The position numbers were made by a program, and so were the translations under genes. The notes under the pieces were generated by a model. It saw nothing but the letters and a program-made list of their open reading frames with translations. It ran no database searches and was not told where the DNA came from. 45,642 nt of DNA from Acidilobaceae archaeon (GTDB lineage Archaea; Thermoproteota; Thermoprotei_A; Sulfolobales; Acidilobaceae): positions 1-45,642 of the forward strand of contig JALSOR010000041.1 in NCBI GenBank assembly GCA_026986415.1, written 5' to 3'. Every line of letters begins with the position of its first letter. Positions within the stretch are counted from its first letter, which is position 1. This document shows, piece after piece, positions 1 through 45,642 of this stretch.

Positions 1-185
1 CACCGCTCCAGAAAAAGGTTTAAACAAAAACCTAGGGCGGCCGCACGTTTTAGCCCCTCATACCATCTCTATTCCCCAAAGTCCTACGGCCAGACCATGC
101 CCCCAATACTGAGAACCCTGGTTGTGCGCGGCACATGCCTTTAACAGCCCGGTAAAGACCGATAGCAGACGGGTGCTATGGTCTA
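1..185. other. Non-coding leader before the SPOUT methylase gene
   Basis: I see no supportable gene here. At 16-33 there is an inverted repeat (AGGTTT, six bases, AAACCT) that includes GTTTAAAC, which could act as a TATA element for the plus strand or, read on the minus strand, as a pair of T-runs like an archaeal terminator. The rest is GC-rich without a clear tRNA or box C/D signature. The short minus-strand reading frame crossing this stretch is antisense to the start of the next gene and has no recognisable protein features. Confidence 0.4.
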
Positions 186-1292
186 ATGGAAAATAACGGT
201 GACCCCTGCATACTGGTGAAAACCGCTCTGGGAATGGAGAAAATCGCGGCATCCAGGATAGAAGAGGCTGCCCCATGGCTGCGTGCCGAGCCTAATCCCG
301 GCGGCTTCAAAGGCCTAGTTCTCGTCTATGGGTGCCGTGATGCGGGCTCCGATGCAAAACTAATCCTAGAGAGTGTTCCAGAGGCAGACAGGGTTATAGA
401 GATAATGGGTGTTGCCGAGGCCGAGCCGGAGAAAATAGCTGAGATCGCTGCAAAGCTAGCTTCAGGAATGATTCGGAGTGGCGAGTGTTTCGCTGTGAGA
501 ACCGTCAGGAGAGGGAAGCACCCGTTTACAAGTATAGATGTGAACGTCATTGTAGGTGATAGGGTCAAACGGGAGACGGGAGCGTGCGTTAACCTGTCCA
601 ACCCCGATAAGCTCGTGCTTGTAGAAATCATTAGGGATAAGGCTTACATATCTGTAAAACCCGGAAGTTTCGAGTATAAGAAGTTACCCCCCGGGAAGAA
701 GCCTATCCTGAGCGTGCTAAGGAGGATCCGCGTAGTTCAAATGCCCTATCTAGGACCCCTAGAGGCCTGCTATAAAATGGGCGTGCGTGTCGGGAGGGAA
801 GTCCAGAATTTCGAGGTTGGAGAGCTCGTCGTTTCGCCTATAGGGAAGGTGAAGGCGGACGAGCTCCACGAGTTCCTTAGGGGAGTATTAGAGGGGGTCG
901 AGTCCCGCTATAGGATACAGGTTAGGAGTTATAATAATAGGAAGCCTAGAAGGGTCCCAGTCTATGTCCAGGACCTGCACCAGTTCGTCCGAGACCACCG
1001 AGAGGAGCCGATAATAGTCTTAGAACCAGAGGGAAAACCGGTCACAGACGTTATAGGGGAGCTGGAGAAGATCTTCTCGTCGAAGAAAACAGTAAATATA
1101 CTGGCCGGAAGCAGGGAGGGCATCCCGCTCGGAATCTACAGGTTCGCCGACCTCGTCCTAGATATTGCACCGGGCATAACCCTCTCGACAGAATATGCCG
1201 TCTCCTCGGCGCTAATCGCAATTATAACAGCCCTTTACCCGTATCTGGGCGAGGACATACCAGCTAATGGTGACGAAAAGGGTGGGGAATAG
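186..1292 (+). CDS. THUMP-SPOUT family RNA methyltransferase
   Basis: A predicted RNA-modifying enzyme of 368 residues. The N-terminal half (about residues 10-170) looks like a THUMP RNA-binding region, including FAVRTVRRGKHPFTS. The C-terminal third carries the SPOUT trefoil-knot signature, with GSREGIPLG followed by FADLVLDIAPGITLSTEYA near residues 309-340, which forms the S-adenosylmethionine site in this superfamily. This architecture is known as an archaeal SPOUT RNA methylase; the target nucleotide is not established and cannot be read from sequence. The ATG start lies just after GGTCTA with no strong ribosome-binding site. Its 3' end overlaps the start of the radical SAM gene by 26 bases, so the two are probably cotranscribed. 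Family call is confident; substrate unknown. Confidence 0.8.
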   Translation: MENNGDPCILVKTALGMEKIAASRIEEAAPWLRAEPNPGGFKGLVLVYGCRDAGSDAKLILESVPEADRVIEIMGVAEAEPEKIAEIAAKLASGMIRSGECFAVRTVRRGKHPFTSIDVNVIVGDRVKRETGACVNLSNPDKLVLVEIIRDKAYISVKPGSFEYKKLPPGKKPILSVLRRIRVVQMPYLGPLEACYKMGVRVGREVQNFEVGELVVSPIGKVKADELHEFLRGVLEGVESRYRIQVRSYNNRKPRRVPVYVQDLHQFVRDHREEPIIVLEPEGKPVTDVIGELEKIFSSKKTVNILAGSREGIPLGIYRFADLVLDIAPGITLSTEYAVSSALIAIITALYPYLGEDIPANGDEKGGE

Positions 1293-2808
1293 TAGGGGAA
1301 TAGCAATCATTTACCCGTCAACAAGGAGCGCTGCATACAGCAGCCTATTCTATAGGTACCTCCGCTACCAGCTTACCGTGAGGGGGATTTATGCGGGTAC
1401 AGTGTTTATAGATTCCCAGGGTAGGATAGTTCTCGAGAGGCCCCGCAATAGCTTTACCGTTAATGTGGGAGCCTATCTTGTTAGTCTACCGTACGAGGTT
1501 ATGTATAGGGACTATGTGAGCATACTCCTACAGCTCGGCCTGAATCCTTGGAGGAGAAGTGCTCGGGACGACAAGATAATCGTAGCTGGAGGCCCAGCAG
1601 TGACAGGGAACCCTCTACCAGTACTACCCCTTGTCGACGCAGTGCTTATAGGCGAGGTAGAGAACGTTGAAGACGAGATATATGATGCGCTGTTATTGGG
1701 AAAGCGGAGAGCGCTAGAAAGTCTGTCAACAATAAGGGGCCTGCTAGTTCCAGGTTATACGAGAGGCATTGTTAAGAGGAACTACGTGCCAAACCTTGAC
1801 ATTATAAGCCAGCCCTTCCCTCAGGGCGTGCCGGAAGACGTGGAACCCGTATGGGGGAGGAGCTATGCTATAGAGGTTTCTAGAGGGTGTGGTAGGGGGT
1901 GCCGCTTCTGCCTTGAAGGGTTCATTTTCCGCCCAAAACGGGACCTCTCGTATTCGAAGGGGAAAGAACACATAGATTACGCTCTAGCACAGAGATATAG
2001 TAAAGTATCGTTCTACAGCCTCTCATTCTTCGACAATCCGCACGCAGAGAGAATCCTCGAGTACGCGGTTTCACAGGGTATGGAGGCGTCAGTTCCAAGC
2101 CTGAGAGCTGACACGCTAACACAGGAGAGGCTCGATCTGATTGCGCGCGCCGGGCAGCGTACTCTTACTATAGCTCCAGAAACTGGGAGCAGGAGGGTTT
2201 GCCGGGCGATAAGGAAGAATATTAGTAGCGATATAGTATATAATGTTGTTGACCAGGCTGTGGAAGCTGGTATAAGACAGGTCAAACTCTACCTTATAAT
2301 CGGGTTCCCAGGCGAGACCGAGAATGATATCGAGGACACAGCCGTTCTGATCAGGAATGTTGCCTCGCGGCTCAGAAGGTCTGGGGGGAGGATTAAAGTA
2401 TCTATAAACCAGTTCGTTCCGAAACCTGTAACCCCCCTGCAGTGGGCTGGATTCCAGGACTACCTTGCAGCCCGCCGGAAGATAGAGTATCTTGCAGGAA
2501 TAACGAGGAAGATGGGGGGAGTAGCATCATACTACGATACGAGATGGGCTAGGATTCAAACAGTACTAGCGAGAGGAGACTCCAGGCTTGCAAGTCTTAT
2601 AGTTGAATGGTCTAAAACGAGTCCTGGACTGGGAGGATTCAGGAGGGCTGCGAAGAATGCTGGCGTAAACGTTGAACGCTACCTTTCCCCTATCCCTATA
2701 GATGAGACTCCCCCCTGGCATAGGATTGTCGAACATCCTTATGCTGGTATCAAACTGCTCCGGCTAGAATATCAGCACTACCTGGAGGCGGTCCACGATA
2801 AAAGCTAG
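1267..2808 (+). CDS. Radical SAM protein with B12-binding-like N-terminus
   Basis: A 513-residue radical SAM enzyme. The cluster-binding motif CGRGCRFC sits at residues 208-215 (Cys208, Cys212, Cys215) and would hold the [4Fe-4S] cluster that cleaves S-adenosylmethionine. Upstream, AGGPAVTGNPLPVLPLVDAV and GEVE resemble the end of the Rossmann-like B12-binding domain of COG1031/COG1032 proteins; IIGFPGETENDI downstream is a typical radical SAM barrel segment. Methylthiotransferase or methyltransferase activity on RNA or protein is possible but unproven. The start overlaps the SPOUT gene; GTG at 1282 is an alternative. Its stop shares a CTAG palindrome with the stop of the convergent rnp3 gene. 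Substrate unknown. Confidence 0.8.
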   Translation: MVTKRVGNSRGIAIIYPSTRSAAYSSLFYRYLRYQLTVRGIYAGTVFIDSQGRIVLERPRNSFTVNVGAYLVSLPYEVMYRDYVSILLQLGLNPWRRSARDDKIIVAGGPAVTGNPLPVLPLVDAVLIGEVENVEDEIYDALLLGKRRALESLSTIRGLLVPGYTRGIVKRNYVPNLDIISQPFPQGVPEDVEPVWGRSYAIEVSRGCGRGCRFCLEGFIFRPKRDLSYSKGKEHIDYALAQRYSKVSFYSLSFFDNPHAERILEYAVSQGMEASVPSLRADTLTQERLDLIARAGQRTLTIAPETGSRRVCRAIRKNISSDIVYNVVDQAVEAGIRQVKLYLIIGFPGETENDIEDTAVLIRNVASRLRRSGGRIKVSINQFVPKPVTPLQWAGFQDYLAARRKIEYLAGITRKMGGVASYYDTRWARIQTVLARGDSRLASLIVEWSKTSPGLGGFRRAAKNAGVNVERYLSPIPIDETPPWHRIVEHPYAGIKLLRLEYQHYLEAVHDKS

Positions 2809-3437
2809 GCGTGCTCGGGACGGTCGCCCTCCGGGAAAAGCCTCTGATACGAGTTGGAGAGCCATGCAAGAACCTTCTCTGGGGGTATGCCCAGTATTGA
2901 CCCTATACCCGCGATATGGTATGGGTGCCATGCCATGCTCGGGGTTCTAGCGCAGCTGGAGAAGACTATAGGGATAGAGTATCCCGCAGCTCTTCGGAGG
3001 GTAAAATAGAGGTACCTCCATGCCCTGTAGGAAGGTTCAAGCATATAGTTCAGAGTGACCTCCAGCGCGCCATACCCCTTTTGCCGTAAAAGGATAGCGG
3101 TGCTTTCGTCTACAATCCTCTCCATTCCAGGCGTTACTCTTATCAGGCTCACCTTTTTATGGGTAGCAGCATACCTGGCGACATCGACAGTTTCAGGTTC
3201 AACAGCGATTATGTCGGGCTTGTCTTTGCGTAGCGTTTCTTCTATTTGACTCCTAGCACTCTTACGGGTCCGGGCCTTTATTGTTGACCTTCTCAGGATC
3301 TTAATGCTTGCTTTTCGGTACTCTAGGTTTAGTCCTGCAGGTATGAGCACGCGGGTATAACCCATCCTATATAATAATGAGAGTGTTTCCTGGTCCGAGG
3401 GTTTTACGCACCCGTCTAGGAACCCCCTAAGGCTCAA
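2805..3437 (-). CDS. rnp3: Ribonuclease P protein component 3 (Rpp30 family)
   Basis: A 210-residue homologue of Rpp30, a TIM-barrel-like protein subunit of archaeal RNase P, which helps the RNA subunit remove 5' leaders from pre-tRNA. Visible family features are the strand-rich N-terminus (SLLYRMGYTRVLIPAG), DIIAVEP, and a C-terminal segment with SSCARTPSMAWHPYHIAGIG before a helix ending the fold. The TTG start overlaps the stop of the COG1325 gene as TTGA, so translation is probably coupled. The L15e-COG1325-Rnp3 order is the standard head of the archaeal exosome superoperon, which supports the call. Confidence 0.82.
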   Translation of the reverse strand: MSLRGFLDGCVKPSDQETLSLLYRMGYTRVLIPAGLNLEYRKASIKILRRSTIKARTRKSARSQIEETLRKDKPDIIAVEPETVDVARYAATHKKVSLIRVTPGMERIVDESTAILLRQKGYGALEVTLNYMLEPSYRAWRYLYFTLRRAAGYSIPIVFSSCARTPSMAWHPYHIAGIGSILGIPPEKVLAWLSNSYQRLFPEGDRPEHA

Positions 3438-3889
3438 CTATCTGCACCTTTATCGGCCGCCCGCTTTAACGCTTCTTGGTATTCGGTGAGGGCCTTTTTC
3501 CTCCTACCCTGGAACCCTATGGAGACGTGTATTACATCGTCAGCCTCGTAAAGGACCAAGTCTCCCCGGAAAGCGTCCTGCTTGCTGAGCCTGAAGAACA
3601 GGGTTCCCTCCTTGTCCACCCTCTCTTCTAGAGTTGAGGATAGGGCTAGCAGGTCTGCTTTTCCGAGTTTTGACAGTATTCTGTTGAGCAACTGTTCGGC
3701 ATTATTGTTTTTAACTTTTATAGTAATAATTTTTATATTATTTCCATAATGTCCTGTGGCGTTCTCCACCCGGACCTCAGCCGTCGACAGGATATCACTC
3801 CCAACAACGTTCTCAATGGCACGCATAACCTTTTCCTCGCTCTCCGTCGAATGAACATAGACGCGTAGTTCAACATCCTTGACACTCAA
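3434..3889 (-). CDS. COG1325-type RNA-binding protein (predicted exosome-associated)
   Basis: A 151-residue protein of the archaeal RNA_binding family (COG1325), long annotated as a predicted exosome subunit; direct biochemical evidence is thin. The sequence alternates strands and helices (VELRVYVHSTESEEKVMRAI, then a TATGHYGN-like turn) as in this small alpha/beta fold. A short AT-rich stretch encodes NNIKIITIKVKNNN near the middle. The TTG start has GGTGAG a few bases upstream. It lies between L15e and rnp3, its usual neighbours, and overlaps rnp3 by four bases. AT-rich sequence upstream (3985-4022) could hold its own promoter as well as the L15e terminator. Confidence 0.75.
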   Translation of the reverse strand: MSVKDVELRVYVHSTESEEKVMRAIENVVGSDILSTAEVRVENATGHYGNNIKIITIKVKNNNAEQLLNRILSKLGKADLLALSSTLEERVDKEGTLFFRLSKQDAFRGDLVLYEADDVIHVSIGFQGRRKKALTEYQEALKRAADKGADS

Positions 3890-4022
3890 CTAAGCTCACC
3901 CGCAGTGCGAACTTCCAATATCCATCATATTATTCTTGGCTTGCTCTGTATCGGACAATACTGGATGATAGTATATTGCTCGGTAAAACGTGAAATTATA
4001 TTTAATTGTAGAAAATAATATT

Positions 4023-4700
4023 TTACTGTAGATCGCCCTTATGGTACTTCTCCCGTATGGGGTCAGGCTCTATGAGCCTAGCCCCCCTGCTCGCCTCATG
4101 CCGCCTCTTTTCGAGCCTCTCCTTCTGCTTCTTCTTCCATTTCTGCTTGTGCGTTCCCTTGAGCCCTCTCGACTTTAAGAGTCCTCTCATCTTACGGCCA
4201 GCACTGGTTAACCCGCGGAAGGGTCTTCCCTTATGCTTTCCTGTCGCGACCCATTTCAGTTCCGGATCGCTCTTTATGGCCGGATGGTTGGGATCTACTA
4301 GTATGACCTCATACCACTTGTGAAGACCGTCCTCGCCAACGTAATAGCTGTTCAGGACGATAAGGTTTGGATACTTTCTCTGAGCTCTCTCCTCGGCTAT
4401 AAGCCGGAGGCTCTTCGCTGGAGCGAACCCGTAAACGCCCATCCTCTTAGGTCTCCTCCCCTTATTCGGCCTCGGCTTCCTCCTTCCACCCTTGCGAACC
4501 CTCACTCTGACAACGATAACTCCCTGCTTGGCCTTGTATCCGAGGTTGCGAGCCCTATCCAGCCTTGTAGGTTTCTCTATCCTAACTATAGCGGGCTCAC
4601 GCCTCCATTCCATGAGGCGCTGCTTCATGAGGTCGCCGTGATCCCCGTCGTACGGCCTTCTCCACGCCTCAGCAATGTAGTGGTATGCCGATTTGGCCAC
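4023..4700 (-). CDS. rpl15e: 50S ribosomal protein L15e
   Basis: Large-subunit ribosomal protein of the archaeal/eukaryotic L15e family. The N-terminus ([16 protein letters not shown]) and [20 protein letters not shown] are diagnostic, with [16 protein letters not shown] and [12 protein letters not shown] later. At 225 residues it is about 30 longer than usual; the excess is a charged, Lys/Arg-rich C-terminal tail ending HKGDLQ. The GTG start follows GGAGGG at good spacing. A TATA-like ATGTTTAAAG about 45 bases upstream on the minus strand fits its promoter. It heads a three-gene minus-strand operon with the COG1325 gene and rnp3. Confidence 0.95.
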
Positions 4701-4740
4701 TTCTAACCATCCCTCCGGCTACCCATTTGGGCCTCTCACG

Positions 4741-4750
4741 CTTTAAACAT
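4741..4750 (-). promoter_or_regulatory. TATA-like box for the L15e operon
   Basis: Read on the minus strand the sequence is ATGTTTAAAG, about 41-50 bases before the GTG start of rpl15e. Transcription starting about 25 bases downstream would give a short leader containing the GGAGGG ribosome-binding site. Position and composition support the call; no experimental start site is known. Confidence 0.4.
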
Positions 4751-4829
4751 TTTCACTGCTCTCTTAAGCCTTGACATGCGTCCGCTGGTGTATGAATAGT
4801 CTAAAGCCTTTAGCAGGCTTGGGTTAGTG

Positions 4830-6065
4830 ATGGTGGAACGGATGGAGCCGTCGAACATCCTGGTCGGTATAGTGGGTAAAACTAACGTTGGGAAATCCAC
4901 GCTCTTCGCCGCTCTAACAGAGGTTACGGTCGAGATAGGTAATAGGCCGTTCGTCACTATCAATCCGAATATTGGCGTGGGATATGTCAAGAAGAAGTGT
5001 GTTCACGTTGATCTCGGGCTCGACCATTGCGATGCCGCTAATAGTGTGTGCCTAGAAGGGTGGAGGATGATCCCTGTAAAGCTAATGGATGTGGCAGGCC
5101 TTGTTCCAGGGGCCCACAAAGGTAGAGGGCTCGGGAACAGGTTTCTAGACGATCTTAGGAGAGCAGACGTTCTACTATTTGTGGTCGACGCTAGTGGTTC
5201 AACCGATCCTGAAGGGGTCCCCGTCGAGCCTGGAACGTATGATCCGGTAGAGGAGGTCGAACAGATTCTTAAGGAAATAGACGAGTGGATGTACTCCATA
5301 ATATCGAAAGACTGGAGTAAGACCGCTAGAACAATAGATTCTAGCGGTATTCTAGACGTTCCAGGCGCGATTGCCCAGAGGTTGAGCGGCCTGAGCATAA
5401 GGAAAAGACATGTAGTGGAAGCTTTGGAGAGGACAGGGCTCTCGGGCAAGAAGCTCTCAAACTGGACAGAAGAGGAGCTGAGAAGCTTCATTAAGAACCT
5501 ACGGGAGATAGCAAAACCCATAGTTATAGTTGCCAACAAGATAGACCTCCCCATGGCAGAGAAGAACTATGAGAGGCTTGTCCAGCATTTTTCAGGAAAA
5601 TACCCTGTAATTCCAGCATCGGCGGCAGCAGAGCTCCTCCTCAGAAGACTAGCACGGAAAGGCGTGATAAGATACATACCGGGAGAGAGCGACTTCGAGG
5701 TAATAGGAAGTATTGATGCTAAGACCATGAAGATTCTAGACGCGGTGAGAGAGCGTATTCTAAAGAAGTATGGTTCCACAGGTGTTCAGAACGCGCTGAA
5801 CACTGCAGTACTAGACGTTTTGAAAATGATAAGCGTGTATCCCGTGGATGATCCTCACAGGTTTACCGATAAGAAGGGGAGAATACTGCCAGACGTTCTC
5901 CTAGTGGAGCAGGGAACAACGGCTAGAGAACTAGCATATAAGATCCACACCGATCTCGGAGAGACTTTCTTGTACGCGATAAACGCTAGGACGAAACAGA
6001 GGGTTGGAGAGTCGTATGTATTAAAGGATAATGATGTTATAAAAATTGTGGCTGCAAAGAAATAA
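4830..6065 (+). CDS. YchF/Obg-family GTP-binding protein with TGS domain
   Basis: A TRAFAC-class nucleotide hydrolase of the YchF/OLA1 branch. It shows the P-loop GKTNVGKST near the N-terminus, DVAGLVPGAHKGRGLGN as switch II, and NKIDLP as the G4 motif. The C-terminal about 70 residues (FTDKKGRILPDVLLVEQGTT, then HTDLGETFLYA) form a TGS domain. YchF proteins bind ribosomes and often prefer ATP over GTP; no precise archaeal role is settled. GTG at 4827, ATG at 4830 and ATG at 4842 are all possible starts; I chose the first ATG. Its position between L15e and rnp2 is unusual and splits the exosome-superoperon order. Confidence 0.88.
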   Translation: MVERMEPSNILVGIVGKTNVGKSTLFAALTEVTVEIGNRPFVTINPNIGVGYVKKKCVHVDLGLDHCDAANSVCLEGWRMIPVKLMDVAGLVPGAHKGRGLGNRFLDDLRRADVLLFVVDASGSTDPEGVPVEPGTYDPVEEVEQILKEIDEWMYSIISKDWSKTARTIDSSGILDVPGAIAQRLSGLSIRKRHVVEALERTGLSGKKLSNWTEEELRSFIKNLREIAKPIVIVANKIDLPMAEKNYERLVQHFSGKYPVIPASAAAELLLRRLARKGVIRYIPGESDFEVIGSIDAKTMKILDAVRERILKKYGSTGVQNALNTAVLDVLKMISVYPVDDPHRFTDKKGRILPDVLLVEQGTTARELAYKIHTDLGETFLYAINARTKQRVGESYVLKDNDVIKIVAAKK

Positions 6066-6071
6066 GATATA

Positions 6072-6569
6072 TTATTTATTATTAAGTATCTTCTTAGCAC
6101 TCTTCAGCGTTCCAGACGTGGAAATAGGTAAGACCAAGACCTCGCAGTTAGAGATCCTACGAATAAGCCCTAGAGACCCCAAGACTTGATTTTTATAGTT
6201 ATTTCTAACCCGCAGGATCCCCCTTTTCAGGTGAGGATTGTAATAGACTAGTGCCACGCCGCTCTTAATGAGTCCTGGAGAGCCTAGCACCTCGCGGATA
6301 GTCTCTCTAAGTACTCTCCAGAGAGCCTGCTCGTCGACCTGGCAATCTCCTAGTACTTCAAACACGATATACCTCTTCTTAGGCTTCTGTTTTAATTCTT
6401 TTAATAATTTATTTATATTTTTATAATTTAAAATATTAAAAAGAATTCTGGATGCGGTCCTCTCCTTCAAACTAGCATACGCGCCTATAGACGCGACCAC
6501 CAGTGCGATTAGAGACATTGTAAGCGCCAATACGCATACCGGCTGCATACGTGAGACCACCCGCAGCAT
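6072..6569 (-). CDS. rnp2: Ribonuclease P protein component 2 (Pop5 family) with N-terminal hydrophobic helix
   Basis: A 165-residue Pop5/Rpp14-family subunit of archaeal RNase P, which supports catalysis by the RNA subunit. The family core begins at KKRYIVFEVLGD (near residue 64) and continues through WRVLRETIREVLG, GVALVYYNPHLKRGILRVR and a final strand-helix. Before the core lies an extra segment: residues 11-34 are almost wholly hydrophobic (VCVLALTMSLIALVVASIG), followed by a linker encoded by AT-rich DNA. This looks like a membrane anchor or signal-anchor and is not needed for the known fold. ATG at 6569 is preceded by GAGGGG; no internal ATG would leave only the core. Convergent with ychF, six bases apart. 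Confidence 0.78.
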   Translation of the reverse strand: MLRVVSRMQPVCVLALTMSLIALVVASIGAYASLKERTASRILFNILNYKNINKLLKELKQKPKKRYIVFEVLGDCQVDEQALWRVLRETIREVLGSPGLIKSGVALVYYNPHLKRGILRVRNNYKNQVLGSLGLIRRISNCEVLVLPISTSGTLKSAKKILNNK

Positions 6570-6572
6570 GAT

Positions 6573-6637
6573 ACCCCTCAGGGGAGAGTTAGACCTCTCA
6601 TCTCAATAGTCGATGGTCGGTCTCTTCATCATCGGGT
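6573..6637 (-). ncRNA. Weak box C/D-like sRNA candidate upstream of rnp2
   Basis: On the minus strand ATGATGA (box C-like, 6632-6626) and CTGA (box D-like, 6581-6578) are flanked by ACCC and GGGT, which can pair as a terminal stem. An internal GATGAGA could be C'. Against it, the D' box would be TTGA rather than CTGA, the first guide would be too long, and GAGGGG also serves as the rnp2 ribosome-binding site. Reported only as a low-confidence candidate. Confidence 0.18.
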
Positions 6638-6748
6638 AGTGCCAGGCTTAGTAAGACCCGAATAACGAAACATTTAAGCGTGAACGCTAAGATCGCATTC
6701 AACCCAATATTAGCAGTGAATTTGCTGTTAAGGCCGGGACCAAATACC

Positions 6749-6760
6749 TAGGCATGCCTA
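6749..6760. repeat. 12-bp perfect palindrome upstream of psmA
   Basis: TAGGCATGCCTA is a perfect dyad in the 288-base gap between rnp2 and psmA, about 100 bases before the psmA start. It may be a protein-binding site, or one arm of a set of dyads that continues at 6776-6802. Confidence 0.4.
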
Positions 6761-6775
6761 CTAACTATCCTTTTT

Positions 6776-6802
6776 AGCCTCTACTAGAGGCTCTTTTAGA
6801 GC
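6776..6802 (+). promoter_or_regulatory. Tandem palindromes (possible operator) before psmA
   Basis: Two adjacent dyads lie one helical turn apart: AGCCTCT-ACT-AGAGGCT (6776-6792) and GCTCT-TTT-AGAGC (6790-6802). They share the form CTCTnnTAGAG and overlap by three bases, so as RNA they would be alternative hairpins and as DNA they look like a two-site operator. They sit 56-82 bases before the psmA ATG, where a regulator could overlie the promoter. No clear separate TATA box is visible; AATTAAAGG near 6820 is a weak option. Confidence 0.4.
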
Positions 6803-6857
6803 GTGGTTAAGTAGAGTAGAATTAAAGGATACAAATGTCTGGGTAAGGTGTGCAAGG

Positions 6858-7628
6858 ATGGCGCTTGGAGTTCCACCTACCGCGTATGATAGGGCGACGA
6901 CTATATTCTCTCCAGAAGGTGATCTCTACCAGGTAAAATACGCGTTCGAAGCCGTCCGTAAAGGCTGGACAAGCCTAGGAGTCAGGTCAACAAGGGGGGT
7001 AGTTATAGCCGCTGAGAAGAGGAGGCTCACCCCGCTACTAGATCTTGACGGTATAGAGAAGATATACCGGGTAGACGATCATATCGGGGTGGCCTTCGCC
7101 GGCATGGGGAGCGATGGCAGAATACTCATAGATCAGGCACGTCTTATAGCCATACGACACAGGCTAACCTACGGTGAGCCGGCAACCGTCGACTATGTCG
7201 CGAAGGCAATAGCGGATATTAAGCAGATATACACGCAGCATGCCGGGGTCAGACCTTTCGGTGTATCACTAATTTTCGGAGGCGTAAACCCGGACGGCCA
7301 GCCAAGACTGATTAAGACTGATCCTGGAGGACAGTTCTTCAGCTATTACGGGGTAGTAATAGGCATGGGCGAGCGCTACGCTACCGAGATACTAGAAGAA
7401 TACTATAATCCCGAGGCCAGTTTAGAGGAGCTTATAGTTCTAGCCTTGAAAGCACTCTTCAGGGCTAGGAAGGAGACCAGTGAAGAGAACGTTGAGGAGC
7501 TCAAAAAGACGTTCTATAGCCTAGTCGAGATAGGCTATGCTAGTGTCGACGAGAAATACTTTAAGAAGGCAGAAAGAGACTATATTAAAGAGATTATAGA
7601 GCGTAACACGGATAAGATTTTCCAGTAG
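6858..7628 (+). CDS. psmA: Proteasome alpha subunit
   Basis: The 20S proteasome alpha-ring subunit, 256 residues. The N-terminus has the family signature YDRATTIFSPEGDLYQVKYA, which forms the gate and H0 helix region, followed by GVVIAAEKR and FAGMGSDGRIL. RPFGVSLIFGG and a charged C-terminal helix complete the fold. Alpha subunits are non-catalytic; they gate entry and bind the PAN/Cdc48 ATPases. The ATG lies after GTGCAAGG. It begins the plus-strand exosome/proteasome gene string and is preceded by unusual palindromes. Confidence 0.97.
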   Translation: MALGVPPTAYDRATTIFSPEGDLYQVKYAFEAVRKGWTSLGVRSTRGVVIAAEKRRLTPLLDLDGIEKIYRVDDHIGVAFAGMGSDGRILIDQARLIAIRHRLTYGEPATVDYVAKAIADIKQIYTQHAGVRPFGVSLIFGGVNPDGQPRLIKTDPGGQFFSYYGVVIGMGERYATEILEEYYNPEASLEELIVLALKALFRARKETSEENVEELKKTFYSLVEIGYASVDEKYFKKAERDYIKEIIERNTDKIFQ

Positions 7629-7672
7629 AAGACCACGTTTTCCGGGCGGATCTCTGCACGGTTATACGGGGT

Positions 7673-7700
7673 TCCTGGGGAGAACCTTTACACCCCAGGA
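7673..7700 (+). terminator. 8-bp hairpin between psmA and SBDS gene
   Basis: TCCTGGGG (7673-7680) can pair perfectly with CCCCAGGA (7693-7700) across a 12-base loop. It lies 45 bases after the psmA stop and about 33 before the SBDS start. No T-run follows, so it may be an attenuator, an RNA-processing site or an mRNA-stabilising end rather than a simple terminator. Confidence 0.35.
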
Positions 7701-7732
7701 GTATTAGGAGTTTAGTAAGCTTGGGTGGCGAT

Positions 7733-8440
7733 GTGTTGGCGAGGAAGAAACAGGATTATGTTATAGCATGGATTAATATCGGAGGCAAACGCTTCGAGAT
7801 CCTAGTGAGACCGGATCCCGCCTTCAAATATAAAGAAGGGGAAAAAGTAGATATCGAGGATATCCTGTGGAGCGATACTGTTTACCGCGATACGAGGAAA
7901 GGACTTAAAGCAAGCCCCGAAGAGGTCAAGAAGGCTTTCGGCACTCTCGATGTTAAGAGAATAGCCGAGAAGATACTTAGAGACGGGGACATACAACTAA
8001 CAGAGGAGCAGAGGAGGAAAATTATCGAGGCGAAAAAGAGGCAGATAATAAGCTATATCGCGAGAAACGCTATAGACCCTAAAACTGGGAAGCCTATACC
8101 AGAGACGAGAATAGAGACCGCGTTCGAACAGCTCAGAATAGGCGTGGACCCCTTCAAGAGCGCGGAACAGCAAGCAATCGAGGCGGTAAGACTTATAGCG
8201 CGTCTAATGCCTATACGCCTGGCAAGAGCTATTGTGAGAGCAGTGATACCGCCAGCATTCTCCGGCAGGGTTTATAGAGAGTTAAAGAGGCTTGGCGAGG
8301 TCAAGAAGGTGGACTGGGGGAGCGACGGGTCTCTCCACGTGGAACTCGAAATACCTGCGGGCTCCCAGGTTGAGGTGGTCTCTAAGCTCCAAAGCCTCAC
8401 CAGAGGCCAGGCGAAGATTGATGTGAAGGTGGTGAAGTAG
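7733..8440 (+). CDS. Ribosome maturation protein SBDS homologue (Sdo1)
   Basis: The archaeal SBDS protein, needed in eukaryotes for release of the anti-association factor from 60S subunits. The N-terminal FYSH domain (IGGKRFEILVRPDPAFKYKEG), the central helical domain (TEEQRRKIIEAKKRQIISYIA, RNAIDPKTGKPIP) and a C-terminal ferredoxin-like domain ending LTRGQAKIDVKVVK are all present. About 236 residues, the family's usual size. I chose GTG at 7733 because GGGTGG lies just upstream; TTG at 7721 and TTG at 7736 are alternatives. It lies two bases before rrp4, an order conserved in archaea. Confidence 0.93.
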   Translation: MLARKKQDYVIAWINIGGKRFEILVRPDPAFKYKEGEKVDIEDILWSDTVYRDTRKGLKASPEEVKKAFGTLDVKRIAEKILRDGDIQLTEEQRRKIIEAKKRQIISYIARNAIDPKTGKPIPETRIETAFEQLRIGVDPFKSAEQQAIEAVRLIARLMPIRLARAIVRAVIPPAFSGRVYRELKRLGEVKKVDWGSDGSLHVELEIPAGSQVEVVSKLQSLTRGQAKIDVKVVK

Positions 8441-8442
8441 GC

Positions 8443-9138
8443 GTGTCGCTGGAAGGGAAACGCATAGTTGTCCCGGGAGAACGCCTGCCAGAGGGCGTTA
8501 TAGTGAAAGATCCTAGCTATGTTTACGAGTATGACGGGAAAGTTGTCGCCGCGGTTGTTGGCATCTTGGAGGAGAAAGAGAAGCCTGTTTTCGTACCGCT
8601 CCAAACGATCTATGTCCCGAAGCCTGGAGACATTGTTATAGGCCTTGTTAGTAGTGTCGCGATTATGAACTGGTACGTTGATATCAACAGTCCATACGTG
8701 GCTGTTCTGAACGCCCAAGACTTTCTGGGCAGGCCGTTCAACCCCCAGCAGGACGAGCTGGTGAAATACTTGCAGGTCGGCGATTATGTTAAGGCTAAGG
8801 TTGTCTCTTTTGACAGGGCGAGAAACCCGTTGCTAACGGTCAGGGAGGAGGGGCTCGGAAAAATAACTGAGGGTAAGATTCTAGAGATACAGCCTGCAAA
8901 GGTTGCTAGGGTTATCGGTAGGAAGGGTAGCATGCTTGACATGCTCAAGACCGAGACAGGATGCGATATTTTCGTCGCGGTTAACGGGAGGATACACGTT
9001 AAATGTGCGAACAAGGATATGGAACCGATAGTGGCGGCAGCAGTAAAGATGATCGAAGAGAAGGCCCATACTTCAGGTCTTACGGAGAAAGTGCGCAAGT
9101 ATATTAACGAGCTCAAGCTTGTCAGGGGTGTGAAATAA
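8443..9138 (+). CDS. rrp4: Exosome RNA-binding subunit Rrp4
   Basis: Cap subunit of the archaeal RNA exosome, which recruits and threads RNA into the Rrp41/Rrp42 ring. The N-terminal domain ([13 protein letters not shown]), an S1 domain ([20 protein letters not shown]) and a C-terminal KH domain ([16 protein letters not shown]) follow in order over 231 residues. GTG start two bases after the SBDS stop. rrp4, rrp41 and rrp42 are contiguous and almost certainly one operon. Confidence 0.96.
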
Positions 9139-9139
9139 A

Positions 9140-9880
9140 ATGGGCGGTAAAAAAGGAATAAAATTAATAGATGAGAACGGGTTAAGACACGATGGCCGCA
9201 AGCCGGACGAGCTAAGGCCTATAGAGATGAAGGTTGGGGTGCTAGCAAACAGCGACGGCTCGGCGCTAGTAAAGTTCGGGAGAACCCACGTGCTAGCTGC
9301 GGTATATGGCCCGAAAGAACCCATACAGAAGTTTGTACTGCTCCCGGACAGAGCGGTACTCAGGGTCCGTTACCATATGGCTCCATTCTCGACAAGCGAG
9401 AGGAAGAGCCCGGCCCCAAGCAGGAGGGAAATAGAGCTTTCAAAGGTAATAAGAGAAGCGCTCGAAGATATTGTGCTAACAAACCTGTTCCCGAGGACAA
9501 GCATAGACATATTCCTAGAAGTGCTACAGGCCGACGGGGGCACGAGAACGACCGCGATAACAGCCGCCTCGCTCGCCCTAGCAGACGCTGGAATACCGAT
9601 GAAAGCGCTCGTGGGAGGAGTAGCGGTAGGCAAGGTTGACGGCGTCCTAGTATTGGATATCGACGAGTTGGAAGACGGCAACGGGGAAGCCGACATGCCG
9701 GTTGCGGCCGCTCCCGATATTGGGAGGATAACGCTTTTCCAGTTAAACGGGGTGCTGACCCGGGAGGAGATCGAGAAAGCCACGACAATGGCGTACAATG
9801 CTATCCAGAAAATAGTCGAGATGGAGAAAGAGGTTCTAAGAAGGAAGTATCTGGCCGAGAAGGAGGGGGATGAGAAGTGA
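9140..9880 (+). CDS. rrp41: Exosome catalytic RNase PH subunit Rrp41
   Basis: Catalytic subunit of the hexameric exosome ring, degrading RNA 3' to 5' by phosphorolysis and able to add tails in reverse. RNase PH features are visible: [20 protein letters not shown], a basic stretch [15 protein letters not shown], and [17 protein letters not shown], which contains the catalytic aspartates. 246 residues, standard length. The ATG follows the rrp4 stop directly and the 3' end overlaps rrp42 by four bases. Confidence 0.97.
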
Positions 9881-10746
9881 GCCTCACACCTTACAGGATA
9901 CCTATAGTCTCGGAGCTCAAGAAGCAGACGATCTACTCTCTACTAGCGAAAGGGCTGAGAACAGGCAATCGAGACCTAGTATCGCCGAGAAGCATACAGA
10001 TACAGACGGGAGTGGTTGAGAAAGCCGAGGGCAGCGCGCTGGTAAGACTGGGGAACACGCAGGTTCTGGTAGGTGTAAAGATAGATGTTGGCACACCGTT
10101 TAGAGATACGCCAGACGAGGGAGTGCTAACCGTAAACGCAGAGTATGTGCCCGTAGCCTCGCCCTACTTCGAGCCGGGCCCGCCCGACGAGAACGCTATA
10201 GAGCTGGCAAGAGTGGTTGATCGTAGCCTGAGAGAGGTGAACGCGGTCGACAGGAAGTCCCTGGTAATAAGGGAGGGAGAGAAGGTCTGGGTAGTCTTCG
10301 TAGACATCTATGTTCTAGACTACGACGGGAACCTTTACGATGCTAGCATGCTAGCCGCAATGGCGGCACTCATGGACGCCAAACTACCGGATTTCGAGGA
10401 GTTGGAGACAGGTGAAATAGTGGTATTAAAAGACAAGTATCAGGGCCCGCTAAAACTAAACCATGTAGTTGTCAGCACTACGGTAGCGAAAATAGGCGAC
10501 ATCTACATTGTCGATCCCAATCTCGAGGAGGAGGTAGTCTCGGACGTGAGACTCTTCGTGGCGTTCGACGAGAATGGCAGGATAGTTGGAGTCCAAAAAG
10601 CCGGGCCAGGAAGCATAACTCAGAGCGAGCTTCTAAAAATGATAGACATTGCCAGACAGTCATCGAAAACGTACTTTGAAGCTCTAAAGGAGGCATTCAA
10701 AGACCGGGAAATACCGATACTGAAGAAACTGCAGGGAAACAGTTAA
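9877..10746 (+). CDS. rrp42: Exosome non-catalytic RNase PH subunit Rrp42
   Basis: Partner of Rrp41 in the exosome ring; it contributes RNA-binding surface but lacks the catalytic aspartates. The N-terminus has [16 protein letters not shown] and [18 protein letters not shown], both typical of this subunit. 289 residues. The GTG start overlaps the rrp41 stop (GTGA), so translation is probably coupled and subunit ratio maintained. Confidence 0.96.
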
Positions 10747-10786
10747 TTAGACTCCAGACAATGATTGGCTGTGTGGGGGAATAGTA

Positions 10787-11047
10787 ATGGGAAGGAGGAC
10801 AAAAATAGTCGGACCTGTCGGCCGCTACGGGCCCAGATATGGTGTCAGTGTTAGAAAGCGTGTCAGGGACGTTCTCCTGAAAAAACAGGGGCCCCATGTG
10901 TGTCCCTTCTGCGGGGCGGAGGGAACTGTCGTCCGCGTGTCCGTTGGCATTTGGAAGTGTAAAAAGTGCGGCAATGTTTGGGCTGGCGCCGCATACACGC
11001 CTCGCAGCGGGCTAGCATCTTACTTTAAAAAATATATTGTTAAATAA
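10787..11047 (+). CDS. rpl37ae: 50S ribosomal protein L37Ae
   Basis: Zinc-ribbon ribosomal protein of 86 residues. The zinc ligands are Cys39, Cys42, Cys58 and Cys61 (CPFC and CKKC), and the N-terminus GRRTKIVGPVGRYGPRYG is diagnostic. GGGG precedes the ATG. It follows rrp42 as in most archaea. A T-containing stretch (AATTTTATTCC, 11046 onward) may end some transcripts. The small RNA polymerase gene rpoP, which often comes next, is absent: only 57 bases separate this gene from the Brix gene. Confidence 0.95.
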   Translation: MGRRTKIVGPVGRYGPRYGVSVRKRVRDVLLKKQGPHVCPFCGAEGTVVRVSVGIWKCKKCGNVWAGAAYTPRSGLASYFKKYIVK

Positions 11048-11104
11048 TTTTATTCCACTTCACTTTTACACTTCCACTAGTCTGACGAAGACAAGGGTCC
11101 AGTC

Positions 11105-11692
11105 TTGGAAGAAAATGTGAAAATACTAGTAACCACGAGCAGGCGCCCGAACAGGAGAATAAGATCTTTCGTTAAAGATCTCGTAAGCGTTATCCCCGGC
11201 AGCATTAGAATTACCAGGGGACACCTGTCAATGAAAGATCTCGCGCTCGACGCAGCGAACCTTGGCGCGTCGAGAGTCATTATAGTGGCTGACAGGAGAG
11301 GAAACCCGGGTATTATCAGGTCGTACTCGGTTGTAAAAGAAGGAGAGGGGTTCAAGCTGGAGAATATTGTATCGTTTATAGTTAAGGGTGTGACACTATC
11401 GAGAGACAGGAAGACCAAAACGCCTGGCAACATTGCTCGAAGAGCCGACTACTTGCTTGTCGATCCTAAACTGCTCGACCCTAACACTTATGATTTCGCC
11501 GATGCTATAGCTCTAGCGTTTAACGGGAGACTTACCCCCCATAACTATAAGGGAACCCCGGTAGTTGTCAGGCCAATACCTTTAGACGCTGGAACCGTTA
11601 AGGTTGATTTTTACTTTGAGAACATGATTGTCGGGCCGAGAATTGTGCTTGCAAGGCCAAAGCAGATGATAAAGAAGACTGGTGGGGCATGA
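11105..11692 (+). CDS. Brix/Imp4-like ribosome biogenesis protein
   Basis: An archaeal Brix-domain protein of 195 residues, related to eukaryotic Imp4, which acts in rRNA processing. ILVTTSRRPNRRIRSFVKDL at the N-terminus and GHLSMKDLALDAANLGASRV are characteristic. In this family the domain binds rRNA. TTG start at 11105. Its stop overlaps the start of the pcc1 gene (ATGATGA), indicating coupled translation. The gene order L37Ae-Brix-Pcc1 is conserved. Confidence 0.85.
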   Translation: MEENVKILVTTSRRPNRRIRSFVKDLVSVIPGSIRITRGHLSMKDLALDAANLGASRVIIVADRRGNPGIIRSYSVVKEGEGFKLENIVSFIVKGVTLSRDRKTKTPGNIARRADYLLVDPKLLDPNTYDFADAIALAFNGRLTPHNYKGTPVVVRPIPLDAGTVKVDFYFENMIVGPRIVLARPKQMIKKTGGA

Positions 11693-11940
11693 TGAAGGCT
11701 CTCTTCAAGATATGCCTAGAGGAGTATACCGAGCCTATATATGAAGCGTTGAAGGCCGAGGAGGGGCAGTCGGCACCCGAGAAGGGGACCGTCAAGATCA
11801 CGCGTGATGGAGATTGTATCTCTATAATCATAGAGTCAGCCGACCTCTCAGGGCTTAGAGCGCTATCCAACAGCTACCTCCTCCTACTGCACGCAGCGTA
11901 CTCCTCTCTAGTGGGCGCCAGCGCGCGGGTTAGCTTATAA
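11692..11940 (+). CDS. pcc1: KEOPS complex subunit Pcc1-like protein
   Basis: A small protein of 82-83 residues matching the Pcc1 family, the dimerising subunit of KEOPS, which makes t6A37 on ANN-decoding tRNAs. The fold is strand-rich with a central helix: VKITRDGDCISIIIESAD and LSGLRALSNSYLLLLHAAYS fit the family. I chose ATG at 11692 because GGTGGGG lies four bases upstream; ATG at 11689 is the alternative. Its stop TAA is joined to the start of the prefoldin gene (TAATG). Confidence 0.78.
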   Translation: MKALFKICLEEYTEPIYEALKAEEGQSAPEKGTVKITRDGDCISIIIESADLSGLRALSNSYLLLLHAAYSSLVGASARVSL

Positions 11941-12356
11941 TGCCGAGGGGGTCCATGCGTAGTATGGAGGGGTTAGACGGGATGGTAGAGAAGGTGCCCC
12001 GCGAGGTCGAGGCTAAATATACGAAATACTTGAAGCTTAGGGAGACGCTCTCGAAAATAGCGCAGGAGAAAGTGCTTACACAGGCCGCGCTAGAGGAGAC
12101 TAAGGCTTTACTTGACGAGCTTTCCAAGCTGCCTGATGACGCAGAGGTCTACAAGCTCCAGGGCTTCGTCCTAGTTAGAGTTGCAAAGCAAGACCTCGTT
12201 AAAGAGCTCGAGGAGAAGAAAGAAGATTTGGAGATTAAGCTTAAAGCGTTGGAGGCGCAGGAGAAGAAGCTCTCAGAAGATATAACGAGGCTTCTAGAGG
12301 AGATAAAGAAGATGCTTGGAGCCGCTGGTACAGGGGCAGGTCCTGTTGGCGGCTGA
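11940..12356 (+). CDS. pfdB: Prefoldin beta subunit
   Basis: Beta subunit of prefoldin, the hexameric holdase that delivers unfolded proteins to the thermosome. Two long coiled-coil helices (KYTKYLKLRETLSKIAQEKV and DLVKELEEKKEDLEIKLKAL) flank a beta-hairpin region (AEVYKLQGFVLVRV). 138 residues with a Gly-rich C-terminal tail. The start overlaps the pcc1 stop. This position after pcc1 is the usual archaeal one. Confidence 0.93.
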   Translation: MPRGSMRSMEGLDGMVEKVPREVEAKYTKYLKLRETLSKIAQEKVLTQAALEETKALLDELSKLPDDAEVYKLQGFVLVRVAKQDLVKELEEKKEDLEIKLKALEAQEKKLSEDITRLLEEIKKMLGAAGTGAGPVGG

Positions 12357-12771
12357 AGAGAGGCTTATTAGAGCCCTCGAGAAGGCGAATACAGCTCTTA
12401 TCTCGTTTTTACAGGAAAAACTGCCGGGAGCCGCATCCTTCTATACAGCAAGCTTATCACTCGTATACGATGAGGAAGGACCGGTAAAGTTAGTAGTAGA
12501 TGTAGCCGCTAGGCGTAGGAATACTCCGAAACTAGCATTACTATTGGAGGAGGCTATAGATGAGGCTAGACGCGTATTCGAAATGGAAGCTGGCATTAAG
12601 ACTGTCAGTATTGTTCGCCTCGGCCATAGTGAAACTAAGGGGGAGAAGAATAAACATAGTAGCTCACAGGAACGCGGATCTAGACGCGGTAGGCGCAGCG
12701 TTCGGAGTAGCGGAACTGGCAAAGGGGTACGGCGTAGAGCCAAGGATCGTATTCCCCGAAGGGCCAAATAG
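12346..12771 (+). CDS. DUF3194 family protein with out-of-frame 3' overlap
   Basis: A conserved crenarchaeal family (DUF3194) usually found right after prefoldin beta; function unknown. The domain-like part runs from AAEERLIRALEKANTALISF through TVSIVRLG. Beyond that the frame continues as a basic, Ser/Arg-rich tail (SRRGRRSVRSS) to 12771. The last 212 bases lie within the DHH gene in another frame. I chose TTG at 12346, just before the prefoldin stop; ATG at 12316 is a longer alternative. The tail is probably a by-product of the overlap or a poorly constrained extension. Confidence 0.6.
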   Translation: MAAEERLIRALEKANTALISFLQEKLPGAASFYTASLSLVYDEEGPVKLVVDVAARRRNTPKLALLLEEAIDEARRVFEMEAGIKTVSIVRLGHSETKGEKNKHSSSQERGSRRGRRSVRSSGTGKGVRRRAKDRIPRRAK

Positions 12772-13618
12772 GAGCGCACGCACCCTCCTGGAAAGCCTAG
12801 GCGTCGGAGAATGGCGGGAGGAATGCGATAGTGAGAACCCGGTAATTACTGTCGACGTCGCCAACCCGTATCAGGTAGGCGTCTGCGAGAACCAGGCGCG
12901 TAAAGCCACAGTTATAGCTGTAGACCACCATAAAGAGTCGACCATAAGACACCTAGCTGAGATACCTATCATAATTACAGATGCGGCGTCCACTAGCGAA
13001 ATAGTGGCTGCTATAGGGTGGGGGCTAGACTTTTCTTTCACGCCAAAAACCGCTAACATCCTGTACGCGGGAATAATGAGCGACACTAGAGGGGCCAGGA
13101 CAGTAGGGATTTTCACTTTCGAGGCGCTAGCATTCCTACACGCCCTGGGCGCGAACCCAGAGTTTATCGCTAGAACTGGTAGGAGCGTTAAAGAGCCCGA
13201 TACGAGCGAGAGAATAGCGGTTCTCAAAGCACTCTCAAGGATGATACTCGGACGCGCATGTAAGGACATACTGGTAACCGTGTCATATGTAGGCAGCTTC
13301 GAGTCTTCAGCCGCACGAGCAATGCTTGAGGCTGGGAGCGACGTTGCGATTGTAGCACGAGATACTAGGGAGGGAGTCAGGGTTTCAATTCGAGTTTCGA
13401 AGCGGGCCCTAGACAATGGGATAGAAGCCTCGAGCCTTGCAAGTTATATAGCAGAAAAGTATGGTGGCGAGGGGGGAGGTCATCCCGCCGCCGCCATGGC
13501 GGAGATACGGGGCCAGAACTATTCTGCCGAGCTCGTGGCGAGAGAGCTTGGAGTATCCCTGCCAGGAAAAATTGGTAGGATTTGTACGAGAAACAGGGAA
13601 CTAGGAGGACAGGGTTAG
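12560..13618 (+). CDS. DHH-family phosphoesterase
   Basis: A 352-residue DHH/DHHA1 phosphoesterase. Metal-binding motifs are HRNADLD (residues 36-42) and VDHH (121-124), with an intervening aspartate motif (TVDVAN), and the C-terminal DHHA1 motif GGEGGGHPAAAM. Relatives are nanoRNases, cyclic-dinucleotide phosphodiesterases and RecJ-like nucleases; substrate cannot be assigned. The ATG at 12560 follows GGAGGAGG (12546-12553) at six bases, a strong ribosome-binding site. This supports a real start deep inside the DUF3194 gene rather than the later GTG at 12629. Confidence 0.85.
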   Translation: MRLDAYSKWKLALRLSVLFASAIVKLRGRRINIVAHRNADLDAVGAAFGVAELAKGYGVEPRIVFPEGPNRSARTLLESLGVGEWREECDSENPVITVDVANPYQVGVCENQARKATVIAVDHHKESTIRHLAEIPIIITDAASTSEIVAAIGWGLDFSFTPKTANILYAGIMSDTRGARTVGIFTFEALAFLHALGANPEFIARTGRSVKEPDTSERIAVLKALSRMILGRACKDILVTVSYVGSFESSAARAMLEAGSDVAIVARDTREGVRVSIRVSKRALDNGIEASSLASYIAEKYGGEGGGHPAAAMAEIRGQNYSAELVARELGVSLPGKIGRICTRNRELGGQG

Positions 13619-13640
13619 GAGTCCTGAAGGGGTATAAGGA

Positions 13641-14396
13641 TTGGAGGAGCAGGGTAAGATTGCTAGGATCCCCGTCTATGCTGACTATAGAGAGGAGAAG
13701 AGCGGCATACCGAGCATGTTAGAGGCTTCGGGGATACCTGTTATTAGGGAGAACCTTAGTGTTGGAGACTACCTCGTTTCGAACGAAATTGTTATAGAGA
13801 GGAAGAGCGCGTACGATTTCGCTCACAGCCTGTTCGACGGGAGACTTTTCGACCAGGCAAAGAGGCTGAGCGAATCGTATCCCCTCGTGATATACATTAT
13901 TGAGGGCGACCCTACACGTATTAGAAGGTATAGGAGCAGGCAGAAGCAGATCCTCTCGGCTATGGTTTCCCTGTCTATAGAATATGGGGCACGCCTGCTC
14001 TATAGTGATTCTCCCGTCCAGACAGCATATATTATAGAGGCTATTGTGCGTCGGGTTGAGAGGAGTGGTAGAGCGCCTGTTGTTATGCATAAGAAACCAA
14101 AAATCGGTGATATCAGGTCCTGGCAGTTATATATTATACAGTCTTTTCCTAATATTGGGCCTAAAACTGCGGAGAGAATACTCGAGTATTACGGTACTAT
14201 AAAGGCTTTCTGTAATACTAGCCTTTCAGAGCTCTCCCGTATAGATGGTATAGGTGAGAAAAAAGCCGAAAATATTATAAAAATATTAAATATAAAGTAT
14301 AAATATGGAGCATCGAAGAAAGAGGCGAAAAATAGGAATCGGAGGCTTACACTTGAAGACTTCACTACTACTAGAGACAAAAAGAATAATGACTAG
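13641..14396 (+). CDS. XPF-family structure-specific endonuclease
   Basis: The short crenarchaeal XPF nuclease, 251 residues, without the helicase domain of euryarchaeal Hef. It cleaves branched DNA such as 3' flaps and fork structures. The nuclease domain has ADYRE (residues 14-18), GDY (42-44) and the ERK motif (53-55). A tandem helix-hairpin-helix follows (FPNIGPKTAERILEYYG and IDGIGEKKAENII). Relatives bind PCNA through a C-terminal motif; here RLTLEDFTT near the end resembles a degenerate PCNA-interacting box. TTG start after AAGGGG. The C-terminal part is encoded by AT-rich DNA. Confidence 0.88.
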   Translation: MEEQGKIARIPVYADYREEKSGIPSMLEASGIPVIRENLSVGDYLVSNEIVIERKSAYDFAHSLFDGRLFDQAKRLSESYPLVIYIIEGDPTRIRRYRSRQKQILSAMVSLSIEYGARLLYSDSPVQTAYIIEAIVRRVERSGRAPVVMHKKPKIGDIRSWQLYIIQSFPNIGPKTAERILEYYGTIKAFCNTSLSELSRIDGIGEKKAENIIKILNIKYKYGASKKEAKNRNRRLTLEDFTTTRDKKNND

Positions 14397-14431
14397 ATAT
14401 ATTATTAATTTTTATATGTTGAATGATAAAT

Positions 14432-14449
14432 TAGGGGGCTCACCCCCTA
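14432..14449 (+). promoter_or_regulatory. GC-rich hairpin just upstream of EF-2 TATA box
   Basis: TAGGGGG (14432-14438) pairs perfectly with CCCCCTA (14443-14449) across a CTCA loop. It lies 35 bases after the XPF stop and directly abuts the EF-2 TATA-like element. It could end XPF transcripts or be a dyad for a regulator at the TFB-recognition position. A related GGGGTCACCCC lies upstream of nuoA. Confidence 0.4.
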
Positions 14450-14450
14450 G

Positions 14451-14458
14451 TTTAAAAG
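14451..14458 (+). promoter_or_regulatory. TATA-like box of the EF-2 gene
   Basis: TTTAAAAG lies about 60 bases before the EF-2 start. Initiation about 25 bases downstream would leave a leader of roughly 30 bases containing CAGGAGGAG. Position and sequence fit an archaeal promoter for a highly expressed gene. Confidence 0.5.
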
Positions 14459-14515
14459 TCTTATTAACCCGCCCGGTATCCTAGGCCATCCAGGAGGAGT
14501 ATAGGTGAACCTGTG

Positions 14516-16732
14516 ATGGGTGCCAGAGTTAAAGTAGTCTCTGAAGTAGAAAAAATAATGAGTAATATTGAGCAGATAAGGAACATAGGCATTATCGCTC
14601 ATGTAGACCACGGTAAAACAACGTTAAGCGACAGCCTACTAGCTGCTGCAGGAATAATATCGGAAAGAATCGCGGGAGAAGCTAGAGTTCTAGACTTCCT
14701 AGACGTCGAGAAGCAGAGAGGAATAACGGTCAAATCGGCTAACATAAGCCTATACCACGAGTATGGCGGTAAACCTTACGTTATTAACCTGATCGACACT
14801 CCAGGCCACGTCGACTTCTCGGGCAAGGTTACCCGGAGCCTCAGGGTGCTCGACGGGGCTATAGTCGTTGTAGATGCTGTTGAGGGTGTAATGACGCAGA
14901 CTGAGACCGTTATAAGGCAGGCTTTAGAGGAGCGTGTGAGGCCACTCCTCTTCATAAACAAGGTTGACCGACTGATAAAGGAGTTGAAACTCAGCCCCGA
15001 GCAGATACAGCAGCGTTTCGTAGAGATAATACGTGATGTCAATAACTTGATAGACATGTACGCGGAGCCAGAGTTCAGGAAGAAATGGAAGCTGAACCCT
15101 GCAGAGGGTACCGTTGCTTTTGGCAGCGCCAAGGACAGGTGGGGGATCAGCATACCAATGGTTAAGAAGAAAGGTATAACATTCAAGGAGATAATCCAGG
15201 CGTATGAGACGGAGGACAAGGCGGAGATAGCGAAACTCGCCAAGCTGATGCCCGTGCATGAGACAATACTTGATATGGTAGTAAGGTTCGTTCCTAACCC
15301 TAGAGAGGCCCAGAGGTATAGGATACCGAAAATATGGAAAGGCGATCTCAACAGTGAAATAGGCAGGGCAATGCTAGAGGCCGATCCTAACGGTCCCCTA
15401 GTATTCTTCGTGAACGACGTCAGGGTTGAGAAGACAGGCCTAGTAGCGACAGGCAGGGTCTTCTCGGGCACGCTAGAACCGGGTAAGGAGGTATACCTCC
15501 TAACGGCTGGCAAGAAGGGACGCATACTGCAGGTAAGCCTCTACATGGGACCGTTCAGAGAGATAACTAAGAGGATCCCTGCAGGCAACATAGGTGCGAT
15601 TGCCGGACTCGAGGATGTTAGGGCCGGAGAGACCGTTATTGACCCGTCCAAGATAGACGAGGCAGCCCCGTTCGAACAGCTACACTATGTCAGCGAGCCG
15701 GTCGTAACTATAGCGGTAGAACCAACAAGAATACAGGACCTACCCAAGATGATAGAGGCGCTCAGGAAGCTCACAATAGAGGATCCAAACCTGGTCGTGA
15801 AAATAAACGAGGAGACAGGCGAGTATCTAATAAGCGGTATGGGACCGCTCCACCTCGAGATAGCCCTCACACTCCTAAAGGAGAGGTATGGTATAGAGGT
15901 GAAAGCCAGCCCGCCAATAGTAGTATACAGGGAGACCGTCCGCTCCAAGAGCCCTGTTTACGAGGGTAAGAGCCCCAACAAGCACAACAAGTTCTACATT
16001 AGCGTTGAACCGTTGAACGAGGAGACCATAGACCTGATCCAGAAGGGTATAGTAACGGAGAACCAGGATCCCAAGGAGAGAGCTAAGATACTCAGAGACA
16101 AGGCGGGATGGGACTACGACGAGGCCAGAAAGATATGGGCTATCGACGAGGGAATCAACGTATTCGTCGACAAAACGAGCGGTGTACAGCACCTAAGAGA
16201 AGTGAAAGACACGATACTCGCAGCATTCAGGCTCGCAGTAAAAGAGGGACCACTAGCAGCCGAGCCGGTCAGGGGAGTAAAAGTAGTCCTGCACGATGCA
16301 GTAATACACGAGGACCCGGTCCACAGAGGCCCAGGACAGATATACCCCGCTGTCAAGAACGCTATCTGGGCAGGCATACTCAGCGGGAGGCCAACACTCT
16401 TGGAGCCTCTCCAGAAGCTAGATATTAGAACGCCAATGGAGTTCGTAAGCCAGATAGCAAGCGTAATAGCAAGGAAACGCGGCAGAATACTAGAAGTGCT
16501 AAGCCAGGGCATGATGGCCAGGGTTATAGCTGAAGTACCCGTTTCCGAGAGCTTCGACCTTGCAGAGGAGCTGCGAAAGGCCACGGCAGGCAGAGCATTC
16601 TGGGGCATCGAGTTCAGCAGGTGGGCTCCTGTACCCGATTCAATGCTTGACGAGCTAATACGCAAGATAAGACAGAGGAAAGGCCTACCGCCGAGCCCGC
16701 CCAAGATAAACGATCTGGTAGGCCCGTATTAG
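14516..16732 (+). CDS. fusA: Translation elongation factor 2
   Basis: The ribosomal translocase aEF-2, 738 residues from the ATG at 14516. The G1 motif AHVDHGKTT, switch region with [16 protein letters not shown] and NKVDRL are all present. HRGPGQIYP near residue 603 carries the histidine that archaea convert to diphthamide. GTG at 14513 is an alternative start; GGAGGAG is about 16 bases upstream. It is followed by a long T-rich stretch and stands as its own transcription unit between the XPF gene and the nuo operon. Confidence 0.97.
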
Positions 16733-16740
16733 CGGGCCAA

Positions 16741-16800
16741 CATATTTTTAATTTAGTATTATTTTAAACGATAATTATTCATATTTTTGTTTTAATTTTC
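16741..16800 (+). terminator. T-rich terminator region after EF-2
   Basis: Several runs of four or five T occur within 60 very AT-rich bases just after the EF-2 stop (CATATTTTTAATTT, TATTTTTGTTTTAATTTT). This matches the intrinsic T-run terminators of archaea and separates EF-2 from the nuo operon. Confidence 0.55.
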
Positions 16801-16850
16801 TATATTCTACTACTGTTTTGCGGCCGTTCAAGTAGAGCGACTCCCGAGCT

Positions 16851-16860
16851 AGTATATACT
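16851..16860 (+). promoter_or_regulatory. Palindromic TATA-like box of the nuo operon
   Basis: AGTATATACT is a perfect 10-bp palindrome 88-97 bases before nuoA. It is the best TATA candidate in the gap and would give a leader of about 65 bases. That leader would contain GGGGTCACCCC (about 16915-16925), a short dyad like the one upstream of EF-2. Confidence 0.4.
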
Positions 16861-16947
16861 TCTGTGTGTTTCCAGTTGAATATTAGGGGATCTCGGTTTA
16901 TCTATGAAAAATGGGGGTCACCCCGGTAATGCCGTGGTGATACTGGT

Positions 16948-17358
16948 ATGATGGAGCTACTGGGTGACGCGATTGCCAAGGCGTCTACAGCGCTTGTGAT
17001 ACTACCGGTTATACTGATTATAGTAATGGGCGCAGTGGTAATTCTCCTAATTAAGATTACTAGCGCTCGCCCCGATATCGTGGAGAAGGAGAAGTGGAAA
17101 TATGAAAGATTCGACGCTGCTAACCCATCAAAATATCCTGAGGCGAGACAAAGGGTATCAATGCAGTATCTCGGCTACCTGATAATGTTCCTCGCGGTCG
17201 AGCCGGCAGCAATAATCCTCGCGTTCCTGGCGACAACGCCAAGAAGTATGCTAGGCAGGTTCATAGAGATCTACGCAATATTCGTCGCGGTATATACTCC
17301 ACTATTATTCTATGCGATTCGAGAGGCTAGACGTGTAGAATCCTGGATCCTAGACTAG
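16948..17358 (+). CDS. nuoA: Complex I-type subunit NuoA
   Basis: Small membrane subunit of the complex I-like NDH/Fpo-type dehydrogenase, at the junction of the peripheral and membrane arms. 136 residues with three hydrophobic helices (about residues 14-32, 72-95 and 105-125). Between the first two lies KWKYERFDAANPSK, matching the conserved NuoA/ND3 loop, though without the usual cysteine. ATG at 16948 or 16951. First gene of an 11-gene operon. Confidence 0.85.
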   Translation: MMELLGDAIAKASTALVILPVILIIVMGAVVILLIKITSARPDIVEKEKWKYERFDAANPSKYPEARQRVSMQYLGYLIMFLAVEPAAIILAFLATTPRSMLGRFIEIYAIFVAVYTPLLFYAIREARRVESWILD

Positions 17359-17364
17359 AAGGTT

Positions 17365-17991
17365 ATGCAATCCTGTGATGTGAAGGTGGTGTGTATGAGC
17401 GGGGAGAGCCCGGAAGGAAGGGCCTACGTGGGGAACATCAACGTTAGCGCTAGGAGGGCCCGCAAACTCCTACTTGGCGACTTGAAGCTTGGAAAGCTCG
17501 TCGACTGGGGCACAGCATTTTCCCTATGGCCTGTACACCTAACAACGAGCTGCTGCGGATGCGAGTTCGCGGCCGCGTGGAGCCCGAGATTCGATAACGA
17601 GCAGCACGGAGCCCTTCCATGGATTGGGCCTAGGCAGACTAACATGATAATAATTGAGGGAACAGTGTCGAAAAAGATGGCGTGCGCTCTCAGGCTAGTA
17701 TGGGAGCAGATGCCTCAGCCCAAGTTCGCTATCGCTATGGGGGCCTGCGCTCTAGACGGGGGAATATTTTATAATAGTTATAATATTGTAAGGCCATGGC
17801 AGGTTGTCCCAGTCGACGTCTACATTCCAGGATGCCCACCGAGGCCGGAGTCTGTCGCTAGGGCTATTATCGAGCTCCAGAGGAAGATGAGGAAGAAGCA
17901 GATAGCCTCGAAGTTTGTCGAGGAGGGATGGAGGCCCGATAAGGAGTACGTGATGCCTAAGGAGGATCTATGCTCCTGGTGGAGGGGGTAG
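17365..17991 (+). CDS. nuoB: Complex I-type subunit NuoB (cluster N2)
   Basis: Carries the terminal [4Fe-4S] cluster N2 that passes electrons to quinone. Cluster ligands are visible: Cys63-Cys64 in SCCGCE, Cys128 in GACALDGG, and Cys157 in PGCPPRPE. VVPVDVYIPGCPPRPESV is the family signature. 208 residues. The Asn/Tyr-rich stretch FYNSYNIV is encoded by a local AT-rich patch. ATG start six bases after nuoA. Confidence 0.96.
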   Translation: MQSCDVKVVCMSGESPEGRAYVGNINVSARRARKLLLGDLKLGKLVDWGTAFSLWPVHLTTSCCGCEFAAAWSPRFDNEQHGALPWIGPRQTNMIIIEGTVSKKMACALRLVWEQMPQPKFAIAMGACALDGGIFYNSYNIVRPWQVVPVDVYIPGCPPRPESVARAIIELQRKMRKKQIASKFVEEGWRPDKEYVMPKEDLCSWWRG

Positions 17992-17995
17992 CGCG

Positions 17996-18490
17996 ATGGA
18001 GCCTCAGGAGGTTGTAGACCTGGTACGCCGCGTCTTGGGCGACATGGTTAGGGATGTTAAAATTTGGAAAGGAAACGATTATATCGAGGTTGAGATTGAT
18101 GCCTCCAGTATTCGTGAAGCTGCAGCTAGAATGAAGGAGGCCGGTTTCGACCATGTGAAGGATGTTACTGCTGTCGACTATATGAAGGAGGGCAGGTTCA
18201 GGATAATATATAATCTTAGTAGTTATAATAATTTTGATTTATCATATTATATCGTAGGGTTAGCATATGATATTCCAAGGGACAAGCCCGAAACAGTCTC
18301 CTTAGCGGACATCTATACCTCTGCAGAGTTCCAGGAGAGAGAAGTATACGAGGGTTTTGGAATAATATTCAAAGGCCATCCGGATCTGAAGCCACTACTC
18401 CTCTCACCACCTGTCGCTGAACAGAAGCCGTTGAGGAAGGACTTCATTGTGAGGGAAGAGCCGGAAATAAAGGTGGAGAAGAAGAGGTGA
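17996..18490 (+). CDS. nuoC: Complex I-type subunit NuoC (30 kDa family)
   Basis: Peripheral-arm subunit that braces NuoD and NuoB. It is separate from NuoD here, not fused as in some bacteria. VKDVTAVDYMKEGRFRIIY and EREVYEGFGIIFKGHPDLK are the 30 kDa-subunit signatures, the second normally being the ReVyDmfGi.F.GHP.L motif. 164 residues. AT-rich codons encode YNLSSYNNFDLSYYI. ATG start four bases after nuoB. Confidence 0.92.
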   Translation: MEPQEVVDLVRRVLGDMVRDVKIWKGNDYIEVEIDASSIREAAARMKEAGFDHVKDVTAVDYMKEGRFRIIYNLSSYNNFDLSYYIVGLAYDIPRDKPETVSLADIYTSAEFQEREVYEGFGIIFKGHPDLKPLLLSPPVAEQKPLRKDFIVREEPEIKVEKKR

Positions 18491-18496
18491 TCGCTG

Positions 18497-19738
18497 TTGA
18501 GTGGTATCGTTAGGGGTAATGTTGGGTTTAACGATCTCAAGATACCTGGAATGTGGAGTAGGAAGATAGGGAAGGACCTGTACGAAGTATTTATCGGGCC
18601 ACAGCATCCTGGAAGCGGGCATATGAGAATAATAATAAGAATAGATGGAGATATTATTGTTGAGGCCGAGCCGGATATGGGCTATGTTCACAGGACAATG
18701 GAAAAACTTTCCGAGGGAAGAGCATGGATCAAGGCGATACCTTTGTTCGAAAGAATGGCGATACATGATGCTTGCAACGTAACCCTACCCTATGTCAGGG
18801 CTGTGGAGAAACTGCTAGGCATCGAGGCCCCGCTGAGAGCCAAATATTTGCGTGTGCTCTTATGTGAGATCAACAGGATAGCGGCATTCCTATACGGCTT
18901 TGGAATTTTCGGAGTGTTCCTCGGCCACTCGACAATGTACATGTGGCCTTTCGGCGACAGAGAGGTGTGGGTAGAGCTTGCCGAGTGGCTTACCGGTGCA
19001 AGACTCACCCACACCTACCCGGTATTTGGTGGTGTTAGAAGGGACGTTCCTGAGGGGTTCACTGACTCTCTTAGGAAAGCGATAAGGTATATGCGTAGGA
19101 GGCTTGAGGATTACAGGAAAATCTTCGTGGACAACCCTGTCATACGGGCGAGGCTTGAGGACGTCGGAGTCATACCGAGAAACCTTGCAATAGAGCTCGG
19201 AATAACAGGACCTAACCTCAGGGCAAGCGGGGTCAGATACGACGTTAGAAAGAACCATCCCTACGAGGTATATGACGAGCTAGACTTCGAAATACCCGTC
19301 TTCCAGGAGGGCGACGCGTACGCAAGAGTACACCAGAGAGTGCAGGAGATACTGCAGAGCCTACGCATTCTCGAACAGGTAGCCGACTGGCTAGACAAAC
19401 ACCCTAGGGAGCCTGTTATGCACGAGCGATTCTGGAAGACCGCCCCGCCACTCTACAAGAAGATATTCCAGGAAACAGGCCGCGTCAAGCTCGGAGCGGT
19501 CATGGCAATAATGAAGATCCCCCAGGGCAAGGCATACGAGAGGGGGGAGACTGCTAGAGGAGAGATTTCCTATTATGTTGAGAGTGACGGCGGGAACAAG
19601 CCTTACAGGATACGGATTCATAGTGCAAGCGCTAGGAACGCCCTAGTTTACAAGTATATTGTTCCCGGTCATCGCGTGATGGACCTCCCCGCGATATACG
19701 GGAGCATAGACTACTTCCCTCCGGAGGCCGATAGGTGA
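18497..19738 (+). CDS. nuoD: Complex I-type subunit NuoD (49 kDa family)
   Basis: Peripheral-arm subunit that forms the quinone-reaction site with NuoB. GPQHPGSGHMR, GYVHRTMEKLSEGR, YVRAVEKLLGIEAP and GGVRRDVPEGF mark the 49 kDa family. The nickel-binding cysteine pairs of hydrogenase large subunits are absent, so this is not a membrane-bound hydrogenase. 413 residues. The TTG start at 18497 is supported by GAGGTGA six bases upstream. Confidence 0.95.
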   Translation: MSGIVRGNVGFNDLKIPGMWSRKIGKDLYEVFIGPQHPGSGHMRIIIRIDGDIIVEAEPDMGYVHRTMEKLSEGRAWIKAIPLFERMAIHDACNVTLPYVRAVEKLLGIEAPLRAKYLRVLLCEINRIAAFLYGFGIFGVFLGHSTMYMWPFGDREVWVELAEWLTGARLTHTYPVFGGVRRDVPEGFTDSLRKAIRYMRRRLEDYRKIFVDNPVIRARLEDVGVIPRNLAIELGITGPNLRASGVRYDVRKNHPYEVYDELDFEIPVFQEGDAYARVHQRVQEILQSLRILEQVADWLDKHPREPVMHERFWKTAPPLYKKIFQETGRVKLGAVMAIMKIPQGKAYERGETARGEISYYVESDGGNKPYRIRIHSASARNALVYKYIVPGHRVMDLPAIYGSIDYFPPEADR

Positions 19739-19753
19739 GAGGGGTGGGCGGTT

Positions 19754-20782
19754 ATGAGTCCGATAATTAGTGATATAATTAAGATAATAATATGGCCTCC
19801 CCTATGGCAGCTCATAGTACTCGGACTACTACTACCTCTAGGAGTAGTGGTCTTTATCATATGGTTTGAGAGGAAAACAGCGGCCAGGGTTCAGAGGAGA
19901 ATAGGCCCTTACCACGTCTCCCCCCGCATAGCAGGCGGCCTACAGCTCGTAGCAGACCTGATGAGATACATGTTCCAGGAAATAATAATACCGAAAACCG
20001 TTGATGTGGCGCCATTCATTATGGCTCCCCTAATAGCACTCATACTCTCAATATTGCCGGTAGTCGCGATGCCCTTCACCAGTAATGCAAGCTACTTCCC
20101 GATAGGTATGAGGTATAGTCTCATAGTAGCGCTAGCGCTCATAACTCTCAGCCCAATATTCGTGATCGTAGCGGGATGGGCCAGCAACAACAAGTTTAGC
20201 CTGATAGGCGGTATGAGAGAAGCCTACCTTATAACCGCGTACGAGCTAATAGTGATGGTCTCGTTCCTCTCTGCTAGCGCCGCCACAGGCTCCTTTGATC
20301 TCGTCAAGATAGTGGAGGCTCAGGCTGGAGGAAAGTGGCTCGGCCTCCTGAACCCGTTGGCCCTACTCGCAGCGTTGATAGGTGTGCTCCTATCAACAAG
20401 CGGGTTCCCCTTCGAGATACCGGAGTCTGAGCATGAAGTGGTTGCAGGCGCGTATACCGAGTACAGCGGGCTCGTTTATGGTATCAACATGGGTGCAGCA
20501 TATCTGAAGAGGATGGTGTACAGTATTCTAATTGCGCTGGTATTCCTTGGGGGATGGAGGCCTTACACTCCTGGGCCCGGCTTTGTTTCAGGATATCTCA
20601 TACCGTCAATAGTAGTATTTATTAAAGCAACAATACTAATGATGATATTCAGCTTTTTAAGAGCGGTTTATGGGAGGTACAGGCTCGACCAGGCTCTCGA
20701 TATAGCGTGGAAATACATATTCCCCCTAGCCGTGGCAGGCTTCGGCCTCTCACTAGCCCTCGCATACCTGGGCATATACTAG
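19754..20782 (+). CDS. nuoH: Complex I-type subunit NuoH
   Basis: Membrane subunit that forms the quinone channel with NuoB and NuoD. ERKTAARVQRRIGPYHVSP and the FPFEIPESEHEVVAGAYTEY loop are conserved NuoH/ND1 motifs containing the acidic residues implicated in proton coupling. 342 residues with about eight hydrophobic helices. GGTGGG precedes the ATG. Confidence 0.96.
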   Translation: MSPIISDIIKIIIWPPLWQLIVLGLLLPLGVVVFIIWFERKTAARVQRRIGPYHVSPRIAGGLQLVADLMRYMFQEIIIPKTVDVAPFIMAPLIALILSILPVVAMPFTSNASYFPIGMRYSLIVALALITLSPIFVIVAGWASNNKFSLIGGMREAYLITAYELIVMVSFLSASAATGSFDLVKIVEAQAGGKWLGLLNPLALLAALIGVLLSTSGFPFEIPESEHEVVAGAYTEYSGLVYGINMGAAYLKRMVYSILIALVFLGGWRPYTPGPGFVSGYLIPSIVVFIKATILMMIFSFLRAVYGRYRLDQALDIAWKYIFPLAVAGFGLSLALAYLGIY

Positions 20783-20806
20783 GCCCCCTCCGGAGGTGTA
20801 AGGGTA

Positions 20807-21355
20807 ATGCCTGTAGAATTCGCGGAGAAAACCGTTCCCCCGGGACGGGGAATATTCAAGAGGTTCAAGGGCAACATTGAAGCCATAGCTATAGGCGTAA
20901 AATACTTCTTCGACCCGAAGCGGAGCACCCTGATATATCCGAAAGAATACATAAAACTCAGAGAAAACTACAGGGGCTTCATAGTTCTCAACGCTAAAAA
21001 GTGTATTAACTGTGGCTCTTGCGCCAGGATATGCCCTGCCGCGGCCATGAAGCTGATACGCAGGCCATACACGGATCCCAAAACAGGGAAGACGAGGATG
21101 AAGCTTTGGCCCGTTATAAACTATAACAGGTGTATCTTCTGTGGCTACTGTGTCGATGTCTGTCCTACAGAGGCCCTGCACCATGTTAACTATCACGATG
21201 TTGTTTTCGATAATATGGAGGAGATGGACCAGACGTTAGAATCATTCCAGCAGGCTCCAGAGCATCCCACAGCCAAGGAGGGGATCCCTGTCCGCTATAT
21301 TATCGATGAGGAGAAGGGGCTCGTAAAAGTGAGGGTTGAGGGTGGAGAGCAATGA
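20807..21355 (+). CDS. nuoI: Complex I-type subunit NuoI (2x[4Fe-4S] ferredoxin)
   Basis: Peripheral-arm subunit carrying clusters N6a and N6b. Two ferredoxin motifs are intact: Cys66, 69, 72, 76 (CINCGSCARICP) and Cys109, 112, 115, 119 (CIFCGYCVDVCP). 182 residues. With no NuoE/F/G encoded nearby, this subunit could receive electrons straight from reduced ferredoxin or from another donor protein. Its stop overlaps the nuoJ start by four bases. Confidence 0.95.
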   Translation: MPVEFAEKTVPPGRGIFKRFKGNIEAIAIGVKYFFDPKRSTLIYPKEYIKLRENYRGFIVLNAKKCINCGSCARICPAAAMKLIRRPYTDPKTGKTRMKLWPVINYNRCIFCGYCVDVCPTEALHHVNYHDVVFDNMEEMDQTLESFQQAPEHPTAKEGIPVRYIIDEEKGLVKVRVEGGEQ

Positions 21356-21837
21356 GCCTCGAAACATACCTACCCTTTATGGCGGCTATAACGGGGGCGT
21401 TCATGGTATTCGTAGCATTCCTAGTTGTGAGAGGGGAAGACCTGGTATATTCGAGCAGTAGTCTGGCAGTGCTGGGGATGCTTAACGCGCTCATGATAGC
21501 GATCCTAGGCTACTATCTCATTGCGGCATTCCTAGTAGTAGTCTATGTTGGGGCAGCAGTGATGTTTATCATAATAACAGTCTCAATGCTGGGAGGCAAG
21601 AGCCCCGAGCCTAGAGAGGAATGGAAGGGCTTCTTCACAGCGGGCGCAGTAGGTACGGCAATATTCCTGCTAGCGGCAACTGTAACGGCGTATCTAGGAT
21701 TCACCAGGCCGGGCACTATCAGTTCAGGCAGTGTTGCAGGAGAGCTTCTCCAGGGCCATGAGGCCGTGGTTGGGATAATTCTCCTAGCGCTTGCAGCTAC
21801 CCTGGTAGAAGCTATCTCGATAGCCAGGAGGGGGTGA
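21352..21837 (+). CDS. nuoJ: Complex I-type subunit NuoJ
   Basis: Membrane subunit of 161 residues with five predicted hydrophobic helices. YYLIAAFLVVVYVGAAVMFI corresponds to the conserved NuoJ/ND6 third helix, which contains the pi-bulge region with the conserved Tyr-Val-Gly. ATG overlaps the nuoI stop. Assignment rests on this motif and on position between nuoI and nuoK. Confidence 0.9.
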   Translation: MSLETYLPFMAAITGAFMVFVAFLVVRGEDLVYSSSSLAVLGMLNALMIAILGYYLIAAFLVVVYVGAAVMFIIITVSMLGGKSPEPREEWKGFFTAGAVGTAIFLLAATVTAYLGFTRPGTISSGSVAGELLQGHEAVVGIILLALAATLVEAISIARRG

Positions 21838-21843
21838 ACGCTA

Positions 21844-22158
21844 GTGAGCCTAGTGGATTCAAGCGTGGCGGGCATAGCCCTAGTTACTGGAGCATTCCTC
21901 ACAGGTATAGCCGCATATGGCATGACGTACTCAAGGAATTTCATCCGCCAGATGCTATCGATAGAAGTACTGTTTAATGCTGTTTTATTATTTATAATTG
22001 TAATGTCTTCCCTTAAGCCCGCCCTACTAACAGCGGTAGGAATAATCGTAATCTCGGTGGTATCCGGCGAGGTCATAGTGCTCGTATCGGTCATAGCGGC
22101 ATACTACAGGGTCGCGAAATCCCTAGAATCATCAAGCCTGGAAGAAGAGGGGGTGTAA
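21844..22158 (+). CDS. nuoK: Complex I-type subunit NuoK
   Basis: Small membrane subunit of 104 residues with three hydrophobic helices. RNFIRQMLSIEVLFNAVLLF contains the conserved intramembrane glutamate (SIEVLFNA) needed for proton transfer in this family. GTG start after GGGGGTGAACGCTA. Position after nuoJ supports the call. Confidence 0.92.
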   Translation: MSLVDSSVAGIALVTGAFLTGIAAYGMTYSRNFIRQMLSIEVLFNAVLLFIIVMSSLKPALLTAVGIIVISVVSGEVIVLVSVIAAYYRVAKSLESSSLEEEGV

Positions 22159-22162
22159 AATA

Positions 22163-23710
22163 ATGTATGCAGGGATACCTATATGGTATATAAGCCTAGT
22201 CCTCCCCGTACTCGTAGGCATAGTAGCACTGTTCGCCAGTGAAAAGCATGGACGGGCAATATCATGGCTATCCGCCCTGACACTAATCATACCGATGATA
22301 GCAACCGCCTACTATTGGGCAGTAAACGCTGTTAGCAACGGGGTTGTGGATCCCTGGGTCTTGCATCTTGAGAAGTACGGGCTAGGAACATTCTACCTCT
22401 TCATGGACGGCCTATCAGCCCCTATAGTGGTCGGCGTATCGCTTGTAACAGCGTTCGTCGCAGTATACGCCTACAAGTACATGGCGACAAGGATAGAAGA
22501 AATGAGGGAAGAGGGTGAGAACCCTCCAGGGCTAGGAAGATTCTTCTTCCTCTATAACGTCTTCGCTGTCGCGATGCTAGGAATGGGCCTATCAAGCAAC
22601 CTATTGGAATTCTACTTCTTCCTCGAAATCAGCCTGATAAGCTCATTCCTGCTGATAGCATATTATGGATACGGGGATAGGAAGAAGATCGCGCTCCTCT
22701 ACTTCATCTGGGCTCATATTGCAGGCGCACTCTTCATAGCAGGCTCCCTAGTCTACGGGCACTACGCGCACAGCCTAGACGTTGTAAGAATAGTCTCCGG
22801 CAAAGTCACATACGTCAGCCCTGCAGACGAGCTGCTGGGATCCGCTGCCAGAATCGTAGCGGGGGTCATGCTTCTAGGGCTATTCATAAAGATGGCTGTT
22901 CTAGGAGTACACATGTGGCTCCCATACGCGCACGCCGAAGCCCCAACACCTGTAAGCGCCCTGTTATCGCCAAACCTTATCGGGCTTGCAGGCTATGCTA
23001 TCGTGAGATTCGTCCTTCCACTCTTCCCTGCAGAGCTCAAGTCAATACACGGATACCTCATACTCCTGGCAGTATCAACAATAATATACGGCGGTCTCGT
23101 AGCATTGAGACAGACCGATTTCAAGCGGTTCCTAGCGTACTCCAGCGTTAGCCAGATGGGATACCTCCTGTTAGGGATTGCGACCCTGACGGCCTACGGT
23201 ATTGGAGGCGCAATACTACACTATCTAACACATGCGATAGGAAAGGCAGTCCTCTTCATGGTAGCCGGAGTCTTCATAACAGAGGAGCACGGACTAAGAG
23301 ATATGACTAGAATGGGGGGACTCGCAAAATACTACCCCTTCACCGCCGCGGCAGCACTATTAGGGTTCATGCACCTAGTCGGAATGCCGCCCACACTAGG
23401 AATGTGGAGCGAACTGCTAATCACGATTGGCGTGGTAAAAGCGTACCCGGCTGTCAATACGGGTAACGTGATTCTAGTGGCCACAATGTTGTTATTAGCC
23501 TACGGTGTTAGCGCGGGCTACGCGTTTATCACTATGAGGAAAGTGTTCTACGGGAGGCCGCGCGAGGGCTATAAGCACGAAGTTCTTGACGGGTTCAAGA
23601 CCACCGTTGTAATCCTCGCAGTCCTAGGCGTACTACTATTCCTAGGAATAGCCCCGCTCATGGCCCCGCTCAAGACAGCCTCGCAGCAGATTATTAGTTT
23701 GTTAGGGTAA
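22163..23710 (+). CDS. nuoM: Complex I-type antiporter-like subunit NuoM
   Basis: Proton-channel subunit related to Mrp antiporters, 515 residues and about fourteen helices. VLGVHMWLPYAHAEAPTPVS followed by ALLSPNLIG is the NuoM signature, with a conserved lysine in LFIKMAVLGVH. FKRFLAYSSVSQMGYLLLGI is a broader family motif. It precedes nuoL here, the reverse of the common bacterial order. GGGGGTG precedes the ATG. Confidence 0.9.
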   Translation: MYAGIPIWYISLVLPVLVGIVALFASEKHGRAISWLSALTLIIPMIATAYYWAVNAVSNGVVDPWVLHLEKYGLGTFYLFMDGLSAPIVVGVSLVTAFVAVYAYKYMATRIEEMREEGENPPGLGRFFFLYNVFAVAMLGMGLSSNLLEFYFFLEISLISSFLLIAYYGYGDRKKIALLYFIWAHIAGALFIAGSLVYGHYAHSLDVVRIVSGKVTYVSPADELLGSAARIVAGVMLLGLFIKMAVLGVHMWLPYAHAEAPTPVSALLSPNLIGLAGYAIVRFVLPLFPAELKSIHGYLILLAVSTIIYGGLVALRQTDFKRFLAYSSVSQMGYLLLGIATLTAYGIGGAILHYLTHAIGKAVLFMVAGVFITEEHGLRDMTRMGGLAKYYPFTAAAALLGFMHLVGMPPTLGMWSELLITIGVVKAYPAVNTGNVILVATMLLLAYGVSAGYAFITMRKVFYGRPREGYKHEVLDGFKTTVVILAVLGVLLFLGIAPLMAPLKTASQQIISLLG

Positions 23711-23727
23711 ATAGGGGGTGGCAGGCA

Positions 23728-25797
23728 ATGTTCGCGGCAAGCGCAATGGTTAACCCGAATAGCGGTTTAATGCCTTGGGCCCTCATATGGGGGATCCCCT
23801 ATCTGGGGGCAGCAATCCTAGCGATACTGTTCTTCGTGGGGGTCAGGAACGAGAAGATATACTCTTGGGGTGCAGTGACGAGCATAGGACTCGGAGCCCT
23901 AGTAGCTGTTTACGCGCTCTACAAGGTGCTCAAGGAAGGGCCAATATACGGGGCGTCGAACACTAACTGGGTACCCTGGCTTAACATCAAAATAGGAGTA
24001 TACCTTGACGGTCTAGGAGCCATAATGGCGGTCATAGTAAGCGTTCTCAGCTTCCTAATCGCAGTGTATAGCGTTGAATATATGAGGGGAGACTGGGGAG
24101 TACAAAGATACTTCTTCTTCTTCACATTCTTCGTTGCAAGCATGCTACTGCTAGTGACAGCCGATAATCTAGTACTCATGTTCATAGGCTGGGAGGGCAC
24201 AGGCCTCGCGAGCTACGCGCTAATAGGCCACTGGTATACTGATGAGGAGGAATATTGGGTTGGCGTGCCAGGAAGAAAAGCTCTAGGCGTGCCAATGTAT
24301 TTCGAGCCGAGCCATAGCGGTGTTAGAGCGCTAATGTTCACCAGGATAGGAGACATTGGACTCCTAATAGGTATGAGCGCCATATACCTGCTGACACACA
24401 CGTTCAGCATACCACTACTAGCGGCCAACACACACTGGATAGTGGAGCTCGCGACCAAAGGATCACTAACAGCGCTCCTCATAGTCTTCAGCATGGGAGC
24501 ACTAGCAAAAAGCGCCCAGTTCCCCTTCCAGGAATGGCTTGTAACGGCAATGACCGGCCCCACACCGGTAAGCGCTCTAATACACGCCGCTACAATGGTG
24601 AAAGCCGGAGTATACTTCATGCTGAGAATGGCGCCAATATTCCTCCTAGGAGCAGCGGCAGGCCATGTAGTAGCGGCGCAGCTCCAGAGCTACTTCTACA
24701 TTATGGCTGGCCTCGGAGCGATAACCGCGTTCATGATGGCGACAATGGCACTAGTATCGAACGAGCTAAAACTGATACTAGCCTACTCGACCGCCAGCCA
24801 GCTAGGATACATGTTCCTCGGAGTAGCCGCTGCAGGCTACATAGTGTCGAAAGCCAACGAGGCCGCCGCTCTAGGCGTCGCAGCAGGCCTATCACACCTC
24901 ATGAGCCACGCAATATTCAAAGCCGCACTATTCCTCATAGCAGGATGGCTCATCCACGTCGCCCATAGCAGGTTCATAGACCACATGGGTAACTATGCTA
25001 AGTATATGAAGCTAACAGCACTCTCAATGTGGCTAGCAGGCCTAAGCCTAATGGCTATACCCCCGCTGAGCGGCTTCTTCAGCAAAGAGCTAACACTCAA
25101 ATCTGCAGAGGAAGCAGGCCTAGTCTGGGACTGGGCTCTCGGCGCGCTAACCGCGGGCCTAACAGCAGCCTACACGCTGAGAATGATACTCAGGGTAATG
25201 CATCTCCCGCCAAAGAAGGAGACACACGGTCATCCCCACGAGGCTCCACCGCTAATGCTAATACCCTACCTACTGCTGAGCCTCACAGCCCTAGCGCTCG
25301 GCCTTGCATGGGTATGGGTGTATCCTGGCCTTGCAAAGGGAATATCTGAGACCCTAGCAGTGCAAGTACCCCTGGATGAGGTGAAACAGGCTTTCACTAT
25401 TGCTGTTACGAGCGCTAAGACCTTGGGCACGCTCGCTTGGGTAGGAGTAAGCCTGGCCATTGTATGGTACCTCTACGTGCCCGCGAAAATAGACTTCGAC
25501 AGGATACTGGAAAGGAGCACTATAGCGAGAGCCGTTCACGACTTCCTCTTCGATAGGTGGTATATTAACTCGCTCATATACATATTCATAGTCGGAGGAT
25601 TCGCAGGCCTCTCACTAATACTGGCAGGGTTCAACAACATACTGGATATCGCCTACCATATGGCTCTCCCAGCGCTTTTCGTCTTAGCCGCGGCAGGTAT
25701 CAGGAGCCTCCATAGAGGTAAGACCGACTACTACCTCATGCTATACCTGTATTTCGCGGCGCTAGTACTCCTATACCTCTACATCGCGTGGGGGTGA
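23728..25797 (+). CDS. nuoL: Complex I-type antiporter-like subunit NuoL
   Basis: Distal proton-channel subunit of 689 residues. FPFQEWLVTAMTGPTPVSAL plus HAATMVKAGVYF is the NuoL signature, and DNLVLMFIGWEGTGLASYAL is the conserved helix with the acidic residue. The extra C-terminal length compared with NuoM matches the lateral helix and anchoring helix of NuoL. GGGGGTGG precedes the ATG at good spacing. Confidence 0.94.
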   Translation: MFAASAMVNPNSGLMPWALIWGIPYLGAAILAILFFVGVRNEKIYSWGAVTSIGLGALVAVYALYKVLKEGPIYGASNTNWVPWLNIKIGVYLDGLGAIMAVIVSVLSFLIAVYSVEYMRGDWGVQRYFFFFTFFVASMLLLVTADNLVLMFIGWEGTGLASYALIGHWYTDEEEYWVGVPGRKALGVPMYFEPSHSGVRALMFTRIGDIGLLIGMSAIYLLTHTFSIPLLAANTHWIVELATKGSLTALLIVFSMGALAKSAQFPFQEWLVTAMTGPTPVSALIHAATMVKAGVYFMLRMAPIFLLGAAAGHVVAAQLQSYFYIMAGLGAITAFMMATMALVSNELKLILAYSTASQLGYMFLGVAAAGYIVSKANEAAALGVAAGLSHLMSHAIFKAALFLIAGWLIHVAHSRFIDHMGNYAKYMKLTALSMWLAGLSLMAIPPLSGFFSKELTLKSAEEAGLVWDWALGALTAGLTAAYTLRMILRVMHLPPKKETHGHPHEAPPLMLIPYLLLSLTALALGLAWVWVYPGLAKGISETLAVQVPLDEVKQAFTIAVTSAKTLGTLAWVGVSLAIVWYLYVPAKIDFDRILERSTIARAVHDFLFDRWYINSLIYIFIVGGFAGLSLILAGFNNILDIAYHMALPALFVLAAAGIRSLHRGKTDYYLMLYLYFAALVLLYLYIAWG

Positions 25798-25803
25798 TAT
25801 GAG

Positions 25804-27255
25804 ATGAACGGGATGGACAGTGTACTAGCTCTAAACTACCTGTCCGTAGCGCTAGCACTACTTATCGCGGTAGTCGCTGCTCTCGGAAAGAGGACCTCAA
25901 ACATTATACGAGTACTAGCATGGCTCTCAATACTATCGTTCGCGGTGGCCAGCGGCATATTGTTACTAAAAACAATTGACGGGCCAGTAGAATACTACAA
26001 CGGCCTTATAGTCCACGACAAGTTCACAGCCTTCCTACTGCTAGGCATATCGCTCACAGGAGCTCTCGCCCTTATAGGGGCAGGAAAAGACCCGCTAATA
26101 TGGGAGAGCAGCCCCGGCTACTACAGCCTCCTCCCCCTAGTGCTATTCGGATCCTTCATAATAACAGGCGTAACGGACACTCTCACACTAATAGCAGCAT
26201 GGTTGCTAGTAAGCGTCATAAACTACGTGTTCATAGCCCTCCCGCCAGACAAGGAAAGCCGCGGGGCAGCGGTACGATACATCATGATCGGAGCCGTTGC
26301 CACACTCTTCCTACTAGTCTGGCTCACCGGGAATAGCGTTGTAGCGTCGGCACAAGGACTACAGGGGCTCCAGATAAGCCCGCTAACACTAGACAAGATA
26401 TCCGGCCTCACAATAGCAGCGTTCATAGCAGCCCTCGGCTTCAAGATAGGAGTGGTCCCATTCCACTGGTGGGTTCCAAGCGTGTACGGCAAAGCGGAGG
26501 GCAGGGTTGTAGCCCTAGTTGCAGGAGTCACAAAACTAGCATTCATAGGCGTACTGGCAAGAGTTGTGTATCTGGCAAGCGGTGGGAGCCTGGGAGGCCT
26601 AACACTCGTAAAATACCCGTTCGCCACGCCTGCAGCCGCAAAGAATATCGCGTTGGTTCTGGGAGTCCTAGCCGTGGCAAGCATGTTCTATGGCAATATA
26701 GCGGCAGTCGCTACCAGAGACATGAAGATAATGCTCTCCTATAGTGCTATAGCGCAGGTGGGCTACATACTTGCCGCGCTCTCTGCTGTGGCATACTTTG
26801 CAGGGTCCAACGAGAAGCTAGCATACTATGCTATGGCAGCCGTAGCAGTACAAGCTGTGGCCTATGGGCTAGCTAAAGCGCCACTTTTCACCCTCACGGG
26901 CGTTGCCGAGAGAATAGAAAGGCTCAAGGGTCTAATGTCTAGAGACTCTATATCGGCGGTGAGCGTGGGGATCCTCCTGATGAGCCTTCTAGGCTTGCCG
27001 CCAATGCTAGGATTCTGGGGTAAAATATTGATGTTCTATGCTGTCGCAGGCTTCAGTATTATACTAGTCATTATATCATTCATAAACACTACGATCAGCG
27101 CGGCCTTCTATATTAGAATGGCGCGGGACATTATGGCTACCGATGTTGAAACGGATGTTGTCGTACCGGGCGACATGAGGCTGTCGCTTCTCACCGGGGC
27201 CCTGCTAATAGTATTCTTTGGATTCATAGCACCCATTGTTTTCTCTATAGCTTAG
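25804..27255 (+). CDS. nuoN: Complex I-type antiporter-like subunit NuoN
   Basis: Third antiporter-like subunit, 483 residues, last in the operon. GFKIGVVPFHWWVPSVYG aligns with the NuoN FHxWxPDVYxGAP motif, but the following residues KAEGRVVAL replace the usual Ala-Pro-Thr-Pro-Val segment. AGVTKLAFIGVLARVVY keeps the conserved channel lysine, and MKIMLSYSAIAQVGYILAAL the family helix. An alternative reading as an Mrp-like subunit is less likely given the position. Confidence 0.85.
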   Translation: MNGMDSVLALNYLSVALALLIAVVAALGKRTSNIIRVLAWLSILSFAVASGILLLKTIDGPVEYYNGLIVHDKFTAFLLLGISLTGALALIGAGKDPLIWESSPGYYSLLPLVLFGSFIITGVTDTLTLIAAWLLVSVINYVFIALPPDKESRGAAVRYIMIGAVATLFLLVWLTGNSVVASAQGLQGLQISPLTLDKISGLTIAAFIAALGFKIGVVPFHWWVPSVYGKAEGRVVALVAGVTKLAFIGVLARVVYLASGGSLGGLTLVKYPFATPAAAKNIALVLGVLAVASMFYGNIAAVATRDMKIMLSYSAIAQVGYILAALSAVAYFAGSNEKLAYYAMAAVAVQAVAYGLAKAPLFTLTGVAERIERLKGLMSRDSISAVSVGILLMSLLGLPPMLGFWGKILMFYAVAGFSIILVIISFINTTISAAFYIRMARDIMATDVETDVVVPGDMRLSLLTGALLIVFFGFIAPIVFSIA

Positions 27256-27257
27256 CA

Positions 27258-27306
27258 ATATATTTTCTTAAATATAAATTATTATTAAAAATATTTTTAA
27301 AATAAC
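27258..27306 (+). terminator. T-rich terminator after the nuo operon
   Basis: Just after the nuoN stop the sequence becomes nearly pure A/T (ATATTTTCTTAAATATAAATT and TTAAAAATATTTTTAAAATAA). T-runs fit an archaeal terminator; the later part may also hold a promoter for the decarboxylase gene. Confidence 0.5.
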
Positions 27307-27376
27307 TATAAGGAAGCTTATTACTCTACCAGCAGGCCTCACCATAAACGGGGAGACAAGGAGGTATCGACAGCCG

Positions 27377-28417
27377 ATGCAAGTCATAGGCGGGATGATA
27401 CCAGCACCCGACGAGGACACAGTCAAACAATGCGCAAAGTACATCCACTATAACAGTGGCGATCCCAAATCATACGACGGACTCGAAGAAGCTATACAAA
27501 GAATCGTACAGGAAACAGGAAGGTACACACTAAACACCCAGTTTCCGGGGTGGATAACCAGTGGTGCGACAGAAGGAAACATCCTCTCACTCTACTACAA
27601 CAGGGAATATCTAGGCAAAAAGAGGATAGTCGCATACGATACCGTTCACTATAGCGTGCTAAAGGCTGCGAAACTGCTTGGCATGAAAATAGAGCTACTG
27701 CCCACGCGCGGCGGTTACATGGCAGATCCTAGACTGTTGAAAGACCGGTTAGACCGTGACACAGTGCTTGTTTTAACATACGGCACTACCGAGACGGGCT
27801 TCATAGACCCTATCATTGAAGCAAGAGAAATAGCCGAAAGGAAAAACGCCACGATACACGTAGACGCCGCGTTCGCAGGCTTCGTAGCAAACGGCTTAGG
27901 CCACAGCCGCATGCTACAGCCTGACGGCGTGATCGTTAGTGTAGCGGTGGATCTCCACAAAATACCTGAAGCACCTATACCTCTAGGAGTAATTCTCACC
28001 TGGAGCGAAGACATGCTAGACAAGCTTTTCTTCGAGAGCCCGTATATCCCGAGCAAGAGGCAGTTCGGCCTGCTCGGGACAAGGCCGGGATGCACTGTAA
28101 TGGCAGGCGTAACCGCTCTCAGCATTTTAGAAAAACGCTACGGAGGCCCGCAAGGGTTAACGGAGAAGCTCATGCAGGCATCGAGAAGCCTAGCAGATAA
28201 CCTGTCAGGCTCCTACCGGCTAGTCCATGAGATAATGACTCCTATACTATGCCTAATCCCCGAGCAAGGATTAACACGGATACTAGAGCGAGCAGAGAGG
28301 ATGAGATACAAACTCTATACGTGCCCCCGGCATGCCGGCATAAGAATAGCGGTCCTACCACACATTGCGTATACTATTAACGATGTAGCACGTATTCTTA
28401 ACAGCCTAACATATTAG
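27377..28417 (+). CDS. MfnA-like PLP-dependent amino-acid decarboxylase
   Basis: A group II pyridoxal-phosphate decarboxylase of 346 residues. The Schiff-base lysine is Lys195 in VDLHK, the cofactor aspartate is Asp163 in HVDAAFAG, and TSGATEGN binds phosphate. In archaea this family makes tyramine for methanofuran or, in non-methanogens such as Thermococcus, beta-alanine from aspartate for coenzyme A. The second is my inference here. NYNSGDP-like HYNSGDPKSYDG matches the MfnA N-terminus. It is somewhat shorter than typical MfnA (about 380-390). AAGGAGGT lies 12 bases before the ATG. Confidence 0.75.
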   Translation: MQVIGGMIPAPDEDTVKQCAKYIHYNSGDPKSYDGLEEAIQRIVQETGRYTLNTQFPGWITSGATEGNILSLYYNREYLGKKRIVAYDTVHYSVLKAAKLLGMKIELLPTRGGYMADPRLLKDRLDRDTVLVLTYGTTETGFIDPIIEAREIAERKNATIHVDAAFAGFVANGLGHSRMLQPDGVIVSVAVDLHKIPEAPIPLGVILTWSEDMLDKLFFESPYIPSKRQFGLLGTRPGCTVMAGVTALSILEKRYGGPQGLTEKLMQASRSLADNLSGSYRLVHEIMTPILCLIPEQGLTRILERAERMRYKLYTCPRHAGIRIAVLPHIAYTINDVARILNSLTY

Positions 28418-28497
28418 TATAAATATATTTAAAATATTATTATTGTTTCCGTTATACCGCGTCTGGTGAAAGGTTGATATGCTATGGCTTGCAGTAG

Positions 28498-29250
28498 ATG
28501 CCGTGGTGCGATGTTGTGCGTGGATCGCTTAGGGATTCGTACGAGAGATATAAGCATCTACTACACGGCGGGTCTATAGACGTGGATCTCGCCGAGAAGA
28601 TAGAGAATGTTGAAAAAAATATAATTAATAATATTAAAAATATAATAGACCTTGATAAAGACCTCGAAGAGATAATCAGAGAGTTAACCGAAAACGGCGT
28701 CCTCGACGAGCTTATAAGAGATGTTGGAAGAGAGTTCAAAGTTAACGTTAAGGACGCTAGGAAAGCGGTTAACACTTTTCTAAACGGCAACCTCCAGGAC
28801 GAGCAGGCTAGGATAGCATTTATCGTTATACAGGCAGTTGCGAGGCTCAAGGCTATGCACAGCGAGCAGAAGGGTCTAAGCGAGAAAGCGCGAATAACCC
28901 CTTACTGTCCTGTTTGCGGTGCGGAATCCGGCACTATGGTGAGGTATAAGGGCGCCTTCTACATGGTCTGCCCCTTCTGCGGGTTTATGTGGAGAGTATC
29001 AGACACGTTCACATGCCCCTATTGTGGGAACACTGACAAGCTAAGGTTGGGGGTGATGACCGGTAAGAGGAGTAAGAGGCTCGGCATAGCCTGGTGCCAG
29101 GAGTGTGGGAGGACCTGGCGTGTTATACTTGATGAGCGTGTAGTACTATCAGTGCCCAGGCTATTACTGCCTGTTATTGCTCATGGCGCCGAGATTTACA
29201 GGGAAGCACTATCCTCTGTTATGGATGATGAGTCTTCAGGGGGAGAGTAG
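28498..29250 (+). CDS. FdhE-like zinc protein (possible molybdoenzyme accessory factor)
   Basis: A 250-residue protein with an alpha-helical N-terminal half and four CxxC knuckles in the C-terminal half (CPVC, CPFC, CPYC, CQEC), spaced like the twin rubredoxin-type domains of FdhE. FdhE binds formate dehydrogenase and helps its maturation at the membrane. No formate dehydrogenase is in the window, so the client is unknown. A stop codon abuts the ATG, so the start cannot lie further upstream. An AT-rich patch encodes KNIINNIKNIIDLDK. Its 3' end overlaps the opposite-strand gene by 55 bases. Confidence 0.6.
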   Translation: MPWCDVVRGSLRDSYERYKHLLHGGSIDVDLAEKIENVEKNIINNIKNIIDLDKDLEEIIRELTENGVLDELIRDVGREFKVNVKDARKAVNTFLNGNLQDEQARIAFIVIQAVARLKAMHSEQKGLSEKARITPYCPVCGAESGTMVRYKGAFYMVCPFCGFMWRVSDTFTCPYCGNTDKLRLGVMTGKRSKRLGIAWCQECGRTWRVILDERVVLSVPRLLLPVIAHGAEIYREALSSVMDDESSGGE

Positions 29251-29777
29251 GAGTATTCTGGAGGCTTACCAGCCTGTTCCTTAGATATGCAAGTGTTTGT
29301 CCTTATTGTGGTTTTGAGCGCTTCGGATTGCAGCTGTATTAATGGTAGCCCGAGTAGTAGTAGTGTTGCGGCGAGTGTGGGCGGTGTTCTCGCATGCTTT
29401 TCGTTCTCAGGACATATTTTATTTATTAAATTTATATAACTATTTATTTTCTTATAAATCAAATAAATTCCAATGAATATAAAGTAGAAGCCTATAGAGG
29501 AGGCGTTATACACGAAATCGGTAACCCCCACCTTACGATCTACAAGCATGGTCTCCCGGAGAGTGATATAGGTTAGAAGGGCGTATTCGAGGAATCCGGC
29601 GGAGAAGAGAAACCCCAACCCTATAGACACTAGAACGGCCCCCAGGCTACCTCCACCCGTAAAATATGAGGCCACAACGAAGACCAGACTTACTAGTATA
29701 ATAGCAGGGGAGAACGCGGCTATCCAGGACCATCCGGGCACTCGGAGGCTAGCGACACCACTATTACTAGCGCTCAT
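29196..29777 (-). CDS. Multi-pass membrane protein, unknown function
   Basis: Not recognised. A 193-residue protein with about four hydrophobic segments: roughly residues 18-40 (IAAFSPAIILVSLVFVVASY), 46-70, 92-108 (IGFYFIFIGIYLIY) and 132-146. After the last comes a hydrophilic Ser/Pro/Glu-rich tail (KPPEYSYSPPEDSSS). The segment KKINSYINLINKI is encoded by an AT-rich patch. ATG at 29777. The tail overlaps the end of the FdhE-like gene on the opposite strand, which leaves open whether the last codons are functional. It may be cotranscribed with the MBL-fold gene upstream (33-base gap). Confidence 0.55.
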   Translation of the reverse strand: MSASNSGVASLRVPGWSWIAAFSPAIILVSLVFVVASYFTGGGSLGAVLVSIGLGFLFSAGFLEYALLTYITLRETMLVDRKVGVTDFVYNASSIGFYFIFIGIYLIYKKINSYINLINKICPENEKHARTPPTLAATLLLLGLPLIQLQSEALKTTIRTNTCISKEQAGKPPEYSYSPPEDSSSITEDSASL

Positions 29778-29810
29778 AACTCAGGCCCTGTAATCCTGTT
29801 ATGCAACACT

Positions 29811-30872
29811 TCAAGGCATATATGTTGCCTTGACGCCCAGCAGCCTCTCAATATATTTTGCTGTGAGCATCGCCTCGCTACTCCTATACCCGTCGACAAT
29901 GACCATGCCCGGGTTAGCCTCCCTGATATAGTCGAGTATTTCGCTGAATGTTGCGTGATCGCTATATGATACGTTATACGATTTGGGCCCGGTCCTCACA
30001 GCCACGGCGCGGAGCTCCCATCCCGTGAGTGTCACGTGAGTCCCTGGAAGCCTTGTATAGGAGCGGCGCCGTCTCATATGGGCAAGAACAATATCGCCCG
30101 GACCTGGGAGTAACGGGTCTGTTAGGACCTCTATCCTCCCAGTGTCGACCCTCTCATATTCTGCTGCTACACTGGCAAGCGCTATTGTTCTGGCGTCCGC
30201 CATTATTCTATATTCAACTCCGCGCTTCCTCAATTCTAACAGTATTTCCTGGAGCTTCCCATGGTAGCCGTAGATCCACACGGGCCCCTCCCAGACGTTA
30301 TCTTCTATAATAGCTATAAGAGCCTCGAGGGCCTCCCAATCTTTCCATCTCCTCTGCAGCCTCGGACTGCCGTAGGTCGCATCAACAACAAGGACGTCCA
30401 GATCTCTCAGGGGTGGAGTGCCAGGAACCTTGAAATCGCCAGTATAACCGACCCTATAATCTGGAGCCTCCACAACCACTTGAGCGCTCCCCGGAATATG
30501 CCTAGCCGGGACGAGCATGATACGCTCAGAATCAATATTAATAGGCTTATAGTATGGGAGCTCGACCCTCTTCTCCCCAGGCACCTTATACCCTAGAACT
30601 TCTAGAAACCGGAACGTGATTGGTGTCGCAATAACGAAAAGGGAACGTCTAACACTCGATCTTAGACCTTTAGTATGGTCGCTGTGGGCGTGCGTCACAA
30701 CCCTCACAGGCCTACCATCACAGTGGGAGTCAACAGTAAAATTCGAGCCTAGAAGAATAGCACCATTATCGCTGATACTGGCAGGCACGTGTCCCCCGCT
30801 ACCCCGTTTGTTAGCGAGCAAACCGGTACACACCCTTAAGCCAGGAATCTTCGAGACAGTACGCTTGCCCAA
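29811..30872 (-). CDS. Metallo-beta-lactamase-fold hydrolase (exonuclease/Ysh1-like)
   Basis: A 353-residue metallo-beta-lactamase-fold protein. THAHSDH (residues 60-66) is the metal-binding HxHxDH motif, GYTGDF holds the bridging aspartate, and YSDHATFSEILDYI near the C-terminus contains a distal histidine. DATYGSP is also typical of COG1236 proteins, the predicted RNA-processing exonucleases of this fold. It is shorter than beta-CASP nucleases such as aCPSF1, and the beta-CASP cap is not clearly present. Substrate is unknown; a nucleic acid is likely. TTG start. Confidence 0.75.
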   Translation of the reverse strand: MGKRTVSKIPGLRVCTGLLANKRGSGGHVPASISDNGAILLGSNFTVDSHCDGRPVRVVTHAHSDHTKGLRSSVRRSLFVIATPITFRFLEVLGYKVPGEKRVELPYYKPINIDSERIMLVPARHIPGSAQVVVEAPDYRVGYTGDFKVPGTPPLRDLDVLVVDATYGSPRLQRRWKDWEALEALIAIIEDNVWEGPVWIYGYHGKLQEILLELRKRGVEYRIMADARTIALASVAAEYERVDTGRIEVLTDPLLPGPGDIVLAHMRRRRSYTRLPGTHVTLTGWELRAVAVRTGPKSYNVSYSDHATFSEILDYIREANPGMVIVDGYRSSEAMLTAKYIERLLGVKATYMP

Positions 30873-30958
30873 CTGGGGCCTAGCCTAGAGAGTGCCCGGG
30901 TTTGGACATAAAGCTTCCTAGCCCTATAGCAGGGATGAAAACAAATATTAGGGCAGTA

Positions 30959-31681
30959 TCAAGGGCTGTACTCCAACGTGTCGACGTACCAGTCAGGAGC
31001 AACTCTACGCCTTCTACGTCTCTTAGCCCATGCTACGGATCGTATTGAAGCTATGACTGCTATAAGCAAGAATGTTTCACTAATAATGCTGCTAAGAAGA
31101 GGTGGGAACCTGTTTTCGCAGGCGCCAGAATTGGCGAACACTGCTTTAAGCCTTACAATATATATTGGCTTGATGGCTACTTCGTTCCCTCCTGGAGTGT
31201 TGGCAGGGAAAACTGCTAAAACTATTTTAAGAGGAATAATATTTTTATTATAAGTAATATAATAATATATCATAAAGTTTTGTTCAATTATTTTTCCAAA
31301 TCCTTGATATAAATTACTACAATAATATTGTTTTTTATTATATTGATCTATTAATATAAAAATATTATTAGTAGATATTAAATTATTTACATTAATATTA
31401 TTTATTAATAATAATAGTTTATAACAATTAGGATATTTATATATAAAATTTTTATCAAAACTAATATAGATTTTATTGTTTATTATTTTATAGTTGATTG
31501 TTATGTAATTTGGACAGTAAGCTATCCAAGCCCCCTGCTCATCGACGAGATAGGTTACCTTTATTGTTTTGTTATGGCTAGATAAAGTGTTAGCAGTGGC
31601 TATAGTAGCAATCGAGTTTAATAATAATATAATAGTAACTATTATTAAAATGAAATATTTATATTTATTATTTTTATTCAT
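30959..31681 (-). CDS. AT-rich orphan, predicted secreted or type I membrane protein
   Basis: Not recognised. 240 residues starting ATG with GGTGAT just upstream. An N-terminal signal peptide is clear (KYKYFILIIVTIILLLNSIA, likely cut near IATA-NT). The next 130 residues are extremely rich in Asn, Ile, Tyr and Lys, encoded by DNA with very few G or C. The last 80 residues return to normal composition, with a hydrophobic helix (SETFLLIAVIASIRSVAW) and then six arginines before VAPDWYVDTLEYSP. Four cysteines lie in the exported part. The topology resembles a stop-transfer-anchored surface protein. Coding is supported by the intact frame and ribosome-binding site. Confidence 0.6.
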   Translation of the reverse strand: MNKNNKYKYFILIIVTIILLLNSIATIATANTLSSHNKTIKVTYLVDEQGAWIAYCPNYITINYKIINNKIYISFDKNFIYKYPNCYKLLLLINNINVNNLISTNNIFILIDQYNKKQYYCSNLYQGFGKIIEQNFMIYYYITYNKNIIPLKIVLAVFPANTPGGNEVAIKPIYIVRLKAVFANSGACENRFPPLLSSIISETFLLIAVIASIRSVAWAKRRRRRRVAPDWYVDTLEYSP

Positions 31682-31691
31682 ATCATCACCA

Positions 31692-32222
31692 TTATTGTTT
31701 ATTATATCTTTTTATAGCATTGAGTATTATGTCATGTGCTTTTGACTTGGGTTCCCATCCTGTGACTTTCACCCACTTGCCCGGTTCTAGCTCCTTGTAG
31801 TGCTCGAAGAAGTGTCTGATCTTATCTTTTATATAGTCTGGGATGCTGTCTATGTCGTCCCAATCCTTATATAGTGGGTCTAGTTTCGGCTTGGGGACTG
31901 CAACTATCTTCCAGTCCTTACCCTCTTCGTCCTCCATGTTGAGCACGCCTATCGGTTTAACTTCTATTAGCGTTCCGGGGGCGACCGGCTCCCTGCTTAT
32001 TACAAGAATATCCACAGGGTCGCCATCCTCTTCTAGCGTGCCCGGTATGAAACCGTAGTTGAATGGATAGTACATGCTAGTGTACAGGAACCTGTCGACT
32101 TTAACTATGCAGTGCTTCTTATCGTACTCGTATTTTATGCTCGACCCCATAGGTATCTCTATTATTGCGTTAACAATCTCCGGGGCCTTATCCCCGGGCC
32201 CAAGACCTTCCATGCACGCCAC
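31692..32222 (-). CDS. ppa: Inorganic pyrophosphatase (family I)
   Basis: Cytoplasmic soluble family I pyrophosphatase, 176 residues. The signature [12 protein letters not shown] holds the catalytic aspartates, with KYEYDKK and [10 protein letters not shown] upstream and [12 protein letters not shown] downstream. It pulls biosynthetic reactions such as tRNA charging and isoprenoid synthesis forward by removing PPi. GTG at 32222 follows GGTGAG at four bases; ATG at 32213 is the alternative. It diverges from rpl7ae, sharing a palindromic TATA region. Confidence 0.95.
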
Positions 32223-32260
32223 TATTTCTCACCAGCTTCCCACTCATATGTGAGAAGCCA

Positions 32261-32270
32261 TATTTAAATA
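32261..32270. promoter_or_regulatory. Palindromic TATA box between ppa and rpl7ae
   Basis: TATTTAAATA is a perfect 10-bp palindrome in the 107-base gap between divergent ppa and rpl7ae, and the only good TATA candidate there. It is about 39 bases from the ppa start and 60 from the rpl7ae start, so it could direct transcription both ways. Flanking bases would decide polarity. Confidence 0.5.
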
Positions 32271-32329
32271 GTCGAGAGCGGTTCTACGGCTAGATGAGAC
32301 GACCCAGAGTCAGGGGAGGAGGATGAGCT

Positions 32330-32713
32330 GTGAGTAAGCCGTTCTATGTGCGGTTCGAGGTCCCCGAGGATCTAGCAGAGAAGGTGTATGAGGCTGTCAG
32401 GAAGGCCAGGGAGACCGGTAAGATAAAGAAGGGTACTAATGAGACTACGAAGGCCTGTGAGCGCGGTATTGCCAAGCTTGTAGTCATAGCTGAAGACGTT
32501 GACCCGCCGGAGATAGTGGCTCACCTACCCATACTCTGCGACGAGAAGAAGATCCCCTACGTCTACGTTCCAAGCAAGAAGAAGCTCGGTGAGGCCGCGG
32601 GAATAGAGGTTCAGGCCGCCTCGGCAGCAATAATAGACCCCGGAGAGGCGGACGCCCTGGTTAAAGAAATAATAGAGAAGGTTAAGGAGCTCCGTAGCAA
32701 GGCCGGAGTCTAA
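32330..32713 (+). CDS. rpl7ae: 50S ribosomal protein L7Ae
   Basis: Kink-turn-binding protein of 127 residues, shared by the ribosome, box C/D and H/ACA RNPs and archaeal RNase [18 protein letters not shown] contains the RNA-contact residues, and [16 protein letters not shown] and [15 protein letters not shown] complete the signature. GTG start after GGGGAGGAGGA. Leader of about 35 bases if the palindromic TATA is used. Confidence 0.97.
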
Positions 32714-32754
32714 CCCCCGTAATCCTGTCCTGCCAAAGTCTGCGGCTAGAACAG

Positions 32755-32763
32755 TTTTTTATC
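32755..32763 (+). promoter_or_regulatory. TATA-like box before rps13
   Basis: TTTTTTATC lies about 65-70 bases before the S13 GTG start in the 112-base gap after rpl7ae. It is the only T/A-rich element there and may also contribute to ending rpl7ae transcripts. Confidence 0.35.
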
Positions 32764-32825
32764 TCGCTACGCATCCTCCAGGCTAGGATGGCGCTAGGGA
32801 GGTAAGACTAAAAGGGTGTATAAGA

Positions 32826-33278
32826 GTGTCAGAGCAGAGACAGTTCAAGTATATCGTGAGAATAGCCGGCACGGATATCAACGGGAAACTTAAACTCGTC
32901 TACGGCCTATCCGAGATTAAAGGGATAGGATATACTACAGCTCTAGCTATAACCCGTACTTTAGGCTTGGATCCTTTCATGAGGACAGGGTTCCTTACAG
33001 AACAGGAGATTAAAAAACTGGAGGATGCAGTCAGGGATATCACCAAGCTAGGCCTACCATCGTGGCTCTACAATAGGCGTAAAGACTATGAAACAGGCCT
33101 CGACAGGCACCTCATAACAAGCGACCTAATATTCGTGGCCAGGAGGGATATTGAGAGGGAGATAAGGATACAGAGCTGGAGAGGTGTAAGACATAGGTTC
33201 GGGCTGAAAGTCAGGGGACAGAGGACGAAGACGACGGGAAGGCTTGGAATGACGGTAGGTGTGAGGAAGAAGAGGTGA
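32826..33278 (+). CDS. rps13: 30S ribosomal protein S13
   Basis: Small-subunit head protein of 150 residues. [20 protein letters not shown] and [15 protein letters not shown] are N-terminal signatures, [19 protein letters not shown] and the basic tail the C-terminal ones. GTG start with GGGTG upstream. Heads the archaeal alpha-like operon S13-S4-S11-RpoD. Confidence 0.97.
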
Positions 33279-33285
33279 GCATGCC

Positions 33286-33798
33286 GTGGGGGATCCCCGC
33301 AAGCCTAGGAAGAAGTGGGAAGGCCCTAAACATCCATGGATAAAAGATAGGCTCATGAAAGAAGTAGAACTGGTTGGGAAATACGGGTTAAAGAACAAGA
33401 GGGAGCTTTGGATCGCGGAGACCCTGGCCAGAAAGTTAAGGCACCGGGCCAGGAACCTACTGGCACTTCCCGAGGCTGAGAGAGAGCATGCTATGAGGGT
33501 CCTACTGGAGAAGCTCTACCATATGGGGCTTGTCGAGAAGGACTCCACGCTAGACGATATTCTAGGCCTGACAGCGGAGAATATACTAGAGCGCAGACTG
33601 CAAACAATAGTCTTCAAGAAAGGCCTTGCCAAGTCAATATATCATGCGAGACAGTTGATCGTGCACGGCCACATAGCAATCCAGGGTAGGAGGGTTACAA
33701 GCCCGGGCTATCTAGTGTCAAGAGAAGAAGAGGACCTGGTAGATTATGCTCCCGGGAGCCCCTATCGTAAACTCCAAGAGGCGGAGAGTTCAAGCTAA
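33286..33798 (+). CDS. rps4: 30S ribosomal protein S4
   Basis: Primary 16S rRNA-binding protein, 170 residues. [17 protein letters not shown] is the archaeal S4 N-terminus and the S4 RNA-binding domain ([12 protein letters not shown]-like region, [19 protein letters not shown]) follows. GTG start seven bases after the S13 stop; the upstream ATG at 33281 is in another frame. Confidence 0.97.
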
Positions 33799-33818
33799 AC
33801 TTGGTGGGGTGAGCAGGA

Positions 33819-34220
33819 ATGGCCTTCGCAGGAAGAGACCTGAAATGGGGTGTCGCCCACATCTATAGTAGCTTCAACAATACGATTGTTCATATAACAG
33901 ACCTTACAGGAGCCGAGACAGTGGCACGTGTCAGCGGTGGAATGGTGGTCAAAGCGGACCGTGAGAAACCTTCCCCCTACGCCGCCATGATCGCTGCCAG
34001 CAGGGCCGCACAGCAGGCCATGGCTAGGGGCATAGTGGCTATTCATATCAAGGTTAGGGCCCCCGGAGGCCACGGTCCTAAAACGCCTGGACCAGGAGCG
34101 CAGGCCGCAATCAGGGCTCTCGCGAGAGCAGGCTTCATTATAGGCCGTATAGAAGATGTAACACCCATACCGCACGATACGACCCGTAGGCCTGGCGGCA
34201 GGAGAGGCAGGAGGGTATAG
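33819..34220 (+). CDS. rps11: 30S ribosomal protein S11
   Basis: Platform protein of the small subunit, 133 residues. [38 protein letters not shown] and the C-terminal [20 protein letters not shown] are diagnostic. GGTGGGGTGAG precedes the ATG. Followed by a 121-base gap with T-runs and a likely rpoD promoter. Confidence 0.98.
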
Positions 34221-34304
34221 CGCGCCTCCAGGGCTCTCTCAGCCTGGATTTTCTCCTGCCGGCCCCGGATCATTGTTTTCCCTGCAGGACGCCTATGGGG
34301 CTGA

Positions 34305-34314
34305 CTTTAATTTA
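34305..34314 (+). promoter_or_regulatory. TATA-like box before rpoD
   Basis: CTTTAATTTA lies 40-49 bases before the chosen rpoD start in the 121-base gap after S11. It could give an internal promoter for the rpoD-L18e-L13-S9-RpoN-S2 segment, with a short leader containing AGGAGGTG. Confidence 0.4.
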
Positions 34315-34353
34315 CCTCCGATAGACGGCCAATTCTAGGAGGTGGTGCTTAGA

Positions 34354-35223
34354 GTGGCGAATAAGGATAATAACAGGAAAGTCGAGATTACCGCGTTGAA
34401 CGAGACAAGCATAACAGTTTATATGGAAGGCTATAGGCTTGCTCTCGCTAACGCTATTAGAAGGATAGTATTGTCTGACGTTCCAACGCTGGCAGTCGAC
34501 TTCGCATACTTCTACGATAATAGTACTGGCGTGCCAGACGAGATTATAGCTCACAGGCTCGGCCTTATAGTGCTCGACAGCCTGGAGGCCATAAGGAAGC
34601 TCCGCCCGCCAGAAGAGTGCCGCGAGGCTAGCGAGAAAGACGAGTCTTGCTATGTCGAGATACTCCTAAACAAGGAACACCCGCAAGAGGCTGAAAGCGG
34701 GATATACGTTCTAGCAGAAGAGCTAAGCTTTAGTCACCCCTACGTGAAGCCCGTATACCCGAAGACCCCGATAGTATACCTAGCACCGGGACAGAAGATC
34801 TATCTTGTCGCCTATGCGAGGCTTGGAAGAGGCAGAGAGCACGGTAAATGGATGCCTGCCAGCGCCAGCATACTGCAATATCTCCCAGTAGTAGAGTTTG
34901 ACGGGGAAGGCGCCAGTAGCGAGTGTTTAGAGTGTATTTCCGCCTATAGGGATCTCGCCAAACGTATGGCGAGAGGGGAGAAGGGCGTTATAGAATATAA
35001 ACGGAATATCAATACGAGCGGGCTCCTCTACTGCTATGAGAGCGGCGTCTGCGGTGACAAGCTAAAACTACGCTATGACGAGAACAGGCTCCTACTAACG
35101 GTTGAATCCACTGGAGCCCTCCCGCCGGAGATAATAGTGGAAGAGGCTATTAATACCCTAAAGACACGAGTAACCAGGGTACTGGAGGAACTAGATAAGG
35201 CTGTAGTGGTGGAGAAGAGATGA
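34354..35223 (+). CDS. rpoD: DNA-directed RNA polymerase subunit D
   Basis: Assembly platform subunit of archaeal RNA polymerase, like Rpb3/alpha. [20 protein letters not shown] and [13 protein letters not shown] are conserved dimerisation-domain motifs. About 289 residues from GTG 34354, which follows AGGAGGTG; GTG at 34342 is possible. In many archaea domain 3 binds an Fe-S cluster through four or more cysteines. Here Cys191, Cys194, Cys227 and Cys233 remain (ECLEC, CYESGVC), plus Cys89 and Cys99, without the full ferredoxin motif. Confidence 0.95.
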
Positions 35224-35582
35224 AGAGAACCGGGCCGACAAACATACTCGTCAGGAAACTATCTGACGAGCTAATGAAGCTTTCCAAGAAGGAGAACGCT
35301 CCGGTCTGGAAGAGTGTAGCCGAGCTACTCGTGAAGCCTACGAGAGACAGGGTAGCCGTTAACGTGTCCAAAATAAACAGGTACGCGCGCGAGGGGGAGA
35401 TAGTAATAGTGCCGGGCAAAGTGCTAGGAGCCGGGCGGCTGGAGAAGAAGGTGACAGTGGCGGCACTGTCATTCAGTAAGACGGCTATCGAGAAGATCAG
35501 GGCGGCAGGAGGAGAGCCTATAACAATCAGCGAGGCTATGAGAAGATACGCTAGGGGTTCCAACACTAGAATTATAATGTAA
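35220..35582 (+). CDS. rpl18e: 50S ribosomal protein L18e
   Basis: Archaeal/eukaryotic L18e, 120 residues. [40 protein letters not shown] and [20 protein letters not shown] are signatures. The ATG overlaps the rpoD stop (ATGA), indicating translational coupling. Member of the RpoD-L18e-L13-S9-RpoN operon. Confidence 0.97.
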
Positions 35583-35612
35583 TAGTAGGCTCTGAACATG
35601 GGGGTGTGCCTA

Positions 35613-36080
35613 GTGGCAGAACAGAAGAGCGGGAAAGTACTGGTAGTAGACGGTTCAGGCCATATACTTGGCAGGCTGGCAAGCATCATAGCAAAACGTC
35701 TCCTAGAAGGAGAAAGAATAGTTGTAGTAAACACTGAGAAGATAGTGGTGAGCGGGAGGCCCAGCGAGGTCATAAAACAGTATAAGAAAACAATTCTGCC
35801 TGTCAGGAGCCATCACTCGCATAAATGGCGCCCTAAAAGGCCTCGGAGCCCGGTGAGGCTCTTCAAATCCACGGTTAAAGGAATGCTGCCAAAGAATAAC
35901 AAGCGCGGGCGAGAAGCGCTCTCGAGGCTTAAAGCATATGTTGGCGTTCCAGACGAGTTTAAGGGGGCCGAGCTTATAAGATTCGAGGACGCTGATGCAA
36001 GCCGGCTCGCTAGGGGCTACGTAGAGCTAGGGCGTATTGCCCGAGAGTTAGGCTGGAAGGGGGGTGTGGATGAGCAGTGA
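35613..36080 (+). CDS. rpl13: 50S ribosomal protein L13
   Basis: L13 family protein. VVDGSGHILGRLASIIAKRL and TEKIVVSGRPSEVI mark the N-terminal half, and KRPRSPVRLFKSTVKGMLPK the conserved core. I chose GTG at 35613, with GGGGTG seven bases upstream; ATG at 35598 would add five residues. Its stop overlaps the S9 start. Confidence 0.95.
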   Translation: MAEQKSGKVLVVDGSGHILGRLASIIAKRLLEGERIVVVNTEKIVVSGRPSEVIKQYKKTILPVRSHHSHKWRPKRPRSPVRLFKSTVKGMLPKNNKRGREALSRLKAYVGVPDEFKGAELIRFEDADASRLARGYVELGRIARELGWKGGVDEQ

Positions 36081-36526
36081 TGAAGAAGATAGTCGTGTCT
36101 AGCGGTAAGAGGAAGAGGGCTATAGCGGTAGCCGTGGTTAGGCCTGGAAACGGGAAAGTCCATGTCAACGGCGTTCCAATAGAAATATGGCCTGTGGAAA
36201 TGGCAAGACTGAAAATGATGGAGCCTCTCCTTCTCGCGGGAGAGAGCATTAGAAGCCAAGTAGACATTGACGTGAAAGTACGCGGAGGCGGATTTATGGG
36301 ACAGGCAGACGCTACCAGGATGGCGATCGCAAGAGGCCTCATAGAATACTTCGCTTGCGAGGGCGAAGACGAAGAGTGCAAGAAGAGTAACGAGATAGCA
36401 AGCGCTCTAAGAGTGATATTCGAGGAGTATGATAGGACGATGCTTGCTGGCGATCCGAGAAGGACCGAGCCCGAGAAGTATATGAGGTATAGCGCTAGGA
36501 GGAGATGGCAGAAGTCGTACAGGTGA
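36080..36526 (+). CDS. rps9: 30S ribosomal protein S9
   Basis: S9 family, about 148 residues. [40 protein letters not shown] and the C-terminal [20 protein letters not shown] with KSYR reaching the decoding centre are diagnostic. GTG at 36077 and ATG at 36080 are adjacent; the gene overlaps the L13 stop. Confidence 0.97.
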
Positions 36527-36533
36527 TGCACTT

Positions 36534-36767
36534 ATGATGCCTCCTATAAGGTGTTTTACGTGTGGCGCCCCGCTCGGCCACCTCTGGGAGGAGTTTAAGG
36601 CGAGAGTGGAAGCCGGTGAACCCCCAGGCAAGGTCCTGGACGACCTGGGTGTTAAGAGGTACTGCTGTCGCAGGATGCTCCTAACCTCCATAACCTATGT
36701 GGAGGAGGTGGCTAAATACTATACTCTAAAGGCTAGAAGACTTAGGGAGGTGGGTGGTCTGGCATGA
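36534..36767 (+). CDS. rpoN: DNA-directed RNA polymerase subunit N
   Basis: Small zinc-binding RNA polymerase subunit (Rpb10 family), 77 residues. The zinc-bundle motif CFTCG with the unusual paired YCCRRM at the other end is conserved, and [12 protein letters not shown] is typical. Overlaps rps2 by four bases. RpoK and enolase, often found next in other archaea, are not here. Confidence 0.97.
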
Positions 36768-37384
36768 GCACTCAAACAAAAGAACTACTCGTCCCAGCGG
36801 AACTCTACCGTAAAGCCGGAGTAGTATTTGGAACCCAGATCTGTACCAAGTATATGAGACAGTTTACCTATAAGATCCTACCGGACGGATTCTACCTGCT
36901 GGACGTTTCAAAAATAGATGAGAGGCTGAGGATCGCCGCCAACTTCCTCTCCAAGTTCGACCCGCAGAAAATAGCGGTAGTATCGGTCAGACTGTACGGC
37001 CAGAAGCCTGCCCGGATGATGTGCGAGAGGGTGGGATGCAAGGCCATAACAGGCAGGGTCGTCCCAGGCATATTCACTAACCCGTACCTGGAATACTATA
37101 TGGAGCCGGATGTGGTCCTAGTCACCGACCCGCGTACAGACAAGCAGGCTATAATCGAGGCAAGCAAGGTCGGCATACCTGTTGTCGCGTTCGCCGACAC
37201 CGACAATAAGATAGAGAACATAGACCTCGTTATACCAGCCAATAACAAGGGGCGTAGAAGCCTAGCACTGCTATACTGGATACTGACCCGCGAGATACTG
37301 AGGAACCAGGGACGCCTGGGACCCGGAGAGTCTCTAGACGTGGAGTATGAAGCGTTCATGGCCGGCAAGATAAGAAGATTCTAA
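36764..37384 (+). CDS. rps2: 30S ribosomal protein S2
   Basis: S2 family, 206 residues. [40 protein letters not shown] and [20 protein letters not shown] are characteristic of archaeal S2. The ATG overlaps the rpoN stop. A T-rich stretch follows at 37385-37415 (TATTTTTACT, CTATTTTCTTG), which may end the ribosomal transcript and start the MEMO one. Confidence 0.97.
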
Positions 37385-37415
37385 CACTATTTTTACTAGT
37401 AAGACTATTTTCTTG
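37385..37415 (+). terminator. T-rich stretch after rps2
   Basis: TATTTTTACT and CTATTTTCTTG follow the S2 stop immediately. The T-runs fit an archaeal terminator, and the same stretch could contain promoter elements for the MEMO gene. Confidence 0.35.
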
Positions 37416-37478
37416 AAATACCAATATCCCGGATATATCCCCTCTCATAGCACTAATCATACTCCTGGTGAGAAAAAC

Positions 37479-38348
37479 ATGGCTGCAACAGTAAGGTACC
37501 CCGCCCATGCGGGTACCTTTTATCCCAGAGAGAAAGAGGAGCTCATAAAACTCATAGAGTGGTCGTTCGAGCACCCTCTAGGGCCGGGAAGCCTACCCGA
37601 CCCTACTAGCCGGGTCCCCGAGAGGCTCCATCACGGGTTTGTTGTGCCCCACGCAGGATACATATATAGCGGGCCCGTCGCGGCGCATGCATACTACAAG
37701 CTGGCACACGAGAAGCCCCCGGACGCAGTCGTAATAGCAGGGCCAAACCATAACGGAGTAGGCCTGCCGGCGGCAGTGTTCAAGGGTAAAGCCTGGCTTA
37801 CACCGCTAGGCGAGGTAGAGGTTAACATGGAAGTTGCTAGAATGATAGTATCTAACACTCGTTATTTCGGTTTCGATAATGACGCACACTACTATGAGCA
37901 CAGTGTTGAGGTACAGGTTCCATTCCTACAATATATTTACGGGGACGAGCTAAGCATCGTCCCAATAGTCATAGAGTACCAGTCCCTAGACGTTGCTAGA
38001 GATCTTGCCAAGGCGCTCGCCAAGATCGCTATTGAAAATGGGGTTGACATAGTCTTTCTCGCCAGTAGCGATTTCAACCACTACGAGCCGCACAATATTA
38101 CGGTCGAAAAGGACATGAAGGCAATACAGGCAATACTCGAAATGGACGAGGAGAAACTGTACAGGGTTTTAGAAGAGTATAACATAACAATGTGCGGCCC
38201 ATGCCCGGTAGCCTCGCTAATAGTATACTCTAAACTCGTGGGCTCAGATAAACCTGTGCTCCTAAAGCATGCGACAAGCGGTGATATAACAGGAGAGAAA
38301 GACTGGGTCGTAGGCTATGCCTCCATAGCATTCCCAGTCAAACGGTAG
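37479..38348 (+). CDS. MEMO family protein (AmmeMemoRadiSam system B type)
   Basis: A homologue of human MEMO1, 289 residues from ATG 37479. RYPAHAGTFYP, HGFVVPHAGYIYSGPVAAHA, GPNHNGVG, YYEHSVEVQVPFLQY, ASSDFNHYEP and GPCPVASLIVYSK are conserved; the histidines form a metal site like extradiol dioxygenases. Function in archaea is unsettled. It lies between rps2 and the isoprenoid genes as in many archaea. A TTG at 37413 gives a longer frame, but GGTGAG precedes the chosen ATG. Confidence 0.92.
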   Translation: MAATVRYPAHAGTFYPREKEELIKLIEWSFEHPLGPGSLPDPTSRVPERLHHGFVVPHAGYIYSGPVAAHAYYKLAHEKPPDAVVIAGPNHNGVGLPAAVFKGKAWLTPLGEVEVNMEVARMIVSNTRYFGFDNDAHYYEHSVEVQVPFLQYIYGDELSIVPIVIEYQSLDVARDLAKALAKIAIENGVDIVFLASSDFNHYEPHNITVEKDMKAIQAILEMDEEKLYRVLEEYNITMCGPCPVASLIVYSKLVGSDKPVLLKHATSGDITGEKDWVVGYASIAFPVKR

Positions 38349-38390
38349 GACCGCCGTGCAATAGCCGCTACAGGTTAGAGGTGCTATTGT

Positions 38391-39212
38391 TTGGCGGGGA
38401 ATAGAAGAAAGTACAAGGTCCACGTGCCAGTAATACTGTTAGGAGTCCCCCTCTCTAGAGTCGAGAACGGATATCTGGCCGCCCCTACAACGGCCAGGCT
38501 GGAAATGGTCTTCGAGCAGGCAAGCAAGGGAGGGATAATCCTAGATTGGAACGGGCCCCCAACATACAGTGACAGTATGAGGTATGCCAGGCTTTTCCTG
38601 TCAAAGCTCGTGGAAGAGTTAGAGTTGGACAGCGGTATCTATGCTAGAATAGCCCTAGACAACCCGGACGCTCTCAACCTTCCGGAGGCAGGGATCTACG
38701 CGTCGCTCACAGGAATACTACTATACGCTATAGCCCGGGAGTATGGCGAGACGCCCGGAGTAGACGATATTATTGAGATGTCTAGGATGTTAGACCAGCT
38801 GGAATACGTGGCGGGCTGGGAGAGGGTGATGGATGCATTAAGGTATTCCGCCTTGCTAGGCGCCATAACAGTATACAGGAACGATGAGGAACACGGAGAA
38901 ATCAGGAGGGGTACCGTTAAAGTTACAAGGAAAATTGTGGTGGAATCGCACGGTCAAAGGCTGGACGAAAAGCTTCTAGGCCCCGACGTTTATGGGGCTG
39001 TAGCCCACCTGGTAGGGACTATTGTGCTGGAGGCTGCTGTCAGGATAAGAGAGCTCGAGAACCCTGATGGGGAGAGAATATACCGGGCCTTGGAACCCTT
39101 ATTACAAGTATCCTCCCCGATACTCTCATCTTTCTGGGGGGTCAGGGCAGAGGGGCTTATAGTGTCCCCCGGCTTTCCGAGGAGGTTCGAGATAGTGAGT
39201 ATTACAAGGTGA
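38391..39212 (+). CDS. Degenerate GHMP-kinase-like protein in the mevalonate kinase slot
   Basis: A 273-residue protein that I align by eye with GHMP kinases. YKVHVPVILLGVPLSRVENG and YLAAPTTARL match the mevalonate kinase start (K...aPgkvilfGEHavVyG.pAia). ALNLPEAGIYASLTGILLYA matches motif 2 but lacks the Gly/Ser-rich nucleotide loop (PvgaGLGSSAA). LEYVAGWERVMDALRYSALL resembles the helix with the catalytic aspartate. The C-terminal Gly-rich motif 3 is gone (SFWGVRAEGLIVSPG). Next come IPK, IPP isomerase and GGPP synthase. It is therefore likely a pseudokinase or a highly divergent enzyme. TTG start; no better start nearby. Function unknown. Confidence 0.6.
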   Translation: MAGNRRKYKVHVPVILLGVPLSRVENGYLAAPTTARLEMVFEQASKGGIILDWNGPPTYSDSMRYARLFLSKLVEELELDSGIYARIALDNPDALNLPEAGIYASLTGILLYAIAREYGETPGVDDIIEMSRMLDQLEYVAGWERVMDALRYSALLGAITVYRNDEEHGEIRRGTVKVTRKIVVESHGQRLDEKLLGPDVYGAVAHLVGTIVLEAAVRIRELENPDGERIYRALEPLLQVSSPILSSFWGVRAEGLIVSPGFPRRFEIVSITR

Positions 39213-39223
39213 GGTATTAGGGG

Positions 39224-40009
39224 ATGAGCGGCGTGTCGGAGTGTGGATCCGCCGTTATAAAGTTGGGGGGCAGTGTTATAACCGATAAGACAAAGAAGTA
39301 TACTATTAACACTCACAATCTCGACAGGATCGTTGGGACCATTAAAGAGTATGTTACAAGAGGGGGCAGGCTTGCACTAGTGCACGGGGGCGGCAGCTAT
39401 GGGCATTTCGAGGTTAAAGCTATCGAGGACGCTAAGGGCGTCCTCGAACCTGTCGATGCTCCTAGAGTGCAACTCTCCATGCTTAGGCTGGCAGTACAAG
39501 TGCTAGACAAGCTTGTTAGCAACGGCATTCCCGCGGTGCTACATCCTCCCCACACCCTGTGTCATGATGGTAGAGTGGAGAACTGTAAGCTTGGCGTAAT
39601 AGTTAAGGATTACGATATGCACCTGGTCCCTGTGACATACGGAGATGCGATTCCCGTCGAGGACGGGGTCAAAATTGTTAGCGGAGACGATCTAGCAGCC
39701 GCCCTAGCATCTATACTATCGACCGACTGTCTAGTATACGTGATCGACAAGCCTGGAATAATAGGTGAAAAAGGGGACGTTATTCCAGTCGTAACAAGCA
39801 TAGGCAACCTGAAAATCGTTCAGGAGACAGGGGACGTTGATGTTACTGGCGGTATAACGCATAAGCTTACTGTAGCCTTAGATCTCGCGAGAACATACCG
39901 TGGGAACGTGATCATTACTAATATTGACGGGCTCCAGAGGCTTCTAAACACGGGCACTATTGAGGGTGTGGGGAGCCTGGTGAAGCCCGAGGATAACGAG
40001 GAGACTTGA
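39224..40009 (+). CDS. ipk: Isopentenyl phosphate kinase
   Basis: Amino-acid-kinase-fold enzyme that phosphorylates isopentenyl phosphate to IPP in the archaeal mevalonate pathway. IKLGGSVITDKTKKYT near residues 12-27 binds phosphate, HGGGSYGH (54-61) holds the key histidine that separates this family from relatives, and DVTGGITHKL is near the nucleotide site. 261 residues. Twelve bases after the GHMP-like gene and one base before the isomerase gene. Confidence 0.93.
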   Translation: MSGVSECGSAVIKLGGSVITDKTKKYTINTHNLDRIVGTIKEYVTRGGRLALVHGGGSYGHFEVKAIEDAKGVLEPVDAPRVQLSMLRLAVQVLDKLVSNGIPAVLHPPHTLCHDGRVENCKLGVIVKDYDMHLVPVTYGDAIPVEDGVKIVSGDDLAAALASILSTDCLVYVIDKPGIIGEKGDVIPVVTSIGNLKIVQETGDVDVTGGITHKLTVALDLARTYRGNVIITNIDGLQRLLNTGTIEGVGSLVKPEDNEET

Positions 40010-40010
40010 A

Positions 40011-41150
40011 GTGTCGGGGAACCCAGAGGTAACGAAGAACAGGAAGCTGGACCACATAAAACTAACGGTCAGTAGAAACGTAGAGGCTAGAGAGTCTACT
40101 CTGCTCGAATACGTGAGAATAGTGCATAACCCCCTGCCCGAAGTAGACCTCGACAATGTCGACCTTACAGTGGAGTTCTGCGGTAAAAAGCTACGTGCCC
40201 CGTTAATGATAACAGCAATGACGGGAGGCCACGAGGAGGCTTACAGGATTAACAGAGAGCTAGCGAGAATAGCTGAGAAGTACGGGCTCGCGATAGGTGT
40301 TGGGAGCCAGAGGGCGGGGCTTGAAGATCCCAGTGTTGTGCACACCTTCAGGGTTGTGAGGTCGGAAGCCCCGCACGCATTCGTAGTGGCGAACCTTGGA
40401 GCACCCCAGCTCTCTAAAGGCTATGGTGTGAGGGAGGCCAGAGCGGCTGTAGAGATGGTTGGGGCTGACGCTCTAGCCATACACTTGAACGCTGGTCAGG
40501 AGGCATACCAGTACGAGGGGGACCCGTACTATTCCGGGGTCTTGACCAAGATACTAGAGATACAAGAGGAGCTTGACGTGCCGGTACTCATAAAGGAGAC
40601 AGGCTCAGGGCTCAGCCGAGAGGCAGTACGCCTACTCTATAGGCTGGGAGTAAAATGCTTCGACACTGCCGGGCTAGGCGGTACTAGCTGGATAAAAGTT
40701 GAGGCTCTAAGAGCCCCGAGCAGGGACTCCTACAATCCTCCAGGCCCCCTAGCAGACTATTGGGGTAACCCGACCGCGGTCGCCGTCGCCGAGACTAGAT
40801 ATGCAGCGCCGGACGCTTACATTGTGGGTAGTGGCGGCGTTAGAACAGGGCTTGACGCGTCGAAAGTAATAGCTCTGGGCGCGGATATAGCGGGGATGGC
40901 GTTACCGTTCCTTAGAGCTCTAGTAAGAGGGGGTGTTCAGGGGCTCGACAGGTTCGCTGCAACAACAATATACCAGCTAAAAACTGTAATATTTATGGTT
41001 GGAGGGAGAAGCCCTAGAGACCTCTGGAGGGCCCGCATATCTGTTTGGGGCAGGCTTTACGAGGAGCTTAGATCGGCCGGAATAGACCAGAGCGAATATT
41101 TAACTAGAACACGGCTGTTACCATTGGTGCTGCGTTATGGCAGATTTTAG
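40011..41150 (+). CDS. fni: Isopentenyl-diphosphate delta-isomerase, type 2 (FMN)
   Basis: FMN- and NADPH-dependent IPP isomerase giving DMAPP. KNRKLDHIKL at the N-terminus, APLMITAMTGGHEEAYRINR, GVGSQRAGLEDPSV, AIHLNAGQEAYQYEGDP and DTAGLGGTSWIKVE are family signatures around the flavin. 379 residues. GTG start. Its 3' end overlaps the GGPP synthase gene by 14 bases. Confidence 0.94.
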   Translation: MSGNPEVTKNRKLDHIKLTVSRNVEARESTLLEYVRIVHNPLPEVDLDNVDLTVEFCGKKLRAPLMITAMTGGHEEAYRINRELARIAEKYGLAIGVGSQRAGLEDPSVVHTFRVVRSEAPHAFVVANLGAPQLSKGYGVREARAAVEMVGADALAIHLNAGQEAYQYEGDPYYSGVLTKILEIQEELDVPVLIKETGSGLSREAVRLLYRLGVKCFDTAGLGGTSWIKVEALRAPSRDSYNPPGPLADYWGNPTAVAVAETRYAAPDAYIVGSGGVRTGLDASKVIALGADIAGMALPFLRALVRGGVQGLDRFAATTIYQLKTVIFMVGGRSPRDLWRARISVWGRLYEELRSAGIDQSEYLTRTRLLPLVLRYGRF

Positions 41151-42165
41151 TCGGCTCCTATCGCTGGCATCAACCTATGCTGCAAGGGTCGACTGGTTCG
41201 TCTATTCTAAGTTCGAGAACGGCGCCCCCGAGGAGCTATACAGGGCCGCCTTCCACCTGTATAGGGCGGGGGGTAAACGGTTCAGGCCGTTTGTAGTTAT
41301 GGCAACAGCCAGAATGCTTGGGGGGCCTCAGTCGGAAAGCGACGCTCTACCCTTCGCGGCGGCCGTTGAGCTATTCCATACCTACACCCTAATACATGAT
41401 GACATTATGGACGACGACGACTACAGGAGAGGGGTCCCCACGACCCATAGGATCTGGGGGGTCCCCTACGCCATACTTGCAGGGGACTTGGACTATGCTC
41501 TCTCGTTCAAGTCCATAATTTCCGCTGGATCAGGCTCTGAAGCTTTCGATAGGACATGTATTCTAGACGCGGTCGAAACAATGGTTGAAGCCTCTATACG
41601 CGTGGCTGAAGGCCAGGGCTATGATATGCTCTTCGAGAGAAGGATCGACGTCGACTATCACGACTATCTCTCAATGATATACCGGAAAACAGGAGCCCTT
41701 ATAGAGGCTTCCGCCAAACTAGGCGCGATAGCCGCATGCCAGACAAACTTGAAAGAAACGATGGGCGAGTATGGACGTCTAGTAGGCATAGCATTCCAGA
41801 TAAGAGATGATATCCTGGGAGTGTTTGGGGACCCCTCAAAGACGGGAAAGCCCATATACAACGACCTGAGGAGAGGAAAGAAAACACTCCTAGTGTTATA
41901 CGCGTACAAGCACGCGGCAGGCGAGGACAAGAAAATTATAGAGAGCGTGCTACGCGGCGAGGCCCGCGATGAGGAGACCTTGAGGCGCGCGGCAGAAATA
42001 ATCCGTGAAACGGGCGCCCTGGAATATGCGGAAAACCTTGCGAGAAGAATGGCTGACACGGCAATAAAAATACTTGATGATATTGGGGAGGACGTTATCG
42101 AGGACGAGGATGCTAAAGAGGCGCTAGTCGAGCTGGCGAGATTCACAGTCGAAAGAGAAAAATAG
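41137..42165 (+). CDS. idsA: Geranylgeranyl diphosphate synthase (E-isoprenyl)
   Basis: Trans-prenyltransferase building C20 chains for archaeal lipids. GGKRFRP (residues 45-51) binds pyrophosphate, the first aspartate motif is DDIMD (88-92) and the second is RDDILGVFGD. Tyr83, five residues before the first motif, is in the chain-length position and fits C20 rather than longer products. 342 residues. ATG inside the end of fni. Confidence 0.93.
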   Translation: MADFSRLLSLASTYAARVDWFVYSKFENGAPEELYRAAFHLYRAGGKRFRPFVVMATARMLGGPQSESDALPFAAAVELFHTYTLIHDDIMDDDDYRRGVPTTHRIWGVPYAILAGDLDYALSFKSIISAGSGSEAFDRTCILDAVETMVEASIRVAEGQGYDMLFERRIDVDYHDYLSMIYRKTGALIEASAKLGAIAACQTNLKETMGEYGRLVGIAFQIRDDILGVFGDPSKTGKPIYNDLRRGKKTLLVLYAYKHAAGEDKKIIESVLRGEARDEETLRRAAEIIRETGALEYAENLARRMADTAIKILDDIGEDVIEDEDAKEALVELARFTVEREK

Positions 42166-42177
42166 TTTATTTTAAAA
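42166..42177 (+). promoter_or_regulatory. TATA-like box before gltX
   Basis: TTTATTTTAAAA lies directly after the GGPP synthase stop. Initiation about 25 bases downstream would fall at the GTG at 42202, giving either a leaderless longer GluRS or a leader of about 70 bases to GTG 42274. Confidence 0.4.
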
Positions 42178-42273
42178 CAGTTCTATTAGAGAATTAGAAC
42201 TGTGCTTCCCCACTATTTTAAGGAACACACGAAACTATGCAACTACCAGGCCCATAAAGGGGAGGGTAGAGCA

Positions 42274-44004
42274 GTGGAACTAGAAAAACTGGTCTATGCT
42301 TACGCTCTCAAGAACGCGGTAAAACATGGGGGCAAAGCTAAGCCCGGAAGCGTTATCTCGATGATACTAGCCGACCGGCCGGATCTCAAGCCTAACGCTA
42401 GAGAGATAGCCAGAATAGCGAGAAAAGTTGTGGAGGAAGTTAACAGGCTAAGCCCGGAAGAGCAGAAGAGAATATTGGAAGAGGAATACCCCTGGCTGCT
42501 AGAGGAGCCCCGAAAAGAGGAGGCACAAGAGAAGGGCAGACTCCCCCCGCTCCCTAAAGCGGAAAAAGGACGCGTTGTCACCAGGTTCGCTCCAAACCCC
42601 GACTTCGTAATCCACATAGGGAATGCCAGGCCTGCAATTCTTAGCGATGAGTACGCGAAAATGTATAACGGGAAAATGGTTCTCCGTTTCGAGGACACGG
42701 ACCCTAGAACTAAGAGGCCTATGATAGAGGCGTATGATCTCATCAAGCAGGACCTGAAATGGCTTGGAGTTGTATGGCATGAAGAGCATATTCAAAGTAA
42801 AAGGCTCGAGATCTATTATGGGATTGCCAGGACGCTCATCGAGAAGGGATGCGCCTATGTTGACACGTGCGGCGAGAAGAGCCGCGAGCTCCTGAGAGCG
42901 GGAAGGTACTGTGAGACTAGGGACTACCCGCCCGAGTGGCACCTAGAACAGTTCGAGAAAATGCTGAACGGCGAGTATGCCGAGGGACAAGCAGTGCTCC
43001 GGGTGAAAACGGATCCTAACCATCCGAACCCTAGTGTTAGAGACTGGGTTGCTATAAGAATAATCGACCCCTACAAGTACCCGCACCCTATAGTAGGGAG
43101 TAAGTACTGGGCATGGCCCACGTACAACCTAGCGGTTAGCATAGACGACCACCTCCTCGGGATAACCCACGTGCTGAGAGGAAAAGAGCATCAGGTCAAC
43201 ACCGAAAAACAACTCTACGTCTACAAGTGCATGGGCTGGGAGCCACCAGTTTTCATACACTTCGGCAGGCTAAAACTGGAAGGCTTCATAATGAGTAAAA
43301 GCTACATACGTAAGCTGATAGAGGAGAACCCTGGCAAGTTCCTCGGCTACGACGACCCCCGGTTCGGCACTATTGCCGGTTTGAGGAGGCGAGGCATTAC
43401 CCCGGAGGCCATAAGGGAAGTCATACTCGAGGTTGGAGTAAAGCCTGGAGACGCAAAGCTCAGCTGGGCGAACCTTGCAAGCGTGAACAGGAAGATACTC
43501 GACAGTAGAGCGGACAGGATAATGTTCGTGAGAGAGGGCTCCGTCAGGGCGGTGATAGACACTAAAGGGTCCTGCATAGACGCCATGATACCCTACCATC
43601 CCGAGAGGCCGAGGAAGAGGACTATACGGGTCTGCCACGGCGATACCGTGCTTGTCGAGCGCAAAGACCTGGAGGCTGGCGAAGTCAGGTTAATAGGGCT
43701 GGGCAACTTCAGGGTGGAGCTTAAGGACCGCTCAACGGCCCGCCTAGAACTACTGGAGGATTCAAGCCTAGAATACGCTAGGAGGAACAAGTTAAGGCTC
43801 GTGCACTGGGTTCCCGATAAAGGAAAGATCCCGGTAGAGGTTCTCATACCGGAAGGGCTAGAGCTTATAGTAGAGAGGGGCTATGCTGAGCCTGCAATTT
43901 CCGAGTATGGGGTTGATAGTATCCTCCAGTTCATGAGATACGGTTTCATTAGAATAGATAATATTACAGATGGAAAATATACTGTAATATTTAGCCATAA
44001 ATAG
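42274..44004 (+). CDS. gltX: Glutamyl-tRNA synthetase (archaeal type)
   Basis: Class I synthetase charging tRNA-Glu, 576 residues from GTG 42274. RFAPNPDFVIHIGNARPAI contains the HIGH-like motif as HIGN, a crenarchaeal variant, and FIMSKSYIRKL the KMSKS-like motif. VLRFEDTDPRTKRP and the C-terminal beta-barrel region (Gln-type anticodon-binding fold) match archaeal GluRS. GGGGAGGG lies 8-16 bases before GTG 42274; GTG at 42202 would extend it by 24 residues. Follows idsA as in methanogens. Confidence 0.94.
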   Translation: MELEKLVYAYALKNAVKHGGKAKPGSVISMILADRPDLKPNAREIARIARKVVEEVNRLSPEEQKRILEEEYPWLLEEPRKEEAQEKGRLPPLPKAEKGRVVTRFAPNPDFVIHIGNARPAILSDEYAKMYNGKMVLRFEDTDPRTKRPMIEAYDLIKQDLKWLGVVWHEEHIQSKRLEIYYGIARTLIEKGCAYVDTCGEKSRELLRAGRYCETRDYPPEWHLEQFEKMLNGEYAEGQAVLRVKTDPNHPNPSVRDWVAIRIIDPYKYPHPIVGSKYWAWPTYNLAVSIDDHLLGITHVLRGKEHQVNTEKQLYVYKCMGWEPPVFIHFGRLKLEGFIMSKSYIRKLIEENPGKFLGYDDPRFGTIAGLRRRGITPEAIREVILEVGVKPGDAKLSWANLASVNRKILDSRADRIMFVREGSVRAVIDTKGSCIDAMIPYHPERPRKRTIRVCHGDTVLVERKDLEAGEVRLIGLGNFRVELKDRSTARLELLEDSSLEYARRNKLRLVHWVPDKGKIPVEVLIPEGLELIVERGYAEPAISEYGVDSILQFMRYGFIRIDNITDGKYTVIFSHK

Positions 44005-44008
44005 TATT

Positions 44009-44455
44009 TTATCTATTTTCAAATATAAAATAGTCGATGAACGGTAAAACAACGCTTGGTACGACGAAGAACGTGAAGAAGACTATTATGAGAGGTGTAA
44101 TGTTTAACTGGAAAGATATGCTATAATCACCACTACTTATGGGACCAGCACTTATAACCCCATTATTAAGGTAGGAGAAGGAGTATAATGCACCCAGCAG
44201 GTTAGCCGATGCGAGCAGGACGGGCCTGAATACTGTGCCCCTGAAGAATCTACTTGCAATCGCCAGACCCGATATGAGTGCTATGGCAACATAATAGCGT
44301 GTTAGGGAGGGTCCTATCTGCTGCACAGCCTCTAGCTGCTGGCTTATCGCTGAGAACAGGTAGGGGAGAATGTACACGTAAAGTAGGGTTATCAGTGCTG
44401 CGTCTAACATGCCATAGACGATATTTTTAAGTAATATTTTATGTTTTCTTCTCAT
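44009..44455 (-). CDS. Small multi-pass membrane protein, unknown
   Basis: Not recognised. 148 residues with four hydrophobic segments: about 14-34 (GMLDAALITLLYVYILPYLF), 53-70, 77-95 and 118-143 (LIIVFFTFFVVPSVVLPFID). The N-terminus is basic (MRRKHKILLK). ATG with GGTGATAT upstream. Third gene of a minus-strand trio, seven bases after the previous one and convergent with gltX four bases away. Confidence 0.6.
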   Translation of the reverse strand: MRRKHKILLKNIVYGMLDAALITLLYVYILPYLFSAISQQLEAVQQIGPSLTRYYVAIALISGLAIASRFFRGTVFRPVLLASANLLGALYSFSYLNNGVISAGPISSGDYSISFQLNITPLIIVFFTFFVVPSVVLPFIDYFIFENR

Positions 44456-44461
44456 ATTATA

Positions 44462-44818
44462 TCACCTTTTTATTTTAATACTAATATTATATAAATTATA
44501 TATTTTGCCAGATATTGCTAACGTGAAATTCTCAGTGTTAAACGAGTTTAGAGGGGCCTTTAGAATGACGACATCCCCGTTCTCGAGCACCTGCCCCGAT
44601 GCCCGGTCTACAAGAACGCCCCCGCTATAGAGTGATATGGTATAATTGTAGAGTGGCGCGGTATCGTTATAGTCTATCTCGAGATAAAGCATTCCTCCCC
44701 GGCTATACGAGTAAATGTTTATATTATCTGCTGTCTCCGCGAATTCGACCAGCGGTATCGCGACTAGCACAACCATTATCAGCCCAGCTATGAATAGTGG
44801 GATAGACACGCTCTTCAA
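44462..44818 (-). CDS. Small N-terminally anchored exported protein, unknown
   Basis: Not recognised. 118 residues. One N-terminal hydrophobic helix (SIPLFIAGLIMVVLVAIPLV) followed by a beta-rich exported domain with possible N-glycosylation sequons (NDT, NYT, NFT, NIS), as on archaeal surface proteins. TTG start with GGTG upstream. Second gene of the trio. Confidence 0.6.
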   Translation of the reverse strand: MKSVSIPLFIAGLIMVVLVAIPLVEFAETADNINIYSYSRGGMLYLEIDYNDTAPLYNYTISLYSGGVLVDRASGQVLENGDVVILKAPLNSFNTENFTLAISGKIYNLYNISIKIKR

Positions 44819-44905
44819 CGCCTTACACCTCTAACGCCGGGGAGGCGCATCCTATATGCTAGTACCAGCCTGGCCTGGCGGGGACGGTGGAGACTATACA
44901 GTAAC

Positions 44906-45187
44906 CTACACCTCCTGTTTGGGGCACTTCTTTAGGAGGTCGACACCCTTAGAGATTATTATGGAGCCGGCGGCCAGGCTTATGCCTAGGAATGCTAGCT
45001 TGACGAGCAGGTTTATGAGCACCTGGGCGCTTACGCCTAGCACTTGTACAGCGTTCGACCCATTAACGTTAACCTGAAGATTCGTAGTCTTGTATGCCGT
45101 ATACCCGGCATAGAATACTGCTAAGAGAAGCAGTAGGCCCACTATTACTAGGCCAAGACCGATTCCTTCCCCCCGATCAAGACCCAT
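44906..45187 (-). CDS. Small two-helix membrane protein, unknown
   Basis: Not recognised. About 93 residues from ATG 45187, which follows GGGGTGG at six bases; a TTG at 45235 would extend it. Two hydrophobic helices: GIGLGLVIVGLLLLLAVFYA near residues 8-30, then about 55-80 (VLINLLVKLAFLGISLAAGS). The loop between contains TTNLQVNVNGSNAVQV, likely outside. Leads a minus-strand trio and diverges from the pheS-like gene; an 87-base gap precedes the second gene. Confidence 0.6.
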   Translation of the reverse strand: MGLDRGEGIGLGLVIVGLLLLLAVFYAGYTAYKTTNLQVNVNGSNAVQVLGVSAQVLINLLVKLAFLGISLAAGSIIISKGVDLLKKCPKQEV

Positions 45188-45244
45188 ACGATGGCCACCC
45201 CATCTAGCAGTACAGTCCAAACCGGCTAGAGACAAGTGGTATTA

Positions 45245-45321
45245 GTGGGAAGCCATGTCCCACCGTAGTGCTCACATATATGCGTACAATGAAGCGTAAT
45301 ATAAGCATAATGGTGGGACAT
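45245..45321. repeat. Inverted repeats in the divergent intergenic region
   Basis: ATGTCCCACC (45255-45264) and GGTGGGACAT (45312-45321) form a perfect 10-bp inverted repeat 47 bases apart. A third copy of the core, GTGGGA at 45245-45250, makes a local hairpin with TCCCAC at 45258-45263. The gap separates the membrane trio from the pheS-like gene and would contain both promoters. Looks like operator sites or looping half-sites for a regulator. Confidence 0.5.
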
Positions 45322-45418
45322 TATTAAAATATGAGGCACGCAATTATGCGTGGAAAACCTTGCTTATTAATACCCTCAAGTCTTCGCCTGTGTCTACTAG
45401 GTGGAGGTGCCATTCTAC

Positions 45419-45642
45419 TTGACAAACAAGATACCGGTCTCCAGGAGCGAGTATGAGATAATTAGAAGGGCGGCCGAGAGAAACTTCAGAAAAGGAAGCC
45501 TGTCTGAAGCGGAGAGAATTCTTGAGATGCCCAGGAGCACTCTTGAGAGTGTCTTCCGTCTACTCGCCGATAGGGGGCTAGTATCTATCATTGGGGAGGA
45601 GCAAAAGACATACACTCTTACAGATAAAGGCAGAGAGGCGCT
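45419..45642 (+). CDS. pheS: Probable phenylalanyl-tRNA synthetase alpha subunit, N-terminus (partial)
   Basis: Only the first 74 codons are in the window. The frame encodes a winged-helix domain: RSEYEIIRRAAERNF, LEMPRSTLESVFRLLADRGL, then VSIIGEEQKTYTLTDKGREA. This matches the N-terminal tRNA-binding wing of archaeal PheS, whose ending LT.eG is very typical. A winged-helix transcription factor is the alternative, which the diverging neighbours would also allow. I chose TTG at 45419, with AGGTGGAGGTG upstream; GTG at 45401 and 45407 are possible. CTTATTAATA near 45363 may be its TATA box. Confidence 0.55.
   Translation, partial: MTNKIPVSRSEYEIIRRAAERNFRKGSLSEAERILEMPRSTLESVFRLLADRGLVSIIGEEQKTYTLTDKGREA

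What the first reader, a model, noticed from the sequence alone, without database searches (positions are those of the whole stretch)
38391..39212. Motif-less GHMP-like protein in the mevalonate kinase position of an isoprenoid operon
The order S2-MEMO-X-IPK-IPP isomerase-GGPP synthase-GluRS matches methanogens, where X is mevalonate kinase. Here X keeps the GHMP outline but lacks the GEH, GLGSS and C-terminal Gly-rich motifs. It could be a pseudokinase regulating or scaffolding the pathway, a new kinase, or a lineage-specific replacement. This is my strongest candidate for an undescribed function.
Basis: partly seen in the sequence, partly recalled or inferred. Interest (0 to 1): 0.72.

Follow-up and report, generated by a model that had tools for sequence, protein, structure and literature searches.

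The report
Dead mevalonate kinase kept in operon
In many heat-loving archaea, the operon slot that should encode mevalonate kinase, a key membrane-lipid enzyme, holds a relative of that enzyme that has lost its ATP-binding parts yet is carefully preserved, while the working kinase lies elsewhere in the genome; it probably has a second, non-catalytic job that nobody has described.

Summary
The 273-aa gene at 38391-39212 matches no Pfam or NCBIfam family, but it is a degenerate mevalonate kinase (MVK). Evidence: profile-profile match to MVK over 260 columns (E 4e-14); structure models (one at pLDDT 90) whose best PDB matches are MVK and its sister GHMP enzymes; and a canonical MVK in the same S2-MEMO-[slot]-IPK-IDI2 position in 18 surveyed genomes. 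The ATP-binding motifs are gone: the catalytic Lys and His are replaced, the phosphate-loop Ser is a conserved Tyr, and the last Gly-rich motif is missing. The genome has one ordinary MVK elsewhere. The pattern is general: 39 surveyed genomes in 14 families carry a degenerate slot gene, and 38 of them have exactly one canonical MVK elsewhere (the exception is 59% complete). dN/dS is about 0.05-0.2, so this is not decay. The slot gene survives in Sulfolobaceae that lost IPK, so it is not just an IPK partner. Best reading: a non-catalytic MVK homologue whose old active site was reshaped to bind a ligand or partner and regulate isoprenoid synthesis. MVK descent is near certain; the regulatory role is inference (about 50%). 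No description of such a protein was found.

The parts
38391..39212 (+). X: degenerate mevalonate-kinase homologue (273 aa, TTG start)
   Evidence: ORF; full-length profile match to MVK E 3.9e-14; Foldseek to MVK
38427..38450 (+). former motif 1 (MVK PGKVILFGEH) now PVILLGVP: Lys, Glu and His replaced
   Evidence: column table: MVK K9, E15, H16 (100% in 52 MVKs) are P13, V19, P20 here; P20 is 100% in X
38682..38702 (+). former ATP phosphate loop (GAGLGSSA) now PEAGIYA; Y103 replaces the Ser
   Evidence: MVK S109 100% versus X Tyr 96%
38793..38795 (+). D135, invariant in X, at the position of the invariant acidic Glu of MVK (Mg ligand by established knowledge)
   Evidence: A1 invariant columns
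38832..38843 (+). D148 (catalytic Asp position, kept in 76% of X) and R151 (invariant in X)
38874..38888 (+). Y162-R163-xx-E166: R163 invariant in X and in all f16/f40 degenerate proteins, E166 92-100%; on the MVK strand whose Tyr/Arg bind the mevalonate carboxylate in L. major MVK
36764..37384 (+). ribosomal protein S2, upstream end of the conserved cluster
37413..38348 (+). MEMO / AmmeMemoRadiSam protein B family, gene before the slot
   Evidence: PF01875 2.5e-80, TIGR04336 2.1e-92
39224..40009 (+). isopentenyl phosphate kinase, gene after the slot
   Evidence: NF040647 2.4e-41, over its cut-off
40011..41150 (+). type 2 IPP isomerase
   Evidence: TIGR02151 7.3e-113
41137..42165 (+). GGPP / short-chain prenyl diphosphate synthase
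   Evidence: PF00348 3.9e-72
42202..44004 (+). glutamyl-tRNA synthetase, conserved downstream end
   Evidence: used as tblastn query; found downstream in most clusters

Best explanation
X descends from the mevalonate kinase that occupied the S2-MEMO-MVK-IPK-IDI2 slot and has lost kinase activity (shown by sequence, model and synteny; about 0.93). Another MVK gene elsewhere does the catalysis (inferred from its intact motifs). X was kept under purifying selection for a non-catalytic role. Most likely its former active-site cleft, with the ATP side closed and a new invariant set N26/Y103/D135/R151/R163/E166 on the substrate side, binds an isoprenoid-pathway metabolite or a partner enzyme, and thereby regulates flux, as the ATP-less GHMP enzyme MBD is thought to reuse its ATP pocket for GGPP. 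The ligand or partner and the direction of regulation are inferred, not shown.
For: MVK ancestry: X profile against MVK profile E 3.9e-14 over 260 columns, against 1.1e-5 for homoserine kinase and nothing for IPK or GGPPS; the X profile hits canonical MVKs in register (1.8e-9, 3.3e-7, 1.7e-6) and only MVK in the PDB (2x7i, 0.0045); Foldseek. Intermediates: slot proteins of family f16 are hit by the MVK model TIGR00549 itself (5.9e-6 to 1.5e-4) and by X (3e-13). Same slot: canonical MVK in 18 genomes of 14 families. Kinase loss. One canonical MVK per genome: in the slot when the slot is canonical (18/18), elsewhere when the slot is degenerate (38/39). Selection: dN/dS about 0.05-0.2 in eight close pairs, near that of the flanking operon genes. 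Tight operon: median X-IPK gap -8 nt. Repurposed site: X-specific invariants lie at or next to former active-site positions. Precedent: MBD lost ATP binding and is activated by GGPP.
Against: No direct evidence of binding or regulation. Families f9, f6, f35 and f36 live without a slot gene in the cluster, so the role is dispensable. X evolves fast (25-40% identity within the family), odd for a conserved ligand site. D148 and D135 are still acids, so some catalysis cannot be excluded. R163 aligns with Arg168 of L. major MVK, next to, not at, the carboxylate-binding Arg169.
Confidence: 0.5

Rival explanations
1. X is an enzyme with a new, ATP-independent activity (for example a lyase, isomerase or phosphatase on a mevalonate-like acid) that uses D135, D148, R151 and R163.
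For: Invariant polar residues sit at the former active site; MBD shows that a GHMP protein can lose ATP and keep chemistry.
Against: The catalytic Asp position is not invariant (76%; Ser in the L017/L018 genomes). The pathway in the own genome already has MVK, AcnX and IPK, so no step is obviously missing. X is present both with the archaeal and with the AcnX-less pathway.
Confidence: 0.2
2. X is a purely structural partner, for example a dead half of a heteromeric MVK or an assembly scaffold for MEMO, IPK or IDI2, without a ligand.
For: MVKs are homodimers (PMC6283576); the slot gene is tightly coupled to its neighbours; the slot protein was retained after kinase loss in separate lineages with different remaining motifs.
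Against: X persists without IPK in four Sulfolobaceae, without MEMO next to it in f3 and G069, and with two different MVK clades, so no single fixed partner fits. Conservation clusters at the cleft.
Confidence: 0.2
3. X is still a kinase with an unusual nucleotide site.
For: D148 and D135 remain acidic in the window protein.
Against: Catalytic Lys, His, the whole phosphate loop and the third Gly-rich motif are gone across the family; a canonical MVK is present.
Confidence: 0.05
4. X is a decaying relic without function.
For: Fast divergence; absent in some families.
Against: Full-length in 39 genomes of 14 families; dN/dS about 0.05-0.2.
Confidence: 0.03

Closest known systems
Archaeal mevalonate kinase (GHMP superfamily, TIGR00549), slot type S2-MEMO-MVK-IPK-IDI2
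   Same: Fold, full-length profile similarity, gene position and flanking genes
   Different: No catalytic Lys, His, phosphate loop or third Gly-rich motif; truncated C-terminus; no match to TIGR00549; a separate canonical MVK exists
Mevalonate 3,5-bisphosphate decarboxylase (MBD) of Picrophilus/Thermoplasma
   Same: GHMP protein of the mevalonate pathway that lost ATP use; its pocket seems to have been reused (GGPP activates it; PMC9254496)
   Different: MBD is a decarboxylase-lineage enzyme that keeps catalysis; X is MVK-lineage and also lost the Lys and His
Pseudokinases of the protein-kinase superfamily
   Same: Kinase-derived fold without catalysis kept under selection (analogy only)
   Different: Unrelated fold; X belongs to the small-molecule GHMP kinases

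Membership tests
GHMP kinase superfamily | two-domain GHMP fold | tested here: met
   AF2 pTM 0.72 (window X) and 0.91 (relative); leading Foldseek hits are GHMP enzymes with probability 1.00
GHMP kinase superfamily | motif 2 phosphate loop P-x-G-x-G-L-G-S-S-A | tested here: not met
   PEAGIYA in the window; Ser replaced by Tyr in 96%
GHMP kinase superfamily | motif 3 C-terminal Gly-rich loop | tested here: not met
   absent; the protein ends there
GHMP kinase superfamily | Pfam PF00288 / PF08544 match | tested here: not met
   no Pfam match at E 10
Mevalonate kinase | catalytic Lys and substrate-selecting His of APGK...GEH | tested here: not met
   P13 and P20; role of the residues from PMC6283576
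Mevalonate kinase | catalytic Asp | tested here: inconclusive
   D148 in the window, 76% in the family, alignment-dependent
Mevalonate kinase | TIGR00549 score over cut-off | tested here: not met
   no NCBIfam match for X
Mevalonate kinase | ATP-dependent phosphorylation of mevalonate | not testable with these tools
   needs an assay
Homologue (descendant) of mevalonate kinase | significant profile similarity plus conserved synteny | tested here: met
   E 3.9e-14 over 260 columns; same slot as canonical MVK
Pseudoenzyme | conserved gene under purifying selection that lacks catalytic residues | tested here: met

The most novel reading that the evidence does not exclude
Slot mevalonate kinase had, before its loss of catalysis, a second non-catalytic function in archaeal isoprenoid control. 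When another MVK took over the reaction, the slot protein lost catalysis independently in at least two or three archaeal lineages but was kept as a dedicated metabolite sensor or pathway regulator: a new class of GHMP pseudoenzyme.
Probability: 0.3. Interest if true: 0.82.

Novelty: new variant of a known kind. Interest (0 to 1): 0.62.

Why it matters
Archaeal membranes are made of isoprenoids, yet how archaea control isoprenoid flux is poorly known. Tested MVKs from methanogens and Nitrosopumilus, the methanogen ones encoded in this operon, are insensitive to feedback, and the authors ask what other mechanism regulates the pathway (PMC5817203). A conserved catalytically dead MVK in that operon is a concrete, testable candidate. 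It also offers a rare natural series (intact, half-degenerate, fully degenerate) of an enzyme turning into a pseudoenzyme at one locus, and it warns against annotating the slot gene as MVK by position.

Tried and rejected
A single-protein scan of genome contigs found nothing and a broad alignment had no stretch conserved enough to search with; the closer Pyrodictiaceae alignment gave 8 named loci. Considered and rejected: X as IPK partner only (kept where IPK is lost); X as pseudogene; X as the genome's MVK (canonical MVK on contig C124); a second MVK in the genome (the C80 fragment is 99% identical to the end of C124 and is a contig overlap); X as homoserine kinase relative (weaker). Whether degeneration happened once or several times was not settled: the protein tree joins all degenerate rows (long branches), whereas the neighbour-gene tree and the differing leftover motifs favour two or three events. 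Literature searches for a dead or pseudo-MVK found none; the library lacks most subscription journals. Structure jobs used only the window and the search for related loci sequences, as the tool requires.

Full report
Observation. The ORF at 38391-39212 (+, TTG start, 273 aa) is real and sits between MEMO and isopentenyl phosphate kinase in a run of co-directional genes S11-RpoD-L18e-L13-S9-S2-MEMO-X-IPK-IDI2-GGPPS-GluRS. X alone has no match in Pfam, NCBIfam or, as a single sequence, a meaningful one in the PDB.

What X is. A profile of 25 relatives (A1) aligned to a profile of 52 canonical MVKs gives E 3.9e-14 over 260 columns, i.e. full length; homoserine kinase gives 1.1e-5 over 122 columns, and IPK and GGPPS give nothing. 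The same X profile hits canonical MVKs of other genomes in register (1.8e-9, 3.3e-7, 1.7e-6), and its only hit in the PDB is S. aureus MVK (0.0045). The AlphaFold model of X (pLDDT 67, pTM 0.72) has S. aureus MVK as best PDB match (2.2e-8). A relative (Pyrodictium delaneyi record, L064) models at pLDDT 90.4 and pTM 0.91, and its best matches are phosphomevalonate kinase, L. major MVK, S. aureus MVK and mevalonate decarboxylases (3.4e-9 and up). TM-scores are moderate (0.5-0.64), so X is a diverged MVK-like GHMP protein.

What it lacks. In one alignment of X, half-degenerate slot proteins and 52 MVKs, residues that are 100% in MVK have changed: Lys9 to Pro13, Glu15 to Val19, His16 to Pro20 (100% in X) and phosphate-loop Ser109 to Tyr103 (96%). 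The Gly residues of the phosphate loop are gone, and the last Gly-rich motif is missing because X ends there. Glu141 of MVK corresponds to Asp135 (100% in X) and catalytic Asp152 to Asp148 (76% in X). X has its own invariants N26, D135, R151, R163, with E166 at 92%. R163 follows the aromatic residue that aligns with Tyr167 of L. major MVK, which together with Arg169 on the same strand holds the mevalonate carboxylate (PMC6283576). Inference: the nucleotide side of the cleft is closed and the acceptor side is rebuilt.

Where the working MVK is. The window's genome (92.5% complete) carries one canonical MVK on another contig (TIGR00549 4.9e-72), plus homoserine kinase, a beta-RFAP-synthase-like protein and a pantoate-kinase-like protein. 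A second MVK-like fragment on C80 is the same gene across overlapping contig ends. The genome also has AcnX (PF04412 2.1e-105), so the archaeal phosphomevalonate dehydratase route ending in IPK is expected.

Generality. I surveyed the slot in genomes across the phylum. Canonical MVK fills the slot in 18 genomes of 14 families. A degenerate protein fills it in 39 genomes of 14 families: nine families of the window's order, two more families of its class, and f16, f40 and f43 elsewhere in the phylum. In others (f9, f35, f36, f42, f22) the cluster reads S2-MEMO-IDI2 with both the slot gene and IPK gone from it. Every genome tested has exactly one canonical MVK over the TIGR00549 cut-off: in the slot for 18 of 18 canonical-slot genomes, elsewhere for 38 of 39 degenerate-slot genomes (the exception G320 is 59% complete). 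The off-slot MVKs fall into two groups, one supported at SH-aLRT 100 (f2, f6, f8, f10-f13, f16, f38, f40), the other among slot-type MVKs (f1, f4, f9, f35). Named loci put family f7 in Pyrodictiaceae; assembly sizes suggest that G027 is Aeropyrum pernix and G212 Thermofilum pendens, and that f11 is Sulfolobaceae (from memory, not tested).

Selection. Nei-Gojobori dN/dS in eight close pairs is about 0.05-0.2; in the three pairs where operon neighbours were also measured, the slot gene is similar to or a little above IPK, MEMO and IDI2. The slot gene overlaps or abuts IPK (median gap -8 nt, n=34; start codons were taken as the first possible, so overlaps are upper bounds). This is not decay.

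Clues to function. X is retained in four presumed Sulfolobaceae genomes (G078, G373, G032, G392) whose best IPK-model hit is only 38-44 bits against a cut-off of 120. The three of these that were tested lack AcnX, as do the other f11 genomes tested, consistent with the eukaryote-type pathway reported for Sulfolobales (PMC11052028). So X is not merely an IPK subunit. It is also retained where MEMO is not adjacent (f3, G069).

One or several degenerations. The f16/f40 proteins lost the phosphate loop, the invariant Glu and the catalytic Asp but keep the C-terminal Lys (and f16 the Glu of GEH), whereas X keeps acids at the Glu and catalytic positions and lost the others. A tree of the neighbour genes needs at least three label changes for 'degenerate' on strongly supported branches, which suggests parallel degeneration; the protein tree joins all degenerate rows, but on long branches. 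Unresolved.

Mechanism. Shown: MVK ancestry, destroyed ATP site, separate MVK, conservation, selection, synteny. Inferred: X acts without kinase chemistry. The most likely mode is that the rebuilt cleft binds a pathway metabolite or a partner and tunes flux. Two published facts make this attractive. MBD, another GHMP protein of the pathway, lost ATP use and is activated by GGPP, and its authors propose that the ATP pocket was recycled for that ligand (PMC9254496). And the tested MVKs of methanogens (encoded in this operon) and Nitrosopumilus are not inhibited by downstream isoprenoids, leaving the control mechanism open, while the stand-alone M. jannaschii MVK is feedback-sensitive (PMC5817203).

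Verdict. A genuine, so far undescribed family of MVK-derived pseudoenzymes: a new variant of a known kind (pseudoenzymes, GHMP fold), not a new fold or system. The mechanism remains to be tested.

Noticed in passing
G078, G373, G032, G392 (family f11); L086, L087, L149: Isopentenyl phosphate kinase seems to be lost in some Sulfolobaceae (best hits 38-44 bits against a cut-off of 120), while the degenerate MVK stays between MEMO and IDI2 or next to MEMO.
   Followed up: partly
L142-L144, L178-L181, L197 (families f9, f35, f36): The cluster is collapsed to S2-MEMO-IDI2: the MVK-slot gene and IPK are both missing from it, and IPK lies elsewhere in the genome.
   Followed up: partly
L116, L118-L123, L126, L128-L130, L133, L141, L184: Off-slot MVKs of many degenerate-slot lineages form one strongly supported clade across distant families, suggesting an old paralogue or transfer that took over the reaction.
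   Followed up: partly
L100-L102, L109, L152-L156, L194 (family f16): Half-degenerate MVKs in the slot: several are still recognised by the MVK model, GE of GEH and C-terminal Lys kept, phosphate loop and catalytic Asp lost.
   Followed up: yes
L003 (G000 contig C135): The window's genome carries a beta-ribofuranosylaminobenzene 5'-phosphate synthase-like gene (methanopterin-type pathway), below the curated cut-off of its NCBIfam models.
   Followed up: no
L200 1-203 and L201 end (contigs C80 and C124): The two contigs overlap by about 200 bases at 99% identity inside the MVK gene; they are probably adjacent in the genome.
   Followed up: yes
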